Shown: piece by piece, positions 1 to 64,000 of the stretch | Position numbering within the stretch: position 1 is the first letter of the stretch | Layout of the letters: the number at the start of each line of letters is the position of its first letter | Source of the DNA: Kaistia soli DSM 19436 | Lineage (GTDB): Bacteria > Pseudomonadota > Alphaproteobacteria > Rhizobiales > Kaistiaceae | Assembly (NCBI RefSeq): GCF_900129325.1 | Contig: NZ_FQUP01000002.1 | Coordinates: 450,668 to 514,667 of the forward strand | Direction: 5' to 3' | Length of the DNA stretch: 64,000 nt | Program-made: the position numbers and the translations under genes | The notes under the pieces: generated by a model | Seen by the model: the letters and a program-made list of their open reading frames with translations, nothing else | What the model was told of the DNA's origin: nothing | Databases searched by the model: none

Positions 1-2430
1 CTTGGTGATGTGGAAGATCTCGAGGATCTCCGCATTGCCAAGCATCGTCTCGCGCCGCTCGGGCGTGAGAAGGCCCGACATCGCCTGCTTCACGTCGTCG
101 ACGAGATCGTAGATCACGTTGTAGTAGCGGATCTCGATGCCGTCGCGATCGGAGACGTCGCGCGCCTGCTTGTTGGCGCGGACATTGAAGCCGATGATCG
201 CGGCGTTCGAGGCCGCGGCCAGCGTGACGTCGGACTCGGTGATGCCGCCGACGCCGGAATGGATGATCCGGGCCACGACTTCCGAGGTGCCGAGGGCATC
301 CAGCGCGCCGATGATCGCCTCGACAGAGCCCTGCACGTCACCCTTGATGACGAGCGGGAACTCCTTGAGGCCGGCACTCTGGCGCTGGCTCATCATTTCG
401 GCGAGCGAGCCGCGCGCCGTCGTCTGGCGGGCAACGGACTTCTCGCGCTTCTGACGGGCGCGGTAATCAGCGATCTCGCGGGCACGGGCCTCGCTCTCGA
501 CCACGGCGAAGCGGTCGCCCGCCTCGGGTGCGGCCTGGAAGCCGAGAACCTCGACCGGCATCGAAGGCGGAGCCTCCGAAACCGTCTGGCCCTGATCGTT
601 GATGAGCGCGCGCACACGTCCCCATTCGGAGCCGGCGACGACGATGTCGCCCGGATGCAGCGTGCCACCCTGGACGAGCACAGTCGCGACCGGGCCACGA
701 CCGCGATCGAGCTTCGCCTCGATGACGACGCCGTCGGCGACGCGACGCGGGTCGGCCTTGAGATCGAGAACTTCCGACTGCAGCAGGATCGTCTCGAGGA
801 GACGGTCGAGATTGGCGCCGGTCTTGGCCGAAACCTCGACGTCGAGCGTCTCGCCGCCCATCGATTCGACGAACACCTCGTGCTGGAGCAGCTCGGTGCG
901 GACCCGCGTCGGATCGGCGTCGGGCTTATCCATCTTGTTGATGGCGACGATCACCGGAACCTTGGCGGCGCGGGCGTGATTGATGGCCTCGATCGTCTGC
1001 GGCATGACGCCGTCATCCGCCGCAACCACCAGAACGACGATATCCGTCGCACGGGCACCGCGCTGGCGCATCGCCGTGAAGGCGGCGTGGCCGGGCGTAT
1101 CGATGAACGTGATCTTCTGGCCGTTCTGCTCGACCTGATAGGCGCCGATATGCTGCGTGATGCCGCCCGACTCGCCTGAAACGACGTTGGTCTTGCGAAT
1201 CGCGTCGAGAAGCGACGTCTTGCCGTGGTCGACATGGCCCATGATCGTGACGACGGGCGGACGCGTGATCTGCTCGGCCTCGGCATCCTGCCGGTCGAAC
1301 AGGCCTTCCTCGACGTCGGACTCGGCAACACGGCGCACCGTGTGGCCCATGTCCTCGGCGATGAGCTGCGCCATGTCGGCGTCGATCACGTCGGTCGCCT
1401 TGAGGAGCTGCCCCTGCTTCATCAGGAACTTGATGACGTCGACAGCGCGCTCCGCCATGCGGTTGGCGAGATCGCCGATGCTGATCGTCTCGGGCAGGAT
1501 CACCTCACGCGAGATCTTCTCGCGCGGACCCTGCGCCATGAGGCGGGCACGCTCACGCTCACGGCGACGACGCACCGAGGCCAGCGAACGCTCGCGCTCG
1601 GAATCATCGAGCGCGTTCGACAGCGTCAGGCGGCCGCGCGGCTTCGCATCTTCCTTCTTGACCGGCTTCGGGTCGATCGTCTTGGGACGCTTGGCCGTCG
1701 ACGGACGCAGGCCGCCGGAGCGGTTGTCGTCCTCGTCGGCGCGCGCCGGGGCGCGGGCAGCGCCAGGCGCCGCCGTGCGGGCGGCCGGCTTCTCGGAAGC
1801 ACCAGGAGCGCGTTCGCCAGCGGGAACGGCCGGAGCGCGCGGCGCCTCGTCGCCAAGGCGGCGGCGAGCCGCTTCCTCCGCACGTTCCTTGACGGCCGCT
1901 TCGGCGGCACGGCGGATATCTTCCTCGGCCTGGCGCTTGGCCGCCTCTTCGCGTTCCTTGGCGAGACGGATCTCCTCCTCGGCACGGCGCTTGGCGTCCT
2001 CCTCGGCCTGGCGACGCTCTTCCGCATCACGGACACGGGCATCGGCCAGGGCGCGGGCGCGGGCATCGAGCTCATCAGTCGAGAGCTGGCGCAGGACCAT
2101 GCCGGAGCGCTGCGGCTGGGACCGCGACGGCTGCGACGGCGCGGTCGGCGTTGGCCTTGCCTGCGTGTTCGACTGAATGGTGCGCGTCTGCGACACCGGC
2201 GGGGCAGCCGGGCGTGGTGGTGCAGCCGGGCTGGCGGCAACCGGCGGAGACGCCGGCTCGCTCTTGCCCGGGATCAGCACCCGCTTCTTCTTCTCCACGA
2301 CGACGGTATTGGTGCGCCCATGTGAGAAACTCTGCCTGACGGTGCCGCGCTCGAGGTCACGGCCCTTAAGGCTCAGCGTCTTCTTCGCGCCGCCAACATC
2401 CTTGTCGCCGCTATTGCTCGTATCGTTCAT
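1..2430 (-). CDS. infB: Translation initiation factor IF-2, 3' end outside window
   Basis: GTPase that brings initiator fMet-tRNA to the 30S subunit and promotes 50S joining in the cytoplasm. The ATG at 2428-2430 opens 810 codons that are still open at base 1, so the C-terminal part, including the end of the tRNA-binding domain, is missing. Order seen: a short N-terminal segment, a Pro/Ala-rich and then charged Glu/Arg-rich coil (about residues 110-200, including repeated [18 protein letters not shown]-like stretches), an IF2_N-type fold near 305-355, then the G domain with P-loop GHVDHGKTS (Lys about residue 404), DTPGH and NKMD motifs, followed by the beta-barrel domains. It is last in the rimP-nusA-ylxR-infB operon, 32 bases after the ylxR-type gene. 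The long charged linker is typical of alphaproteobacterial IF-2. Confidence 0.97.
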
Positions 2431-2462
2431 TCGGTCTTCTGTCCTGCGGGTCTAGCGCCCTT

Positions 2463-3134
2463 TCACGGCGCGGTCTTCTCGGGCACTTCCGGCGGTTCGA
2501 TCTCGCGGCCGTCGTCGCCAATGCCAGCGGGCCCGTCTTCCCCCAGAAAACGGGCGAGCGCGGCGACACGCTCAATAACATTTTCGCTCGCCCGGCCGGC
2601 GAGCAGTGCAGCATGTATCACATTTGACCGGCCCAATGCCAAATCCAATTGTTCGGATCGGAAGATACGAATAACGGGAACCGCATCGGTGCGTCCGAAG
2701 CGGCGCTTCAGCGCCGCCGCGATCTTCGTTCGGCCGTCATCGGCCGCCTCGCTGGCCTGCACGATTGCAGCGAGCTGCTCCCGTGCAACGGCCGTCTCGA
2801 CCTTGGTGAAGCCGGTGACGACCTCGCCTGCTTTCCGCGCGAAGGACAATGCCTGAACGGCGCCATCCTCCAGCAACATGCCGACGCGGTCGGCCAAACC
2901 GGGCTCGACCGTGACAGCGGCCTTGAAGCCCTTGGCAAACAGCCGCTTCTTTTCGGCCGCCGCCACGATCTCCTTGCGCGCCGTCACCCAGACGCCGCGG
3001 CCGGGCAAGCGCCGGCGTAAATCGGGAACCACTCGCCCCTCGGGATCGAGGACGAAGCGGATCAACTGGTCCGACGGCATAGCCAGCCGCGAAACGACGC
3101 AGCTGCGGACCGTCGGTTCGCTACGGCGCGACAT
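2463..3134 (-). CDS. YlxR/RnpM-type RNA-binding protein fused to an L7Ae-like domain
   Basis: Probable RNA-binding protein of 223 residues. The N-terminal 85 residues match the YlxR (DUF448) fold: RTC-like start RSCVVSR, the segment LIRFVLDPEGRVVPDLRRRLPGRG split around the PGRG loop, and a WVT strand. Residues about 95-190 look like a ribosomal L7Ae/L30e-type domain (LSFARKAGEVVTGFTKV, then LALGRSNVIHAAL). This two-domain form sits between nusA and infB in many alphaproteobacteria. YlxR-family proteins have been linked to RNase P RNA in Firmicutes; whether that holds here is inference. The gene starts 28 bases after the nusA stop and ends 32 bases before infB, so co-transcription is expected. 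Confidence 0.9.
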   Translation of the reverse strand: MSRRSEPTVRSCVVSRLAMPSDQLIRFVLDPEGRVVPDLRRRLPGRGVWVTARKEIVAAAEKKRLFAKGFKAAVTVEPGLADRVGMLLEDGAVQALSFARKAGEVVTGFTKVETAVAREQLAAIVQASEAADDGRTKIAAALKRRFGRTDAVPVIRIFRSEQLDLALGRSNVIHAALLAGRASENVIERVAALARFLGEDGPAGIGDDGREIEPPEVPEKTAP

Positions 3135-3162
3135 GATGATCGACCCGCGACCAGAGCTCAGC

Positions 3163-4758
3163 TCAGGCCTCGGTCTCCTCGGTTTCGGTCTCGACTTCCG
3201 CCGCGGCCTCTTCCTCGGTGATCCAGCCGACCTTGACGCGCGCCGTCATGATCATCCGCTCGGCATCACCACGCGTCAGCCCGAACTTGTCGAGCAGACC
3301 GCCATGGCGCTTGGTCTCGCCTTCATTCCGTTCCGCCCAGCCGACGAGATCGTCGGGCACATAGCCCGCGAAATCCTCGACGGTCTTGATCCCGTCCTTG
3401 CCGAGCGCGACCAGCATCGAGGTCGTCATGCCCGGCAGTTCCTTGAGCTCGTCCGAGACACCGAGCGTCTTGCGTTCCTCGTCATGCTCGGCTTCGAGCT
3501 TGTCGAGATAATCGCGCGCGCGCTGCTGCAGCTCGGCCGCCGTCTCCTCGTCGAAACCTTCGATCGAAGCCAGTTCTTCCTGCTCGACGAAAGCAATTTC
3601 CTCGAGCGAGGCGAAACCTTCCGAAGCGAGCAACTGGCCGACGACCTCGTCGGCGTCCAGCGCGGTGTTGAACAGGGTCGAGCGCTCCTGGAATTCCTTT
3701 TGGCGGCGCTCGGACTCTTCCTGTTCCGTCAGGATGTCGATGTCCCAGCCCGTCAGCTGCGAGGCGAGGCGGACATTCTGTCCACGACGACCGATCGCAA
3801 GAGACAATTGGTCATCGGGGACCACAACTTCAATACGCTCGGCCTCTTCGTCGAGCACAACCTTGGCGACTTCGGCCGGCTGCAGGGCATTGACGATGAA
3901 GGTCGCCGGATCACCGGACCATGGAATGATGTCGATCTTCTCGCCCTGCAGCTCGTTCACGACCGCCTGAACGCGGCTGCCGCGCATGCCGACGCAGGCG
4001 CCAACCGGATCGATCGAACTATCGCGCGAGATCACGGCGAGCTTGGCGCGGGAACCCGGATCGCGGGCGACCGACTTCACCTCGATGATGCCGTCATAGA
4101 TTTCCGGCACTTCCTGGGCGAAGAGCTTCGCCATGAACTGCGGATGTGTCCGCGACAGGAAGATCTGCGGGCCGCGCTGCTCGCGGCGAACGTCATAGAC
4201 ATAGGAACGAATGCGGTCGCCGTAGCGGAACGTCTCGCGCGGGATCAGTTCGTCGCGACGGACGATGCCTTCGCCGCGGCCGAGATCGACGATCACATTG
4301 CCATATTCGACCCGCTTGACCGAGCCGTTGACGATCTCGCCGATGCGATCCTTGTATTCGTCGAACTGCCGGTCGCGCTCGGCCTCGCGCACCTTCTGCA
4401 CGATGACCTGCTTGGCCGACTGCGCGGCAATGCGGCCGAAATCCATCGGCGGCAGCGCCTCGGCGATATAGTCGCCGACACGGGCGGCCGGGTTCTGGTC
4501 GGTCGCGATCTCCAGCGAGACCTCGACGGCCGGGTTATCGACGGTCTCGACCACCTGCAGCAGGCGCTGAAGCCGGATCTCACCGGTCTTCGGGTTGATT
4601 TCGGCGCGGACATCCGTCTCGGAGCCATAGCGCGAGCGGGCCGCCTTCTGGATGGCGTCCTCCATCGCGGCAATGACGATCTGCCGGTCGATCACCTTCT
4701 CGCGGGCGACCGCATCGGCGATCTGCAAGAGTTCGAGGCGGTTGGCGCTGACTGCCAT
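3163..4758 (-). CDS. nusA: Transcription termination/antitermination protein NusA
   Basis: RNA polymerase-associated factor that modulates pausing, termination and antitermination. 531 residues from the ATG at 4756-4758 (start MAVSANRLELLQIADAVARE). An upstream in-frame codon would add 30 residues that do not look like NusA, and a purine-rich GGAGAC lies just before the chosen ATG. Domains in order: N-terminal RNAP-binding domain, S1 domain (about 135-200, YGNVIVDLGRGEGIVRRDEL), two KH domains (about 230-345, with the GMRGSRVQAVVNEL and GRRGQNVRLASQLTGWDID loops), then two C-terminal helix-hairpin repeats and an acidic tail ending in a run of Glu. This C-terminal extension is common in proteobacteria. 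It lies 40 bases downstream of rimP. Confidence 0.97.
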   Translation of the reverse strand: MAVSANRLELLQIADAVAREKVIDRQIVIAAMEDAIQKAARSRYGSETDVRAEINPKTGEIRLQRLLQVVETVDNPAVEVSLEIATDQNPAARVGDYIAEALPPMDFGRIAAQSAKQVIVQKVREAERDRQFDEYKDRIGEIVNGSVKRVEYGNVIVDLGRGEGIVRRDELIPRETFRYGDRIRSYVYDVRREQRGPQIFLSRTHPQFMAKLFAQEVPEIYDGIIEVKSVARDPGSRAKLAVISRDSSIDPVGACVGMRGSRVQAVVNELQGEKIDIIPWSGDPATFIVNALQPAEVAKVVLDEEAERIEVVVPDDQLSLAIGRRGQNVRLASQLTGWDIDILTEQEESERRQKEFQERSTLFNTALDADEVVGQLLASEGFASLEEIAFVEQEELASIEGFDEETAAELQQRARDYLDKLEAEHDEERKTLGVSDELKELPGMTTSMLVALGKDGIKTVEDFAGYVPDDLVGWAERNEGETKRHGGLLDKFGLTRGDAERMIMTARVKVGWITEEEAAAEVETETEETEA

Positions 4759-4798
4759 CGTCCTGTCTCCGTTACTCTTCTGAACGATCCGCCGGCTT

Positions 4799-5410
4799 TC
4801 AGGCGTCGGAGGATTCGTCTGTGATGTCGTCAATGTCGGAAACCTCACCGCCCGATAGTGCGGCGTGGTCCCGAAGCGTGTCGTCGATCAGCGCGTCGGT
4901 GAGGACGAGCTTGGCGTCGCCGATCGCGGCGAGCGGTATCTGCACCCGGTCCGGCGCGCCGGCCGGCGCGTCCTCGAGCTTCAGCGAGGTCGCGTCGCCC
5001 TCGACGCCGAGCAGCGTGCCGCGGAAGCGGCGCCGCCCGTCGACGGGAAGACTCGTCTCGATCCGGGCGATATGGCCCGACCAACGCTCGAAATCCGAAC
5101 GGCGGACGAGCGGCCGGTCGATGCCGGGCGAGGAGACCTCGAGATGGTAGGCCTCGGTGATCGGATCCTCGACGTCGAGCGCCGGCGAGATGTTGCGGCT
5201 GATCTGCTCGCAGTCATCGACCGTCATGCTGCCGTCAGGCCGCTCTGCCATCACCTGCAGCGTCATGCCGTTGCGGCGTGAACTCTTGACCCGCACGAGG
5301 CGGTAACCGAGATCGGCGACGATCGGCTCGATGATGGCGGCAACGCGCGCATCGACGCCTGTTTCGACGACGATGCGGGGTTCGATGGCGGCTGTGGCGG
5401 GATCGGCCAA
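4799..5410 (-). CDS. rimP: Ribosome maturation factor RimP
   Basis: Needed for assembly of the 30S subunit. 203 residues; the family runs about 150-200, and the surplus here is an acidic C-terminal tail rich in Asp. Visible motifs: [20 protein letters not shown] strand pair in the N-terminal domain, [20 protein letters not shown] helix, and the hallmark [20 protein letters not shown]. The C-terminal SH3-like barrel includes [17 protein letters not shown]. First gene of the rimP-nusA-ylxR-infB operon; its promoter must lie in the 5411-5560 region. I see no tRNA-fMet gene upstream, unlike the enterobacterial arrangement. Confidence 0.96.
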
Positions 5411-5559
5411 GACAATCCGTCCGAAGGTTTGATCGGCCTGGCAGGCGCCAGACAGGAAAGGAACTCGCGCGATCGGCCAAGAAGTCTTACGAGCGGGCCC
5501 CGGGGGTCCACCCTCTAACGAACCGATCGTTTGAGATGAATGAGAGGCGTATAAGCCGA

Positions 5560-5648
5560 TGGGCCGCCAATTGCAAGCGGAGTCGCCGTTGCGCTCCCTC
5601 GGCGCGAACGAGGCGGCGTGACTGCAACGCCACCAGCCGCATTTTTTT
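5560..5648 (+). ncRNA. Possible small RNA ending in an intrinsic terminator
   Basis: Inferred only from signals: a good -10 hexamer TATAAG at 5550-5555 (its -35 is poor), then about 85-90 bases with internal complementarity (for example GCAAGCGG near 5573 against CCGTTGC near 5586), ending in the hairpin plus seven T at 5612-5648. No protein of any length is plausible in this interval. No match to a named alphaproteobacterial sRNA family is claimed. The transcript could equally be a leader of the small ORF at 5739 or not exist. Confidence 0.25.
5612..5648 (+). terminator. Hairpin followed by T7, rho-independent terminator-like
   Basis: Stem GGCGT (5615-5619) with ACGCC (5627-5631), loop GACTGCA, extended by two more G-C pairs across one C/A mismatch. 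An alternative pairing is GCGGC (5613-5617) with GCCGC (5636-5640), which ends one base before the T-run at 5642-5648. It works only in the rightward direction, where no recognised gene lies upstream. Confidence 0.5.
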
Positions 5649-5738
5649 CAACTTGGTGCCACCGTATCAATACATTGCTAAGCAGGACCTTCGCAGTCTC
5701 GGCACGTTCGATCCCCGAACATTCCGGTGTTGCGTATC

Positions 5739-5831
5739 ATGAAGTCCATCGCCCTGCGTTTTGCCGCCTTCCTTGTCCTGACGGCGGCGAGCACCTCGCT
5801 GCTCGCACTTCCCTATCTCGTCGGTCCCTGA
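5739..5831 (+). CDS. Possible 30-residue hydrophobic microprotein
   Basis: ATG at 5739 to TGA at 5829-5831 encodes 30 residues: start MKSIALRFAAF, then an uninterrupted hydrophobic stretch ending ALPYLVGP. The Lys/Arg-containing start and hydrophobic core look like a signal anchor or single membrane segment with almost no mature part. There is no clear Shine-Dalgarno sequence. It is framed by a terminator-like hairpin upstream (5612-5648) and a strong hairpin 6 bases downstream (5838-5870). I do not recognise it; it may be a chance ORF. Confidence 0.3.
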   Translation: MKSIALRFAAFLVLTAASTSLLALPYLVGP

Positions 5832-5837
5832 GGCCCT

Positions 5838-5870
5838 GCGCCCTTGCCGGTGATCGATCGGCGAGGGCGC
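5838..5870. terminator. Long GC-rich hairpin between the 30-residue ORF and trmB
   Basis: Left arm 5838-5849 (GCGCCCTTGCCG) pairs with right arm 5859-5870 (CGGCGAGGGCGC) over 12 positions with a single T/G wobble; the loop is nine bases. No T-tract follows on either strand, so if it terminates the leftward metK-trmB transcript or the rightward microprotein it does so without a classical U-run. Confidence 0.4.
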
Positions 5871-5959
5871 GGACTGGGCGACAAGCGTGGGTCAAAACGG
5901 ATCTGTGCATGCCGGTCCGCGGGAGCGATTGTGCTCACTTTGCGCGGCGCGTGGATGTT

Positions 5960-6658
5960 CTAGATCCGGCTGAACGTCAGATAGGTGCCGCGGCGGCCCT
6001 CGCGGATCGCCTTCTGCTCGTAGCGCGTGCCCGGCCAGCCAGGGAACGGCAGCCGCCAATCGTCGGCGTCTTCGGCCGTCCACGCGAAATGCGGATGCGC
6101 CATCACCGCGATCAGCGTCCAGTCGACATAGGACGGGATATCCGAGGCGAAGCGGAACAGCCCACCGGGCTTCAGCACGCGTGCAATGCGGTCGAGATTG
6201 GCCGGCGAGACGAAGCGGCGCTTCCAGTGGCGGCGCTTGTGCCACGGGTCGGGATAGAGCAGGTCGACGACGGAAAGGCTTGCCGATGGCAGCCAGTCGA
6301 GCAGTTCGGCCGCGTCGCGGTCGAAGAGACGGAGATTGCCCGGTCGTCCGGCGTCGATCGCGGCCGCCGCCTTTGCCATGCCGTTGACGAAAGGCTCGGC
6401 GCCGATGCGGCCGGTCGCGGGTTCCGCCGAGGCGCGATGCAGAAGATGCTCGCCGCCGCCGAAGCCGATCTCGAGCGCAACGTCGTCGACCGCGGCCTCG
6501 AACAGGTCGCGGAGATCGTGTGGTGCCGCAATCGCGGTATCGACGCGCAGGGCATCGAGCACGCGGGTGAGCGTGTCGGCCTGGCTGGCGCGCAAGGCAT
6601 GACCCTTGCGGCGGCCATAGAACGAATCGCGGCGGGTCGCCGCGCCTGCCGTGCTCAA
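5960..6658 (-). CDS. trmB: tRNA (guanine-N7-)-methyltransferase TrmB
   Basis: Forms m7G46 in tRNA using S-adenosylmethionine. 232 residues, the usual size. SAM-binding motif I is [15 protein letters not shown] (about 62-76). The family signature [18 protein letters not shown] follows near residues 131-148, and the later [13 protein letters not shown] strand fits the fold. The start is a TTG at 6656-6658 that overlaps the metK stop (TTGA), a translationally coupled arrangement. The SAM synthetase gene directly upstream supplies its cofactor, and this metK-trmB pairing is conserved in Rhizobiales. Confidence 0.95.
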
Positions 6659-7845
6659 AGGAGTTTCAGCAGCGTGTCCGAGAGGTCGGTCTTCTCCCAG
6701 GAGAAGCCGCCATCCTCTTCCGGCGCGCGGCCGAAATGGCCATAGGCCGAGGTGCGCGCATAGATCGGGCGGTTGAGCTTCAGATGCTCGCGGATGCCCC
6801 GCGGCGAGAGGTCCATCGCCTTGGACAGCGCTGCCTCGACAGCGGCCTCGGACACCTTGCCCGTGCCATGCAGGTCGACATAGATCGACAGCGGCTGCGA
6901 TACCCCGATGGCGTAGGAGATCTGGATCGTGCAGCGCTCGGCGGCACCCGACGCGACGACGTTCTTGGCGAGATAGCGCGCGGCATAGGCCGCGGAGCGA
7001 TCGACCTTGGTCGGGTCCTTGCCGGAGAAGGCGCCGCCGCCATGCGGGGCCGCGCCGCCATAGGTGTCGACAATGATCTTGCGCCCGGTCAGGCCCGCAT
7101 CGCCATCGGGACCGCCGATGACGAACTTGCCGGTCGGGTTGACGTGCCAGATCGTCGACGGCGTGATCCAGCCGTCCGGCAGCGCCTCGCTGATATAGGG
7201 CTCGACGATCGAGCGCACGTCGTTGGACGACAGGTTCTCGTCGAGATGCTGCGTCGAGAGCACGATCTGGGTGACCTCGACCGGCTTGCCATTGTCATAG
7301 CGAACCGTGACCTGGCTCTTGGCGTCCGGGCCGAGCGCATGCGTCTCCTTTGCGCGGCGCGCTTCCGACAGGCGCTTCAGGATGCGATGGGCGTAGAAGA
7401 TCGGGGCGGGCATCAGCTCCGGCGTCTCGGTGCAGGCATAGCCGAACATGATGCCCTGGTCGCCGGCGCCCTCGTCCTTGTTGCCAGCCGCGTCGACGCC
7501 CACCGCGATGTCGACCGACTGCGCATGCAGATGCACGTCGATCTCGGCCGTCTCCCAGTGGAAGCCGGCCTGCTCATAGCCGATGTCGCGGATCGCAAGG
7601 CGGGCGACATGCGAGATGAGGTCGCGCGTGATCGTCGCGGGGCCCCGCGTCTCGCCGGCGATCACCACACGGTTGGTGGTCGCCAATGTCTCGCAGGCGA
7701 CGCGGAGATGGCTCGGGTCCCAGCCCTGCTCCGGCCCGAGACGGAAGAATGTATCCACCACCTCATCCGAAATCCGGTCGCAGACCTTGTCGGGATGGCC
7801 TTCGGAGACCGATTCACTGGTGAAGAGATACGACGCCCTCGACAC
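6655..7845 (-). CDS. metK: S-adenosylmethionine synthetase
   Basis: Makes SAM from methionine and ATP in the cytoplasm. 396 residues, normal for the family. Motifs: N-terminal [19 protein letters not shown] (substrate and metal binding), the conserved loop [32 protein letters not shown], and [19 protein letters not shown]. The start is GTG at 7843-7845; the preceding GGGGG is close to ideal spacing and no in-frame ATG lies nearby. Transcribed with trmB. A plausible promoter at 7899-7927 and a perfect 13-base palindrome at 7872-7884 lie in the leader. I looked for SAM-II and SAM/SAH riboswitch cores in the leader and did not recognise one. Confidence 0.97.
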
Positions 7846-7871
7846 TATTACCCCCGCACTTCTGGAGTTGA

Positions 7872-7927
7872 GCAGGTGACCTGCAAGATGCCGGAAACGG
7901 TATTGATCGGATCGGAGGGGCGGTCAA
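7872..7927 (-). promoter_or_regulatory. metK promoter and 13-base palindrome
   Basis: On the minus strand TTGACC (7922-7927), 17-base spacer, AATACC (7899-7904); a start site would fall near 7892. Just downstream lies GCAGGT-C-ACCTGC (7872-7884), a perfect inverted repeat around one base, well placed for a repressor. The -35 is good, the -10 weak. Confidence 0.4.
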
Positions 7928-7934
7928 GCGGCGA

Positions 7935-7964
7935 TGAGCCGCCATGCGCTCGCATGACGGCTCA
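7935..7964 (-). terminator. Hairpin between praR and metK
   Basis: Arms 7935-7948 and 7951-7964 pair over 14 positions; in the minus-strand RNA the only imperfection is a G-U wobble. It lies about 40 bases downstream of the praR stop and upstream of the metK promoter, so it probably ends the lnt-praR transcript. No U-run follows. Confidence 0.45.
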
Positions 7965-8004
7965 ATGAAATAATCAACTCGAAATGCGTGCCCCGGCGAA
8001 GCGT

Positions 8005-8415
8005 TCAGTCCGCGACTTCTTCACCGGCGACTGCACGCACGAGGTCAACGATCTTGCGGCGGACCTTGGGGTCCTTGATTCGCACGAAGGCACGGTTAAG
8101 TTGCAGGCCTTCGGCGCTTGAAAGAAAATCGGTAACGAAGGCTGCAGGCCGCGCTTCCTCAAAGCCAACATCCGAAGGCGATCCGGGGGCGTCCTCGAAG
8201 AAGAACGAGACCGGAACCTGCAGGACCGAGGAGATATGCTGTAGCCGGCTCGCGCCGATCCTGTTGGTCCCCTTTTCGTATTTCTGAATCTGCTGGAATG
8301 TGATTCCGAGACTCTCGCCAAGTTTTTCCTGGCTCATGTTCTGCATCATGCGACGCAGTCGAACACGCCCGCCCACGTGTACGTCGATGGGATTAGGGAC
8401 TTTCTTATTGACCAT
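8005..8415 (-). CDS. praR: HTH (Xre/Cro) regulator of the PraR type
   Basis: 136-residue DNA-binding regulator starting at the ATG 8413-8415, preceded by AAAGAGAG. A longer upstream reading frame overlaps lnt and is not protein-like. The HTH covers about residues 18-72: RLRRMMQNMSQEKLGESLG, then FQQIQKYEKGTNRIGASRLQ. The segment VPVSFFFEDAPG after the HTH is the part I associate with rhizobial PraR, which represses quorum-sensing and attachment genes in Rhizobium and symbiotic genes in Azorhizobium. Function here is by analogy. It sits between lnt and metK, as in other Rhizobiales. An inverted repeat overlapping its likely promoter (8530-8564) could allow autoregulation. Confidence 0.8.
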   Translation of the reverse strand: MVNKKVPNPIDVHVGGRVRLRRMMQNMSQEKLGESLGITFQQIQKYEKGTNRIGASRLQHISSVLQVPVSFFFEDAPGSPSDVGFEEARPAAFVTDFLSSAEGLQLNRAFVRIKDPKVRRKIVDLVRAVAGEEVAD

Positions 8416-8529
8416 CGAAAGCTCTCTTTCCAGAAGCAGCTCAGGGCTACGGTGAGCTTGGTCGTTGCCATGCCCCCGCAATAAAAAATTACAATGACTG
8501 GACGGTAATATCCCGGCGCCATCCACCCG

Positions 8530-8570
8530 GCCCACGCCGACAAAATGAAGCGCAATACGTGGGCTGTCAA
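8530..8570 (-). promoter_or_regulatory. Candidate praR promoter with inverted repeat
   Basis: Minus-strand TTGACA at 8565-8570 overlaps the lnt stop codon and is followed after 17 bases by CATTTT (8542-8547). The spacer begins with CGTGGGC complement: arms GCCCACG (8530-8536) and CGTGGGC (8558-8564) form a perfect 7-base inverted repeat spanning the spacer and -10. The leader to the praR ATG would be about 120 bases. Confidence 0.3.
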
Positions 8571-10207
8571 TTCCGGGTTTTAGCTGGAGTGAAACCGGCA
8601 AGAACCGACAACAAAAAGCTGAAGAAAAGCGCAACCGCGAAAGGAAGATCTCCGAATCGCTCATAGGGCGTCGATGCAAGCGCCTCCGGAAGGGGGCCAT
8701 CGACAATGCCTTGCTTTTCCAAGGACAGTGAGGCGACAACGCGGCCATAAGGATCGACAATCGCGGAGATGCCGGTATTGGCGGCGCGAGCGAGTGGCAA
8801 CCCCTCCTCGACGGCGCGGACGATCGCCTGCTGCAGATGTTGATGCGGGCCCGGCGTGTTGCCGAACCACCCATCATTGGTGACATTCACCAACCATCGC
8901 GGCCGCAGGCGACGATCCGTCGCGGCTCCGGGGAAGATGATCTCGTAGCAGATCAGCGGTCCGAAGGAGGGCGCGCCTTCGAGTGGCAGTGTCCGCAGCC
9001 GGCGCCCGGCGTCGAAACCGCCGGGCAAGGCGACCATTTCATGCAGGCCGAGCTGCGACAGCAGGCCGTCGAACGGCAGATATTCGCCGAACGGCACCAG
9101 ATGCACCTTGTCATAGGCATCGCGGATGACGCCGTCATCGTCGATGACATAGATGCTGTTGAAGACGTGCCCCGCGGCATCTTGATCCGCGGCCGGCTCG
9201 CTGCGCGCGGCACCGGTGATCAGCGTCGTGCCCTTTGGCAGCATCGCGCCGATGGCTGCCAGCGCGTTCGGCTGGTCGGTCAGGAAAAACGGCAGCGCCG
9301 TTTCAGGCCAGATCAGGATCGAGAACGGCGACGCGCCGCTGTCGGTCATGCCCTGGGCGCTGAGCGAGAGATAGCGCTGGAGCACCGCACTGTCGCGACC
9401 GGGCGACCATTTTTCGTCCTGCGCCAGAACAGGCTGCACCAGCCGCAACTTGATGCCGGGAACCAGGGCACCATCGGCCGAGGCAAGACGCGCTGCGCCA
9501 TAGCCAAGATCGACGAGGAAGAGGCCGAAGATCACCAGGAAGGCGATGCGCCCGCCCCGACCGCCCATTCGATCGCCGAGAAGCAGCACGGGCGCCATGA
9601 AGACGAGGAAAGCGAGCAGCGTCATGCCCCACAGCCCGACAACCGCAGCACCCTGCATCATCAGCGGCATCGGCATCAGCGTGTAGCCGAAGGCGTTCCA
9701 CGGGAAACCTGTCAGAACATGCCCGCGCAGCCATTCCGCGAGCGCGAGGCTGGCAGCGAGGACCACGACCCTTCTCCAACCCTCGGGCCAGGCGAAACGG
9801 GCAAGCGCCGTGGCAAGCCCCCAGAACAAGGCGAGGCCAGCCGGGAGCAACAGAACGGCGAACGGCATCAGGAAGACGACACCCGCGCCGGCGTCGGCAA
9901 GAAAGGCCGCGCCGATCCACCAGAGGCCGCCGAGGAAATAGCCGAAGCCGAACATCCAGCCGACCCGGAAAGCCGGCGCAAGTCGCTGCACCACGCCGGC
10001 ACCGGGCCGCGGCGTCGCGCCGTCCAGAAGCAGGACGAGCACCGGCATGGTCAGGAAAAGAATCGGGAAGAGGCCGAAAGGCGGCAGCGCCAGGGCCGAG
10101 AGCGCGCCCGCGCTAATGCCGATCAGAGCGCGCCGCCATCCCCATGAAAGGAGGACGGCATCAGCGAGCGCGGAGAGCCCTGCGCGTCGGGGGCGCGATC
10201 TCGAAAT
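8567..10207 (-). CDS. lnt: Apolipoprotein N-acyltransferase
   Basis: Adds the third acyl chain to lipoproteins in the inner membrane. N-terminal multi-pass membrane part, then a nitrilase-like periplasmic domain with the catalytic triad visible: Glu in LIWPETALPF, Lys in KVHLVPFGEYLPF, Cys in GPLICYEIIFP. The only conventional start, ATG at 10046-10048, would cut off family-typical sequence. The frame stays open upstream to 10226 and encodes ADAVLLSWGWRRALIGISAG and ALALPPFGLFPILFLT, the usual first membrane segment. No ATG, GTG or TTG occurs in that extension; an ATT at 10205-10207 gives 546 residues, the expected length. The start is therefore provisional (see findings). It lies downstream of tlyC in the conserved core block. 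Confidence 0.9.
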   Translation of the reverse strand: MSRSRPRRAGLSALADAVLLSWGWRRALIGISAGALSALALPPFGLFPILFLTMPVLVLLLDGATPRPGAGVVQRLAPAFRVGWMFGFGYFLGGLWWIGAAFLADAGAGVVFLMPFAVLLLPAGLALFWGLATALARFAWPEGWRRVVVLAASLALAEWLRGHVLTGFPWNAFGYTLMPMPLMMQGAAVVGLWGMTLLAFLVFMAPVLLLGDRMGGRGGRIAFLVIFGLFLVDLGYGAARLASADGALVPGIKLRLVQPVLAQDEKWSPGRDSAVLQRYLSLSAQGMTDSGASPFSILIWPETALPFFLTDQPNALAAIGAMLPKGTTLITGAARSEPAADQDAAGHVFNSIYVIDDDGVIRDAYDKVHLVPFGEYLPFDGLLSQLGLHEMVALPGGFDAGRRLRTLPLEGAPSFGPLICYEIIFPGAATDRRLRPRWLVNVTNDGWFGNTPGPHQHLQQAIVRAVEEGLPLARAANTGISAIVDPYGRVVASLSLEKQGIVDGPLPEALASTPYERFGDLPFAVALFFSFLLSVLAGFTPAKTRN

Positions 10208-10269
10208 GGCGTGGCTCGCGAATCAGGGCCTGAAGACGGGATGCAGCCTCGCGGCACCCCGCCGTCCGG

Positions 10270-11250
10270 TCAAGCCGCCGCGGCGTTTTCGCGGCTGACG
10301 CGCAGCCGCTTCACGCGGCGCTGGTCGGATTCGAGGATCTCGAAGGCGAGACCATCTGGCAGCGCGATGCGCTCGCCCGCCTGCGGAATTCGCCCGAGCA
10401 GGGTGAAGACCAGCCCGCCGATCGTATCGACATCGTCATGGCCGTCGCCAAGCCCGAGTTCCATGCCGAGCGCAGCCTCCAGCTCCTCAAGGTCGGCGCG
10501 CGCATCGGCGAGGAACGTGCCGTCCGCCTCGGGTGTGATCAGCGGCGCCTCGTCCTCATCGTGCTCGTCCTCGATCTCGCCGAACACGATCTCGACGACG
10601 TCCTCCAGCGAGACCAGCCCGTCGGTCCCGCCATACTCGTCGATGACGACGGCCATCTGCACATGGCTGGCCTGCATGGTCGAGAGCAGGGTTGCCGCCG
10701 GCATTGACGGCGGAACAAACAGCACGCTGCGAATGATTTCCGTATCGGCGAGCTTCAGCGACAAGTCGACCTTGGAGAAGTCGATGTCGCCATTGGCCAT
10801 TGCCGCGCCGGTGATGAGGTCCATCAGATCCTTGATATGGACCATGCCGACCGGGTCATCAAGCGACTCACGATAGGCCGGCATGCGCGAATGGCCGGAT
10901 TCACGGAAGGCGCCGATGACCCCGCCGAGCGTCATGTCGACGTCGAGCGCCAGGATGTCGGCGCGCGGCACCATGACGTCGTCGACGCGAACGTCGCGCA
11001 GCTTCAGGATGTTGCGGAGCATCAGCCGCTCTTCGGCGGTGAAGGCCGTCGCGGCTCCGTCGCCTTCGAGCGCCTCCTCCATCTCCTCGCGCAGCGAACC
11101 AGTCGGCTTGAAGCCGACGGCATGCCGCAATCGGTCGAACCAGCTCTCCGAAGTTTTCTCCCCCTCGCGCGAATCCGGCGCGAAGGCGGAGATACTTGGG
11201 GGTTCCTGGGCGTTCTCGGCGCCCGTGCCGGGCGTGTCTGTGTCAGTCAT
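10270..11250 (-). CDS. tlyC: CorC/TlyC-type CBS-domain protein
   Basis: 326 residues. A cytoplasmic CorC-like protein: an N-terminal charged segment, a paired CBS module starting at DVMVPRADILALDVD (about residues 90-215, second repeat near VLFVPPSMPAATLLSTMQ and MAVVIDEYGGTDGLVSLEDV), then the CorC_HlyC transporter-associated domain (about 240-320, VDTIGGLVFTLLGRIPQAGE). No DUF21 membrane domain is present, so it is the soluble form associated with magnesium/cobalt homeostasis rather than an integral exporter. The name hemolysin C is historical. It lies between ybeY and lnt, the usual place in proteobacteria. Confidence 0.9.
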   Translation of the reverse strand: MTDTDTPGTGAENAQEPPSISAFAPDSREGEKTSESWFDRLRHAVGFKPTGSLREEMEEALEGDGAATAFTAEERLMLRNILKLRDVRVDDVMVPRADILALDVDMTLGGVIGAFRESGHSRMPAYRESLDDPVGMVHIKDLMDLITGAAMANGDIDFSKVDLSLKLADTEIIRSVLFVPPSMPAATLLSTMQASHVQMAVVIDEYGGTDGLVSLEDVVEIVFGEIEDEHDEDEAPLITPEADGTFLADARADLEELEAALGMELGLGDGHDDVDTIGGLVFTLLGRIPQAGERIALPDGLAFEILESDQRRVKRLRVSRENAAAA

Positions 11251-11289
11251 CGGTCCAGATATTCGTGTGAGCAGCGCCTGCCCCGATAC

Positions 11290-11808
11290 TCAAGGGGCGC
11301 GTTCGGCATAGGGGTCGGCAATTCCGAGCCTGCCGAGAATGGCTGTTTCCAGCGCTTCCATGCGTTCGGCTTCCACGTCCTCTATGTGATCATGCCCGAA
11401 CAAGTGAAGCAAGCCATGGACGAGAAGATGGGTGAGGTGATCGTCAAATGAAATCCCCTCGGCGTCCGCCTCGTTGCGAACCGTCTCCACGGCCACGACG
11501 ACGTCGCCGAGCATTGGTCCGAAGCGGCCGCGCCCGGGCGGGCTGCCGGGAAAAGACAGCACGTTCGTGGCCTTGTCCTTCTGCCGCCAGGCGTCGTTCA
11601 GCTCGCGGATATGCGCGTCATCCGTGAAAACGACCGAGAGCTCGGAGCCCTCGACGGCCTCGAGCCGCCCTTCGGCGAAGCTGGCCTCGACGGCTCGGGC
11701 GAGCAGGGCGGCAAGGGCCTCTTCAGCCGGCCACGAACCCGCCTCGATCATGATGTCAATCGTGATCGGCAGGGCGGAAGGCGCTCGTGTGTCCGGGGCG
11801 GCCTTCAC
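11290..11808 (-). CDS. ybeY: Endoribonuclease YbeY
   Basis: Metal-dependent single-strand RNase for 16S rRNA 3'-end maturation and ribosome quality control. 172 residues. The zinc-binding signature HLLVHGLLHLFGHDHIED (three His) is intact, preceded by the typical NVLSFPGSPP and GDVVVAVETV segments. Start ATG at 11806-11808 overlaps the phoH stop as ATGA, so translation is coupled. The phoH-ybeY-tlyC-lnt order is a classical proteobacterial cluster. Confidence 0.95.
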   Translation of the reverse strand: MKAAPDTRAPSALPITIDIMIEAGSWPAEEALAALLARAVEASFAEGRLEAVEGSELSVVFTDDAHIRELNDAWRQKDKATNVLSFPGSPPGRGRFGPMLGDVVVAVETVRNEADAEGISFDDHLTHLLVHGLLHLFGHDHIEDVEAERMEALETAILGRLGIADPYAERAP

Positions 11809-12887
11809 GGACCGCTCCCGTGACGGGGCGGGCGCGGCTGCTGCTGGGCAGTCTTGGGTGCGCTGTCATAGGCGCGGACGATCCGGCCGACTAACGGATG
11901 GCGGACCACGTCGACATCGGTGAAGCGGATCTGCACGATCCCCTGCACGTCGCGCAGAAGATCAGCGGCTTCCGCAAGGCCCGAAACCTGGCCGGCCGGA
12001 AGATCGACCTGGGTCGGATCGCCGGTGATGATCATGCGCGAGCCCTCGCCGAGGCGGGTCAGGAACATCTTCATCTGCATCGAGGTCGTGTTCTGGGCCT
12101 CGTCGAGGATGACGACGGCATTGGCCAGCGTGCGGCCGCGCATGAAGGCGAGCGGCGCGACTTCGATCATGCCGGATGTCAGCCCGCGTTCGACCTTGTC
12201 GGGCGGCATCATGTCGTAGAGCGCGTCATAAAGCGGCCGGAGATAGGGGTCGACCTTCTCCTTCATGTCGCCAGGCAGGAACCCGAGCCGCTCGCCCGCC
12301 TCGACAGCCGGTCGCGACAGGATCAGGCGCGAGACGTCGCCCCGCTCGATGAGTGCCGCCGCATAGGCGACGGCGAGATAGGTCTTGCCGGTGCCGGCGG
12401 GGCCGATACCGAACACCATCTCGGCGCGGTCCATTGCGCGGATATAGGCATCCTGCGCTGGGTTGCGGGCCATGATCGTGCGCCGGCGCGTCGAGATCTG
12501 CGCCATTGCGAGCCGGCCCTTGGGTTCGAGGCTTGGCAGGGTCAGCTGTTCATCGGCCGTCTCGGCCATGCGCACGGCACCCTCGACATCGGCGGGTCCG
12601 ATCTCGTGGCCCTGCTGCAGGCGCAGATAGAGAAGGTCGAGCGCCAGCCGCGCCTGCGCGCAGGCCTCGGGCCGGCCGCGGATCGTCAGTTGATTGCCGC
12701 GGGCCACCGCCTCGATGCCGAGGCGCTTCTCGATGATGGCGAGGTTCTGGTCGAACTGACCGAACAGTTCGCTCGCCAGGCGGTTGTCATCGAAACCGAC
12801 GACGACATGGGCAAGGTCTGAGGCGTGCGACATTTCGGAAACGCGCCCGGCGGGCGAGCCCCCCGGAGTCGTCGAGCGTGCACTCAA
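11805..12887 (-). CDS. phoH: PhoH-family ATPase (YbeZ type)
   Basis: 360 residues. Probable RNA-associated ATPase/helicase that partners YbeY. N-terminal KH-like portion (residues about 25-95), then the PhoH ATPase domain with Walker [12 protein letters not shown], a loop [20 protein letters not shown], Walker [12 protein letters not shown] and GDPTQVDLP sensor. Start ATG at 12885-12887 overlaps the miaB stop (ATGA). A second in-frame ATG at residue 19 is possible. The extreme C-terminus is Pro/Gln-rich and low complexity. Confidence 0.94.
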
Positions 12888-14302
12888 GGGGCGGTCTCCG
12901 CTGCTGTTGCGTTGCGTGCCATCGGCGCCTCCGGGCGTGGCTGCGCGCCGGCAAGGCTGCCGAAGAGGGAATTCGTGCCGAGGCCATCGATCGCGACACG
13001 GCCTATGGTGCCGATCCGCTCGGGCCCCGCCTCGACCGCCACCGCCTGAAGATAGGGGGTGCGGCCCATGATCTGGCCCGCCATGCGCCCGGGCTTCTCG
13101 AAGAGGACATCGACGACCGTGCCGACGGCCTGGCGGTTGAAGGCGGTCTGCTGCGCGGCAACGAGGGCCTGCAGCCGCTGCAGCCGCTCCGACATCACAG
13201 CTTCGCTCACCATGTCGTCGCGCAGCGCAGCCGGCGTCCCCGGGCGTGGGCTGTATTTGAACGAATAGGCCGCCGCATAGCCAACCGTCTCGATCAGCCG
13301 CATGGTCGCCTCGAATTCCGCATCGCTCTCGCCGGGGAATCCGACGATGAAGTCAGAGGAGAGAGCGATGTCCGGCCGCGCGGCGCGGATGCGATCGACG
13401 AGACGGAGATAGTCGTCGGAGCCATGTTTGCGGTTCATGGCCGCAAGAATTCGATCGGCGCCTGACTGCACCGGCAGATGGAGATAGGGCATCAGCGCCG
13501 GCAGGTCGCCATGGGCCGCGATCAGCGCCTGGTCCATGTCGCGCGGATGGCTGGTCGTGTAGCGGAGGCGATCAAGCCCCGGGATTTCGGCAAGCCGATA
13601 AAGCAGTTCGCCGAGTCCCCAGGAACGGCCGTCCGTTCCGTCACCATGCCAAGCATTGACGTTCTGGCCGAGCAGCGTCAGTTCGCGCACGCCGGCATCC
13701 CCCAGCCGCTGCGCCTCTTTGAGGATGGCTTCAGCGGCTCGCGAGACCTCGGCACCGCGCGTATAAGGCACGACGCAGAACGTGCAGAACTTGTCGCAGC
13801 CTTCCTGAATGGTAAGGAAGGCGGTGACGCCGCGGGCGCGTGTCTGCGCTTTCGTTGCGGCCGGCAGGGTGTCGAATTTCTGCTCGATTGCGAATTCGGT
13901 CTCGATCGCGCGGCGGCCGCTTGCTGCCTCCTTCAGGAGGCGCGGCAGGTGCTGATAGGATTGTGGCCCGACGACGAGATCGACGACCGGTGCGCGGCGG
14001 GCGATTTCCGCCCCCTCCGCCTGCGCCACACAGCCTGTGACGCCCACCATCACCTGGCGACCGGAACGCGCCGCATCTTCCTTCATCACGCGGATGCGGC
14101 CAAGCTCGGAATAGACTTTCTCGGCCGCCTTCTCGCGAATATGACAGGTGTTGAGGAGAACGAGATCGGCCTCCTCGACCTTTTGCGTCGACACATAGCC
14201 GTCAGCCGCCAGCGCGTCCGTCATCCTCTCGGAATCGTAGACGTTCATCTGGCAGCCATAGGTCTTGATGAAGACGCGCTTCTTTTCTTCTGCTGCGGCC
14301 AT
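12884..14302 (-). CDS. miaB: tRNA-2-methylthio-N6-isopentenyladenosine37 methylthiotransferase MiaB
   Basis: Radical-SAM enzyme that thiomethylates A37 of tRNAs. 472 residues from the ATG at 14300-14302 ([20 protein letters not shown]); a longer in-frame start would add 36 non-homologous residues. The N-terminal UPF0004 domain has the three Fe-S cysteines in [17 protein letters not shown] and VTGCVAQ. The radical-SAM motif is [15 protein letters not shown], and a C-terminal TRAM domain ends with GTNSLFG. Co-transcribed with phoH by a 4-base overlap. Confidence 0.96.
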
Positions 14303-14412
14303 TGATCCCGCTGGGGGCTTGCGGCAGCTCCGGCTTCGGCCGTGCCGCCACGCGGTTTGGAATCCTTTCCTACCCTCTTTCGGCTGCGCTGAGAAGCGTG
14401 GCCAGACCAAGC

Positions 14413-15297
14413 TCAGGTCGGCGTTGCCGCCATGCCACGCGCAGCGCGGATCTGCCTGACCATGGCGCGCACCTCGCGTTCGGCTGTGGCCGTCGCCGCC
14501 TTCCTGTCCGCACCGGGTGTGAAGACGATCGGCGAGCCGAAGGCCACGACCGCATCGATTGCTCCGATGCGCACCAGATTGGAGAGATGCGGCGCGAGAT
14601 CCATGTCGCCATGCCAGGCGACATCGGCTGTCCTGAGCCGGCCGATCGGCAGGCCGTGCAGCCCGACATAGACGAGCGCCACCGGCTGGATGGTGATCGA
14701 ACCTGCCAAGCTTTCTCCGGTTTCGTCCTCAGCTGCCGCGCTTGCCTTCGCGGCGGCGCCGACAAGCGCGCTGCGGAAGGGCAGCACCGAGACGCCGTCG
14801 CCGGTCGTGCCCTCGGCGAACAGCACCAGTGCGTCCCCGCCTGCCAGCCGCGCGGCGATCGCCTCACCGGCTTCCGAGGTTGCCGTGCGGCGGGCGCGAT
14901 CGATGAAGACGCTGCGCTGGAGGCGGGCCAGGCGCCGCACCACCGGCCATTCCGACACTTCGCGCTTCGCGATGAACGACATCGGCATCAAGCTGCCGAG
15001 TGTCACGATGTCCAGCCAGGAAACATGATTGGAGACCAGCAGCAGCGGCCGGTCAGCGGCCGGGGTCCCCTCGACGCGGACCTTGAGGCCCAGCATCGCG
15101 GCGGCGATGCGCTGCCAGAGCAGTGGCAGAATCCCGGCATGGCGCGGGGAAAAAGCCATTGCGAGAAGCTGGAACGGAAGAAAGAGCAGCGTCGTCACTG
15201 CAAGGACGACCACCAGCACGACGAGCCGTCCCGAGAATTTCAAGATGACGAAGCTTTCACGAGCGGTCCTTGTCCTTCGCATCGATCGGAACGGCAT
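14413..15297 (-). CDS. Lysophospholipid/ornithine-lipid acyltransferase (PlsC/OlsA family)
   Basis: 294 residues as read from the ATG at 15295-15297. One N-terminal membrane segment (residues about 20-48, [20 protein letters not shown]) is followed by a PlsC acyltransferase domain with block I NHVSWLD and block [12 protein letters not shown]. Such enzymes acylate lysophosphatidate; in rhizobia the paralogue at this place beside miaB and a Fur-family gene is, to my recollection, OlsA, which makes ornithine lipid from lyso-ornithine lipid. Substrate cannot be decided from sequence. The start is uncertain: the ATG gives a 41-base overlap with the upstream fur-type gene, an ATG at 15282 is possible, and a TTG at 15241-15243 would avoid overlap. 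Confidence 0.85.
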
Positions 15298-15706
15298 AGA
15301 GCTCCAGCCGGTGATCTACCAGCCGGTAGCCGAGCCGTTTGGCGATCACCTCCTGCAGCGCCTCGATTTCCTCGCTGCGGAATTCGATCACCGCGCCGCT
15401 GCGCAAGTCTATCAGATGATCGTGATGTTCCTCAGACACCGTTTCGTAGCGGCTGCGGCCGTCGCGAAAATCATGTCGCTCGATGATGCCGGCATCCTCG
15501 AACAGCTTCACGGTGCGGTAGACCGTGGAAATCGAGATGCGCGGATCGATCGCCGAGGCGCGGCGGTAGACTTCCTCAACGTCCGGATGATCAGTGGCAG
15601 CGTCCAGCACCCGCGCGATCGTGCGGCGCTGGTCGGTCATCCGCATGCCCTTGGCGGCGCAGGCTGCCTCGAGCGTCTGGTTCTCATCCGTCACTAGCTG
15701 ACTCAT
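15257..15706 (-). CDS. Fur-family metalloregulator (Mur-like)
   Basis: 149 residues from the ATG at 15704-15706, chosen because GGGGG at 15714-15718 is correctly spaced. The upstream GTG reading adds seven residues and would bury that ribosome binding site. Winged helix: TDQRRTIARVLDAATDHPDVEEVY and ISISTVYRTVKLFEDAGI split over recognition helix; metal motif HHDHLIDLRSGAVIEF. The Cys-X-X-Cys pair of enteric Fur after HHDHLI is absent (Asp and Ser instead), as in rhizobial Mur, which responds to manganese. Whether iron or manganese is sensed here is inference. It lies between rimI and the acyltransferase. Confidence 0.9.
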   Translation of the reverse strand: MSQLVTDENQTLEAACAAKGMRMTDQRRTIARVLDAATDHPDVEEVYRRASAIDPRISISTVYRTVKLFEDAGIIERHDFRDGRSRYETVSEEHHDHLIDLRSGAVIEFRSEEIEALQEVIAKRLGYRLVDHRLELYAVPIDAKDKDRS

Positions 15707-15744
15707 GCCGCATCCCCCGGACGCCACAACTGGCCGATCGCCGC

Positions 15745-16245
15745 TTAGCGAAGTTGCAGGCGCATGACAAGCGCAGTGCCGCCTTGCCCGCCATCGGCAT
15801 AATAGCCCTTGCGGCGGCCGACTTCACGAAAGCCCAAACGGCGATAAAGCGCGAGCGCCGGCGGATTGCTCTCGCTCACTTCGAGGAACATTTCGCTCAC
15901 CCCTTCGGCATAAATGCGGCGCAGCGCCTCTTCGAGCAGCTTGCGGCCATAGCCATGGCCGCGTCGTGCAGTGGCGACCGCGATCGTCAGCACCTCGGCC
16001 TCTCCGGCGACGCTCCGCATCATGATAAAGCCGAGGATCCGGCGCGTGCCAAACACCGTCTCGCGGCGCAGCAGAAGGCAGCGAACCGTGCGATCGGCCA
16101 GCAGCTTCTCGATCTCGTCAATGCCCCAGCCGCGGCGAAAGCCCTCGGCGTGGATGGCTACCATCGCTTCGATGTCGGTTTCGCCTCGCACCTCGTCGAA
16201 CATGAGCCGCGACTGTGGAAACAGCGAGATCATGGAATAGATCAT
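15745..16245 (-). CDS. rimI: Ribosomal-protein-alanine N-acetyltransferase RimI-like GNAT
   Basis: 166 residues from the ATG at 16243-16245, which overlaps the tsaB stop (ATGA). GNAT fold: acetyl-CoA motif A with VLTIAVATARRGHGYGRKLL (R/QxxGxG/A loop RGHGYG), then motif B SEMFLEVSESNPPALALYRR and LGFREVGRRKGYY. Usual role: N-terminal acetylation of ribosomal protein S18. The pairing with tsaB is widespread. A longer ATG-initiated reading frame extends back inside tsaB, but is only its shadow. Confidence 0.9.
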   Translation of the reverse strand: MIYSMISLFPQSRLMFDEVRGETDIEAMVAIHAEGFRRGWGIDEIEKLLADRTVRCLLLRRETVFGTRRILGFIMMRSVAGEAEVLTIAVATARRGHGYGRKLLEEALRRIYAEGVSEMFLEVSESNPPALALYRRLGFREVGRRKGYYADGGQGGTALVMRLQLR

Positions 16246-16901
16246 CGGCGCGCAATCCTCGCCCCCGCCTGCGGCACGGCGTCCGGCGCCTTGACATAAA
16301 GCGGCTTCGGGGGATGGTCCGCTGGATCGAGCACGGCGCCCAGCGTCAGCAATGTCGAGATGTCCGGGGCTGAATCGAGATGAAGCGGCGAAAATCCGGG
16401 CCCGAGCAGCGCGGCGCCGGCGCCGGCGACCGCGAAATCCTCCGCTGAGGCGCGCGCCGCGAAATCTGTGACGGCGCCGTTCGACGCAGCTTCGAGCGGT
16501 TCGGCTGCAGCTGAAAACAGCTGCCCGAAAGCCTCCCCGCCCCGCCCCGGCAGGAGCGTCAGGATCGGCCGGCCGTCCTGCGACAAGAGGCTCGCCCGAT
16601 AGGCATGGGCGGCAAGGGTCGAAATGCCGACAACTGGAAGATGGCGGACGAGGGCGAGCCCGCGCGCTGCCGCGATCCCGACGCGAAGGCCAGTGAACGA
16701 TCCGGGTCCGACGGAGACGGCGATGCGATCGAGCGCATCCGGCCGGATTCCCGCCTCGTTGAAGAGCGCGGCGATCTCGCCCATCAGGATTTCGGCATGG
16801 CCTCGCCCGATGGTCCGGACACGCGAGAATGTCGTGCCGCCTGCCGAAAGGCCGACGGAGCAATTCTCAAGCGCGGTGTCGATGGCGACGAGGTTCATCA
16901 T
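16242..16901 (-). CDS. tsaB: tRNA N6-threonylcarbamoyladenosine protein TsaB
   Basis: Actin-fold partner of TsaD/TsaE in t6A37 synthesis. 219 residues. N-terminal AIDTALENCSVGLSAGG (phosphate-binding fold), SVGPGSFTGLRVGIAAARGL hallmark near residues 63-83, and TLLPGRGGEAFGQLF. First gene of the long leftward core block; it is divergent from the lacI-type gene at 17032, with 130 bases between, which must hold both promoters, though neither is obvious. Confidence 0.94.
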   Translation of the reverse strand: MMNLVAIDTALENCSVGLSAGGTTFSRVRTIGRGHAEILMGEIAALFNEAGIRPDALDRIAVSVGPGSFTGLRVGIAAARGLALVRHLPVVGISTLAAHAYRASLLSQDGRPILTLLPGRGGEAFGQLFSAAAEPLEAASNGAVTDFAARASAEDFAVAGAGAALLGPGFSPLHLDSAPDISTLLTLGAVLDPADHPPKPLYVKAPDAVPQAGARIARR

Positions 16902-17031
16902 GCCCGAATAGAGCGGCGGCGCGGCGCTGTCGAGAGCGGCGGCGGGTGCCGTGGTTTGCGTGAGCGCACGGCCGGTCTATGACAGAAGGCGGAAGGGCCA
17001 CGAGCCCCGCGCGAAGGAGCAGGACCAGGCG

Positions 17032-18081
17032 ATGAAATCGGCAACGCTGATGCAGGTCGCGGAGCGCGCCGGCGTCTCGACGGCGACGGTTGCGCGCGTG
17101 CTGAAGGCGAAAGGCTATGTCTCGGAAGAAGCACGCGCGCGTGTCGAGGCGGCGGTCAAGGCGATCGGCTACCGGCCGAATGCCATGGCGCGGGGCCTTC
17201 GCCAGCGGCGCAGCTTCACCATCGGCCACATGCTCGACGCCATCATCGTCAATCCCTTCTTCGTCAATGTCGCGCACTGGGCCGAGGAGGAGGCTCTCGA
17301 TCACGGCTACAAGACCTTCCTCTTCAACCATAACGGCCTTGCCGAGCGCGAGCGCATCGGTATCGAGCGCTTCATCGAACGCCGGGTCGACGCCGTCCTC
17401 TTCACCAATGCGGTTTCCACCGAGAATGTACGCCTTCTCGCGGCGGCTGGCATCCCGGCTTTGCAGCTGGAGCGCAGCCGGACACCGGCCGCGCCTGCTA
17501 TCCGCGTCGACAACACCGTCGGCGCTCTCCAGGCCATGGCGCATCTCGCAGGGCTTGGTCATCGCCGCATCGCATTCATCGGCGGCGATCCCGAACTGAT
17601 CGGCCGTGGCGATACCGCCGGTCCGACGGTCGAGGACGAGCGGCTTGCGGCCTATGGCGCCGGCCTCGCCGCCGCAGGGCTTGCCTTCGATCCGGCGCTG
17701 CTCCGGCTCGGCAAATATTACAGCCTCAGCGAGAGCGGATCCGGCAGTGAGGGCTATCGCCACACCCGCGCGCTGCTGGCGCTGCCCGAGCGGCCGAGCG
17801 CGATTTTCGCCACGTGCGATATCCTCGCCGCCGGTGCCCTGCAGGCCATCTATGAGGCTGGGCTGCGCGTGCCCGACGATATTTCCGTTATCGGCTTCGA
17901 CGATACCCTCGCCGCCAATTTGACGCCCCAGCTCACCACCGTGGCCCAGCCGATGGAGGAACTCGGCCGCATCGGCTTTCGCGCCGTGCTCTCCGCGATC
18001 GAAACGGGGACATGGCCGGACCAACCGCTGCTGCCGAGCCGTCTCGTTCAGCGCCGTTCGACGGGGCCGGCGCCGACCTGA
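17032..18081 (+). CDS. LacI-family transcriptional regulator
   Basis: 349 residues from the ATG at 17032 (MKSATLMQVAERAGVSTATV); an upstream in-frame start would add 27 residues before the HTH. The N-terminal LacI HTH has recognition helix STATVARVLK and the hinge YRPNAMARGLRQRRS. The effector domain resembles periplasmic sugar-binding proteins (IGFDDTLAANLTPQLTTV near the C-terminus is the standard LacI/GalR signature). AAGGAG lies at 17013-17018, with rather long spacing. It probably controls the adjoining sugar-type ABC operon via the palindrome at 18135-18148. Confidence 0.92.
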   Translation: MKSATLMQVAERAGVSTATVARVLKAKGYVSEEARARVEAAVKAIGYRPNAMARGLRQRRSFTIGHMLDAIIVNPFFVNVAHWAEEEALDHGYKTFLFNHNGLAERERIGIERFIERRVDAVLFTNAVSTENVRLLAAAGIPALQLERSRTPAAPAIRVDNTVGALQAMAHLAGLGHRRIAFIGGDPELIGRGDTAGPTVEDERLAAYGAGLAAAGLAFDPALLRLGKYYSLSESGSGSEGYRHTRALLALPERPSAIFATCDILAAGALQAIYEAGLRVPDDISVIGFDDTLAANLTPQLTTVAQPMEELGRIGFRAVLSAIETGTWPDQPLLPSRLVQRRSTGPAPT

Positions 18082-18097
18082 TCGCCACCGAATAGGA

Positions 18098-18148
18098 TTG
18101 ACCAGACCGGCCGGCGAATGGTATCGCTGGCATGTGTCATCGATGACA
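18098..18148 (+). promoter_or_regulatory. Promoter and LacI-type operator of the sugar ABC operon
   Basis: TTGACC at 18098-18103, 17-base spacer, GTATCG at 18121-18126 (TATCGC with 18). Immediately downstream is TGTCATCGATGACA at 18135-18148, a perfect 14-base palindrome with a central CG step, the usual form of LacI/GalR operators. It would overlap the transcription start, ideal for repression by the product of the gene ending at 18081. Confidence 0.6.
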
Positions 18149-18261
18149 TATCGCGATCAGAGCCAATTTGGCGCGATTCGGCCCGCGTGAATGTCGGGCC
18201 ATTCAGGAAACGCCGCCGCCGCGCCTCGCTCGCGGCCCAGATCCATTTCGGAGGGACAATC

Positions 18262-19548
18262 ATGCGCATCAAGGCGCTTCTCGCAGCCACAGTCCTGGCA
18301 ACGAGCGTCATGGCCGCCGGCCTTGCTTCAACGCCGGCTCTGGCCGAGACCAATGTCACGTTCTGGCAGTTCTCGACCCGCGACGCCGATATCGCTGCCT
18401 GGAACGAGGCCATCGCCGCCTTCGAGAAGGCGAACCCGGACATCAAGATCAACATGGAGATCGTGCCCTGGTCGGAGCAGCAGCAGCGCCTCGTCAGCGC
18501 GCTGTCGGCCGGCGGGTTGCCCGATGTCTCGATGCTCGGCAACAACGTGGTCGCGCAGTTCCAGGCCGCCGGCGCACTCGCGCCACTCGACGACTATATT
18601 GCAGCCTATGACAAGGAAACCGGCACCGACTTCGCCGCCGAGGTTTGGCCGGGCGACAAGGGCTACTACAACCTTGCCGGCAAGTGGTGGGCCTCGCCCG
18701 TCAATGTCGAGACGCGGGCGCTCTATTATCGCAAGGACCTGTTCAAGGCCGCCGGGCTGGATCCCGACAAGCCGCCGCAGACTTGGGCGGAGTTCGCCAA
18801 GGACGCAAAGACGCTGACGCGCGACGGCGTTTATGGCGCCGGTCTTTCAATGAGCCTCGACTACTTCACCGTCCAGAATTTCATGAGTGCCTATCTCGGC
18901 TATGGCGCCCGGATGATCGGCGACGATGGGAAATGCGGCTTCGACACGCCGGAATTCAAGGCGGCGCTCGATACCTATGTCAGCGTCTACAAGGAGAAGG
19001 CGACCCATCCGGATGCGCCGACGATGAACGGCGACACGTTCCGCAAGGGTTTCCGCGACGGTAAGTTCGCGATGATCCTCTCGGACCCCGGTCTCTACAA
19101 GGATCTCCAGAACGACAAGGCGCCGTTCCTCAACGATGTCGGCATCGCCTTCGTCCCGGCGGGTGAGAAGAATCGCTCCGGCTTCCTCGGCGGCTGGCCG
19201 CTGGTGCTGTGGGACGCGTCCGAGAACAAGGAAGCGGCGGCGAAGTGGATCCTGTTCGCCACCCATGGCGAGGCGCTGAAGAACCTCGCGACCAAGGGCG
19301 GCTTCATTCCCGGTAGCGTCTCGCTCGCCAAGAATGCGCCCTGGACCGAGTTCCCCTATCCGCTGTTCGTCGAGCAGTTGAAGGACGCCAAGCCCTATCA
19401 GTATCCGGGCGAAGCGATCCCGCAGATGGGCCAGCTTGAGGTCGATACGATCCAGAAGGCCGTCCAGGCGGTCGCGCTCGGTCAGCAGACGACCGATCAG
19501 GCGACGGCGCAGCTCTGCACGACCATCAACGAAGTCCTCGCCCGCTAA
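18262..19548 (+). CDS. ABC transporter sugar-binding protein (extracellular family 1)
   Basis: 428-residue periplasmic binding protein of the carbohydrate class (CUT1). ATG at 18262 preceded by GGAGGG at 18250-18255. Sec signal peptide of about 29 residues (MRIKALLAATVLATS, cleavage after TPALA). Mature part starts TNVTFWQFSTRDADIAAWNE, typical of maltose/glycerol-phosphate-type binding proteins, and includes YYNLAGKWWASPVNVETRAL and the GFLGGWPLVLW segment that lines sugar sites in this class. It leads an operon with two permeases and two enzymes. The substrate is not evident; the downstream dehydrogenase and isomerase-like protein suggest a sugar, sugar acid or polyol. Confidence 0.92.
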   Translation: MRIKALLAATVLATSVMAAGLASTPALAETNVTFWQFSTRDADIAAWNEAIAAFEKANPDIKINMEIVPWSEQQQRLVSALSAGGLPDVSMLGNNVVAQFQAAGALAPLDDYIAAYDKETGTDFAAEVWPGDKGYYNLAGKWWASPVNVETRALYYRKDLFKAAGLDPDKPPQTWAEFAKDAKTLTRDGVYGAGLSMSLDYFTVQNFMSAYLGYGARMIGDDGKCGFDTPEFKAALDTYVSVYKEKATHPDAPTMNGDTFRKGFRDGKFAMILSDPGLYKDLQNDKAPFLNDVGIAFVPAGEKNRSGFLGGWPLVLWDASENKEAAAKWILFATHGEALKNLATKGGFIPGSVSLAKNAPWTEFPYPLFVEQLKDAKPYQYPGEAIPQMGQLEVDTIQKAVQAVALGQQTTDQATAQLCTTINEVLAR

Positions 19549-19558
19549 GCGGAAGGCG

Positions 19559-20482
19559 ATGACCGTGGCATTCGAGACGACGACACGGCTGGCCCCGGCG
19601 CGCCCCCGGCGCCGAAGCATCGTGCCCGATTTCCTCCTCCCGTACGGCATGATCGGGCCAGCCGTGTTCGTCGCGTTCGCGATCGCCATCGTCCCGCTCA
19701 CCTACGCATTCTGGCTGTCGCTGCAGGACTGGTACATGCTGCGGCGGCCAACCCCGACCTTCGGTGGCCTGATCAATTACAAGCAACTGCTTCAGGACGG
19801 GCCGCTCTGGGCCGCCTTCGGCCGCACCTGGATCTGGACGATCGGCACCGTTTTCGTCGAGCTGGTGCTGGCGCTGCCGATCGCCCTTCTGCTCAACCGC
19901 GAAAGTGCGGTGGCGCGGGCGGCCTCGGCCCTCATCCTGCTTCCCTGGGTGACGCCGTTCATCGTGCTTGGCTTCGGGTGGCGCTTCCTGCTGGACAGCG
20001 ATGTCGGCCCTGTTCACGCCTTCCTCCATGCCATCGGTCTGGCCGGCGACAGCTCGATCCTCAATGATCCCGTCGGTGCGTTTGCCATCATCATCTTCAT
20101 CTCCGGCTGGAAGGGCACGCCGTTTCTCGTCATCGCTCTGCTCGCGGCGCTGAAGTCGATTCCTGAGGAGCTCTACGAGGCCGCAGAGGTCGATGGCGCA
20201 GGCCCGATCTCGCGCTTCATCCATGTGACGATGCCCGAGATCTGGAATACAGCGATCACTGTCGGCCTCGTGCTGGGCATCCTCGCCTTTTACTCGTTCG
20301 ACTTGCCCTGGATCATGACCAAGGGTGGACCGCAGGACGCCACGACCCTCGTCGGCATCGCGATGTACAAGGCGGTTTTCCTTGATCTCCGACCGGCTTA
20401 TGCAGCGGCAATCTCGATCGTCATGCTGGTGCTGCTCTTCATCGCCTCGCTCTTCGTCCTGAAGCTCCGGAGGCGAACCTGA
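19559..20482 (+). CDS. ABC transporter permease, MalF/UgpA type
   Basis: 307 residues from ATG 19559-19561, with GGAAGG at 19551-19556 overlapping the end of the binding-protein gene region; an earlier in-frame start inside that gene is rejected. Six membrane segments are expected, the first at MIGPAVFVAFAIAIVPLTYA. The inner-membrane EAA loop that contacts the ATPase is ELYEAAEVDGAGPISRFIHV, with the conserved Gly and Pro (TMPEIW). Ends in TGATG overlapping the next permease start. Confidence 0.92.
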   Translation: MTVAFETTTRLAPARPRRRSIVPDFLLPYGMIGPAVFVAFAIAIVPLTYAFWLSLQDWYMLRRPTPTFGGLINYKQLLQDGPLWAAFGRTWIWTIGTVFVELVLALPIALLLNRESAVARAASALILLPWVTPFIVLGFGWRFLLDSDVGPVHAFLHAIGLAGDSSILNDPVGAFAIIIFISGWKGTPFLVIALLAALKSIPEELYEAAEVDGAGPISRFIHVTMPEIWNTAITVGLVLGILAFYSFDLPWIMTKGGPQDATTLVGIAMYKAVFLDLRPAYAAAISIVMLVLLFIASLFVLKLRRRT

Positions 20483-21309
20483 TGCGTCACCGTTCCGCCA
20501 TCCGCGAAGTCTCGCTCGATCTGGTCACCATCGTGGTGCTGTTCCTGCTGCTGGTGCCAATCCTCTGGGTGTTCGTCGCATCTGTTCGGCCCGAAACCGA
20601 CATCACCGGCGGCGGATTGCTGCCGACACGCTTCACCTTCGATCACTACGCGGCGATCCTCGCCAAGAAGCCGTTCCTGATCGCGCTGAAGAACAGCCTC
20701 ATTGTCGGCATCGTCGTTGCGATCGTCACAACGGCGCTTGCGATGCCGGCGGCCTATGCCTTGTCGCGCTTCACATTTGGCGGCCGCAACTTCTTCGCGC
20801 TGCTGATCCTCGGCACGCAGATGCTGCCGAGCCTCGCCGTGCTGGTTCCGCTTGTCGTCATCATCCGCCAGATCGGCCTTACCAACACGCTGACGGCGCT
20901 GATCTTCACCCATCTCGCGCTCGGCATGCCGATCGCGGTGTGGATGCTCAAGGGCTATATCGACGCGATCCCGAAGGAGCTCGAGGAGGCGGCGCTGATC
21001 GACGGCTGCAGCCGGCTCGGCGCGCTGTGGCGCATCGTCGTTCCGCTGATCCGCCCGGCCATCATCGCCGTTGGCACCTTCGCCTTCGTGCTGTCCTGGG
21101 GCGAATATCTGATGGCGCTTGCCCTCATCTCTAAGTCGGATGTCAAGACACTGCCGCTCGCGCTGCAGGGCCTGTTCGATCCCTATTCCTTCTCCTGGGG
21201 CCAGGTCATGGCCGGCGGCACGATCATCGCGATGCCTGCCATCCTGCTCTTCCTCATTTTCCGCAGGCAACTGGTCGGCGGCCTCCTCGCCGGCGGCGTG
21301 AAAGGATAA
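20482..21309 (+). CDS. ABC transporter permease, MalG/UgpE type
   Basis: 275 residues. The start ATG at 20482-20484 shares one base with the stop of the previous permease. Hydrophobic segments throughout; the EAA motif is ELEEAALIDGCSRLGALWRI followed by VPLIRPAI. Standard second permease for CUT1 importers. No ATP-binding gene follows. The operon continues with a dehydrogenase 3 bases later, so the ATPase must be encoded elsewhere, as is common for CUT1 systems that share an MsmK/UgpC-type subunit. Confidence 0.92.
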   Translation: MRHRSAIREVSLDLVTIVVLFLLLVPILWVFVASVRPETDITGGGLLPTRFTFDHYAAILAKKPFLIALKNSLIVGIVVAIVTTALAMPAAYALSRFTFGGRNFFALLILGTQMLPSLAVLVPLVVIIRQIGLTNTLTALIFTHLALGMPIAVWMLKGYIDAIPKELEEAALIDGCSRLGALWRIVVPLIRPAIIAVGTFAFVLSWGEYLMALALISKSDVKTLPLALQGLFDPYSFSWGQVMAGGTIIAMPAILLFLIFRRQLVGGLLAGGVKG

Positions 21310-21312
21310 TCC

Positions 21313-22356
21313 ATGGGCGCCTCAACCCGCTCGCTCTACTTTACGGGTCCGCGCGATCTCGAAATCCGCGATGAGCCGCTTGCCGAGCCCGGCCCCGAGG
21401 ACATTGTCGTCGCGGCGCTCGTCTCCGGCATTTCGGCCGGCACCGAGCTCAATGTGTTCCGCGGTCTCGCGCCGCAATGGCGCCAGCACATGGATCCGGC
21501 GACGCGGCTCTTCCTTGACGGCGGCTCCGACTGGTCATGGCCGGCCCGCTATGGCTATGCCATGGTCGGCCGTATCGAGCGCGTCGGTTCGGCGGTCACC
21601 GATCGCAAGGAGGGCGATCTCGTTTTCGCCTACGCGCCGCATGGGGCCCACGCCGTTCTGCCCGCAAGAGCGGTGGTGCCGCTCGGCGCCCTCGGCGACG
21701 CGGAGGTCGGCATCTTCTTCGCCAATCTCAACACGGCCTATAATGGTGTGCTCGACGCCAATATCCCGCTCGGCGCCGATGTCGTCGTCAGCGGGCTCGG
21801 CGTCATCGGCCAACTGGTCGTCCGCCTTTTGCGGCGGAACGGTGCCCGCACCGTCATCGGCGTCGACGGCATCGATCTACGCCGCGAACTGGCGCTGGCA
21901 GGTGGCGCCGATCATGTCCTTGCGCCAGGCACCGACAAGGTGGCGGAGACGGTCCGCCGGCTCACCGATGGTCGCGGCGCCGACGTCGTCATCGAGGTTT
22001 CGGGTGCGGCGCCTGCGCTCAACGAGGCGATCCGCACTGCCGGCTATAACGGCACCGTCGTGGCGATGTCCTGGTATGGCGGCACGTTCGAGAGCCTCAG
22101 CCTGTCCGGCGAGTTCCATCACAATCGCCCGCGTATCATCTCCTCGCAGGTCGGCAATGTGAACCCGTTCCTCGGCCCGCTCTGGTCGACGGCGCGGCGC
22201 GGCGCGATCGCGCGCGAATTCATGGATGCCTATGCCGGCGATCTGAAAGGCTTCGTGACGCATCGTGTCCCTCTGGACGAGGCGGCGCGCGGCTATAGGC
22301 TGCTGGACCAGGGTTCGCCCGAAGTTATGCAGGTTCTCATCGACTATCGCGCCTGA
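21313..22356 (+). CDS. Medium-chain dehydrogenase/reductase family oxidoreductase
   Basis: 347 residues, Rossmann-type MDR. Nucleotide loop VVSGLGVIGQLVVRLLRRNG (G161, G163, G166). At the position of the catalytic zinc cysteine the protein reads SGISAGTELN, and no structural-zinc cysteine cluster is present, so it belongs to the zinc-independent branch. A segment YGYAMVGRIERVG replaces the usual G-H-E loop. Likely an NAD(P)-dependent polyol or sugar-derivative dehydrogenase given the operon; the exact substrate is unknown. It begins 3 bases after the permease stop. Confidence 0.82.
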   Translation: MGASTRSLYFTGPRDLEIRDEPLAEPGPEDIVVAALVSGISAGTELNVFRGLAPQWRQHMDPATRLFLDGGSDWSWPARYGYAMVGRIERVGSAVTDRKEGDLVFAYAPHGAHAVLPARAVVPLGALGDAEVGIFFANLNTAYNGVLDANIPLGADVVVSGLGVIGQLVVRLLRRNGARTVIGVDGIDLRRELALAGGADHVLAPGTDKVAETVRRLTDGRGADVVIEVSGAAPALNEAIRTAGYNGTVVAMSWYGGTFESLSLSGEFHHNRPRIISSQVGNVNPFLGPLWSTARRGAIAREFMDAYAGDLKGFVTHRVPLDEAARGYRLLDQGSPEVMQVLIDYRA

Positions 22357-22377
22357 TCGCCAGCGAAGGATTGTCCC

Positions 22378-23136
22378 ATGCGCTATTCCGCCTGCCTCGA
22401 ATGGCTCTTCGCCGCTGAGGCGCCTGATTTTGCCGACCGCATTCGCCTTGCCAAGAAAGCGGGGCTCGACGGTGTCGAATTCTGGCTCTGGAGCAATAAG
22501 GACATCGCCGCGATCCGCACCGCGCTGGACGAGACCGGCATGCCGCTCACCGGCTTCGTGGCCGAGCCGATGGTGCCGCTGACCGACCCGGCCAAGCATG
22601 CCGAATTCCTGGAAGGCCTGAAGCGCTCGATCGAGGTCGCGCAGCAACTCGGCGCTCCGATGCTGATCGCGCAAGCCGGCTCCGATCTGCCGGGCCGCAC
22701 GCGGACGGAACAGCGCTCCGCACTCACCGATTGCCTGCGCAAGGCGGCCGACATCCTTGCGGGGTCAGGCGTCGTGCTGGCCGTCGAGCCGCTCAACACC
22801 CTGGTCGATCATGTCGGCTATTTCCTGCCCTCGACCGAAGAAGGTCTGGACATCATTGACGATGTCGGCCGGCCGGAAATCCGCATTCTCTACGACATCT
22901 ATCATTCGGCCGTCATGGACGAGCAGATCGCCAAGGTGCTCAGCGGCCGGCTCGACCGGGTCGCCCATGTCCATCTTGCCGACATGCCCGGCCGGCATGA
23001 GCCCGGCACCGGGCGACTCGATTGGCAGGCGCGTGTCGGCTGGCTGGAGGCCAATGGCTATCGCGGCATGGTCGGCCTCGAATACAAGCCGACTGTCGCA
23101 ACCGAAGCGAGCCTCAAGGCCGTCCTGGCCGGCTGA
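22378..23136 (+). CDS. Hydroxypyruvate isomerase-like TIM-barrel protein
   Basis: 252 residues, xylose-isomerase-like TIM barrel close to Hyi/OtnI and the YgbM group. Start MRYSACLEWLF with the Hyi-type opening; putative metal and catalytic residues E137 (AVEPLN), D173 and H176 (YDIYH), H199 (HVHLADMPGRHEPGTG) and E235 (VGLEYKP). The PGRHEPGTG loop is the Hyi hallmark. Reaction could be isomerisation or epimerisation of a 2-keto sugar acid produced by the adjacent dehydrogenase. Last gene of the operon, 21 bases after the dehydrogenase. Confidence 0.85.
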   Translation: MRYSACLEWLFAAEAPDFADRIRLAKKAGLDGVEFWLWSNKDIAAIRTALDETGMPLTGFVAEPMVPLTDPAKHAEFLEGLKRSIEVAQQLGAPMLIAQAGSDLPGRTRTEQRSALTDCLRKAADILAGSGVVLAVEPLNTLVDHVGYFLPSTEEGLDIIDDVGRPEIRILYDIYHSAVMDEQIAKVLSGRLDRVAHVHLADMPGRHEPGTGRLDWQARVGWLEANGYRGMVGLEYKPTVATEASLKAVLAG

Positions 23137-23173
23137 GTCAACGCTGAGCGCGGCGCAGCACGTTTCGATGCAA

Positions 23174-23201
23174 GCAGCCGGCCCGGCCTCGAGGCGGCTG
23201 C
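23174..23201. terminator. Hairpin between convergent genes
   Basis: Perfect arms GCAGCCG (23174-23180) and CGGCTGC (23195-23201) with a 14-base GC-rich loop, exactly between the isomerase stop (23136) and the mgtC-like stop (23203). It could serve both directions but has no T-run on either side. Confidence 0.4.
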
Positions 23202-23202
23202 C

Positions 23203-23691
23203 TCACGCGTCGCGATTGGGCTCGGATGGCTTCGGCTGGAGGAAGCCGAGCGCGACGATCACTGCGAGGCAGATCGCGGTGGCCATTGCGCCGATGGCAA
23301 CATAGCCGAGGCCGCAGGAAACGCCGACGGCTCCTGCGAGCCACATGGCGGCGCCGGTCGTCAATCCATGCACCTGCCCGCGGCTCTGGATGATGGCGCC
23401 GGCTGCAAGGAAAGCGACGCCCGCCGTCACGGCTTCGATGATACGAATGGGGTCGACCTGGACATGCTCCAGGCCGAGCGTATCGGAATGGAGAATTTCC
23501 AGCATCACGATCGTGAACACCGCTGAGGCCAAGGCCGTCAGCGTATGCGTCCTGAGGCCGGCTGGTCGCGAACGCCATTCCCGCTCGGCGCCGATCAGGG
23601 CGCCAAGCAACGAGGCTGCAATGAAGCGCAGCGCGATTTGAGACTTTGGCAGGTGCGTTTCGAGAAAGGCGCCATCGGCGAATTCGAGCAA
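23203..23691 (-). CDS. MgtC/SapB-family membrane protein
   Basis: 162 residues, four to five membrane segments. Hallmarks: LRFIAASLLGALIGAEREWR (charged Glu-Arg after a Gly-rich helix), AGLRTHTLTALASAVFTIVM and GVAFLAAGAIIQSRGQVHGL followed by LTTGAAMWLAGAVGV. This is the short MgtC core without the C-terminal cytoplasmic domain of the Salmonella virulence protein; such proteins are tied to magnesium stress and ATP-synthase control, and function here is unproven. The start is TTG at 23689-23691, with GGAG 8 bases before; no in-frame ATG exists near the N-terminus. Confidence 0.85.
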   Translation of the reverse strand: MLEFADGAFLETHLPKSQIALRFIAASLLGALIGAEREWRSRPAGLRTHTLTALASAVFTIVMLEILHSDTLGLEHVQVDPIRIIEAVTAGVAFLAAGAIIQSRGQVHGLTTGAAMWLAGAVGVSCGLGYVAIGAMATAICLAVIVALGFLQPKPSEPNRDA

Positions 23692-23725
23692 GATCGTGTC
23701 TCCGATGCCGCGTCGCCTGTGCCGA

Positions 23726-23863
23726 CTACTTGACCGCGTCTTCGACGGCGTTGCCGGTCTGCTTCACATCGGTCGCGACGCCGTGCACCGTATTGGCGCA
23801 GCCAGCAAGGCCGGCGGCGAGGGCAAGGGCGACAAGCAGGGTGGAGCGGGAGCGGATCGTCAT
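23726..23863 (-). CDS. Entericidin-like small lipoprotein
   Basis: 45 residues from ATG 23861-23863, preceded by a good GGAG. Lipoprotein signal with lipobox LAGC (mature protein starts at the Cys), followed by ANTVHGVATDVKQTGNAVED and AVK. The NT..G.G.D...G.AIE pattern is that of the entericidin A/B family, small membrane lipoproteins described in E. coli as an antidote/toxin pair. Only one member is present here, so a toxin-antidote role is doubtful; single copies are frequent in alphaproteobacteria and may be stress-related envelope lipoproteins. Confidence 0.85.
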   Translation of the reverse strand: MTIRSRSTLLVALALAAGLAGCANTVHGVATDVKQTGNAVEDAVK

Positions 23864-23971
23864 CGTCGTTTCTCCTGGCTGGACGGTGAACAGCCAATGC
23901 GGATGTCGCATTTTCGTTCCGGCGCAGTCGGGAAATCGTCCAGGCGTGCCCAATCCAGCAAATAAGCCGCC

Positions 23972-24943
23972 TCACTCGGTCTGCGGCAGCAGATGGCTGA
24001 ACGGCAGTTCGGGTCCGAGGGGAACGATGCGGTTCGGATTCAGCGACTTGATAGAATAGTAGCCGCGCTTGATGTGATCGATATTGACGGTCCTGGCGAT
24101 GCCGGGGACGGCCAGCATGCGCTCCAGATAGGCCGAGAGGTTAGGATAGTCCGCAATACGGCGGAGATTGCATTTGAAGATGCCGAAATACGCCGCGTCG
24201 AAGCGGATCAGCGTGACAAAAGCGCGGATGTCGCTTTCGGTGAGGCGCTCCCCGACGAGAAAGTGCCGTCCCTCCAGCCGAACTTCCAGTGTATCGAGCA
24301 TCGCGAACACGTCGGCGAAGGCCTCGTCATAGGCGATCTGCGTCGTCGCGAAGCCGGCGCGATAGACGCCATTGTTGAGGCGCGGATACATCTCGGCATT
24401 GATCGCGTCGATCTCCGCCCGCAACCCCTCGGGGTAGAGATCGACGCTTTGGTCTGCGAGCGCGCCGAAGCCGGCATTCAGCATGCGCACGATATCGGCC
24501 GACTCGTTGTTGACGATTGTCGCCCGCTGCGTGTCCCAAAGCACCGGCACAGTCGCTCGTCCGGTGAAGTGCGGATCGGCCTTGGTGTAGATCTCGTGCA
24601 GATGGAGCGCGCCATTGATCGGGTCTGGACGACAGACGGGATCGTCGCCAAAGCGCCAGCCCTCGTCGGTCAGCGCCGGTTCAACCACCGTGATGTCGAT
24701 GACCTTCTCCAGCCGCTTGATGGCGCGGGCGATCAGCGTCCGCGAAGCCCAGGGGCAGATCAGCGCCACATAGAGGCGATAGCGGCCCGCCTCGGCCTTG
24801 AACCCACCTGTTCCGGTCGGACCCGGACTGCCATCCGGCGTGACGAAATTGCGGAAGGACGAGATCTGGCGGACGAAGCCGCCCTTGGCGTCCTTGGCCT
24901 GGACCGGATCCCAGTTGGCGGACCATTTGCCGTCGATGAGCAT
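23972..24943 (-). CDS. Glutathionyl-hydroquinone reductase (Xi-class GST)
   Basis: 323 residues. Reduces glutathionyl-(hydro)quinones with glutathione. Catalytic Cys in the CPWA motif (C63, in LICPWASRTLIARA), the usual position for YqjG/EcfG-type enzymes. The N-terminal thioredoxin-like half ends with VPVLWDTQRATIVNNESADI (GSH-contacting NNES). The C-terminal helical half has TESDIRAFVTLIRFDAAYFG and YFGIFKCNL, both family hallmarks. Divergent from the deaminase-like gene at 25155. Confidence 0.93.
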   Translation of the reverse strand: MLIDGKWSANWDPVQAKDAKGGFVRQISSFRNFVTPDGSPGPTGTGGFKAEAGRYRLYVALICPWASRTLIARAIKRLEKVIDITVVEPALTDEGWRFGDDPVCRPDPINGALHLHEIYTKADPHFTGRATVPVLWDTQRATIVNNESADIVRMLNAGFGALADQSVDLYPEGLRAEIDAINAEMYPRLNNGVYRAGFATTQIAYDEAFADVFAMLDTLEVRLEGRHFLVGERLTESDIRAFVTLIRFDAAYFGIFKCNLRRIADYPNLSAYLERMLAVPGIARTVNIDHIKRGYYSIKSLNPNRIVPLGPELPFSHLLPQTE

Positions 24944-25154
24944 GGCGCATTCTCCTGCCCATCGGAGCGATGGGAAACATCCGCAGGATAAACGGGTGCC
25001 GGCGGCATGATAACCGCCGCCCGTGCGAACGGACTGTCCACCGCAGTAGGCGGCGGCCGCGACCTTCCGCCCGCGGCGGCGAGGCAGTGGATCGCTTTAC
25101 AGCCGCGGGGCACGCTTCTACCTCTGGCGATCCCCCGTCCGCCGAGGTCCCCCG

Positions 25155-27032
25155 ATGTCCCTGCCTGCTGCACCGCTTCCTGACGATCTCATCATCGAGG
25201 CCGGCGACGAGATCGCCATACGGCAGGACCTGACGCTGACGGCGCTCGGCAAGCGTCCCGCGGATCGGGTTCTCCGGGTTGGCCGGCTGCTGGATGTCCA
25301 TTCGCGCAGCTGGCTCACCGACCAAGAGGTCATCATCAAGGGTCGGCGCGTCGCCTATGTCGGGCCCGCCGGCTCCTGGACCGGCGAAGCGGCCGAGCGT
25401 CTGCACGAGCCGGATCTATCCGCCGTGCCGGGCTTCGGTGAGGCGCACAAGCATATCGAAAGCTCGCATCTGACCCCGGAATATGAGACCGCGCTCGTTA
25501 TGCCGCGCGGCTGCACCTGGGTCTGCGAGGCGAGCCACGAATTCTCCAACGTCAACGGCGCCAGGAACCTCGAATTCTGGCTTGAGGCGCGCAGGCGCGG
25601 CTCGCCGATGAAGATCTTCCCGCTGCCCGGCTCGGCCGTCCCGCCGACGGCCTATGAATGGGGCGGCGGCTGGTTCGGCTATGACGAGCAGAAGGCCTTC
25701 ATGGCCGAGAGCCTGATGGTCGCCGGGCTCGACGAGGTGATGGACTGGCCGTCGGTGTGGAATCCCGACAACCCGTCCTATGACCGGCTCTGGGGCATGA
25801 TCCGCGCCACGTTCGAGAAGCGTGGCGTCGTCGAGGGTCATGCGGCGGGCCTTCGCGATCTTGCGACCATCAATGCCTTCGCGGCTGCCGGCATGGCGTC
25901 CGATCATGAAGGCTGGTTTCTGGAGGAAGTCTGGGAGAAGCTGACGCATGGACTGTTCGTCGAGTTGCGGCCGCATTCGCTGCCCGACATCATCAAGGGC
26001 CTGATCGCGAGGGGTCTGGCCGATTGGTCGCAAGTTGCCTTCGTGACGGACGATCGCAGCGCGTCGGACACGTTGAAGATCGGCGCCACCGACCACAATG
26101 TCCGCCTCGCCATCGAGAGCGGCCTCGCGCCCGAGATCGCCATCCAGTGCGTGACGATCAATCCGGCGCGCCATATGCGCCTGACGCCCTGGGTCGGTTC
26201 GATCGCACCGGGCCGCTTCGCCGATATCGTGCTGCTCGACGAAGTCGAGCGGCTTTCGATCGCCAAGGTCTTCGCCGACGGCCGCAAGACGGCCGAGGCC
26301 GGCCGCTATGAGGGCCCGCTGCCGAAGATCGATTGGCCCGAATGGGCGACGCGCACCGTGCGGCTCGATAGGACGGTTGTTGCCGAAGACTTCCGCATAC
26401 GGGCGCCCACTGATGCGCCGACTGCCAATGCGGCCCTGCTGAGGCCATTCCACTGGCATGACGACTTCATCACAATGGAACTGCCTGTCGAAGACGGCGC
26501 CGTGCAGCGCGATGCGGACCGCAACGTCACCAAATTCGCCATCGTCGACCGCTTCTCCGGCGAGGGAAGGATTGCGAAGATGTTCTGGCTCGGCACCGGC
26601 CCGCGTGACGCGGATACGGCGCTCGGCGCGACGCTCGGCCATGACAAGCACAATATCTGGGTGGTCGGTTCCTCGGATGCCGCCATGGCGATGGTTGCCA
26701 ACGAACTCGCCGCGCAGCAGGGCGGCTGGGTACTGGTCTCGGGCGGAAAGGTCACGGCTCGGGTCCATTACGAGGTCGGGGGCCTGATGACGGCGCGGTC
26801 GGCCGAAGTCCTCGATGCCGAAATGCAGGCGCTCTATGCGGAAGGGGCGAAGATCGAATGGATGTATGAGCCGACCTTCTCGCCGCGCTGGTGGCCGGGC
26901 TTTCCCGAGCGGCTTTCCTTTGCAACGCTCACCTGCGCGCCGTGGCGCTGGGTTCTCGTTGCGCCATCGCCGCTGGCGCCCGAAGGGTTCGTCAACGTGG
27001 CGACGGGAGCGACGCATCCCATTGTGTGGTAG
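25155..27032 (+). CDS. Adenine deaminase-like amidohydrolase
   Basis: 625 residues, a metal-dependent amidohydrolase of the Ade family. Metal/catalytic signs: GFGEAHKHIESSH (H98, H100), ASHEFSNV (H128, E129), VEGHAAGL (H229), ASDHE (D250, H251, E252) and VTDDRSASD (D299). The C-terminal adenine-deaminase domain starts about residue 405. Canonical Ade has DxHxHIESS and DPHEIANV; here the first Asp is Glu-Ala and the second block is ASHEFSNV, so the active-site frame is kept but diverged. It stands 124 bases before a BMP-type nucleoside transporter, which supports a purine or related heterocycle substrate. Adenine itself is not certain. Confidence 0.8.
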   Translation: MSLPAAPLPDDLIIEAGDEIAIRQDLTLTALGKRPADRVLRVGRLLDVHSRSWLTDQEVIIKGRRVAYVGPAGSWTGEAAERLHEPDLSAVPGFGEAHKHIESSHLTPEYETALVMPRGCTWVCEASHEFSNVNGARNLEFWLEARRRGSPMKIFPLPGSAVPPTAYEWGGGWFGYDEQKAFMAESLMVAGLDEVMDWPSVWNPDNPSYDRLWGMIRATFEKRGVVEGHAAGLRDLATINAFAAAGMASDHEGWFLEEVWEKLTHGLFVELRPHSLPDIIKGLIARGLADWSQVAFVTDDRSASDTLKIGATDHNVRLAIESGLAPEIAIQCVTINPARHMRLTPWVGSIAPGRFADIVLLDEVERLSIAKVFADGRKTAEAGRYEGPLPKIDWPEWATRTVRLDRTVVAEDFRIRAPTDAPTANAALLRPFHWHDDFITMELPVEDGAVQRDADRNVTKFAIVDRFSGEGRIAKMFWLGTGPRDADTALGATLGHDKHNIWVVGSSDAAMAMVANELAAQQGGWVLVSGGKVTARVHYEVGGLMTARSAEVLDAEMQALYAEGAKIEWMYEPTFSPRWWPGFPERLSFATLTCAPWRWVLVAPSPLAPEGFVNVATGATHPIVW

Positions 27033-27156
27033 TCGGCACACAGAGACCGATTGCTTGTGCACATTTCGAGCGGAGACGCACGCATTTCAGGCTGGCCAAA
27101 ATATGCGTATCGACTAGACCAGAGTTGAAAACGGCTTCCAAAGAGCGGGGACGACA

Positions 27157-28137
27157 ATGTTCAAGAGATTGAAGGCGGGCCTCAAGGTCGCGCTTGCGGT
27201 GCTGCCGCTGGCGCTCGGTGGCACGGCGATGGCCGAGGCCGACGGGCTCAAGGTGGCGATGGTCCTGCCGGGGCCGATCAGCGACAATGACTGGAATTCG
27301 GTCGGCTATAACGGGCTGCAGGCTGCCGCCAAGGCGCTTGGCGTCGAGGTCGCCTATTCGGAGAACGTCTCCGACGCCGATGCGGAGCGGATCCTGCGCG
27401 ACTATGCCTCGCGTGGCTATGGGCTGATCTTCGCCCACTCCTTCTCCTTCGGTGACGCGGCGCTGAACGTCGCCGAGGACTTCCCGAACACCACCTTCAT
27501 GGCCGGAACGGCCAAGGAACTGGCGCCCAATCTCGGCACCTATTCCAATCCCGACTATCAGGGCGCCTATCTTGCCGGCATGCTCGGCGCCGGGGCCTCC
27601 AAGACCAAGACCATCGGCTGGGTCGGCGGCATGCCCGCGCCGAACATGCTCGCCAATCTCCATGCCTATGAAGCGGGTGCCAAGGCGATGGTGCCGGATT
27701 CGAAGGTGCTGCACACCTTCATCGGCTCGTGGTTCGATCCGCCGAAGGCCAAGGAAGCCGCGATCGCACAGGTCGAGCAGGGCGCCGACGTGCTGTCGGC
27801 GCAGGGTGTCGGCGTCATCGACGCGGCGATCGCCAAGAATGTCTTCGCGCTCGGCGCCATGACTGACCAGAACCATCTCGGCCCCAAGGTCGTGCTGACC
27901 TCGGTCACCTGGGACCTCGGCCCGCTCGTCACCGCAGTCGCCAAGGCGGTCGAGGACAAGGAGTGGAAGAGCCAAAACTGGTCCTACGGCATTGCCGAGG
28001 GCTCGGTTAAGCTTGCCGACTTCCACGGCCTCGACGCCGGCGTCCCGCCAGACGTGCTCAAGGCGGTTCAGGCGAAGTTCGAAGCGATCAAGTCCGGCGC
28101 TTTCACGGTTCCGCTCGACACGTCGAACGTCGAGTAG
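27157..28137 (+). CDS. BMP-family ABC transporter substrate-binding protein
   Basis: 326 residues with a Sec signal peptide of about 26 residues (cleavage after GTAMA). The mature part opens GLKVAMVLPGPISDNDWN, the BMP/Med signature, followed by DYASRGYGLIFAHSFSFG and PNTTFMAGTAK. BMP proteins bind purine nucleosides or related compounds in the periplasm. It begins an operon with ATPase, two permeases and a creatininase-type hydrolase. The Shine-Dalgarno region before the ATG is weak (GCGGGGACGAC). No lipobox, so it is soluble rather than a lipoprotein. Confidence 0.93.
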   Translation: MFKRLKAGLKVALAVLPLALGGTAMAEADGLKVAMVLPGPISDNDWNSVGYNGLQAAAKALGVEVAYSENVSDADAERILRDYASRGYGLIFAHSFSFGDAALNVAEDFPNTTFMAGTAKELAPNLGTYSNPDYQGAYLAGMLGAGASKTKTIGWVGGMPAPNMLANLHAYEAGAKAMVPDSKVLHTFIGSWFDPPKAKEAAIAQVEQGADVLSAQGVGVIDAAIAKNVFALGAMTDQNHLGPKVVLTSVTWDLGPLVTAVAKAVEDKEWKSQNWSYGIAEGSVKLADFHGLDAGVPPDVLKAVQAKFEAIKSGAFTVPLDTSNVE

Positions 28138-28198
28138 GAACCGTCCCGGAACCAGCGACCGTCATGGCTAGGCTCGTCCTGGCCATGACCGCGAGGCG

Positions 28199-29752
28199 AT
28201 GGATCGCGATCAGATGCAAAGACCTTCGCCTCCTCTTCTCGACATGCGCGGCATTCGCGTCACCTTCGGCGGCTTCGTCGCCAATGATGGCGTTGACCTG
28301 GCGGTGGACGCGGGCGAGATCCATGCCCTGCTCGGCGAGAACGGGGCCGGGAAGTCGACGCTGATGCGCGTGCTGGCGGGGCTGCTGGTTCCAGCTGCGG
28401 GCGAAGTGCGCATCGCGGGAGACATCGAACCGCTCGGCTCAGCGCATGAAGCCATGCGGCTCGGCATCGGCATGGTGCACCAGCATTTCATGCTCGTTCC
28501 GACGCTGACGGTCGCCGAGAATGTCTGTCTCGGCCTCAGCAGCACGGGTCGCTTCATCCCGGATCTCAAGACGGCGGCGGCGAAAATCCGCGATCTCGCC
28601 GCCACCTACGGCCTCGACATCGATCCAAATGCCCGCATTGCCGATCTCTCGATCGCCGGGCAGCAGCGCGTCGAAATCCTGAAGGCGCTCTATCGCGGCG
28701 CCCGGATCCTCGTGCTCGACGAACCGACGGCCGTACTGACGCCGCAGGAGGCGGAGGGCCTCTTCCGTATCCTGCGTGCGCTCGCCGCAGAGGGAACGGC
28801 GATCATTTTCATCAGCCACAAGCTGAACGAGGTGATGGCGCTGACCGACAAGGTCACGGTGCTCCGCCAGGGCAAGGTCGTCGCGACGGCACTGACAGCC
28901 GAGACCGATGCGCGCGGCTTGGCGCGCATGATGGTCGGCGCCGAGATCGCCCTGCCGAAGATCGAAGACGCACCCGCTCCCGGCGTGCCCGCGGAGGCAG
29001 CGGTCGCCATTCTTTCCGTCATGGATCTCACATGCCGCGACGCGCGCGGTCTTGTCCGCGTCGATAGGGTCAGCCTTGCGGTCGGGGCTGGCGAGATCGT
29101 CGGCGTCGCCGGCGTCGATGGCAATGGTCAGCAGGAGCTTGCCGAGGCGATCGTTGGCCTCTCGATGGTCACCAGCGGCCGTATCATCCTCGCGGGCGTC
29201 GACGTCACGGCCGCTCCGATCGCCCGCCGCATCGGGCTCGGCCTTGCGCATATTCCCGAGGATCGCCATCGCACGGCGCTCGTCGAGCCGATGTCGATCC
29301 GCGACAACATTGTGCTCGAGCGCATCGGCGATCCGCCGTTCTCGCGGGGCGGTTGGATGCGCCGCGACGCGGTCGCCGGCCTTGCAGAAAAGGTGATGGC
29401 CGCCTTTGACGTTCGTGCCAGCGGTCCCTTGCAGAGCGTCGGCACATTGTCGGGCGGCAACCAGCAGAAGGTGGTGCTCGGCCGCGCCTTGTCGCGCGAT
29501 CCGCGTCTCGTCGTGGCGGTGCAACCCGCGCGCGGGCTCGATGTCGGCGCCACGGCCTTTGTGCACCGCCAGTTGCTGGCGCGCCGTGCGGCTGGGGCTG
29601 GTGTCCTGCTGGTTTCGACCGAACTTGAGGAAATCCTCGCGCTTTCGGACCGGATTGTCGTGATGTTCAAAGGCGCCATCGTCGGCGAGATGACCCGGGC
29701 TGCGATCTCCGTCGAGCGGCTGGGGCTGATGATGGCGGGGCGTGCCGCATGA
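28199..29752 (+). CDS. ABC transporter ATP-binding protein, nucleoside type
   Basis: 517 residues with two fused nucleotide-binding domains. First domain: Walker A LLGENGAGKSTLMRVLAGL, Q-loop region GMVHQHFMLVPTLTVAENV, Walker B VLDEPTAVLTPQE. Second domain: degenerate Walker A GVDGNGQQELAEAIVG, intact signature LSGGNQQKVVLGRAL and RLVVAVQPARGLDVGA. This one-intact, one-degenerate layout is normal for the BMP-linked sugar/nucleoside ATPases. Start ATG at 28199; a second ATG five codons later (28214) is equally possible. Its stop overlaps the next start (ATGA). Confidence 0.94.
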   Translation: MDRDQMQRPSPPLLDMRGIRVTFGGFVANDGVDLAVDAGEIHALLGENGAGKSTLMRVLAGLLVPAAGEVRIAGDIEPLGSAHEAMRLGIGMVHQHFMLVPTLTVAENVCLGLSSTGRFIPDLKTAAAKIRDLAATYGLDIDPNARIADLSIAGQQRVEILKALYRGARILVLDEPTAVLTPQEAEGLFRILRALAAEGTAIIFISHKLNEVMALTDKVTVLRQGKVVATALTAETDARGLARMMVGAEIALPKIEDAPAPGVPAEAAVAILSVMDLTCRDARGLVRVDRVSLAVGAGEIVGVAGVDGNGQQELAEAIVGLSMVTSGRIILAGVDVTAAPIARRIGLGLAHIPEDRHRTALVEPMSIRDNIVLERIGDPPFSRGGWMRRDAVAGLAEKVMAAFDVRASGPLQSVGTLSGGNQQKVVLGRALSRDPRLVVAVQPARGLDVGATAFVHRQLLARRAAGAGVLLVSTELEEILALSDRIVVMFKGAIVGEMTRAAISVERLGLMMAGRAA

Positions 29753-30825
29753 GTACCGTCGACCAAACTGGCGCCGCGCGTCTTCGCTTGCCGCCCGGGC
29801 TCGTCGGCAGTCTTGCCTCGGTTGCCGCCGCATTCCTGGTCGGCGCGCTGTTGATCGCCGCCGTCGGCGTCAATCCCCTTACCGCCTATGGCGCCCTGTT
29901 CGAAGCCGCGCTCGGCTCGCGGAACGGCCTCGCCGAAACGCTGGTGCGCACCGTGCCGCTTGCGCTCTGCGGTCTCGGCATCGCGCTCGCCTTTCGGGCT
30001 GGGGTCTTCAATGTCGGAGCCGAGGGCCAACTCTTTCTCGGCGGCACGGCGGCCGGCGCCATCGGCGTTCTCGGCGCCGGATGGCCGGCCTACCTGCTGC
30101 TGCCCGCGATGGCTCTCTCCGCCGCGTTCGCAGGCGCGCTGTGGTCGGGGCTTGCCGCGTTTTTGAAGCTGCGCTTCCGCGCCGATGAGCTGATCACCAC
30201 GATCATGCTCAACTATGTCGCGATCCACCTCGTTTCGTTCCTCCTGCATGGGCCGCTCAAGGATCCAAACGGCGCGCTGGCGCAGACGGCCCGCCTCACG
30301 ACGGATGGCCGCCTGCCGGTGCTTCTCGCGGGCACGCGCCTTCATGCGGGCATCCTGATCGTGCTCGTCGCGGCCGTCCTGGCGCATCTTTTCCTATGGC
30401 GGCGGACCAACGGCTTCCGGCTTCGTGTCGTCGGGCTCAATGCGCGCGCGGCGGAAAATGCCGGCATCGATGTCCGCCGGACCATCCTGTTTGGCTTCCT
30501 CATCTGCGGCGCGCTGGCGGGGCTGGCGGGTTTCTCGGAAGTCGCCGGCGTCCAGCGCCGGATGATCGAGAATCTGTCGCCGGGCTTCGGCTATACGGCG
30601 ATCATCGTCGCGCTGCTGGGGGCGACCAACCCCTTCGGCGTCCTCGCCAGCGCCTTCCTGTTTGCGGCCTTGCAGATCGGTGCGTCGACGATGGAATCGG
30701 CAGCTGGCGTACCCTCGACCTTGACGACCGTGATCCAAGGCCTCGTCGTGCTGTTCCTGATCGGCCGCGCTGCCCTGCCGCTCCTCCGCGACTGGCTCGT
30801 CGACCGCTTCGGACGGAGGGCCTGA
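29749..30825 (+). CDS. ABC transporter permease, nucleoside type (first)
   Basis: 358 residues, about ten membrane segments, BPD_transp_2 fold. Family marks: GIALAFRAGVFNVGAEGQLFLGG split at VFNVGAEGQL, FRADELITTIMLNYVA and the loop VGLNARAAENAGIDV, close to YufP/NupB-type permeases. Start overlaps the ATPase stop by four bases and the stop shares one base with the next permease start, so all are one transcript. Confidence 0.93.
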   Translation: MSTVDQTGAARLRLPPGLVGSLASVAAAFLVGALLIAAVGVNPLTAYGALFEAALGSRNGLAETLVRTVPLALCGLGIALAFRAGVFNVGAEGQLFLGGTAAGAIGVLGAGWPAYLLLPAMALSAAFAGALWSGLAAFLKLRFRADELITTIMLNYVAIHLVSFLLHGPLKDPNGALAQTARLTTDGRLPVLLAGTRLHAGILIVLVAAVLAHLFLWRRTNGFRLRVVGLNARAAENAGIDVRRTILFGFLICGALAGLAGFSEVAGVQRRMIENLSPGFGYTAIIVALLGATNPFGVLASAFLFAALQIGASTMESAAGVPSTLTTVIQGLVVLFLIGRAALPLLRDWLVDRFGRRA

Positions 30826-31775
30826 TGCTGGCCATTCTCACGGACCCGACATTCGTCGGCTTCCTCTCCGCCTCGATGCGGCTTGCGATCCCGATCATGC
30901 TGGCGGCACTTGGCGGGCTGTTCGCCGAGCGCTCGGGGGTGCTCAATATCGGCCTAGAGGGGATGATGCTGGTCGGCGCCTTTTTCGGCTTCGTCGCGGC
31001 CTATGCCAGTGGCCATCTCGCCATCGGCGTCGCCGTGGCCGTCCTGGCCGGCCTCGTCGCCGGCCTCATCCTCGGCTTCTACACGATCACGCTGGGGGCC
31101 AACCAGGTCGTCGTCGGCATCGCGCTCAACCTGCTCGCGGTCGGCGTGACGTCATTCTTCTATCGCCTGATCTTCGGAGCGGGCACCGAGCGGCCGAGGA
31201 TCGACGCGTTCGTGCCGCTTGATCTTGGGCGCCTCGCCGACATCCCGGTCATTGGGCCGCTGCTCTTTCGCCAGGATGCGCTTGCCTATGTCGCCCTCGC
31301 CCTGGTGCTCGTTACAGGGTTTGTGATGGCGAAGACGCGTTTCGGTCTCGACATCCGCGCCGTCGGCGAGCATCCGGAGGCGGCAGAGACGCTCGGCGTC
31401 AACGTTCATCGCATCCGCTATCTCGCCATCGGCCTTTCGGGCGGGATGGCGGCGCTCGGTGGCGCCTTCCTGTCGCTCTCGGCGACCGGCGTGTTCCTGG
31501 ACGGCATGACCGCGGGGCGCGGCTATATCGCCCTGGCGATCCTCATTCTCGGGCGTCGTCATGCGGTCGGCGTGCTGCTCGCCTCGCTGCTGTTCGGCGC
31601 GGCGGATGCCCTGCAGCTTCGGGCGCAGATCCTGCCGACTGGCGTCCCGTTCCAGTTTCTGCTGATGCTGCCCTATGTCTTGACCATCATCGTCCTCGCC
31701 GGATTTGTCGGCCGGGCCGGCGCGCCTGCGGCGCTCGGCGTGCCCTTCCGGCGCGGTCGCTCGAACAAGGATTGA
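30825..31775 (+). CDS. ABC transporter permease, nucleoside type (second)
   Basis: 316 residues from ATG 30825-30827, in TGATG overlap with the preceding stop. A longer frame starting inside the first permease is rejected. Marks of the YufQ/NupC class: FAERSGVLNIGLEGMMLVGA, YTITLGANQVVVGIALN and FGLDIRAVGEHPEAAETLGV. With the BMP protein and ATPase it completes a four-subunit importer. Four bases separate it from the hydrolase gene. Confidence 0.93.
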   Translation: MLAILTDPTFVGFLSASMRLAIPIMLAALGGLFAERSGVLNIGLEGMMLVGAFFGFVAAYASGHLAIGVAVAVLAGLVAGLILGFYTITLGANQVVVGIALNLLAVGVTSFFYRLIFGAGTERPRIDAFVPLDLGRLADIPVIGPLLFRQDALAYVALALVLVTGFVMAKTRFGLDIRAVGEHPEAAETLGVNVHRIRYLAIGLSGGMAALGGAFLSLSATGVFLDGMTAGRGYIALAILILGRRHAVGVLLASLLFGAADALQLRAQILPTGVPFQFLLMLPYVLTIIVLAGFVGRAGAPAALGVPFRRGRSNKD

Positions 31776-31779
31776 CCGC

Positions 31780-32511
31780 ATGCTCGATCTCCACGCGGCG
31801 ACGTCGCCCGAAGTGAAGGCCTCCATCGAGAAGGGCGCTGTTGCCATTCTTGCGGTCGGCGCGCAGGAACAGCATGGCGCTCATCTGCCGCTCTCGACCG
31901 ACACGGTGATGGCGCAAGGCGTCGCGCGGCGGATTGCCGGCGCGATCGACGGCCTGCTGCTGCCGCCAATTGCCTATGGCGATGCCTGGAACAATGAGGG
32001 ATTTGCCGGAACGCTGTCGCTCTCGCCCGATACGCTGCGCGCCGTACTGATCGATCTCGGCCGCGGGCTTGCCCGCATGGGCGTCAAGGCACTCGTGATT
32101 ATCAACGGCCATTTCGGCAATCGCGAGCCGATCGCACTCGCCGCACGGGCTCTGAAGAAAGAGAGCGGCTTCCCGGTCATGCATCTCGACTATCCGGGCA
32201 TGGAGCGCATTGCGACCGAAATCTGCGACAGCAAGCCGGCTGCGCCGACCTTCTATCACGCGGACGAAGTCGAGACGTCGATGATGCTGGCGCTGGCGCC
32301 GGAGCTCGTGCGGATGGACAAGGCTGCGCCCGAATATCCGACATTTCCCGAGCTTTTCGGCACCGGCCCGATCGGCCTCGACAGCTTCAACCGCTCCGGC
32401 GTCTTCGGCGACCCGCGCCCCGCAACGGCCGACAAGGGTGAGGTGCTCATCGCGGGGATCGCGGAGGAGAGCGTTCGCCTCATCCGCCTGTTCCTCGTCT
32501 CGGTCGACTGA
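31780..32511 (+). CDS. Creatininase-family amidohydrolase
   Basis: 243 residues from ATG 31780-31782; the upstream in-frame extension lies inside the permease gene. Creatininase fold with metal ligands in VGAQEQHGAHLPLSTD (Glu, His, Asp), IINGHFGNR and YHADEVETSMM (Glu). Family members hydrolyse cyclic amides or formamides such as creatinine, FAPy intermediates in flavin pathways and mycofactocin precursors. Being last in a nucleoside-type import operon suggests ring opening of an imported N-heterocycle. Creatinine itself is only one option. Confidence 0.85.
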   Translation: MLDLHAATSPEVKASIEKGAVAILAVGAQEQHGAHLPLSTDTVMAQGVARRIAGAIDGLLLPPIAYGDAWNNEGFAGTLSLSPDTLRAVLIDLGRGLARMGVKALVIINGHFGNREPIALAARALKKESGFPVMHLDYPGMERIATEICDSKPAAPTFYHADEVETSMMLALAPELVRMDKAAPEYPTFPELFGTGPIGLDSFNRSGVFGDPRPATADKGEVLIAGIAEESVRLIRLFLVSVD

Positions 32512-32626
32512 CACGCCAGAACGCTTGCTTTTGCTCCATTTCCAGGGCCGCGCGCCTTGACAGCCGCCAGCCTCGGGGCGACGGTCGCAGCTTGCTTTCA
32601 TCCAAGGCTTCGAGAGATCACTGCGA

Positions 32627-33832
32627 ATGGGCGACGCGGCGTTTCTCCTCGTTTTCAACTTTGCAATCGGACTGTCTTTTGCGGCGGCGTTTCTTGCGCT
32701 GACCTGGCGCTCCAAAGTCGCGCTCGGACGCTGGTGTGCCGCCGGCTTTGTCGCGGCGGCAACAACCGTCGCGGTCGAGGGCTTCGCGTCCGCGATTCCC
32801 TCGGCGCGCCTCGTCTCGGTTCTTTCCTTCTCCTCGCTTCTTCTGGGGATGACGCTGATCGTGGCGGGATTACTGCGCCACTATCGGCCGGGCGCTTCCA
32901 TTGCGTGGCTGATCATCCTCTTTCTTGCCGGTTCTTTGCTCAATGGTTTCTATCTTTTTGAGGTGCCGCGCGGCACGACGCTGAACGCCTTCGGCTATCA
33001 AGGGCCCTTCGCCCTGCTGACGCTCCTGGGCGCAATGATCGTGCTGGTCTGGTCGCCGCGCCGGCCTGCCGATCTCGCGCTTGCGGCGGTCCTCGGCCTC
33101 AGCGGGCTGCAGTTTCTTGCCAAGGCAGTGCTTGCGGCCGCGGCCGGCTCCGGACCCGGCGTACGGGACTATCTTGCCAGCACCTACGCCCAATATTCGC
33201 AGACGGCCGGCGGTATCCTTTCGCTGCTGCTTGGTCTCGCTCTGGTCGGCGTCGTCGCCGTTGAAGTCATGGCCGAGGCGGCTCGCCGGCTCGAACGTGA
33301 CAGCCTTTCCGGAGCGCTCAATCGCGGCGCTTTCCTGCAGCAGGCCGATCAGGTCCTGAGGCGGACACCGCAGGGCATATGTTCCAGCCTGATCATGGTC
33401 GATCTCGATCATTTCAAATCGATCAATGATCGCTTCGGGCATGCCGCCGGTGATGACGTCATCCGCGCTTGCGGCACGTCGCTTGTCCAACTGGCCGGAA
33501 CGGACGGGCTGTGCGGACGCGTCGGCGGGGAGGAGTTCTGCATCCTGCTCACCGATTGCAACATCGCGGCGGCCCGCATCTATGTCGATGCCATCCGCTC
33601 GCTGATCGGCATGACGCGGTTCCCGATGCTACCGGAGGGGTATCGCGTCACAGCGAGCTTCGGCATCGCGGTGACGGATCGCCTGGAGCCGCTCGCCGAT
33701 GCGATGCATCGTGCCGACCTCGCGCTCTATGAGGCCAAGGCGGCCGGTCGCGATGGCTATCGCTTCGCCCCGCTGTCGCCGGCTGGAACCGCCGATTTCG
33801 AGCGGCCCGCTGCAGCGTTCGGGGATGGATAA
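32627..33832 (+). CDS. Membrane diguanylate cyclase (GGDEF)
   Basis: 401 residues. The N-terminal 210 residues hold six or so membrane segments with no recognised sensor domain; the GGDEF domain is about 220-385. Active-site GGEEF at 300-304 (RVGGEEFCILL), with DLDHFKSINDRFGH at 259-272 for nucleotide and metal binding and DSLSGALNRGAF at 225-236. These make it a likely active c-di-GMP synthase. The inhibitory RxxD site expected five residues before GGEEF is absent (GTDG region), so product feedback is probably lost. No EAL domain. It converges with the patatin gene, 34 bases apart. A TTGACA at 32557-32562 may be its -35 but the -10 is poor. Confidence 0.92.
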   Translation: MGDAAFLLVFNFAIGLSFAAAFLALTWRSKVALGRWCAAGFVAAATTVAVEGFASAIPSARLVSVLSFSSLLLGMTLIVAGLLRHYRPGASIAWLIILFLAGSLLNGFYLFEVPRGTTLNAFGYQGPFALLTLLGAMIVLVWSPRRPADLALAAVLGLSGLQFLAKAVLAAAAGSGPGVRDYLASTYAQYSQTAGGILSLLLGLALVGVVAVEVMAEAARRLERDSLSGALNRGAFLQQADQVLRRTPQGICSSLIMVDLDHFKSINDRFGHAAGDDVIRACGTSLVQLAGTDGLCGRVGGEEFCILLTDCNIAAARIYVDAIRSLIGMTRFPMLPEGYRVTASFGIAVTDRLEPLADAMHRADLALYEAKAAGRDGYRFAPLSPAGTADFERPAAAFGDG

Positions 33833-33866
33833 CGTCGTCGGGCGCGACTGCATGCTCGAAAGCGGA

Positions 33867-35603
33867 CTATGCACCGGGCTTGTCGCGGACAAAGCTGAGA
33901 ATGTCCTTGCGCAGCTTCCGCCTGGCGAAAGGCCAGAGCAGGCCGAACCCGGTACTCCATGCTGATGCCATCATTCCGCCTGACGGCTTAAGGGTCTTGT
34001 AAAGATAGTCGAGCCGCGCCTCGATCTGCACGCCGAGCTGCTTCCGGCGTGCCTCCGACAATCGCAGCGGTGCCATCTGGACCGGCTTTTTCGGCTGGTT
34101 GTTCTCATCGCGTAATGACGCCATCAGCGGGATCATCGGCACGAAGCCGGCTTCGGCAGGGTCTGCCGTTTTCGAGACATAGATGCCGGAAGTGTGGGTT
34201 GCGATCTGGCTGGGGGTCCATTCCTCGCTCAGCAACGGGTTCGCCGGATCGAAGCGGAAGTTGAGCGTCAGGAACTGAAAGGCATTGTAGCGCCCGAGCA
34301 GGAAGTCATGCTTGAGCAGCGCGGTATCGAGAAAGCCGCCGAAGGCATGCAGACCGCCGGAGGCCAGTGAGGATTCGCCACCCGCGCCTTCGGGACCTGG
34401 CGCGATCAGGAAGCGGCTGAACACCTTGCTGTTGACCGCTGAGAGGATGTCCTCGGCGCGGTAGCGCGATTGATTGAGGAAGATCGAGAGGATCAGCCCT
34501 GCCAGTCCGGGAAGCGTCGCAGGACGATCCGGCATCTTGTTCGACGCGACGAAGGGATCGACGAGGATGAGTGCGCGTGTCGCCTTGTCTGACTCGCGAT
34601 CGTTGACACCGGCGAGCCCGGCGAGCTCCGTATGCGTGAGACCGATCGGCTCGTTGTTGGTCAGGCCGCCATCGACCATCGGTGCTGATGGATTGCGCGT
34701 CAGCCAGGGATCGATGAGGTCCCAACGCGGTGTCATCGGGAGACGAGGGTCGCCGCCGGGCTGGGAAACCAGGGCAACGCGGGCGGCGATCTCGGGCGGC
34801 GACCGCAAGACGTCGCGGCTGCTGAACACCAGTGGAAAGGCGCAGGTGGCGAGCGCGGCGGCCTTGAGCCGGTCCCAATTGGTTCCCGACACGCTCGAAA
34901 GCGCCATTTCCCCGATCCGTGGCCCTTCCCCGGGCGCAGCGTCGCCGCCGTCGACATGCAGGGCGAAACGCGCGGTGTCGTCATGCCGCCAGAAATCGAA
35001 TCCGATATTGGGGCCGGCGGTGAAGCCGACGCGATAGGGCGTTCCAATCAGGTTGCTCATCGTCACGACGAGGCGGAGCGGATCGGCGAGATATCCGCGT
35101 TGCGGCGGCGTCGCGCCATCGGGCGAGGAGGGCAGGGGCTTGCCCTCGAACCCGATCAGCGACTGGATAGCCCTCTCGATGGCCGCGGTGTCGACCAGCG
35201 ACGTTACGCCAGGAGAACGAGCGCTCGCACCCGAGAGGAGCTTGTCGATCGTGACGGAGTTCGGGCCGACCCAGGCATCGTAGAACGGGTTGCCCTCCTG
35301 TGCGCCGCGCGGAAAGTCCGAGCCTGCCGCCCGAAGGAAGATGGCGCCGTTCAGCGCGCCGCCCGAAGCGCCCACCAGCGTGCTGAGCGTCACTCTGTGC
35401 GTCGGCGCCTCGGGATCGCCGCGAAGCTTCGCAGCCTCCCAGGCATCCAGCGCTTCCATGATGTAGTCGAGGACGCCCGCGGTATAGGCGCCGGCGGAAA
35501 CCGTCCCCGCAAGGGCGAAGCCGATTTCGAACGTGCCCGGTCGTTCGGCGCGGACCAGCGGGAAGGTGGTGTCGAGCTCTTCCTGGGTCAGTTCATGGGA
35601 CAT
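33867..35603 (-). CDS. Patatin-like phospholipase
   Basis: 578 residues. Patatin serine hydrolase with the Ser-Asp dyad: oxyanion region ALAGTVSAGAYTAGVLDY (about 31-47), nucleophile elbow VGASGGALNGA (S80) and acid loop PMVDGGLTNNEP (D311). The following 260 residues are outside the core and I do not recognise them. No signal peptide or membrane segment is visible, so a lipase acting at the inner face or exported by a non-Sec route is possible. It is third of a three-gene leftward unit: 9 bases after the membrane-protein gene and downstream of a PG-binding/lysozyme-like protein gene. Confidence 0.88.
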   Translation of the reverse strand: MSHELTQEELDTTFPLVRAERPGTFEIGFALAGTVSAGAYTAGVLDYIMEALDAWEAAKLRGDPEAPTHRVTLSTLVGASGGALNGAIFLRAAGSDFPRGAQEGNPFYDAWVGPNSVTIDKLLSGASARSPGVTSLVDTAAIERAIQSLIGFEGKPLPSSPDGATPPQRGYLADPLRLVVTMSNLIGTPYRVGFTAGPNIGFDFWRHDDTARFALHVDGGDAAPGEGPRIGEMALSSVSGTNWDRLKAAALATCAFPLVFSSRDVLRSPPEIAARVALVSQPGGDPRLPMTPRWDLIDPWLTRNPSAPMVDGGLTNNEPIGLTHTELAGLAGVNDRESDKATRALILVDPFVASNKMPDRPATLPGLAGLILSIFLNQSRYRAEDILSAVNSKVFSRFLIAPGPEGAGGESSLASGGLHAFGGFLDTALLKHDFLLGRYNAFQFLTLNFRFDPANPLLSEEWTPSQIATHTSGIYVSKTADPAEAGFVPMIPLMASLRDENNQPKKPVQMAPLRLSEARRKQLGVQIEARLDYLYKTLKPSGGMMASAWSTGFGLLWPFARRKLRKDILSFVRDKPGA

Positions 35604-35612
35604 CGCCGTCTC

Positions 35613-36608
35613 CTAGCCCTCGGCCGTCTTGGTGCCTTCGCCACCGGTCGGCGGCTTCGGCCCGGACGAGCGCAGATTGATGAAGCGATTAAGCAGATCG
35701 AACCAGAACGGCGCCCCGAACGAGACGGCTATGGCCGTCAGGATCCAGCCGACAAGCGCCGAAAGTGGGCTTAATTTGCCGGCAAAGAGGTTCTGTGGCG
35801 TCACAGACCGTCCATCGCAAGCGGCGCCGCAGTCGTCCCAACCGACGGGCAGCGGTGTCGATTGAAGTGTCGCGATTTCGTCCAGCGCCTTCTTCCTTAG
35901 GGCCGAGATCTCCTCGGCCGGATCCGCAACGGTGGCCGCCGTTTCGCCACCGGAAGTCGGAGTCGCTGCGTCTGCGTGCGAGGTCGCGAAGGCGGTCGCC
36001 GCGCGGACAGTGGCCTCGAGCCGGGTCGTGTCGTGCATCAGCACATTGACGATGCGAACGGTATCGACATTGAGCAGCGCGGCCAGGACGAAGCCGATGG
36101 CGAGCAGCGTCGCCTGGGCATTGCGCTTATAGGCGCCGCCGAGCCGGTCCATCGCGTCGTCGAACCAGTGGTCGACCGAGAGCTTGAAGGCAGCCATGTC
36201 GCCACCCGCTTCGTCCAGGAGGGTGCCGAGCGCCTGCCGGACGGGCCCGTCCGGCATTTTCGCGATGGTTTCCTGCATCGCGGTGAGGCTGGTCGCCTGA
36301 TTGTTGCCGATCAGCGTATCGAGGAGAGCCAGCGTGAAATTGCGAGAGGGAACATAAGCCGGCCGTCGGGTTTCGGATGTCCCGGCAATCAGCGCATGGC
36401 CATAGACGAGGCGCGCCAGCTCGCTGTGCAGAGCGCCGTTCGGGCCGTTGCCGGCGCCCACCAAGGCCTCGATCGAGGATTTGAGGCCCTTGGCACGGGA
36501 TTTCAGTACCGCCACGATCAGCTCGTTGACGGTCGAGGCAGCGGAACTGAGAAGCAGATAGGCAAAGCTCAGCGAGATCGCGACGCCGAGCAAGGTCACA
36601 AGGCTCAT
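35613..36608 (-). CDS. Uncharacterised membrane protein in the patatin unit
   Basis: 331 residues, no family recognised. Layout: an N-terminal membrane segment (about 3-24), a mostly helical 140-residue soluble part ending in the notable SVDHWFDDAMDRLGGAYKRN (144-163), a membrane hairpin start (166-190, ATLLAIGFVLAALLNVDTV), an Ala/Thr-rich linker with two Cys (C260, C264), a membrane segment (282-300) and the ending GAPFWFDLLNRFINLRSSGP. The WFDDxMDRLGGxYKRN and FGAPFWFDLLNRFxNLR pieces look like conserved motifs that I have met in uncharacterised bacterial membrane proteins. It lies between patatin and lysozyme-like genes with gaps of 9 and 52 bases. Confidence 0.8.
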   Translation of the reverse strand: MSLVTLLGVAISLSFAYLLLSSAASTVNELIVAVLKSRAKGLKSSIEALVGAGNGPNGALHSELARLVYGHALIAGTSETRRPAYVPSRNFTLALLDTLIGNNQATSLTAMQETIAKMPDGPVRQALGTLLDEAGGDMAAFKLSVDHWFDDAMDRLGGAYKRNAQATLLAIGFVLAALLNVDTVRIVNVLMHDTTRLEATVRAATAFATSHADAATPTSGGETAATVADPAEEISALRKKALDEIATLQSTPLPVGWDDCGAACDGRSVTPQNLFAGKLSPLSALVGWILTAIAVSFGAPFWFDLLNRFINLRSSGPKPPTGGEGTKTAEG

Positions 36609-36660
36609 GGCCCCTCCTTGAATCAGTCACGTTCCGCAGCCGTCCGGGGGCTGCTGCCCG

Positions 36661-37683
36661 TCATGCGTCCACGAGCAGGTTTCTGAGGATGCGCACCTGA
36701 TAGTGGAAGGAGTTGATGCCGCTGCCGTTGTAGCGACGCGCCGCATAAGGCCAGTCGCATCCGAAATCGGAACGATCCGGGATGCGGCCATAATTGGCGC
36801 TGCTGTAGTAGGCGGTCGGCCGATAGGTCTGGCTAGAACCTGGGTAGAGCGGGACGCCGGGCTCGATCGCCACCTTGCGGGCGGCCCGCGCGCAGGCGCC
36901 ACAATCGGTCATGTAGCGGTGGTCGGACGATGAATAGCGGCAAAGGCGCAGCCGAAGGCGTGGATTCTCTGCGATCCGGTCGTCGGCGGTGTCGTCCGGC
37001 CCCACCACGAACCGGTTGAACTTCACCCTGAACTCTTCGATTGCGCTGGAGATATTGGTTGCGGGATCGCCGACCAGCGACGCGATCTCGGCTGGCGTCG
37101 CCGGGTGGTGGAACAAGGTGTACTGGCCGATGCCATAGCCGCGCGAGGTGATCCGGTCGGGATGGGCGGTGTCATTGCGATCGAGGCCCATGACGAGGAA
37201 AGTGTCGCGTCCGCCCGGCGCCGGCACATTGAAGTGCCTGCGGCCACTTTCCTGTTGCATCATCGCCAGCAGGAACGGCATCGGCACGCCGACGCCGGCG
37301 ATTCCCTGCAGCAGCGCGATGGCACGCGCATTCTCAGCAGCGGGATTCTCGGCGGACGGTATTTTCGGAAAGGCCGGGTCGGCCATCATCGTCGTGATGA
37401 TCCGGGCGAGGCGATCATCGATGCTGCCATCGACGACGAACCGCTCGCCTTCGGCATAGTCGCGCACGGCAACCGGCGCGCGACCATCCCGGCCGCGCGA
37501 ACCGCCGTCATTTTCGTTGAGGTCGATCTTGAGCGCCCGGACAGCGCGGGCCGTGCCGTCGCCAAAAACGCCGTCGATGCCGCTTCCGAGATATCCGAGA
37601 GCGCGAAGAGCGACCTGCAGCTCAAGAACCGATTGCCGGAAGCCGTCTCTAGCCGTTCCCGTGATATTGGCCGGTGAAGTCAT
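36661..37683 (-). CDS. Peptidoglycan-binding, lysozyme-like protein
   Basis: 340 residues from the ATG at 37681-37683, chosen because GGGGGG is spaced nine bases before it; two nearer-upstream starts sit on or before that site. The N-terminal PG_binding_1 repeat is VLELQVALRALGYLGSGIDG followed by VFGDGTARAVRAL (19-51). The second half looks like a lysozyme/transglycosylase fold: candidate acid E145 in LAMMQQESG, SRGYGIGQYT (180-189), and a C-terminal AARRYNGSGINSFHYQVRIL helix. Four Cys (C248, C261, C264, C309) cluster in between. No signal peptide. First gene of the three-gene unit with the membrane protein and patatin. Confidence 0.75.
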   Translation of the reverse strand: MTSPANITGTARDGFRQSVLELQVALRALGYLGSGIDGVFGDGTARAVRALKIDLNENDGGSRGRDGRAPVAVRDYAEGERFVVDGSIDDRLARIITTMMADPAFPKIPSAENPAAENARAIALLQGIAGVGVPMPFLLAMMQQESGRRHFNVPAPGGRDTFLVMGLDRNDTAHPDRITSRGYGIGQYTLFHHPATPAEIASLVGDPATNISSAIEEFRVKFNRFVVGPDDTADDRIAENPRLRLRLCRYSSSDHRYMTDCGACARAARKVAIEPGVPLYPGSSQTYRPTAYYSSANYGRIPDRSDFGCDWPYAARRYNGSGINSFHYQVRILRNLLVDA

Positions 37684-37786
37684 GGCGCGCATCCCCCCGG
37701 ATAGCCACCTCACCTAGGATGGTGGGAAGATCAGGGAGAATGCAAGCAAAAAGTGTGTTATACGCTTCAGTTGCAACCTTGGAGAG

Positions 37787-40700
37787 TTAGGGTGCTTTCG
37801 GGGTGGCCGGCGTCTCGGGTTTGACGCCTTTCACACGCTCGCGGATGCTCTGGAACGTGACGTAAAGCGCCGGAATGGCGAAGATGCCGACGAGCGAGGC
37901 GGCGAGCATGCCGCCGAAGACAGGTGTCGAGACGTTGCGCCGGGCCAGCATGGCGGCGCCGGTGCCGAACACCAGCGGCGCAAGGCCGAGAATGAAGGCG
38001 AACGACGTCATCATCACAGGTCGGAAGCGCAGTCGCGCGCCTTCGGTCGCCGCCTCCAGCAGCGGCATCCCCTGTTCGCGCCGCTCTTTGGCGAATTCAA
38101 CGATCAGGATGCCGTTCTTGGCGGCAAGGCCGATCAGCACGATCATGCCAATCTGGCCATAGAGATCGAGCGTCAGGTGGCCGACGACGAGGGCGAGGAA
38201 AGCACCGAGAATGCCAACCGTGACCGAAAGCAGCACCGGGACCGGGATCGTCCAGCTCTCATAGAGCGCGACGAGGAACAGGAAGGCGAACAGCACCGCG
38301 AAGCCGAGGATCATCCCCATCTGGCCTTCGGCGCGCTTCTCCTGGAACGAGATGTCGGTCCATTCGCCGCCATAGCCCGAAGGCAGCGACGTCGCGGCCA
38401 CGCCTTCCATCGCGGCGAGCGCCTGGCCGGATGAGACGCCCGGCGCCGGGCTGCCCTGCACCGTGACGGCCAGCTTGTTGTTATAGCGGATCAGCGCCTG
38501 CGGCCCGAGCACGATGCGCGTTTCGACAAGGCTGCGCAGCGCGATCATTTGGCCGCTCTTGCTGCGGACATTGATGCGGCTGATATCGTCAATCGACTTC
38601 CGGTCGCTTGCTTCGGCCTGTGCCTGCACCTGCCAAGTACGCCCGAACAGGTTGACGTCGTTCACATAGGCGCCGCCGAGCGAGGTTTGCAGCGCGGCGA
38701 AGATGTCGCTGATCTCGACGCCGAGGATCTGGGCCTTGTCGCGATCGATATCGAGGAACACCGACGGATTGCTGGCCGAGAAGGTGCTGAAGACGTTCGA
38801 GAGCTGCGGATCCTGGTTGGCCGCAACGAGCAGGCCGCGCAGAACCTGCGCCAGCGCTGCCGGATCGTTGTTGCTGAGGGCGCGCAGCACATAGCTGAAG
38901 CCGCCGCCATTGCCGAGGCCGATGATCGGCGGCGGCGCCAGCGGCAGCGCGCGTCCGCCGGTGACGGTGGCCAGCTTGCCCCGCAGCCGGCCCATCACGG
39001 CCGCCGCCGAATCGTCCGATGCGGTGCGCTCGTCGAACGGCTTCAGCGAAACGATGACGAAGGCAGCATTTGGCTGCGAATAGTTGTCGACGAAATTGAG
39101 CCCGATGATCGAGGAATAGTCGGCGATCGCCGGTTCCTCCTTGAGGATCGCCTCGACCTGCGAGACGACCGCGCCGGTGCGGCCGATCGAGGCGCCATCG
39201 GGGGTCTGCACCACCACGAAGAACGCACCCTGGTCCTCTTCCGGCAGGAAGCCCGTAGGCGTTACCTTGTTGAGTGCCACGATGCCGAAGCCGGATGCGA
39301 CCACCATGACGAGACCGATGATCGCGATGCGCACCAGCCGCGCGACGACGGCGCCATAGGCGTCGCGCACGCGGTCGATGCCGCGCATGACATAGCCGAT
39401 CGGCCCGCGCCGCGGCCCGTGATGCGGCTTCAGGAGGATGGCGCAGAGTGCCGGCGAGAGCGTCAGCGCATTGATCGCGGAGAGCAGCATCGCGACCGCG
39501 ACGGTGACGGCGAACTGGCGGAACAATTCGCCGGTGATGCCGCCGAGAAAGGCCACCGGGACAAAAACCGAGAGCAGCACCAGCGTGATGCCGATGATCG
39601 GCGCGGTGATCTCCGTCATCGCCGCCTTGGTCGCCTCCTTCGGCGACATCTCGGGATGGTGTTCCATCTTCGCCTCGACCGCCTCGACCACCACGATGGC
39701 GTCGTCGACGACGATGCCGATGGCAAGGATCAACGCCAGCAACGAGACGGTATTGGCTGAATAGCCGATGGCGTTCAGCACGATGAAGGTGCCGATCAGG
39801 CTGACCGGCACGGCGATGGTCGGGATCAGCGTCGCGCGGAAATTGCCGAGGAACAGGAAGACGACGAGGACGACGAGGACGAAGGCTTCGATGAGCGTGT
39901 GCTCGACGACCTCGATCGTCGCGCTGACGAAGGTCGTCGGGTCGTAGGTGACCTTCCAGTCGAGATCCTCGGGGAAGTTCCTTTTCGCTTCGTCAAGCTT
40001 GGCCTTGACGGCGGCAAGCGTCGAAAGCGCATTGGCGCCAGGCGCCTGATAGATGCCGATCAGCGTCGCGGGCGAACCGTTGAGCCGCGTCGATCGGTCG
40101 AGATTGGCGGCGCCGAGCTCAAGCCGCGCCACGTCGGCCAGGCGAAGCACCGAGCCGTCGGCATTGGTGCGGACGATGATCTTGTTGAACTCGTCGATCG
40201 AGGACAGCCGGCCCTTGGTCTGGATGTTGAGCTGCAGTTGTTGGTCGTCCGAAATCGGCTGCGCGCCGATGCGCCCGACCGCTGCCTGCACGTTCTGGCT
40301 CTGGATCGCCTTGATGACATCGGCGGTCGTCAGCCCGAGGCCCGTCAGCCGGTCGGTCTGCATCCAGGCGCGGATCGCATAATCCTGCGGCCCGAACAGC
40401 CTCGCGTCGCCGACGCCCGGCGTCGAACGGATGTCGTCGACCAGGTTGATGGTGGCGTAGTTCGAGATGAACAGCTCGTCATGCGTCTCCTTCGGCGAGG
40501 AGAGCGCAATGACGCCGAGGAGCGCGGACGATTGCTTCTTGACCGTGACGCCCTGCTTCTGGACGTCCTGCGGCAGCTTCGACAGCGCCACCTGCACGCG
40601 GTTGTTGACGTTGACGGCGTTGATGTCGGGATTGGTGCCGAGCTCGAACGACACCAGCAGCGAATAGCTGCCGTCATTGCCGCTGACGCTCTTCATGTAG

Positions 40701-40930
40701 ATCGACTTGTCGACGCCGACGATCTGGCTTTCGAGCGGCTGCGCGATCGTCGCCTCGACGACGGCCGCCGATGCGCCCGGATAGAAGGTCGTGACCGAGA
40801 CCTGCGGCGGGACGATATCGGGATATTGCGCCACCGGGATCGCCAGCAGCGAGACAAGGCCGGCGATGACCGTCACCAGCGCGATGACGATGGCGAAACG
40901 CGGGCGGTCGACGAACAGGGAGGAGATCAT
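37787..40930 (-). CDS. RND efflux pump inner-membrane transporter (HAE1, AcrB/MexB family)
   Basis: 1047 residues, 12 membrane helices with two large periplasmic loops. Proton-relay pair in the fourth helix: [19 protein letters not shown] (two Asp). Other marks: [38 protein letters not shown], and FTP-like N-terminus [18 protein letters not shown]. It likely exports hydrophobic drugs, bile-like detergents or plant phenolics. It starts 4 bases after the periplasmic adaptor gene. Neither an outer-membrane TolC-type gene nor a local repressor is adjacent. Confidence 0.95.
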
Positions 40931-40934
40931 GGGC

Positions 40935-42092
40935 TCAGCCCGCGCCCGGCAAGGTCGCAGCCGGCGTGGCGGTCACCGGGACGCCGGGTCGCAGCGCCTC
41001 GATGCCCTGCACGATGACCTGGTCGCCCGCCGCGAGACCGTCATCGACGATGGCGCTCGTGCCGCTTTCACCGCCGAGGGTCAGGCGGCGTGTCGCCGCC
41101 TTGCCGTCCTCGACTACGAAGACATAGACGCCCTTCTGATCGGCGATCAGCGCCGACTGCGGCACCAGGATCTTCTCGACCGGCTGTTCGAGCTGCAATG
41201 CGACCTTGACCAACTGGCCGTCGATCAGGAGCCCGTTCGGATTGGCGACCTCGGCGCGGACGAGCACGCTGTCCGTCGCGCGGTCGACCGAGACGTCGAC
41301 AAAGTCGATCTTGCCCGGAAATTCATAGGCGGTGCCGTCCGAGAAACGGATGAGCACCGACAGCGCGCCTGTGCCCGTCATGCGGTCAGCGCTTTTCAAC
41401 GTCAGGAATTCGCGCTGGCTGATCGGCATGGACACGAACATCGGATCCTGGCTGACGATCGTCGTCAGCACGCCGCTGTCAGGCCCGACGACATTGCCCT
41501 TGGTGACGCTGGTCCGGCCGATCAATCCGGTGATCGGCGACTTGATCTCGGTGTAGCCGAGATTGATCTCGGCGGTCTTCAGGTTCGATTCCGCGATCTG
41601 GACGTCGCCCCTGGCGGTGAGTTGCTCGGCCTGGCGCTGATCGCGGGTCGCTTGCGTGCCGGTCTGCGTCTTCAGCAATTCCTGGGCGCGGGCAAGCTGG
41701 GCGTCCGCGAAGGCGGATTGGCCGCGCGCCTTGTCGAGCGCACCCTGGGCCTGTGAGACGGCCGCCTCGAAAGGCGCCTGCTCGATCCGGTAGAGGAGGT
41801 CACCCTCCTTCACCTGCTGGCCTTCCTTGAACAGGACCGCGTCGAGATAGCCGGTGACGCGCGCGCGGATCGACACGCGCTGCATCGCCTCGATTCGCCC
41901 GACAAACTCCTTGGCCGGGTTGATCGGCTGCGCCTCCACAACGACGGTGCCGACGCGCACCGGCGCGGCGTCCTGCGCTCTCGCCGGGGGAGAAGCGGGC
42001 AGAAGCACCAGCGCCAGCAGCGCCGCGGAAACCAGACGGAGCGCCGGACGGTCACCGCCCCTGATCCATGCTCGATTGTTCAAGCTCGCCAT
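40935..42092 (-). CDS. RND efflux periplasmic adaptor (membrane fusion protein)
   Basis: 385 residues. Signal peptide [20 protein letters not shown] with cleavage near ARAQ-D. Adaptor layout: first beta-barrel strand ([19 protein letters not shown]), lipoyl half ([20 protein letters not shown]), coiled hairpin rich in Ala/Gln (about 95-165), second lipoyl half ([19 protein letters not shown]) and membrane-proximal barrel. No lipobox, so it is not a lipoprotein, unlike AcrA. Promoter region contains the palindrome at 42181-42190. Confidence 0.94.
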
Positions 42093-42180
42093 CCCCCGAA
42101 AGCAACGCGCCGCACGATCCTGTGCCGCGCTTCAGCGCAGCGGCATGGCGACCACATGTTCATCCATAGCCGAGAATTGC

Positions 42181-42190
42181 TGTCGCGACA
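42181..42190. promoter_or_regulatory. Palindrome TGTCGCGACA upstream of the RND genes
   Basis: Perfect 10-base palindrome 89 bases before the adaptor start, in the divergent region shared with the Nudix gene. Size and position suit a repressor site, but no regulator gene is adjacent. Confidence 0.3.
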
Positions 42191-42280
42191 CCCCGTATCG
42201 CGGCGGTGTTGCTTGACAGATTCGCGAGCGGAAGTCATCGAGCCGGCGCGGCGCCATCTGGTGAAGGGCGGGGGAGAATT

Positions 42281-42721
42281 CTGGAAAAGACGATTACCAT
42301 CGCGGCGGCGCTGATCCTGCGCGAGGACGGAAACGTGCTTCTGGTGCGCAAGAATGGGTCGCCGGTCTTCATGCAGCCGGGCGGCAAGATCGAGCCCGGC
42401 GAGACCGCGGCCGAAGCGCTCCGGCGGGAACTGAACGAGGAACTCGGCCTGACGATCGCGGTGGACGAGCCCATTCCGCTTGGACGTTTCGCGGCGGCGG
42501 CGGCCAATGAGCCCGGCTATCGCGTCGAGGCTGAACTTTTCCTGCTGGCCGCGACGGACGATGCGCAACCGGGCGCGGAAATCGCCGAGATGCGCTGGGT
42601 CGATCCCGACGTCCTCGGCGCGCTTGAGATTGCCACTTTGTCGCGCGATCACATCCTGCCGCTGAGCCGGCCGCCGCAGCGCCTTCTGGCACTGCTCGGC
42701 CGGCATCGAAGGGGCGCCTGA
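42281..42721 (+). CDS. Nudix hydrolase
   Basis: 146 residues if read from CTG at 42281. The Nudix box is complete: GGKIEPGETAAEALRRELNE followed by ELGL (Gly-X5-Glu-X7-Arg-Glu-X-X-Glu-Glu). The natural N-terminus EKTITIAAALILREDGNVLL begins right after a GGGGAG at 42271-42276, four bases before the CTG. The only conventional upstream starts are GTG 42206 and TTG 42209; they would add 25 unrelated residues, and a TTGACA at 42213-42218 that could be the -35 lies downstream of them. Substrate unknown; probably a nucleotide-sanitation or ADP-ribose-type pyrophosphatase. Confidence 0.82.
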   Translation: MEKTITIAAALILREDGNVLLVRKNGSPVFMQPGGKIEPGETAAEALRRELNEELGLTIAVDEPIPLGRFAAAAANEPGYRVEAELFLLAATDDAQPGAEIAEMRWVDPDVLGALEIATLSRDHILPLSRPPQRLLALLGRHRRGA

Positions 42722-42725
42722 CCGG

Positions 42726-43127
42726 TCAGGCCGGCTCAAAGTTCATGGCGACGCCGTTAATGCAATAGCGCAGATAGGTCGGCGCCGGTCCATCCTCGAA
42801 GACATGCCCGAGATGGCTGCCGCATTGCGCGCAGTGGCATTCGGTCCGCACCATGCCGTGGCTGCGATCGACAGTCGTCTCGACGGCGCCCTCGATCGGG
42901 TCATTGAAGCTCGGCCAACCGGTGCCGCTCTCGAACTTGCCGTCGGCCGCGAAGAGGGCCTGGCCGCAACCGGCGCAGAAGAATGTGCCGGGGCGCTTCT
43001 CGTGTAGCAGGGCGCAACTGCCGGGATACTCCGTGCCATGCTGCCGCATGATCCGGTACTGCTCCGGCGTCAGCAGCTTCCTCCACTCGTCGTCGCTGCG
43101 GGTGACGGGAAACGGCGTCGTCAGCAT
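42726..43127 (-). CDS. msrB: Peptide-methionine (R)-S-oxide reductase
   Basis: Repairs Met-R-sulfoxide in proteins. 133 residues, single-domain. Zinc site from two CxxC motifs: C51/C54 (FFCAGCGQALF) and C99/C102 (CHCAQCGSHLGHVF). Catalytic Cys is C122 in RYCINGVAMNF. The position that holds a resolving Cys in some MsrBs (GTGWPSF) is Thr. No signal peptide, so cytoplasmic. It converges with the Nudix gene (4 bases apart) and is followed upstream by an OhrR-like regulator, giving an oxidative-stress flavour. Confidence 0.96.
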   Translation of the reverse strand: MLTTPFPVTRSDDEWRKLLTPEQYRIMRQHGTEYPGSCALLHEKRPGTFFCAGCGQALFAADGKFESGTGWPSFNDPIEGAVETTVDRSHGMVRTECHCAQCGSHLGHVFEDGPAPTYLRYCINGVAMNFEPA

Positions 43128-43183
43128 GATGGTCTCCTCGATACTGGGTTTCGCTTATATGGGGCGGAATGGCCGTCGCGGCA

Positions 43184-43651
43184 TCAGTCCTCGCTCTGCA
43201 GCCTCAGCGCATCGCGCAGCGCCGACACGGCGACTGTGAGGCGGCCGATTTCGGCGATATCGAGCCCCGCCTTTTCAGCGATGCAGGCCGGAACGGCCTC
43301 GGCCTCGCGACGCAGGCTCCGGCCACGTTCCGTCAGGTGAATCCGAACCTGGCGCTCGTCGGAAGCATCGCGAAGGCGCGTGACGAGGCCATTCGCCTCG
43401 AGGCGCTTCAGCAGCGGCGTCAGGGTGCTCGATTCAAGCAGAAGCCGATCGCCGAGCGCGCTGACGGTTTGCCCATCCTGCACCCACAAGACTGTCATGA
43501 CGAGGAACTGGGGATAGGTAAGGCCGAGCGGCTGCAAGAGCGGGCGATAGATCTTGTTGAACGCGTGGCTCGCGGAATAGAGCGCGAAACACACGAAATC
43601 ATCGAGGCGCGGCACCGGGCCCGATGAAACAGCTTCTCCGCTCGTGGTCAT
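43184..43651 (-). CDS. MarR-family regulator of the OhrR type
   Basis: 155 residues. The OhrR hallmark is present: [20 protein letters not shown] with reactive Cys C21, then [20 protein letters not shown]. Winged helix near [19 protein letters not shown] and [20 protein letters not shown]. In the family, organic peroxides oxidise this Cys and release DNA. No ohr peroxidase gene is adjacent; msrB downstream (56 bases) could be a target. A perfect palindrome TCGTGCACGA lies in its upstream region. Confidence 0.9.
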
Positions 43652-43686
43652 GCCAACACTCCGTGCCGATCCACCCTTCAGATAGA

Positions 43687-43696
43687 TCGTGCACGA
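43687..43696. promoter_or_regulatory. Palindrome upstream of the OhrR-like gene
   Basis: TCGTGCACGA, perfect 10-base palindrome 36 bases upstream of the regulator's start codon, suitable for autoregulation. It does not look like the AT-rich TACAATT-type OhrR sites described elsewhere. Confidence 0.3.
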
Positions 43697-43735
43697 GACA
43701 ATCGCAAGCGGACTATCCTCCCGCCACTGTCCCGT

Positions 43736-44878
43736 CTAGCTTGGAGGCTTGGCCGGAACGAGCCGCAGCAGGCGGCCTGGATCGTCGTCCTCGATCAGCC
43801 AGAGCGCCCCATCCGGCGCCACTGCGACATCGCGGATGCGGGCGCCCATCTCCCAGCGCTCCGTTTCATTCGCGTTGCCCTTGCCGTCGAACGTGACGCG
43901 CACCAACGCGTCCACAGCGAGGCCGCCGATGAAAGCTGACCCGCGCCATTGCGGGAACATGCTGCCCTCGTAGAAGACGAGACCCGCCGGTGCGATGACG
44001 GGATTCCAGTAGAGCGCGGGCGCCGCGAATTCAGGACGCGTCGCATGGCGCGGGATCGCCGTGCCATTGTAGTTGTCGCCGTTGGAAACGATCGGCCAGC
44101 CATAATTCCGGCCCGGCTCGATCAGGTTCAACTCGTCGCCGCCGCGCGGGCCCATTTCGTTCAGCCAGAGCGCGCCATCGGGCGCGAAGGCGAGGCCATA
44201 GGGGTTGCGGTGCCCGGTGCTCCAGGTCTCGCCGCGCACCCCGCCCGCCGCGGCATCGGGATTGTCCGGTGCGGCCTTCCCGTCAAGCGTCACCCGTAGC
44301 ACCTTGCCGCGCGCCTCATCCGGGTTCTGCGCGCTTTCGGGCCGCATACGGTCGCCAACGGTCAGGAAAAGGTGAGTTCCTGCGGGATCGAAGGCGATGA
44401 TCCCGCCCGGCTGCCCTCCGCCGCCTTCCGGCGTCTGGCGCCATATGACGACAAGATCGTCGAGGCGCCCTCTCCCGTCCACCTCCTCGAGGCTCAGCTT
44501 CGCGCGCGCCAGCATCAGAGTGCCGCCGCTGCCCTCGGGCGCGACATAGGTCAGGTAGACGATCTGGTCGCGCGTGAAATTCGGCGACGGCGCGATGTCG
44601 AGCAGGCCGTTCTGGCCCTTCGCCGCGACCGCCGGCACATTGCCGATCGGCATCTTCTGGCCGCCCTCCGTTACCAGGAAGAGGTGGCCCGGCTTCTCGG
44701 TGACGAGCATCCGTCCGTCCGGCAGGAAAGCGAGGGCCCAGGGCGTATCGAAGCTCGCGACTTCGGTCGCCGCGAAAGGCTTGGTCGTGCTCGGCTTGTG
44801 ATCGCCGGCGTTGACGCTGGCGGCATGGGCGCTCGTCGTGAGCAGGAGCAGCAGGGCGGCGGTCGCGATCGGTTTCAT
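43736..44878 (-). CDS. PQQ-dependent aldose/sorbosone-type sugar dehydrogenase
   Basis: 380 residues with signal peptide MKPIATAALLLLLTTSAHA. Six-bladed propeller of the soluble glucose dehydrogenase/Asd (YliI) family: FDTPWALAFLPDGRMLVTEK, GQNGLLDIAPSPNF, TLMLARAKL, STGHRNPYGLAFAPDGALW, EMGPRGGDELNLIEPGRNYG and GWPIVSNGDNYNG. It oxidises aldoses in the periplasm using PQQ; no PQQ synthesis genes are in the window. Close to the cyo genes, so electrons could enter the quinol pool. The usual GG-RLAF motif reads GGGQPGGIIAFDP here. Confidence 0.9.
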   Translation of the reverse strand: MKPIATAALLLLLTTSAHAASVNAGDHKPSTTKPFAATEVASFDTPWALAFLPDGRMLVTEKPGHLFLVTEGGQKMPIGNVPAVAAKGQNGLLDIAPSPNFTRDQIVYLTYVAPEGSGGTLMLARAKLSLEEVDGRGRLDDLVVIWRQTPEGGGGQPGGIIAFDPAGTHLFLTVGDRMRPESAQNPDEARGKVLRVTLDGKAAPDNPDAAAGGVRGETWSTGHRNPYGLAFAPDGALWLNEMGPRGGDELNLIEPGRNYGWPIVSNGDNYNGTAIPRHATRPEFAAPALYWNPVIAPAGLVFYEGSMFPQWRGSAFIGGLAVDALVRVTFDGKGNANETERWEMGARIRDVAVAPDGALWLIEDDDPGRLLRLVPAKPPS

Positions 44879-44986
44879 GGGATATCAATGCGTCGGACGA
44901 CGGTCGGTTCACGCGATATAGGCGGGGCCGTCGAGGACGAAGGCTACGCAGCAGCGTTTTCCGAACACATTGACGTTACGCTGCGC

Positions 44987-45763
44987 TCAGCGGGCGGCGC
45001 GGCGCTCGCCAAGCACGACATAGACCATCGCGGCCGCAAGCAGGGCCGCCATGCCGAACCAGGTCAGCGCATAGATGAGGTGGTTATTGGGGAAGGCAAT
45101 GACGGTGAGCCCGCCGATCGGCAAGCCGCCCGGATTCTCCGTCGCGTCGGCATCGACGAAATAAGGCGCGACCGGACCGAGATCCTTAGCCGCTGCGATA
45201 GCCGCGACATCGCGCGAATACCAGCGATCGGCTGCCGGATCATTGGCGCGCAGGAAGCCGCCGCCCGGCTCCGAAATGCGCATCAGCCCGGCAAAGGCCG
45301 TGTCGCCGGCGATCTGGCCCTCGGACCTAGTCGAGGCATCGCGCCGGTCGCCGGGCACGAAGCCGCGGTTGACGAGCACGGTGAATCCCCAATCAGTCGC
45401 AAAAGGCGTCATGACCCAGAAGCCGCCTCCACGTTCGGTGACGGCCTGGACGAGCGTCTCGCGATCATTGAGGAACTGGCCGGACAGCGCGACGCGGCGA
45501 TATTCGTCGTCGCGCGCGTTGATCGTCGGCCACTCCGGGGGGCCGGGCGCGGCGACCGGTGCCGCGTCGACGCGCTCCTCGACCTTTTGGATGAGGTCGA
45601 GCTTCCAGCTGCGACGCTGCAACTGCCAGGCGCCGAGCGCCGTCAGAAGAACCACCGCGCAGCAGCCCACGGCGATCAGGGCGGTCAGCCGCCATCGTGG
45701 TTGCGCGACCTCAGGTGACGCCTGCGGTCCCACGCCCCCGCCGGGAGCGCCGGTTCCGCTCAT
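44987..45763 (-). CDS. SURF1-family oxidase assembly protein
   Basis: 258 residues; two membrane segments (near LTALIAVGCCAVVLLTALGA and LIYALTWFGMAALLAAAMVY) flanking a periplasmic domain. SURF1 motifs: LGAWQLQRRSWKLDLI, VNRGFVPGDRR, and the C-terminal NNHLIYALTWF. The protein helps insert haem into haem-copper oxidases. It begins 11 bases after cyoD, so it belongs to the cyo operon; no cyoE (haem O synthase) follows in the window. Confidence 0.93.
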   Translation of the reverse strand: MSGTGAPGGGVGPQASPEVAQPRWRLTALIAVGCCAVVLLTALGAWQLQRRSWKLDLIQKVEERVDAAPVAAPGPPEWPTINARDDEYRRVALSGQFLNDRETLVQAVTERGGGFWVMTPFATDWGFTVLVNRGFVPGDRRDASTRSEGQIAGDTAFAGLMRISEPGGGFLRANDPAADRWYSRDVAAIAAAKDLGPVAPYFVDADATENPGGLPIGGLTVIAFPNNHLIYALTWFGMAALLAAAMVYVVLGERRAAR

Positions 45764-45773
45764 GGGCGCTGGC

Positions 45774-46172
45774 TCATGGCAACTGGCTCATGTCGTGGCC
45801 GGGCATCATATTGGTGTTGAGATGATACATGACCCACAGCGATCCGGTCAGCGCGATGACGACCAGGATCAGCGTGAAGAGCAGCGCCATCATCGACCAG
45901 CCGCCCTCGGCCTTCATGTTCATGTGCAGGAAGCAAATCATGTGCACGAAAATCTGCGCCACGGCAAAAGCGATGATCGTGATCGCCGTGACCTGCGTCG
46001 GCAACGTGCCGCTCATCACCAGCCAGAACGGGATCGCTGTCAGGATCACCGACAGCACGAAACCGACGGTGTAGCTCTTCAGCGTACCCTGCGGATGCGC
46101 GGCATGATCGTGGTCATGGTCATCGCCATGATGGTGGCCGGCAGGCGCAGCGGCGTCGGCAGTCGAGCTCAT
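45774..46172 (-). CDS. cyoD: Cytochrome o ubiquinol oxidase subunit IV
   Basis: 132 residues, three membrane segments (SYTVGFVLSVILTAIPFWLV, AITIIAFAVAQIFVHMICFL, ALLFTLILVVIALTGSLWVM). Family mark VHMICFLHMN. The N-terminal 26 residues carry an unusual His/Asp cluster (HHHGDDHDHDHAAH) that could bind metal. Start ATG overlaps the cyoC stop by four bases. Confidence 0.94.
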   Translation of the reverse strand: MSSTADAAAPAGHHHGDDHDHDHAAHPQGTLKSYTVGFVLSVILTAIPFWLVMSGTLPTQVTAITIIAFAVAQIFVHMICFLHMNMKAEGGWSMMALLFTLILVVIALTGSLWVMYHLNTNMMPGHDMSQLP

Positions 46173-46798
46173 CGCAGCATCCCCATGAGATAGACGAATG
46201 TGAAGACGCCGATCCAGATGACGTCGAGGAAGTGCCAGAACATGCTGAGGCAGGCGAGCCGGCGCTGGTTTGCAGCGATCAGCCCGCGCCGCTTGACCTG
46301 GACCATCAGCGTCACCAGCCAGATCAGGCCGAAGGTGACGTGCAGGCCATGCGTCCCGACCAGCGTGAAGAAGGACGACAGAAAGGCACTGCGCTGCGGC
46401 GTCGCGCCTTCATGGATCATATGGGCGAACTCGTAGAGTTCGATCGACAGGAAGGCGAGGCCGAACAGCCCGGTCACCGCCAGCCAGGCCTGCAACTGGC
46501 CCGTACGGCCACGCTGCATCGCCAGCATGGCGAAGCCATAGGTGATCGAGGAGAGCAGCAGCATCGAGGTGTTGAGCGCCACGAGCGGCAGGTCGAACAG
46601 GTCCTTCGGCGAAGGACCCGCGGCATAGCTGCCGCCGAGCACGCCGAAGGTCGCGAACAGGATCGCAAAGATGAGGCAGTCGCTCATCAGATAGATCCAG
46701 AAGCCGAGCGCGGTGCTGCCGCCCTCTTCGTGCTCGTGCTCATCGGCGAGATAAAAGCGCGGCGCGCCTTGCGTCGTCGTCAGGGCGGCGTCGCTCAT
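46169..46798 (-). CDS. cyoC: Cytochrome o ubiquinol oxidase subunit III
   Basis: 209 residues from ATG 46796-46798 ([20 protein letters not shown]), overlapping the cyoB stop (ATGA); a longer reading frame lies inside cyoB. Five membrane segments; conserved [37 protein letters not shown] and [20 protein letters not shown], with [20 protein letters not shown] at the end. The N-terminus contains a small DEHEHEEGG acidic/His stretch similar in nature to that in CyoD. Confidence 0.95.
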
Positions 46799-48819
46799 TT
46801 CGTCACCTCCGCGGCCAGAAGGCGCGTGCGTGCGGTCTCGGTCGCGAGGATGGCTTCCGCTGGAATGCGGAAGTCGCGCGCATAGTTGAAGGTGTGGCCG
46901 ATCGCGACCGCCAGGAGGCCCACGAAGCTCACGGCCGCCAGCCACCAGATATACCAGATCAACCCAAAGGCGAGCGCGATGCTGAGGCCGGCGAGGATCA
47001 CGCCGGTGCCGGTGTTGCGCGGCATCAGGATGGGCTTGAAGCCAGTTTGCGGCCGCGTATAGCCGCGATGCTTCATGTCCCACCACGCGTCATTGTCATA
47101 GACAACAGGCGTGAAGGCGAAGTTGTAGTCCGGCGGGGGTGACGAGGTCGCCCATTCCAGTGTTCGGCCGTCCCAGGGATCGCCGGTCGTATCGCGGAGG
47201 CTCTCGCGACGGCGGATGCTGACGGCGAGCTGGATCAGGAAGAACAGGATGCCGAATGCGATCAGGACGGCGCCGAAAGCTGCGATGACGAACCAGATTT
47301 GCAGCGCGGGATCGTCGAAGACCCTGAGGCGACGCGTGACGCCCATCAGCCCGAGGACATAGAGCGGCATGAAAGCGAAGTAGAAGCCGACGACCCAGAA
47401 CCAGAACGACAGTTTGCCCCAGAACGGATCGAGCTTGAAGCCGAACGCCTTCGGGAACCAGTAGTTGATGCCGGCGAAGAGCCCGAACAGCACGCCGCCG
47501 ATGATGACGTTATGGAAGTGGGCGATCAGGAACAGCGAGTTGTGCAGCACGAAATCGGCCGGCGGCACGGCAAGCAGCACGCCGGTCATGCCGCCGATGA
47601 CGAAGGTCAGCATAAACGCCATCGTCCACATCATCGGCAGTTCGAAGCGAATGCGGCCGCGATACATCGTGAACAGCCAGTTGAACATCTTCGCCCCTGT
47701 CGGGATCGAGATGATCATGGTCGTGATGCCGAAGAAGGAGTTCACGCTGGCTCCCGAGCCCATCGTGAAGAAGTGGTGCAGCCAGACCAGATAGGAGAGG
47801 ACGGTGATGACGACGGTCGCATAGACCATCGACGTGTAGCCGAAGAGACGCTTGCGCGAGAAGGTCGCGGTGACTTCCGAGAAGATGCCGAAGACCGGCA
47901 GGATCAGGATGTAGACCTCGGGGTGGCCCCAGATCCAGATGAGGTTCACGTACATCATCGGGTTGCCGCCGAAGTCGTTCGTGAAGAAGTTCGTGCCGAC
48001 ATAGCGGTCGAGGGTCAGGAGCGCGAGCACGGCCGTCAGAACCGGGAAGGCCGCGACGATCAGCACATTGGTGCAGAGCGCGGTCCAGGTGAAGACCGGC
48101 ATCTTCATCATGGTCATGCCTGGCGCGCGCATCTTCACGATCGTGCAGATGAGGTTGACGCCCGACAGCAATGTCCCGACGCCCGCCACCTGCAGCGCCC
48201 AGATGTAATAGTCGACACCGACATCGGGGCTGTAGCCGATATTGGACAGCGGCGGATAAGCGAGCCAGCCGGTGCGCGCGAACTCGCCGATGAACAGCGA
48301 CATCATGACGATGACGGCGCCGGCCGCGGTCATCCAGAAGCTGAAATTGTTGAGGAAGGGGAACGAGACGTCGCGCGCGCCGATCTGCAGCGGCACGATG
48401 AGGTTCATCAGCCCCGTGACGAGCGGCATCGCCACGAAGAAGATCATGATCACGCCGTGCGCCGTGAAGATCTGGTCGTAGTGATGGCTGTCGAGATAGC
48501 CCTGGCTGCCGCCGAACGCGATCGACTGCTGCAGGCGCATCATGATGGCGTCGGCGAAGCCGCGCAGCAGCATGATGATGCCGAGCACCATGTACATGAT
48601 GCCGATCTTCTTATGGTCGACGCTGGTGAACCACTCGCGCCAAAGGTAGCCCCAGAGCTTGAAATAGGTAATCGCGCCAAAGACGGCGAGGCCGCCCAGC
48701 GCGACGACGATGAACGTGCCGACGACGATCGGCTCGTTCAGCGGCAGGGAATCGAGCGTCAGGCGGCCAAAGACCGCGTGCAGGACAGGAGCATTGTCGG
48801 ACATGGGCGCGGGGGTCAC
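46795..48819 (-). CDS. cyoB: Cytochrome o ubiquinol oxidase subunit I
   Basis: 674 residues, 15 membrane helices expected, the catalytic haem-copper subunit that pumps protons. CuB and haem ligands visible: [14 protein letters not shown] (low-spin haem His), [16 protein letters not shown] (His-Tyr of the cross-linked pair), [14 protein letters not shown] (two His) and [18 protein letters not shown] (haem His pair). The start is GTG 48817-48819 overlapping the cyoA stop (GTGA); ATG 48802-48804 five codons later is an alternative. Length and the long C-terminal tail fit Cyo rather than an aa3 oxidase. Confidence 0.96.
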
Positions 48820-50003
48820 GAGTTCGACGGCCGGCGCTCGCCGGTCAGGAGAGTGAGCGAGGGGGTGCGGACCGGCGTGAAGCCGGGAACGGCCGTGCCG
48901 GGAAGCTGCAGGCCCGAGCCGATCAGCGGGCTGCCAGCAGGAACGGAGGCCGGCAGGGACCGGCTCGCCATCATCGCGGCCGCCTCTTCGGGCGTGCAGA
49001 TGCTGGCCACATAGCCGGGTTCGGCGCCGAGCACGCTGCCGCGACGTCGGTACTTGTCATATTCGAGAGGCAGGACATTGTAGACGCCGGCCATGCCGAG
49101 GCCGCCCTTGGCGTCGATCGCCATCATTTCGCTCATGCACATCTTGCCCGGCTCGACGCAGCGATTGAGGATGCGGCGGTAGAGATCGGGATCGACGGAG
49201 GCGAAACGCTGGACGGGAACGGCCTCGCTCGGCCGTTCGATCTGAAGATAGGCCGCACGATCGAGACCGCCCTGACCCTTCTTGCCATCGGCAATCCAGG
49301 TGTCGAAATCGGCGGTGCTGAGCCCGTGGAAGGCGAACTTCATCTGCGAGAAGCCGGCGCCGCTGTAATTGGCCGAAAAGCCTTCATAGGTGCCGGCCCT
49401 GTTGATGACGGCGTGCAGCTTGGTCTGCATGCCCGGCATCGCATAGATCTGGCCTGCCAGCGCCGGGATGAAGAACGAGTTCATCACGGCGGAGGAGGTG
49501 ATGCTGAAATCGATCGGCCGGTCGACGGGCGCGGCGAGTTCGTTGACCGTGGCGATGCCGTAGTCCGGGTAGATGAACAGCCATTTCCAGTCGAGCGCCA
49601 CCACCTCGACCCGAAGCGGCGCCACCTCCTGCGTGACGGGCTGGCCGGCGGCGAGACGATCGAGCGGGCGATAGGGATCGAGCAGATGCGTGCCCATCCA
49701 GGTGACGGCGCCGAGGCAGATGATGATCAGAAGCGGCGCGGCCCAGATCACGAGCTCGAACTGGGTCGAGTGATCCCAGTCGGGCTGGTAGTTCGCTTCC
49801 TTGTTCGAGTGCCGGTAGCGCCAGGCGAACAGGACCGTCAGCGCCATGACGGGGACAATCACCAGCAGCATCAGCACCGTCGAGACGATGATGAGGTCGC
49901 GCTGCTGGACCGCCACGTCGCCGGCCGGCGCGAGGACAACCATGTTGCAGCCGCCGAGCAGCACCGCCGCCGGCAGCAAGGCTAGGGAACGAAATCGGTT
50001 CAC
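48816..50003 (-). CDS. cyoA: Cytochrome o ubiquinol oxidase subunit II
   Basis: 395 residues if started at GTG 50001-50003, chosen because it gives a compact lipoprotein signal ([19 protein letters not shown], lipobox LGGC) with a purine-rich stretch before it; an ATG at 50033 gives a longer tail. Two membrane helices follow, then a cupredoxin domain that lacks the CuA Cys pair ([13 protein letters not shown] instead of C-x3-C), as expected for a quinol oxidase. COX_ARM region continues past 300 residues with a longer tail than the E. coli protein. First gene of cyoABCD-surf1. Confidence 0.94.
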
Positions 50004-50071
50004 TGTTCGGACCTGTCCCGGGGAGCATCGCATGACCGAGACAACTAGATGCAGAGCCGCAAAGGCGGCAC

Positions 50072-50086
50072 TGGACAATTTGTCCA
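50072..50086. promoter_or_regulatory. Perfect 15-base palindrome upstream of cyoA
   Basis: TGGACAA-T-TTGTCCA: seven-base arms around one base, 69 bases before the cyoA start and 118 before the MFS gene. It lies in the only space available for the two divergent promoters. It matches no consensus I know (not FNR/FixK TTGAT-N4-ATCAA). Confidence 0.5.
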
Positions 50087-50203
50087 ATGCCGGTCGAGGC
50101 CGTCAGGGAAGAGAAAGTCTGCGGGGAAGTGCGGACTCCGTCCGATCCTGACTTAAGATTGGCGCTGGCCCAGGATCGGCGCCCACCAAGGAGCGCATGC
50201 GAG

Positions 50204-51556
50204 ATGACTGCTGAGACGGCGACGTCACCGCCGACCGCGACGCCGATGGCGACGGAAGCCGAAAACGACGCGGTGCGCATCCACGGACGTCACGGCTCCG
50301 TCGAGCCTGGCGAGATCGCGATCGGCGTTGTCATCGGCCGCGCTTCGGAGTTCTTCGACTTTTTCGTCTATGCCATCGCGTCGGTCGTGGTCTTCCCGAA
50401 GCTGGTCTTCCCGCAGTTCGATCCGCTGACAGGGACGCTCTATTCCTTCGCGATCTTCGCGCTCGCCTTCATCGCCCGTCCGGTCGGCACGGTGATCTTC
50501 ACCGCGATCGATCGCCGCTATGGCCGAGGCCTGAAACTGACGCTGGCGCTGCTTCTGCTTGGCATTTCGACGGTGGCGATTGCCTTCCTGCCCGGCCATG
50601 CGCAGATCGGCGTTGCCTCGGCCTGGGTGCTCGCCGGGCTTCGCATTGGCCAGGGCCTCGCCTGGGGCGGCTCCTGGGACGGGTTGGCTTCGCTGCTGGC
50701 GCTGAATGCCCCCGACACACGCCGCGGCTGGTATGCGATGATCCCGCAGCTCGGCGCGCCTGTTGGCCTCATCATCGCGAGTGCGCTGTTCGCCTTCTTC
50801 GTCGGCCATCTTTCAGCAGCGGACTTCTTCGACTGGGGCTGGCGCTATCCGTTCTTCGTCGCCTTCGCGATCAATGTCGTGGCGCTGTTCGCCAAGCTCC
50901 GCATCGTCGTAACACCGCAATATGCGGCGCTCTATCAGACGCGCGAGCTGCAGCCGGCCCGCATCCGCGCGACCCTGCAGGCCGAAGGGCGCACGGTTCT
51001 GATCGGCGCGTTCGCCCCGCTTGCCAGCTTCGCCCTGTTCCACATGGTGACCGTGTTCCCGCTGTCCTGGGTATTCCTGTTCACGCGGGAGACGCCGGCG
51101 CGCTTCCTCTATATCGAGGCACTCGCTGGGATCGTCGGCGTCGCCTCGATCTTCGCTTCGGGCTTCCTGGCCGACAGGTTCGGCCGCACGGCGCTGCTCG
51201 GAACCTGCGCCGTGGCGATTGCGGTCTTCAGCGGCTTCGCACCGCAACTGCTCGACAGCGGCCTTGTCGGCGAGGCTGTCTTCATGGTCGTCGGCTTCCT
51301 GCTGCTCGGCCTTTCCTTCGGCCAGTCGTCAGGCGCGCTCGCCTCGAATTTCTCGCCCGCCTATCGCTATACGGGCGCGGCACTGACGGCCGATCTTGCC
51401 TGGCTGTTCGGCGCGGGCTTCGCGCCCTTCGTGGCACTCTATTTATCGAGCCATCTCGGCCTGATCTCCTCGGGCCTCTATCTGCTGTCCGGCGCCGTCT
51501 GCACGTTGCTGGCGCTGGGCGCGAACCGACGGCTGGAAATGGCCGCGCCGCGCTAG
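50204..51556 (+). CDS. MFS transporter, metabolite:H+ symporter type
   Basis: 450 residues from ATG 50204-50206; AAGGAG at 50188-50193 supports it over an upstream in-frame GTG-like start. About 12 membrane segments. The opening GVVIGRASEFFDFFVYAIAS resembles the MHS subfamily (shikimate, citrate, proline/betaine carriers), with GRGLKLTLALLLLGIS after a basic loop and GRIGQGLAWGG-like ALRIGQGLAWGGSWDG. The central FLFTRETPARFLY and ADRFGRTALLG support the MFS fold. Substrate not assigned. Convergent with regA (4 bases apart), divergent from cyoA. Confidence 0.87.
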   Translation: MTAETATSPPTATPMATEAENDAVRIHGRHGSVEPGEIAIGVVIGRASEFFDFFVYAIASVVVFPKLVFPQFDPLTGTLYSFAIFALAFIARPVGTVIFTAIDRRYGRGLKLTLALLLLGISTVAIAFLPGHAQIGVASAWVLAGLRIGQGLAWGGSWDGLASLLALNAPDTRRGWYAMIPQLGAPVGLIIASALFAFFVGHLSAADFFDWGWRYPFFVAFAINVVALFAKLRIVVTPQYAALYQTRELQPARIRATLQAEGRTVLIGAFAPLASFALFHMVTVFPLSWVFLFTRETPARFLYIEALAGIVGVASIFASGFLADRFGRTALLGTCAVAIAVFSGFAPQLLDSGLVGEAVFMVVGFLLLGLSFGQSSGALASNFSPAYRYTGAALTADLAWLFGAGFAPFVALYLSSHLGLISSGLYLLSGAVCTLLALGANRRLEMAAPR

Positions 51557-51560
51557 CAAG

Positions 51561-52094
51561 TCACCTCACGCGGGACTTCTCGAGCTTTCGCGCGAGCGTC
51601 CGGCGATGCATGCCGAGCCGGCGCGCCGTTTCCGAGATATTGAACCCGGTCTCGGCGAGCGTTTCGTGGATACGCTCCCATTCGAGATTCTTGATCGAGG
51701 TCGGCCGCTGCGTCAGCGCGACCGAGCTGTCGCCGTCGGCCCGTTCGAAGGCGGCGATGATGTCGTTGGTGTTCGACGGCTTTGGCAGATAGTGGCACGC
51801 GCCGAGCTTGATCGCCTCGACGGCGGTCGCGATGCTGGCAAAGCCCGTCAGGACGACGATGCGCATCTCAGGATCGTGTGCATGCAGCAGCGCGACGCAT
51901 TCGAGCCCGGAGCCGGAATTGAGCTTGAGGTCGACGACGGCATAACGCGGCGTCACGGTTTCGAGCAGCGTGCGAATGCCGTCGAGACCATCGCTTTGAT
52001 GCACGACGAAGCCGCGCCGCTCGAGCGAACGGCGCAGTGCGCGGGCAAAGGATGCGTCGTCTTCGACGATCAGCAGCGGCTGTTCAATGTCCAG
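51561..52094 (-). CDS. regA: Response regulator of the RegA/ActR/PrrA family
   Basis: 177 residues read from CTG 52092-52094. The receiver domain starts PLLIVEDDASFARALRRSLE with the acidic pair, phospho-acceptor Asp in YAVVDLKLNSGSG and the Lys in YLPKPSNTND. The C-terminal Fis-type helix-turn-helix, FNISETARRLGMHRRTLARK, is the RegA/ActR hallmark. The first in-frame conventional start, GTG 52004, would delete the first strand and acidic pocket. AGGAGG (52100-52105 complement) sits five bases before the CTG, so the CTG is likely the true start. The regB stop overlaps its beginning by 11 bases, so the pair is coupled. Confidence 0.88.
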   Translation of the reverse strand: MDIEQPLLIVEDDASFARALRRSLERRGFVVHQSDGLDGIRTLLETVTPRYAVVDLKLNSGSGLECVALLHAHDPEMRIVVLTGFASIATAVEAIKLGACHYLPKPSNTNDIIAAFERADGDSSVALTQRPTSIKNLEWERIHETLAETGFNISETARRLGMHRRTLARKLEKSRVR

Positions 52095-53382
52095 GATCGC
52101 CTCCTGTCGCGAGCGAGGCGAGCGGCAGCGCCAGCGTCACGCACGCGCCGCCATCCGCGCCGTTCTCGGCTGACACGGTGCCGCCGAGCTTGCGGATAAC
52201 ATTCACCACCAGGAAGAGGCCGAGGCCGCCGCCCGGCCGCCCCTTGCTGGAGCGGTACGGCTTTCCGAGCGTCTCCAGCATCGCAGGCTCGAAGCCGGGC
52301 CCGGCATCGGAGACGGCGATGACGATCGTGTCGGCCTGCCGTCCCGCGACGACGCCGATCCATCCGGGCGATGCCTCCAGTGCGTTGTCGAGAATGTTGA
52401 AGATCACCTGCTTCAGGGCCGTGTCGGAAATGATGGCCGCGTCTGGCTCGATCAAACTCGAATAGTCGATCACCGCCGGCGAGCGCGTCTCGCGCCATTC
52501 GCTGACCGTGTCGTCCAGGAAACGCGTCGCCGTGGTGCGGATCGTACCCTCGCCACGCGCATCGCCCGACGAGATCAGGATGCCCGAGACGATCGCCTTG
52601 CAGCGATCGAGTTGCGATTGCATCTCGGCGATTTCGCCCGCGATCTCGGGGTCCGCGCCAAGCTGCGGCATCCGCTGCCAGTCGCTGAGGATCACCGAGA
52701 GCGTCGAAAGCGGCGTCCCGAGCTCATGCGCCGCACCTGACGCGAGCAGGCCCATGCGCACGATGTGATCCTCCTCTACCGAGCGTTGCCTGAGCTCGGC
52801 GAGCCGGGCATCGCGTGCCTTCAGATTGTGCTGGATGCGGGTCACGAAGAACACCAGCAGCGTTGCGGCCAGCACATAGCAGATGAACATGCCCTGGATA
52901 TGGAGGCCGAGCAGCTCGCCACTATGGGCCTGTGGCATGTCGAGGGCGCGGAAGCTGAAGGTCAGGAACAGGAAGCACCCGGATGTGACGAGCACCAGCA
53001 TCCAGGCCGACCACGCATCGACGAGCACGGCGCCGAGGATCACCTGCAGGAGATAAAGTGACACGAAGGGGTTCGAGGCGCCGCCGCTCAGATAGAGCTG
53101 CAGCGTGAGCGCGCTGACATCCAGCATCAGCTCAAGGAAGAGCTCGGAATTGGAGATCGCCTGTCGTCGCATCTGACGCAACAGGCTGACGATATTGAGC
53201 AGCACCAGAAAGCCGAGCACGGCAGCCATCTCGGCCAGCGGCAAGGCGATCGCCAGCACGAAATGCACATAGACGATGGTCAGTATCTGGCCGATGACCG
53301 CGAGCCAGCGGAGCTGGACCAGCAGAAGCAGGTTCTTCTTGTTGGTGAGGTCGCGGCGGTCGGTAATCTCGCTTGTCTGAAT
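52084..53382 (-). CDS. regB: Sensor histidine kinase of the RegB/ActS/PrrB family
   Basis: Redox-sensing membrane kinase, about 432 residues. Six membrane helices; the quinone-binding motif GGASNPF (SGGASNPFVSLYLLQVIL) is present, the H-box is GAAHELGTPLSTL, and a Cys 42 residues after the His (QLDRCKAIVSGIL) matches the RegB redox box. N, G1 and G2 boxes are visible (NILDNALEAS, DAGPGFEP, GGGLGLFL). The first conventional start, GTG 53266-53268, deletes LRWLAVIGQ, a family hallmark of helix 1, which is encoded just upstream. The frame stays open there with ATT 53380-53382 as candidate start, or a one-base shift from ATG 53393-53395 (see findings). Confidence 0.9.
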   Translation of the reverse strand: MQTSEITDRRDLTNKKNLLLLVQLRWLAVIGQILTIVYVHFVLAIALPLAEMAAVLGFLVLLNIVSLLRQMRRQAISNSELFLELMLDVSALTLQLYLSGGASNPFVSLYLLQVILGAVLVDAWSAWMLVLVTSGCFLFLTFSFRALDMPQAHSGELLGLHIQGMFICYVLAATLLVFFVTRIQHNLKARDARLAELRQRSVEEDHIVRMGLLASGAAHELGTPLSTLSVILSDWQRMPQLGADPEIAGEIAEMQSQLDRCKAIVSGILISSGDARGEGTIRTTATRFLDDTVSEWRETRSPAVIDYSSLIEPDAAIISDTALKQVIFNILDNALEASPGWIGVVAGRQADTIVIAVSDAGPGFEPAMLETLGKPYRSSKGRPGGGLGLFLVVNVIRKLGGTVSAENGADGGACVTLALPLASLATGGDPGH

Positions 53383-53596
53383 GACCCTGCTCCATGCTCC
53401 GGTCGCCCCGAAGATGATGCGGACCAGACCGCCGGCAAGCCGTCCGACCGATCAATTCGCCGAGGGGTTCGAAACGTTGACCGGGGAAGTCGCCATAGCG
53501 GCGCCCCATGTCAAGAGCGAGGCGGACGGCGGGCGGAAGGCGCAGTCGCGGTCGATCCCCTATCTCGGCCTCCGTTTCACGGCGCTGATGGATCGC

Positions 53597-54799
53597 TCAG
53601 TCGCCCTCAGGACGCCGTTCTCCGGTGCGTGTTCCAAGCAGGACCAAGGGGACCGCAGCGAGATTGACCGCGGCGACCAGAAGCCAGATGGCGCCAGGCC
53701 AGGAGGACTGAACGGCGACGTAGAAGGTCGAAAAGCCAAGCGGTGCGACAATCGAGGCAAGGCTGACGATCGAGGCGAGAACGCCCTGGAACTGGCCCTG
53801 CCTGCCCTCCTCGACGCGGCGCGTGGCGAGGGCTTGCAGCGCGGGAACGCCGATGCCGCCCAGCGCGAAGAACGGCATCACCGCGAAGACGACCCAACTC
53901 CGGCTGGCGAAGGCCATAATGAGGAGTGCAGTTGCAGAGCAGCAGATCCCGAGGAGAACGGCGCCGCGTTCGCCGAGCCGCCGCGCTGCCGGCCCGGGCA
54001 GGAACGCCTGAACCAGCGTCTGGCAGATCCCGAAGGCGCCGAGCGAGAGGCCGATCCAGACACCATTCCACGCAAACGTGTCGCTGCCCCAAAGCGCCCA
54101 GCAGATTCCATAGGCCTCTCCACCGCCCGCCAGGACGAAGAAGACGAGGATGATGGGCAGAAGGGTCTTCATCGAAAGGAGCCAGCGCAAGGGGGAAAGA
54201 GGATTGAGCGTGGCGATCGAAAGTGTCTGTCGGGTCGGGACACGCGATTCCGGCAAAATCACCAGGGCAAGCAGGAAGTTGCCGGCCGTCAGCACGGCAG
54301 CCGCGATGAAGGGAAGCCGCAGCCCGATGTCGCCGAGCAATCCGCCCAGAACCGGCCCGATGATGAAGCCCGCGCCGAAAGTCGCGTTGAGCAGGCCGAA
54401 GCGTCGGGCGCGTTGGTCGCTGGTGGAGACGTCGGTGAGATAGGCCGAGGCGACGGAGACATTGGCGCTGGTAAGGCCGGCGATGGCGCGACCGAGAACG
54501 ATCATCCAAAGCTGCGGCGCCACCGCCATGACAAGATAATTGATCGCGGCGCCGCCCAGCGAAATGAGCAGCACTGGCCGGCGTCCAAGCGTATCGCTCA
54601 ACGAACCGAGCACCGGGGCGAAGACGAATTGCATGGTCGCATACAGCGCGGCGAGGATCCCGATAAAGGGCGCGACGTCGGCAGTGTGGGTCACGTCGAC
54701 CAGCAGCCGCGGCAGGATCGGAAAGATCAGGCCGATCCCGATCGCATCGAGACAGACAGCGGCGAAGATCACGACGAGAGACCGGTTCATGGCGACCAT
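53597..54799 (-). CDS. MFS efflux protein, TetA(class A-like) family
   Basis: 400 residues, 12 membrane segments. Motif A of drug:H+ antiporters is GSLSDTLGRRPVLLISLGGA and motif C-like GAGFIIGPVLGGLLGDIG; start VVIFAAVCLDAIGIGLIFPI resembles TetA/TCR members. Expression is probably controlled by the divergent TetR-family gene at 55037. Tetracycline is only one possible substrate. It lies 214 bases upstream of regB on the same strand but is separated enough to be its own unit. Start ATG 54797-54799; another ATG three codons later is possible. Confidence 0.9.
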   Translation of the reverse strand: MVAMNRSLVVIFAAVCLDAIGIGLIFPILPRLLVDVTHTADVAPFIGILAALYATMQFVFAPVLGSLSDTLGRRPVLLISLGGAAINYLVMAVAPQLWMIVLGRAIAGLTSANVSVASAYLTDVSTSDQRARRFGLLNATFGAGFIIGPVLGGLLGDIGLRLPFIAAAVLTAGNFLLALVILPESRVPTRQTLSIATLNPLSPLRWLLSMKTLLPIILVFFVLAGGGEAYGICWALWGSDTFAWNGVWIGLSLGAFGICQTLVQAFLPGPAARRLGERGAVLLGICCSATALLIMAFASRSWVVFAVMPFFALGGIGVPALQALATRRVEEGRQGQFQGVLASIVSLASIVAPLGFSTFYVAVQSSWPGAIWLLVAAVNLAAVPLVLLGTRTGERRPEGD

Positions 54800-54933
54800 C
54801 AGCTGTTCGCGAGGAGCGGCGCAGGCGCGACGGGCCCACAGTCACCGATCTCGCCCTGCGGCCACCCCGCTAGATCACCCCAGTTCACGATCCGCTCATC
54901 CCTCATCGCATGCTCCCGCTAACCGAACTCATA

Positions 54934-54959
54934 TACTCACTATAAAAATATACTGAGTA
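54934..54959. promoter_or_regulatory. TetR-type operator 1 in the MFS/TetR divergent region
   Basis: Inverted repeat TACTCA (54934-54939) and TGAGTA (54954-54959) around an AT-rich 14-base centre, in the most AT-rich part of the window. The centre contains TATAAAAATATA, which may include the -10 elements for one or both divergent genes. Confidence 0.5.
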
Positions 54960-55001
54960 CATATTCGTTACCGCGCGAGCCAAACCGGGTCAAGCGAAAC
55001 T

Positions 55002-55014
55002 TGTACCGGGTACA
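55002..55014. promoter_or_regulatory. TetR-type operator 2
   Basis: TGTACC-G-GGTACA, perfect 13-base palindrome 22 bases upstream of the TetR start codon; likely an autoregulatory site. GTAC cores are shared with GAGTACA of operator 1. Confidence 0.5.
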
Positions 55015-55036
55015 GAATCGATGCTATCCGGAGCGC

Positions 55037-55675
55037 ATGTCCGAGCCGACCGACCGCCGCAGCCGCAAGCGCCTGGCCACCCGACAGGCCATTTCAAACG
55101 TCGCCACGAAACTTTTCTGGGAGCGGGGCTTCGATGCCGTGACGGTCGACGAGATTGCCGAAGCCGCCGATGTCGGGCGAATGACGGTGTTCAATCATTT
55201 CCCCCGCAAGGAGGACATGTTCTTCGACCGCGAGGCTGAGGGTCGGGAAGTCCTGCGCACCGCATTGCGAAGCCGGGATAACGGTGTCGCGCCGATCGAG
55301 GCGCTCCGCGACTTGGCGCACCGCCTGGTCGCGGACCAAGCGCCTTATGTCGTGTTTTCCGGCGAAAGCCAGAGCTTCGTCAGGACGATCGAGGCGAGCG
55401 AGACCTTGAAAGCGCGGGCCCGGGCGATCCGCGACGAACTCGCGGAAGTCGTAGCGTCGGCGCTGGCCGAGACGGTCGGGCGCGATGCCGGCGATCGGGA
55501 TGCGCATCTCGCGGCCGCCATGCTGCTGGCGATCTGGGCCACGGCGTTCACTGAGGCGCACCGGATATACGAGCGGAGTCAGAATTCCGAGGCCGCGCGG
55601 TCTTCGCTTCTTGCGATCATCGATCAGGGAACGATCGGTGTGGTCGCTGCGATGGCTGGGACGCCTTACGCATAG
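55037..55675 (+). CDS. TetR-family transcriptional regulator
   Basis: 212 residues from ATG 55037 (MSEPTDRRSRKRLATRQAI) with GGAG at 55029-55032; an earlier in-frame ATG would read through the operator palindrome. The HTH is DEIAEAADVGRMTVFNHFPR followed by KEDMFFDREA. The ligand domain is all-helical as usual. Divergent from the MFS efflux gene with two palindromes between, the standard drug-pump/repressor layout. Confidence 0.9.
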   Translation: MSEPTDRRSRKRLATRQAISNVATKLFWERGFDAVTVDEIAEAADVGRMTVFNHFPRKEDMFFDREAEGREVLRTALRSRDNGVAPIEALRDLAHRLVADQAPYVVFSGESQSFVRTIEASETLKARARAIRDELAEVVASALAETVGRDAGDRDAHLAAAMLLAIWATAFTEAHRIYERSQNSEAARSSLLAIIDQGTIGVVAAMAGTPYA

Positions 55676-55747
55676 TCGGCGTCCCGCAGATGTCATTGAG
55701 GGCTCCGATCCGGAGATCGAAGCCCTCGCACTGATGAGACCTGTGCC

Positions 55748-56482
55748 TCAGACCTGCGCCAGCCCTCCGTCGACGAAAATCTCGCCGCCGGTCATGAAGC
55801 TGCTATCCGCAGACGCCAAGAAAGCTGCCACGGCGCCCGTCTCCGACGGAACGCCGATGCGCCCGATTGGCGTGGTCGCGCCCAGCGCATTCATCGCGTC
55901 CTCGCCCACGACCTCGAACGAAAGCTCCGTCGCTGTCGGTCCGGGCGAGAGCACATTGACACGGATACCCGTACCGCGCAGGTCGAGCGCCCAGCTGCGC
56001 GCCAGGTTACGAATGGCCGCCTTGGTTGCGCTGTAGACGCTGAACTGCGGGGTGCCCATGACGCTGGTGGTCGATCCGGTCAGGATGATCGAGCCACCGG
56101 CCTTCATCAGCGGAAGCGCCTTCTGGACGGTGAACAGCACCCCCTTCACATTGACGCCGAAGGTATGGTCGATCTGCTCGGCGGTGATCTCTCCAAGCGG
56201 CGCCAGGCTTCCTGTCCCGGCATTGGCAAAGACGATGTCGACGCCGCCCCGCTCTTCCCTGACGGTCTGATACAGCCTATCGAGATCCGCCGGTTCCGTC
56301 ACCGACCCCTGGACGGCGCGCGCCGACGAACCGAGCTGCGCCAGGGCCGCGTTGAGTGCCTCTTGTCGCCGTCCGAAGATGTAGACGAACGCGCCTTCCT
56401 CGATGAACCGCTTGGCGGCTCCAAGCCCAATACCACTTCCGCCCCCCGTTACCACCGCTGTCTTGCCTTGCAGTCTGCTCAT
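55748..56482 (-). CDS. Short-chain dehydrogenase/reductase (SDR)
   Basis: 244 residues from ATG 56480-56482, preceded by AGGAG. Classical SDR: GGGSGIGLGAAKRFIEEGA (cofactor loop), VFANAGTGSLAP, catalytic Ser in ILTGSTTSVMG, and YSATK active site (VYSATKAAIRNLARS), with RVNVLSPGPTATEL. The arginines in FGRRQEALN after strand 2 suggest NADP preference. Divergent from an HxlR-type regulator with operator-like repeats between, so it is probably induced by an electrophile or quinone. Substrate unknown. Confidence 0.9.
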   Translation of the reverse strand: MSRLQGKTAVVTGGGSGIGLGAAKRFIEEGAFVYIFGRRQEALNAALAQLGSSARAVQGSVTEPADLDRLYQTVREERGGVDIVFANAGTGSLAPLGEITAEQIDHTFGVNVKGVLFTVQKALPLMKAGGSIILTGSTTSVMGTPQFSVYSATKAAIRNLARSWALDLRGTGIRVNVLSPGPTATELSFEVVGEDAMNALGATTPIGRIGVPSETGAVAAFLASADSSFMTGGEIFVDGGLAQV

Positions 56483-56511
56483 GATGTGCTCCTTCAATGA
56501 GGTTGCACTCA

Positions 56512-56540
56512 GGTGGCTGGCCACCCACTTATCAGCAAGT
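56512..56540. promoter_or_regulatory. Paired palindromes between SDR and HxlR genes
   Basis: GGTGGC-TG-GCCACC at 56512-56525 and ACTT-N6-AAGT at 56527-56540 lie side by side in the divergent region. A third pair, CACTTA/TAAGTG, spans outward. HxlR-type dimers bind such short inverted repeats. Confidence 0.4.
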
Positions 56541-56566
56541 ATGCACCTTTTGGTAAGTGCCAAGAA

Positions 56567-56983
56567 ATGTCACACGAACCTCTCGACCCCGTTTTGCCGC
56601 AGCCCGAGGGCCGCATGCCGTCACTGCCGGGCTTCACTTGCGGGCTTGACGCCACGCTCCGTGTCGTCTCCGGCAAGTGGAAGCCGTTGATCATCTACTT
56701 CCTCGCCCAGGAGGGTCCCATTCGCTACGGCGAGTTGCGCCGCGCGGTGCGCGACGTCAGCGACAAGATGCTGATCCAGCATCTGAAGGAACTCGAGGCC
56801 GACGAACTCGTGAAGCGGACCGATTTCCGGGAGATACCCCCGCGGGTCGAATACAGCCTCACTCCGCTCGGCCGAAGCCTGGCAGAAGCGCTCGTGCCGC
56901 TCTGCAATTGGGGGGTCGAGAATATGGTCGAGGTCAAAAGGGTGTTCGAGCAGCGTCAGGCCGGGGACGCCAAGGGTCGCTAG
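56567..56983 (+). CDS. HxlR-family transcriptional regulator
   Basis: 138 residues from ATG 56567-56569; the longer GTG frame from 56513 is rejected because it would run through the palindromes. HxlR signature: GFTCGLDATLRVVSGKWKPL (with Cys 25, which in several members is thiol-reactive), LIIYFLAQEGPIRYGELRRA, DKMLIQHLKELEADELVKRT and PPRVEYSLTPLGRSL. Probably represses itself and the divergent SDR. Confidence 0.88.
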   Translation: MSHEPLDPVLPQPEGRMPSLPGFTCGLDATLRVVSGKWKPLIIYFLAQEGPIRYGELRRAVRDVSDKMLIQHLKELEADELVKRTDFREIPPRVEYSLTPLGRSLAEALVPLCNWGVENMVEVKRVFEQRQAGDAKGR

Positions 56984-57043
56984 ACGACCCCGTCGACGCG
57001 CCCACGCGGTTCCGGTGCAGACCGCATTGCTGATGCGCGATCG

Positions 57044-57988
57044 TCAGGGCCGCACTCGCACGAAGCGCTGTTCCAGCACCTCGCTGCCCCAGCGGCTGCC
57101 GCGCCGCTCCTCGGCAAGCACGAAGCCGTTCTGCTCATAGAGATGCCGCGCCGCATGAAGGCCGCCGAACGTCCAGAGATTCGTTTCGGCAAAATCGTGG
57201 ACGTCTGCGAAGCCGAGCGCGGTTGCGAGTAGCCGCCGCCCGACGCCCCCACCGCGGACCGTATCGTCGACGATGAACCAGCGCAGATGGGCGACGCTGG
57301 GTTCCGCAACATCTGCCTCGATGGCGATCGAGCCGATCATGCGATCATCCTGAATGGCGGCCCAGACGTCGTTCCCCGGCGCATCGAGCTGGTCGCAGAA
57401 TGCGGCGAGGCCTCCGGCGACCATGCTTTCGAAGCGTCGGCCAAAGCCGGCGGTGCGCGCATAATAGAGCGCGTGCATTTCGGTGATGCGGGCGACGAGG
57501 CCCGGGCGATAGCCGGCGACGATTTCGGTCGCTGCTGCCGCGCGCGGAGTCACGGGCGCTGCTGCAAGAGCATCGGCGTAAAGACTGAGACCGTTAAGGA
57601 CGGTCGGGTGGTGTTTCGAGGGTAGCCGTTCCAGCGCGCTTGCGACCTGCTTACGCGCAAAGGCATGGATTTCGGCAACGCGCGCGCGTCCGGCGGCGCT
57701 GAGCGTCAGCTTCTTGCTGCGCGCATCCCCTTCGTCCGGCGTCTCCTCGATGTCGCCGGATATGACGAGCTTGCGCAGCATCCGGCTGATGCTCGACTTC
57801 TCGAGGCGAAGAAGCCCGCCGAGCTCGCGCGCCGAGATCCCGTCTCGGGCGTCGATCTCGATCAGCGCGTGGACAGCCGATGGTGGCAGGTCGGTTCCGG
57901 CGAAAGGACCGCCCATGAAGCCGAGTTCGCGGACGAGCTGCCGCGAGGCGGCGCGGATGTGATCAACGGCGATCTGCGATACAGGCAT
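57044..57988 (-). CDS. MarR-GNAT fusion regulator/acetyltransferase
   Basis: 314 residues from ATG 57986-57988 (start MPVSQIAVDHIRAASRQLVR); longer readings cross the operator. MarR winged helix (about 1-140): PSAVHALIEIDARDGISARE, LGGLLRLEKSSISRMLRKLV, DEGDARSKKLTLSAAGR. C-terminal GNAT (about 165-310) with acetyl-CoA loop RGGGVGRRLLATALGFA and AARHLYEQNGFVLAEERRG. The fusion is known in actinobacteria and rhizobia; the acetylated target is unknown. A MarR operator overlaps its likely promoter at 58008-58020. Confidence 0.88.
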   Translation of the reverse strand: MPVSQIAVDHIRAASRQLVRELGFMGGPFAGTDLPPSAVHALIEIDARDGISARELGGLLRLEKSSISRMLRKLVISGDIEETPDEGDARSKKLTLSAAGRARVAEIHAFARKQVASALERLPSKHHPTVLNGLSLYADALAAAPVTPRAAAATEIVAGYRPGLVARITEMHALYYARTAGFGRRFESMVAGGLAAFCDQLDAPGNDVWAAIQDDRMIGSIAIEADVAEPSVAHLRWFIVDDTVRGGGVGRRLLATALGFADVHDFAETNLWTFGGLHAARHLYEQNGFVLAEERRGSRWGSEVLEQRFVRVRP

Positions 57989-58007
57989 CGGTCGAACATC
58001 ATATTGG

Positions 58008-58020
58008 TTGCATAATACAA
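58008..58020. promoter_or_regulatory. MarR operator of the fusion gene
   Basis: TTGTATTATGCAA on the minus strand, an imperfect palindrome (one mismatch) with TTG and CAA ends, the usual MarR half-sites. It lies 20 bases upstream of the start codon in an AT-richer segment, well placed to block the promoter. Confidence 0.5.
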
Positions 58021-58154
58021 CGAAATTGACGCTCTGCGTTACCGGGGTCAAGTGGCGCCTGCCGATCGATGGACTTTCTCTCGGGCGCGGTGAGCGGAAG
58101 CCGGTACTGCCGTCTCGCCTAGGCTGAAATGGTCAGACGCCGCTGATCCGATTG

Positions 58155-58730
58155 CTACGCCCGGCGGAAAGAGATCACGAATATCTCCAGCCTATTGGCG
58201 GGCAACACATGAATGGGCGTTCTATCCCCATCGGTCAGAAGGCAATCGAAAGTCCGCGCTTCCCAACGCTGGTCGCCTGTAACGAGCCGGGCCGGACCTC
58301 CGAGAAAAATCGCCCCGTCGTCTCCCTCCGGCGCCAGCGTGCATTGGTCCTTGATCATCACGCGCGTCAGCGAGTGCCGCCACGCTGGTCGCCGGGTCAT
58401 GACATTGAGGTCGACGGTTTCTCCATCGAGACAGTCGGCATGGATTTCGTCTTCGCCGGCGAAGGCGAACGGGTCTGCGCCCGGCCGCAGCACCGCCCCG
58501 CGCCCGTCGGCGAAGGTGAGCCTTATTCCACCGCCGGCTAGGCAGGACAGACTTCGGTCGACGCCCGCGAAGCGGGAGAACGGTCCGGAGACCGAAACGG
58601 TCGCGAGGCTGATGCGCCACAGGAACGCACCGGCGCTGCTTCCTTCCGGGAAGACGGCAATCTCCTGTGTCGTGCCGCCGCCATTCTTCCAGGGCATGGC
58701 GCGATAGGTCTCGAAGCGCAGCAATCGCAT
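58155..58730 (-). CDS. hutD: HutD-family protein
   Basis: 191 residues from ATG 58728-58730, four bases after the hutU stop region. HutD (DUF886), a cupin-like protein attached to hut operons; proposed to moderate expression or sense formiminoglutamate, but no enzymatic role is settled. Marks: YRAMPWKNGGGTTQEIAVFP near the start, and SLATVSVSGPFSRFAGVDRS. Last gene of the hut cluster in this window. Confidence 0.9.
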   Translation of the reverse strand: MRLLRFETYRAMPWKNGGGTTQEIAVFPEGSSAGAFLWRISLATVSVSGPFSRFAGVDRSLSCLAGGGIRLTFADGRGAVLRPGADPFAFAGEDEIHADCLDGETVDLNVMTRRPAWRHSLTRVMIKDQCTLAPEGDDGAIFLGGPARLVTGDQRWEARTFDCLLTDGDRTPIHVLPANRLEIFVISFRRA

Positions 58731-58734
58731 GGCG

Positions 58735-60408
58735 TCAGTTGCCGAGAATAGCCGGGAGTCGGAGGCCCTGCTCGCGGGCGCAATCGAGCGCGATGTCATA
58801 GCCGGCGTCGGCATGGCGCATCACGCCGGTGGCTGGATCGTTCCACAGCACACGTTCGATGCGCCGCGCCGCGTCGTCCGTGCCGTCGCAGCAGATCACC
58901 ATGCCGGAATGCTGCGAGAAGCCCATGCCGACACCGCCGCCGTGATGCAGCGACACCCAGGTCGCGCCGGATGCGCAATTCAGAAGCGCGTTCAGCAGCG
59001 GCCAGTCGGAAACGGCGTCCGAACCGTCCTTCATCGCCTCGGTCTCGCGATTAGGGGAGGCGACGGAGCCGGAATCGAGATGATCGCGGCCGATCACGAT
59101 GGGAGCCTTCAGCTCGCCGTTCCGCACCATCTCGTTGAAGGCAAGGCCGAGGCGATGGCGATCGCCGAGGCCGACCCAGCAGATGCGAGCCGGCAGTCCC
59201 TGGAAGGCAATGCGCTCACGGGCCATGTCGAGCCAGTTATGCAGGTGCGTGTTGTCGGGAAGCAGTTCCTTGACCTTGGCGTCGGTCCTGTAGATGTCCT
59301 CCGGATCACCCGAAAGCGCGGCCCAGCGGAACGGCCCGATGCCGCGGCAGAAGAGTGGGCGGATATAGGCGGGCACGAAGCCGGGGAACGCGAAGGCGCG
59401 CTCCAGGCCCTCATCCTTGGCGACCTGGCGGATATTGTTGCCATAGTCGAGCGTCGGGACACCGGCATCCCAGAAAGCCAGCATGGCTTCGACATGAGCG
59501 CGCATGGAGGCTCGTGCCGCCGCTTCGACGGCTTTGGGATCCGTCTCGCGCCGCGCCTTCCATTCGGAGAGTGTCCAACCCTTGGGCAGGTAGCCGTTGA
59601 TCGGATCATGCGCCGAGGTCTGGTCGGTGACGATGTCGGGACGGATGCCGCGCCTTACCATCTCGGGCAGGATTTCCGCGGCATTGCCGAGAAGGCCGAC
59701 CGACTTTGCCTCGCCGGCCGCCGTCCAGCGATGGATCATCGCCATCGCCTCGTCCAGCGTCTCGGCCTTTTCGTCGAGATAGCGGGTGCGGAGGCGGAAA
59801 TCGATCGAATCGGGATTGCACTCGACGGCGAGGCAGCAGGCACCGGCCATCACGGCGGCGAGCGGCTGCGCGGCGCCCATGCCGCCAAGCCCGCCGGTCA
59901 GGATCCACTTGCCCTTGAGATTGCCGCCATAGTGCCGACGCCCGGCCTCGACGAAGGTCTCATAGGTGCCCTGAACGATGCCCTGCGAGCCGATATAGAT
60001 CCACGAGCCGGCCGTCATCTGGCCGTACATCGCGAGCCCCTTTTTATCGAGCTCGTTGAAATGATCCCAGGTCGCCCAGTGGGGCACGAGGTTGGAGTTG
60101 GCGATCAGGACGCGGGGGGCATCTTTGTGCGTCCTGAAGATGCCGACCGGCTTGCCGGACTGGACCAGAAGCGTCTCGTCCTCCTCGAGATCTCTCAGGC
60201 TCGCGACGATGCTGTCGAAATCGGCCCATGTGCGTGCGGCCCGGCCGATGCCGCCATAGACCACAAGCTCGTGCGGGTTCTCGGCCACCTCCGGATCGAG
60301 ATTGTTCATCAGCATGCGAAGCGGCGCTTCCGTCATCCAGCTCTTCGCGCTGAGCGCGGTGCCGCGGGACGCCCTGATGTCGCGGATGTTGTGACGAGGA
60401 TTGGTCAT
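58735..60408 (-). CDS. hutU: Urocanate hydratase
   Basis: 557 residues, full length. Converts urocanate to imidazolone propionate with tightly bound NAD+. Marks: ATVQASRGT-type opening [20 protein letters not shown], the NAD loop [40 protein letters not shown], and [20 protein letters not shown] near the C-terminus. Lies between hutG and hutD. Confidence 0.97.
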
Positions 60409-60416
60409 GCTTTCCC

Positions 60417-61217
60417 CTAGGGTCTGGCGGCGAGCGCGATCGCTTCGATGCGCTGCAGGATGTCACGGAGATGCGGGCGCAGGCGCGCGGCCTTGGCCGT
60501 GTCATAGCCGAAGGGCGTCGCCTCGCTTGCGAGGTGGGTCGACTGGGCGAGTTCCATCTGGATCGCATGAACGCCCTCAAGCGGGCGCCCATAATGACGC
60601 GTCGTCCATCCGCCTTTGAAGCGGCCGTTGACGACATGCGTATAGCCCGCTGCGCTGGCGACGACGCTTGCCGCCGCGGCCTCAATCGCCGGGGTGCAGC
60701 TGGTGCCCGCATTGGTACCGATGTTGAAGTCCGGCAGCGTCCCCTCGAAGAGGAACGGGATCACCGACCGGATCGAATGGCAGTCATAGAGTACCGCGAC
60801 GCCGTGCAGCGCCTTGACCCGCGCGATCTCGGCGGCGAGCGCCGCATGATACGGAATGTGGAACAATGCCGTTCGCGCGGCGATCGCGTCGGCGCCGGGC
60901 GCCTCGCCATCGTTCCAGATCGGCTGGCCGTCGAAATCCGTGATCGGCACCAGCCCGGTCGTGTTCTGACCCGGATAGAGACTGCCGCCCGCCGGATCGC
61001 GATTGGCGTCGATGACATAGCGGTGGAAAGTCGCGCGCACCATGGTGGCGCCGTCCAGCAGCCCGTCATAGAGCCGCTCGATATGCCAGTCGGTGTCGGC
61101 AAGGCACCGGCCATTGTCGTTCAGCCGCGACCAGATCTCACGAGGCACGTCGGTGCCGGTATGCGGAAGGCCAAGAATGACGGGCGACGTCCCGCGCGCG
61201 ATGTCGACAACGCTCAT
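60417..61217 (-). CDS. hutG: N-formylglutamate deformylase
   Basis: 266 residues. Hydrolyses N-formylglutamate to glutamate and formate, the five-step route. Marks: [31 protein letters not shown] (metal His), [39 protein letters not shown] and [17 protein letters not shown]. Together with hutI and hutU this indicates the five-enzyme pathway through formiminoglutamate deiminase (hutF), which should be outside the window. Confidence 0.96.
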
Positions 61218-61218
61218 A

Positions 61219-62754
61219 TCAGCCCTCGAGACCCGGCAGGATGCCGGCGTTGATCGAGGCTGAGAGCGCGCCGCTCGCCACCAGCTGACCCGCGGCCGCG
61301 AGATCGTCCGCCATGTAGCGGTCTTCCTCCAGCGCCGGCACGACGGCGCGGATCGCGTGAATCGCCCTGGCCAGTTCCGGGCTGGTGGTCAGTGGGGCGC
61401 GGAAGTCGATCCCCTGCGCCGCCGTCAGGGCTTCGATGCCGATGATCGCGAAGAGGTTCTCGGTCATGGCGAGCAGCCGGCGGGCGCCATGGCAGGCCAT
61501 CGAGACATGGTCTTCCTGATTGGCCGAAGTCGGCGTCGAATCGACCGAGGCCGGATGCGTCATCTGCTTGTTTTCGCTCATCAACGCCGCCGACGTCACT
61601 TCGGCGATCATCAGGCCGGAATTGAGCCCGGGCTTTCGGGCGAGGAAGGCGGGAAGGCCGAAGGAGAGCGCCGGATCGACGAGCAATGCGATGCGGCGCT
61701 GCGCGATCGCTCCGATCTCCGAAACCGCGATGGCGAGCTGGTCCGCGGCAAAAGCCACCGGCTCCGCGTGGAAATTGCCGCCCGAGACGACGGAATAGTC
61801 GGAGAGAACGAGCGGATTGTCGGTGACGGCATTGGCCTCGATTTCGAGCGTCCGTGCCGCCATGCGCAGAAGATCGAGACAGGCGCCGTCCACCTGCGGC
61901 TGGCAGCGGATGCAATAAGGGTCCTGGACGCGCTCGTCGCCTTCCCTGTGGCTCTCACGGATGGGCGAGCCTTCGAGGAGGCCACGCAAGGCGGTTCCCG
62001 CATCGATCTGGCCCTTATGGCCGCGCAGCGCATGGATGTCGGGATGGAAGGGCGCAGACGACCCCATGGCGGCATCGGTGGAAAGCGCCCCGGTGATCAG
62101 TGCTGCCTGTGCGGCCCTGTGGGCGCGGAAGAGGCCGGCCAGCGCCAGCGCCGTCGATGTCTGGGTGCCGTTGATGAGCGCGAGCCCTTCCTTGGCGGCG
62201 AACTCGATCGGCTTCAACCCCGCGCGCTCCAGCGCGGCGGCGCCGCTCATGCGCTCGCCGCCGAGGAAGGCCTCGCCCTGGCCCATCATGACGGCGGCCA
62301 TATGCGCCAGCGGCGCGAGATCGCCGGACGCTCCGACCGAGCCTTTCTCGGGGATCAGCGGGACCACGCCGCTCTCCAGCATGTCCTCGATCAGCCTGAC
62401 AACCGCGAGCCGCACGCCCGAGGCGGCGCGGCCGAGCGAGATCAGCTTCAGCGACAGGATCAGGCGAACGATATTCTCCGGCAGCGGCGCGCCGACGCCG
62501 CAGCAATGCGACAGGATGAGGTTGCGCTGCAGCGTGGCGACATCGGCCGCATCGATCTTGATCGAGGCCAGTTTTCCAAAGCCGGTATTGATGCCGTAGA
62601 CAGGTTCGTTGCCGGCAGCGATCTCCGCGATGCGCGCAGCAGCCCGCTCGATGGCGGCATCGCATGACGGCTCGATCCGGACGGGCTCGCCGGTCCAGTA
62701 GATCATCTCCAGTTGCTGGAGCGTGACATGACCGGGTTTCAGAACGATGGTCAT
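61219..62754 (-). CDS. hutH: Histidine ammonia-lyase
   Basis: 511 residues from ATG 62752-62754, which overlaps the hutI stop as ATGA; an ATG five codons further up is possible. Deaminates histidine to urocanate. The Ala-Ser-Gly triad that forms the MIO cofactor is in [20 protein letters not shown]. Other marks: [20 protein letters not shown] and [15 protein letters not shown]. One base separates its stop from the hutG start. Confidence 0.97.
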
Positions 62755-63986
62755 CTTGGGATCCATTCCCCCTTGAAAATCCGTGCATGCAGCGGGTTAA
62801 AGCCGATGCGGTAGACAAGCTCCGCGAGGCTCTCGATGTCCCAAACGGCGAGGTCGGCCGACTGGCCAGAGACGATCGTTCCCGTGCGGGCGCCCAGCCC
62901 GAGGGCCCGTGCCGCTTCCGACGTGACGCCCGCGATGCATTCGTCGACCGTCAGCCCGAACAAGGTTGCCGACATGTTCATGGCCAACAGCAGCGAGGTC
63001 AGCGGCGAGGTGCCGGGGTTGCAGTCCGTCGCGATGGCGATCGGCACGCCGGCCTGGCGAAGCAGGTGGACCGGCGGCGTCTGCTTTTCATTCAGCGTGT
63101 AGAAGGAGCCGGGAAGGAGGACTGCCACCGTCCCCGACCTTGCCATGGCATCGACGCCGCCCTGATCCAGATATTCGAGATGGTCGGCGGAAAGTGCCTG
63201 ATAGGATGCCGCGAGCTCGGCGCCGCCCAGATTGGAAAGCTGCTCGGCGTGGAGCTTAACCGGAAGGCCAAGCGACCGCGCGCGGTCGAAGACGCGGGCG
63301 ATCTGCTGCGGCGAGAAGGCGATGCCTTCGCAGAAGCCATCGACGGCATCGACCAATCCCTCCGCATGGGCTTGGTCGAGCCCGGGCAGGACCACCTCGG
63401 AAATGTAGTCGTCGCTGCGGCCGGAATAGTCGGCCGGCGTGGCATGGGCCCCGAGATATGTCGTCACCACGCGGACGGGACGGATGCGTTCCAGCGCGCG
63501 GGCGGCGCGCAGCATGTCGCATTCAGCCTCGATCGAAAGGCCGTAGCCCGACTTGATCTCGATCGTAGAAACGCCTTCGGCGAGGAGATGATCAAGTCTT
63601 GGCAAAGCGGTCTCGACCAGCGCGTCGACGCTCATTGCGCGGGTGGCATTAACCGTTGAGACAATGCCGCCGCCCGACCGCGCGATCTCTTCATAGCTCG
63701 CGCCTGCAAGGCGCAATTCGAATTCTCGTGCGCGATTGCCGCCGAAGACGAGATGCGTGTGACAGTCGATCAGCGACGGCGTGACGAAGCGGCCGTCCAG
63801 CTTGACCGTGTCGGCGCCGCGCGCCATGTCCGCTGGCAGATCGCTTTCTTTGCCGGCGAACAGGATGGCCCCGCCTTCCGTCAGGATTGCTCCCCTCTCG
63901 ACAAGGGCAAGCCCAGAGGTGCCGGCACGTGCCGTGGCGTAGCGGAGGTCGCGATAGAGGTGTCGTCGCTTCACAGTCTCGGTCAC
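62751..63986 (-). CDS. hutI: Imidazolonepropionase
   Basis: 411 residues. Opens the imidazolone ring to formiminoglutamate. Metal sites: [20 protein letters not shown] (HxH), [15 protein letters not shown] and [25 protein letters not shown]. The start is GTG 63984-63986 with GGAG at 63997-64000. Bases 63983-64000 read in another frame end in TGA overlapping this GTG, so an upstream hut gene, probably hutF or a transporter, likely ends here. First hut gene visible. Confidence 0.96.
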
Positions 63987-64000
63987 GATGGATGAACTCC

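What the first reader, a model, noticed from the sequence alone, without database searches (positions are those of the whole stretch)
33867..37683. Three-gene unit: lysozyme-like PG-binding protein, novel membrane protein, patatin phospholipase
Seen: tightly spaced leftward genes (gaps 52 and 9 bases) encoding a PG_binding_1 plus lysozyme-fold protein without signal peptide, a 331-residue membrane protein of no family I know, and a 578-residue patatin lipase without signal peptide. Cell-wall- and lipid-degrading enzymes joined with a membrane protein suggest an envelope-attack, lysis or export unit. Known: patatins occur in several bacterial antagonism and defence systems. Inference: the three work together. 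This is the strongest candidate here for an undescribed system.
Basis: partly seen in the sequence, partly recalled or inferred. Interest (0 to 1): 0.6.

Follow-up and report, generated by a model that had tools for sequence, protein, structure and literature searches.

The report
Undescribed membrane protein with lytic partners
A three-gene bacterial unit pairs an undescribed membrane protein with a cell-wall-binding protein and a lipase, and distant relatives of that membrane protein often sit beside other wall- or lipid-cutting enzymes in unrelated bacteria, which suggests (untested) a module for opening the cell envelope.

Summary
PAT (33867-35603), MEM (35613-36608) and LYS (36661-37683) are leftward, 9 and 52 bases apart. 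PAT is a true patatin; LYS has a PG_binding_1 domain but an unproven catalytic domain; MEM is a helical membrane protein that met no Pfam, NCBIfam, PHROG or PADLOC family and no clear solved fold. The exact trio is rare: 2 of 397 genomes of the order. MEM itself spans many phyla. Genes next to MEM, compared with genes over 5 kb away, are richer in wall- or lipid-acting enzymes: amidases, M15 peptidases, patatins, Tle1-like lipases, PAP2; 3 of 8 newly found MEM genomes show it too. Many MEM genes nevertheless stand alone, and the partner labels are scattered on the MEM tree about as shuffles are, which fits repeated recruitment but does not exclude loose neighbourhood. In the sister genome the unit is far more diverged than nearly all neighbouring genes. 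Best reading: MEM brings leaderless envelope-degrading enzymes to, or lets them through, the membrane, like a lysis/release cassette built on an unrelated protein. Mechanism untested; confidence modest.

The parts
33867..35603 (-). PAT: 578-aa patatin-like phospholipase; GASGG (Ser80) and DGG (Asp311) conserved
   Evidence: Pfam Patatin 36.5 bits over cut-off; Ser80 and Asp311 invariant in 8 of 8 aligned sequences; 54% identical in G025
35613..36608 (-). MEM: 331-aa membrane protein with three hydrophobic stretches, of a widespread family without a name in the libraries searched; FGAPFWFD at 297-304 invariant in 52 rows
   Evidence: no match for the window protein in Pfam, NCBIfam, PADLOC, PHROGs; 210 relatives in genome contigs, best 80 kept; alignment; AlphaFold pLDDT 85.9, pTM 0.81, all helical
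36661..37683 (-). LYS: 340-aa protein with a PG_binding_1 domain and a putative lysozyme/transglycosylase-like domain (unproven)
   Evidence: PG_binding_1 30 bits; Muramidase E 0.34 below cut-off; weak PHROG endolysin matches over the PG-binding part; 72% identical in G025
32627..33832 (+). GGDEF gene convergent with the unit (flank); shares its raised divergence between sister genomes; present without the unit in G019 and G024

Best explanation
The unit is an accessory envelope-opening (lysis or release) module. MEM sits in the inner membrane and lets through, or brings to the envelope, enzymes made in the cytosol; LYS binds and probably cuts peptidoglycan; PAT hydrolyses membrane phospholipids. 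Together they would open the layers of the cell, either to release cytosolic cargo (the host carries an extracellular contractile injection system elsewhere) or as a suicide or antagonism response. Shown: gene order, domains, recurrence of wall- and lipid-acting genes next to MEM, divergence of the unit. Inferred: topology, the holin- or translocase-like role of MEM, enzyme activities, cargo release.
For: Loci were dereplicated to 53 (window and G025 left out). 124 proteins next to MEM gave PG_binding_1 6, Amidase_2 4, PAP2 4, S8 peptidase 3, Amidohydro_2 3, Patatin 3, Tle1-like lipase 2, M15_4 2; among 124 proteins over 5 kb away in the same loci none of these was among the families with two or more members (families with one member are mostly hidden). 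Cross-locus hits of 21 chosen partner enzymes: 13 of 124 near against 1 of 210 far genes, Fisher 1.6e-5 (biased, as the queries came from loci around MEM). New genomes: of 8 MEM genomes not seen before, one has an M15 peptidase ORF overlapping the MEM end, one a patatin 20 bases downstream, one a divergent GH46/PG-binding gene. Well-supported branches force at least 6 changes of the PG label and 5 of the lipase label. Of 33 proteins scanned, 26 show no 19-residue hydrophobic stretch starting in the first 58 residues; of the 7 that do, 5 are patatins (in those aligned it lies in the conserved loop), the others L005 PAP2 and the L092 amidase. The host has an eCIS but no VipB.
Against: 54 of 83 tree rows were labelled without partner, 27 of 33 in one large clade that includes Massilia, so MEM must also do something alone. 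The PG and lipase labels are not clustered on the tree beyond shuffles (71 and 500 of 500 shuffles as low), as expected if neighbours were loose. Taken one by one the near/far family differences are weak (p 0.015 to 0.31). MEM is 331 aa with 14 invariant columns, unlike short holins (recalled), and no relative was found in phages or viral contigs. eCIS co-occurrence in the order is 2 of 7 MEM genomes, sisters, and the eCIS is on another contig. PAT relatives occur without MEM: G283 and 4 of the 5 plasmid loci read (searched). LYS activity is unproven.
Confidence: 0.34

Rival explanations
1. PAT and LYS are antibacterial effectors delivered to other cells (by the eCIS or another machine) and MEM is a membrane adaptor for loading or delivery.
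For: Genes near MEM include Tle1-like lipases, patatins, amidases, M15 and S8 peptidases, a deaminase and an FRG protein, classes known among effectors (recalled in part). In L014 MEM follows a Pfam AAA ATPase, with similar genes in L049 and L050; eCIS_core is confirmed close to MEM in L050. 17 of 50 MEM genomes have eCIS_core against 19 of 397 in the window's order; taxa differ, so this is no matched control. The unit diverges strongly.
Against: Pfam found no eCIS_core in PAT, MEM or LYS; the eCIS is on another contig; 33 of 50 MEM genomes show no eCIS_core; no VipB in the host.
Confidence: 0.24
2. The enzymes serve ordinary envelope remodelling or lipid turnover and MEM is a general membrane protein; the genes are neighbours of convenience in a variable site.
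For: MEM is often solitary, with a shared chromosomal context in the Massilia loci; the trio is limited to 2 of 397 genomes; partner labels are scattered like shuffles.
Against: Near/far contrast and the new genomes; sporadic presence of MEM, 2 of 14 genomes of the genus and 7 of 397 of the order; carriage on 13 of 72,556 plasmid records; raised divergence.
Confidence: 0.23
3. MEM is an immunity or protection protein that guards the membrane or wall against the enzymes encoded beside it.
For: Membrane protein tightly next to envelope-acting enzymes; 1 of 52 MEM rows has a weak match to an immunity family (PoNi_C, E 0.0068), probably chance.
Against: One MEM family with the same invariant core goes with lipases, amidases, peptidases and haloperoxidases, whereas immunity proteins usually match one toxin (recalled); many MEM stand alone.
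Confidence: 0.14

Closest known systems
Type 10 secretion system / phage lysis cassette (holin, endolysin, spanin), e.g. Yersinia entomophaga (PMC10847048, abstract and passages seen)
   Same: membrane protein plus peptidoglycan-acting protein plus a third envelope-acting component, encoded outside phages
   Different: MEM is large and matched no PHROG or viral fold; a patatin where spanins would be; no lysis shown
Proposed patatin-based lytic cassette of phage WO (PMC9203015, passages seen)
   Same: patatin beside a membrane protein whose homologues elsewhere sit next to a GH108 lysozyme: a swap of lytic enzyme like that around MEM
   Different: WO's holin-like protein is under 150 aa with one membrane segment; MEM has 331 aa and three, and was not found in phages. 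The WO cassette is itself a proposal
T6SS lipase (Tle) and amidase/muramidase effectors
   Same: similar enzyme classes; Tle1-like domain in two MEM loci
   Different: no VipB sheath found in the host
eCIS-associated toxins (PMC8213781, passages seen)
   Same: one group of MEM loci lies near eCIS_core genes; the host has an eCIS
   Different: PAT and LYS lack eCIS_core and lie on another contig

Membership tests
Patatin-like phospholipase (PF01734) | Pfam score over cut-off; GxSxG serine and DG[GA] aspartate (motifs recalled) | tested here: met
   36.5 against 27.7 bits; Ser80 and Asp311 invariant in 8 of 8
Peptidoglycan hydrolase / lysozyme (LYS) | recognisable catalytic domain | tested here: inconclusive
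   Muramidase E 0.34, 11.6 of 22.3 bits; NCBIfam and the best PDB matches cover the PG-binding part; model failed; ESG/GIGQ motifs are my reading
Phage lysis cassette / T10SS | small holin-type membrane protein | tested here: not met
   331 aa; no PHROG match; no relatives in phages or viral contigs
Phage lysis cassette / T10SS | endolysin in the same operon | tested here: inconclusive
   LYS has no early hydrophobic stretch, but catalysis is unproven
Phage lysis cassette / T10SS | spanins; induced lysis | not tested
   no spanin search was made; lysis needs an experiment
T6SS effector module | host encodes a T6SS sheath (VipB) | tested here: not met
   PF05943 not found in G000; among 14 control genomes it rings in E. 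coli. Only this one T6SS family was sought
eCIS-associated toxin | eCIS_core in or beside the toxin, in the eCIS locus | tested here: not met
   none in the unit; eCIS_core genes on contig C7, unit on C5
Anti-phage defence phospholipase (PADLOC) | clear profile match | tested here: not met
   PAT best 11.9 bits, E 0.024; MEM and LYS none; 0 of 52 MEM rows

The most novel reading that the evidence does not exclude
MEM founds an undescribed class of inner-membrane proteins that let leaderless wall- and lipid-degrading enzymes leave the cytosol: a modular bacterial lysis/release system, unrelated to holins, in which the lytic enzyme is swapped from lineage to lineage.
Probability: 0.24. Interest if true: 0.85.

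Novelty: new variant of a known kind. Interest (0 to 1): 0.56.

Why it matters
It would give a function hypothesis for a conserved but unnamed membrane protein family found in many phyla, and a testable answer to how leaderless wall and lipid enzymes could reach their targets outside phages.

Tried and rejected
Phage origin: no MEM or LYS relatives in 50,697 phage records or in viral contigs by pattern scan; PAT was not searched there, except in PHROGs (none). Known fold for MEM: Foldseek best E 0.38 (PDB) and 0.31 (viral); VIA-align best Z 5.0, 5.9 A over 149 residues of a transporter, too low to tell for a helical protein; absence is not proof. LYS structure: single-sequence model failed. 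Domain fusions: four long MEM ORFs showed no Pfam domain. A Pfam scan of 52 MEM rows gave nine families, at most 2 rows each, best E 0.00087 (Clp_N), taken as chance. Single families near against far: with one or no member assumed in the far set, p 0.015-0.06 for PG_binding_1, 0.06-0.18 for Amidase_2 and PAP2, 0.12-0.31 for S8 and Patatin. eCIS link: Fisher 0.04 in the order, 0.07 in the genus, the two carriers being sisters. PAT with MEM in the order: p 0.0008, again resting on the two sisters. Promoter scan: no site, expected 0.5, uninformative. Papers: seven searches listed nothing that I recognised as describing MEM or this pairing; they cover open-licence PMC papers only. The Lipocone paper PMC12419801 (passages seen) mentions a 3-TM protein with two conserved cysteines in operons with peptidoglycan-binding proteins and a VanY peptidase; MEM has no invariant cysteine, but the two were not compared directly.

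Limits: gene calls around MEM used my own simple caller, which misses and miscalls genes; it missed the annotated patatin of L090, which I put back by hand before the near set was made. Rows labelled 'none' in the tree may hide partners: L022 and L068 have a PG-binding gene on the other strand, L181 a divergent GH46 gene. From the tree I dropped up to 17 near-identical Massilia and Paraburkholderia rows and the duplicates or fragments L003, L059, L088, L103, L107. The far list shows 25 of 202 families; far genes come from 38 loci. L180 ends inside MEM, so its downstream side was not seen. For dN/dS I first chose 25 genes by hand; one search repeats it for all 55 window ORFs called.
Full report
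WHAT IS THERE. Three leftward genes are confirmed: PAT 33867-35603, MEM 35613-36608, LYS 36661-37683. PAT is a patatin by Pfam (36.5 bits) with serine and aspartate conserved in 8 of 8 aligned sequences. LYS has a PG_binding_1 domain; the rest is only suggestive of a lysozyme-like enzyme: the Muramidase match is below cut-off, NCBIfam, PHROG and the best PDB matches cover the PG-binding part, and the model failed. MEM has three hydrophobic stretches, a confident all-helical model (pLDDT 85.9, pTM 0.81) and no named family or clear fold (scattered weak Pfam matches of other rows). Fourteen columns are invariant over 52 diverse rows, including FGAPFWFD at 297-304.

THE TRIO IS RARE, MEM IS NOT. 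MEM was found in 2 of 28 genomes of the family, 7 of 397 of the order, 10 of 299 of the phylum, 13 of 72,556 plasmid records and 210 places of the genome collection over many phyla (best 80 kept). PAT was found in 4 of 397 genomes of the order: G000, G025, G283 (residues 23-448) and a fragment in G359. LYS over its length in 2 of 397; 15 more match mainly over the PG-binding part. All three occur together only in the window's genome G000 and in G025 of the same genus. The MEM relatives nearest by path outside the genus are in Bacteroidota and Actinomycetota, which suggests acquisition from afar, though many forks are weak. The order is probably Hyphomicrobiales: the MEM row of G060 ('same order') is identical to that of Methylopila turkensis; this is inference.

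MEM AND ENVELOPE ENZYMES. Beside MEM relatives lie: patatin (L030, L063; L090; L182), Tle1-like lipase (L039; L066, about 2 kb downstream), a phosphoesterase-family (phospholipase-C-like) gene and DNase II (L031), phage-type lysozyme about 1.8 kb upstream and PAP2 (L005), amidases (L021, L040; L092, L093 by annotation), M15 peptidases (L064, L072, L085; L176), a cell-wall hydrolase (L095), S8 peptidases (L049; L092) and vanadium haloperoxidases (L091, L096, two related MEM rows). On the Rhizobium NXC14 plasmid the same PAT family (E 1.4e-47) is 11 bases from MEM, with an M15/SH3 gene (GH19 match below cut-off) divergently upstream: a similar set of functions with other sequences.

CONTROLS. 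124 near and 124 far proteins from 53 dereplicated loci (window and G025 excluded) were scanned. Near: PG_binding_1 6, Amidase_2 4, PAP2 4, AAA_22 4, S8 3, Amidohydro_2 3, Patatin 3, PG_binding_3 3, Tle1-like 2, M15_4 2 and others. Far: the families with two or more members were transporters, AAA, SDR, TPR, eCIS_core (3) and the like, none of the wall or lipid families. Without hits inside a locus, 13 of 124 near and 1 of 210 far genes resembled any of 21 partner enzymes; the queries came from loci around MEM, which biases this, and single families alone are weak. Fresh genomes are the cleaner test: of 8 new MEM genomes two had a same-strand lytic partner touching or following MEM and one a divergent GH46/PG-binding gene; five showed none, one of them cut off at the contig end.

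TREE. On a tree of 83 MEM rows the PG label needs 11 changes for 13 rows and lipase 7 for 7; well-supported branches force at least 6 and 5 (quick method, 36 of 79 inner branches weak). Shuffled labels need 12.3 and 6.8 on average, so these labels are hardly more clustered than chance. This fits repeated recruitment of partners, but also loose neighbourhood. 54 rows carry no partner label. A complete account must explain solitary MEM.

EVOLUTION OF THE UNIT. The window and contig C6 of G025 are largely syntenic: of 55 window ORFs called, 48 match; 7 do not, six of them in the last 7 kb. By dN, PAT (0.42) and MEM (0.33) rank first and second of the 48, LYS sixth (0.24; 0.21 from its ATG). Between them come the GGDEF gene next door (0.28), a 48-codon match to a nudix ORF, and an ORF at 53381-54919 that looks like a spurious reading frame. 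The 21 other genes chosen by hand have dN 0.01-0.07 and 86-98% identity. dS is near 1 in the unit and the GGDEF gene against 0.23-0.80 in those 21. Raised dS as well as dN points to replacement of the block by a diverged allele, perhaps with diversifying change; the two cannot be told apart here. G019 and G024 have the GGDEF gene without the unit in the 5 kb downstream and without it elsewhere.

DELIVERY. The host has two eCIS_core proteins amid ORFs that I recognise as sheath-, tube- and baseplate-like (by eye), and no VipB. eCIS_core is in 4 of 14 genomes of the genus, 19 of 397 of the order and 17 of 50 MEM genomes, an unmatched comparison; of the 7 MEM genomes of the order only G000 and G025 have it. 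Release of such particles by lysis is possible but not shown.

CONCLUSION. What recurs is MEM with exchangeable envelope-degrading enzymes.

Noticed in passing
L145/L146 (own genome, contig C7, about 314-336 kb); L147/L148 (G025): An eCIS-like locus with two eCIS_core proteins in the window's genome and a different-looking one with one eCIS_core protein in its sister.
   Followed up: partly
window 32627-33832: GGDEF gene beside the unit shares its raised divergence between sister genomes, as if exchanged in one block.
   Followed up: partly
L098 (NGR234 plasmid), L099 (Calothrix plasmid): PAT-family patatins without MEM sit with catalase, peroxidases or GMC oxidoreductase; a CHAP/PG-binding protein lies 2 kb from the Calothrix one.
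   Followed up: no
L091, L096 plasmid loci: MEM relatives downstream of vanadium haloperoxidase-like proteins without an early hydrophobic stretch.
   Followed up: no
L014, L049, L050: MEM between AAA-like ATPase genes and SH3-like/S8 peptidase genes; eCIS_core near it in L050 by Pfam.
   Followed up: partly
L009, L019, L021, L033, L042: MEM relatives in Bacteroidota directly followed by genes of one cluster, an amidohydrolase by Pfam in L009.
   Followed up: no
window 57047-63998: Six ORFs at the right end have no match on contig C6 of the sister genome.
   Followed up: no
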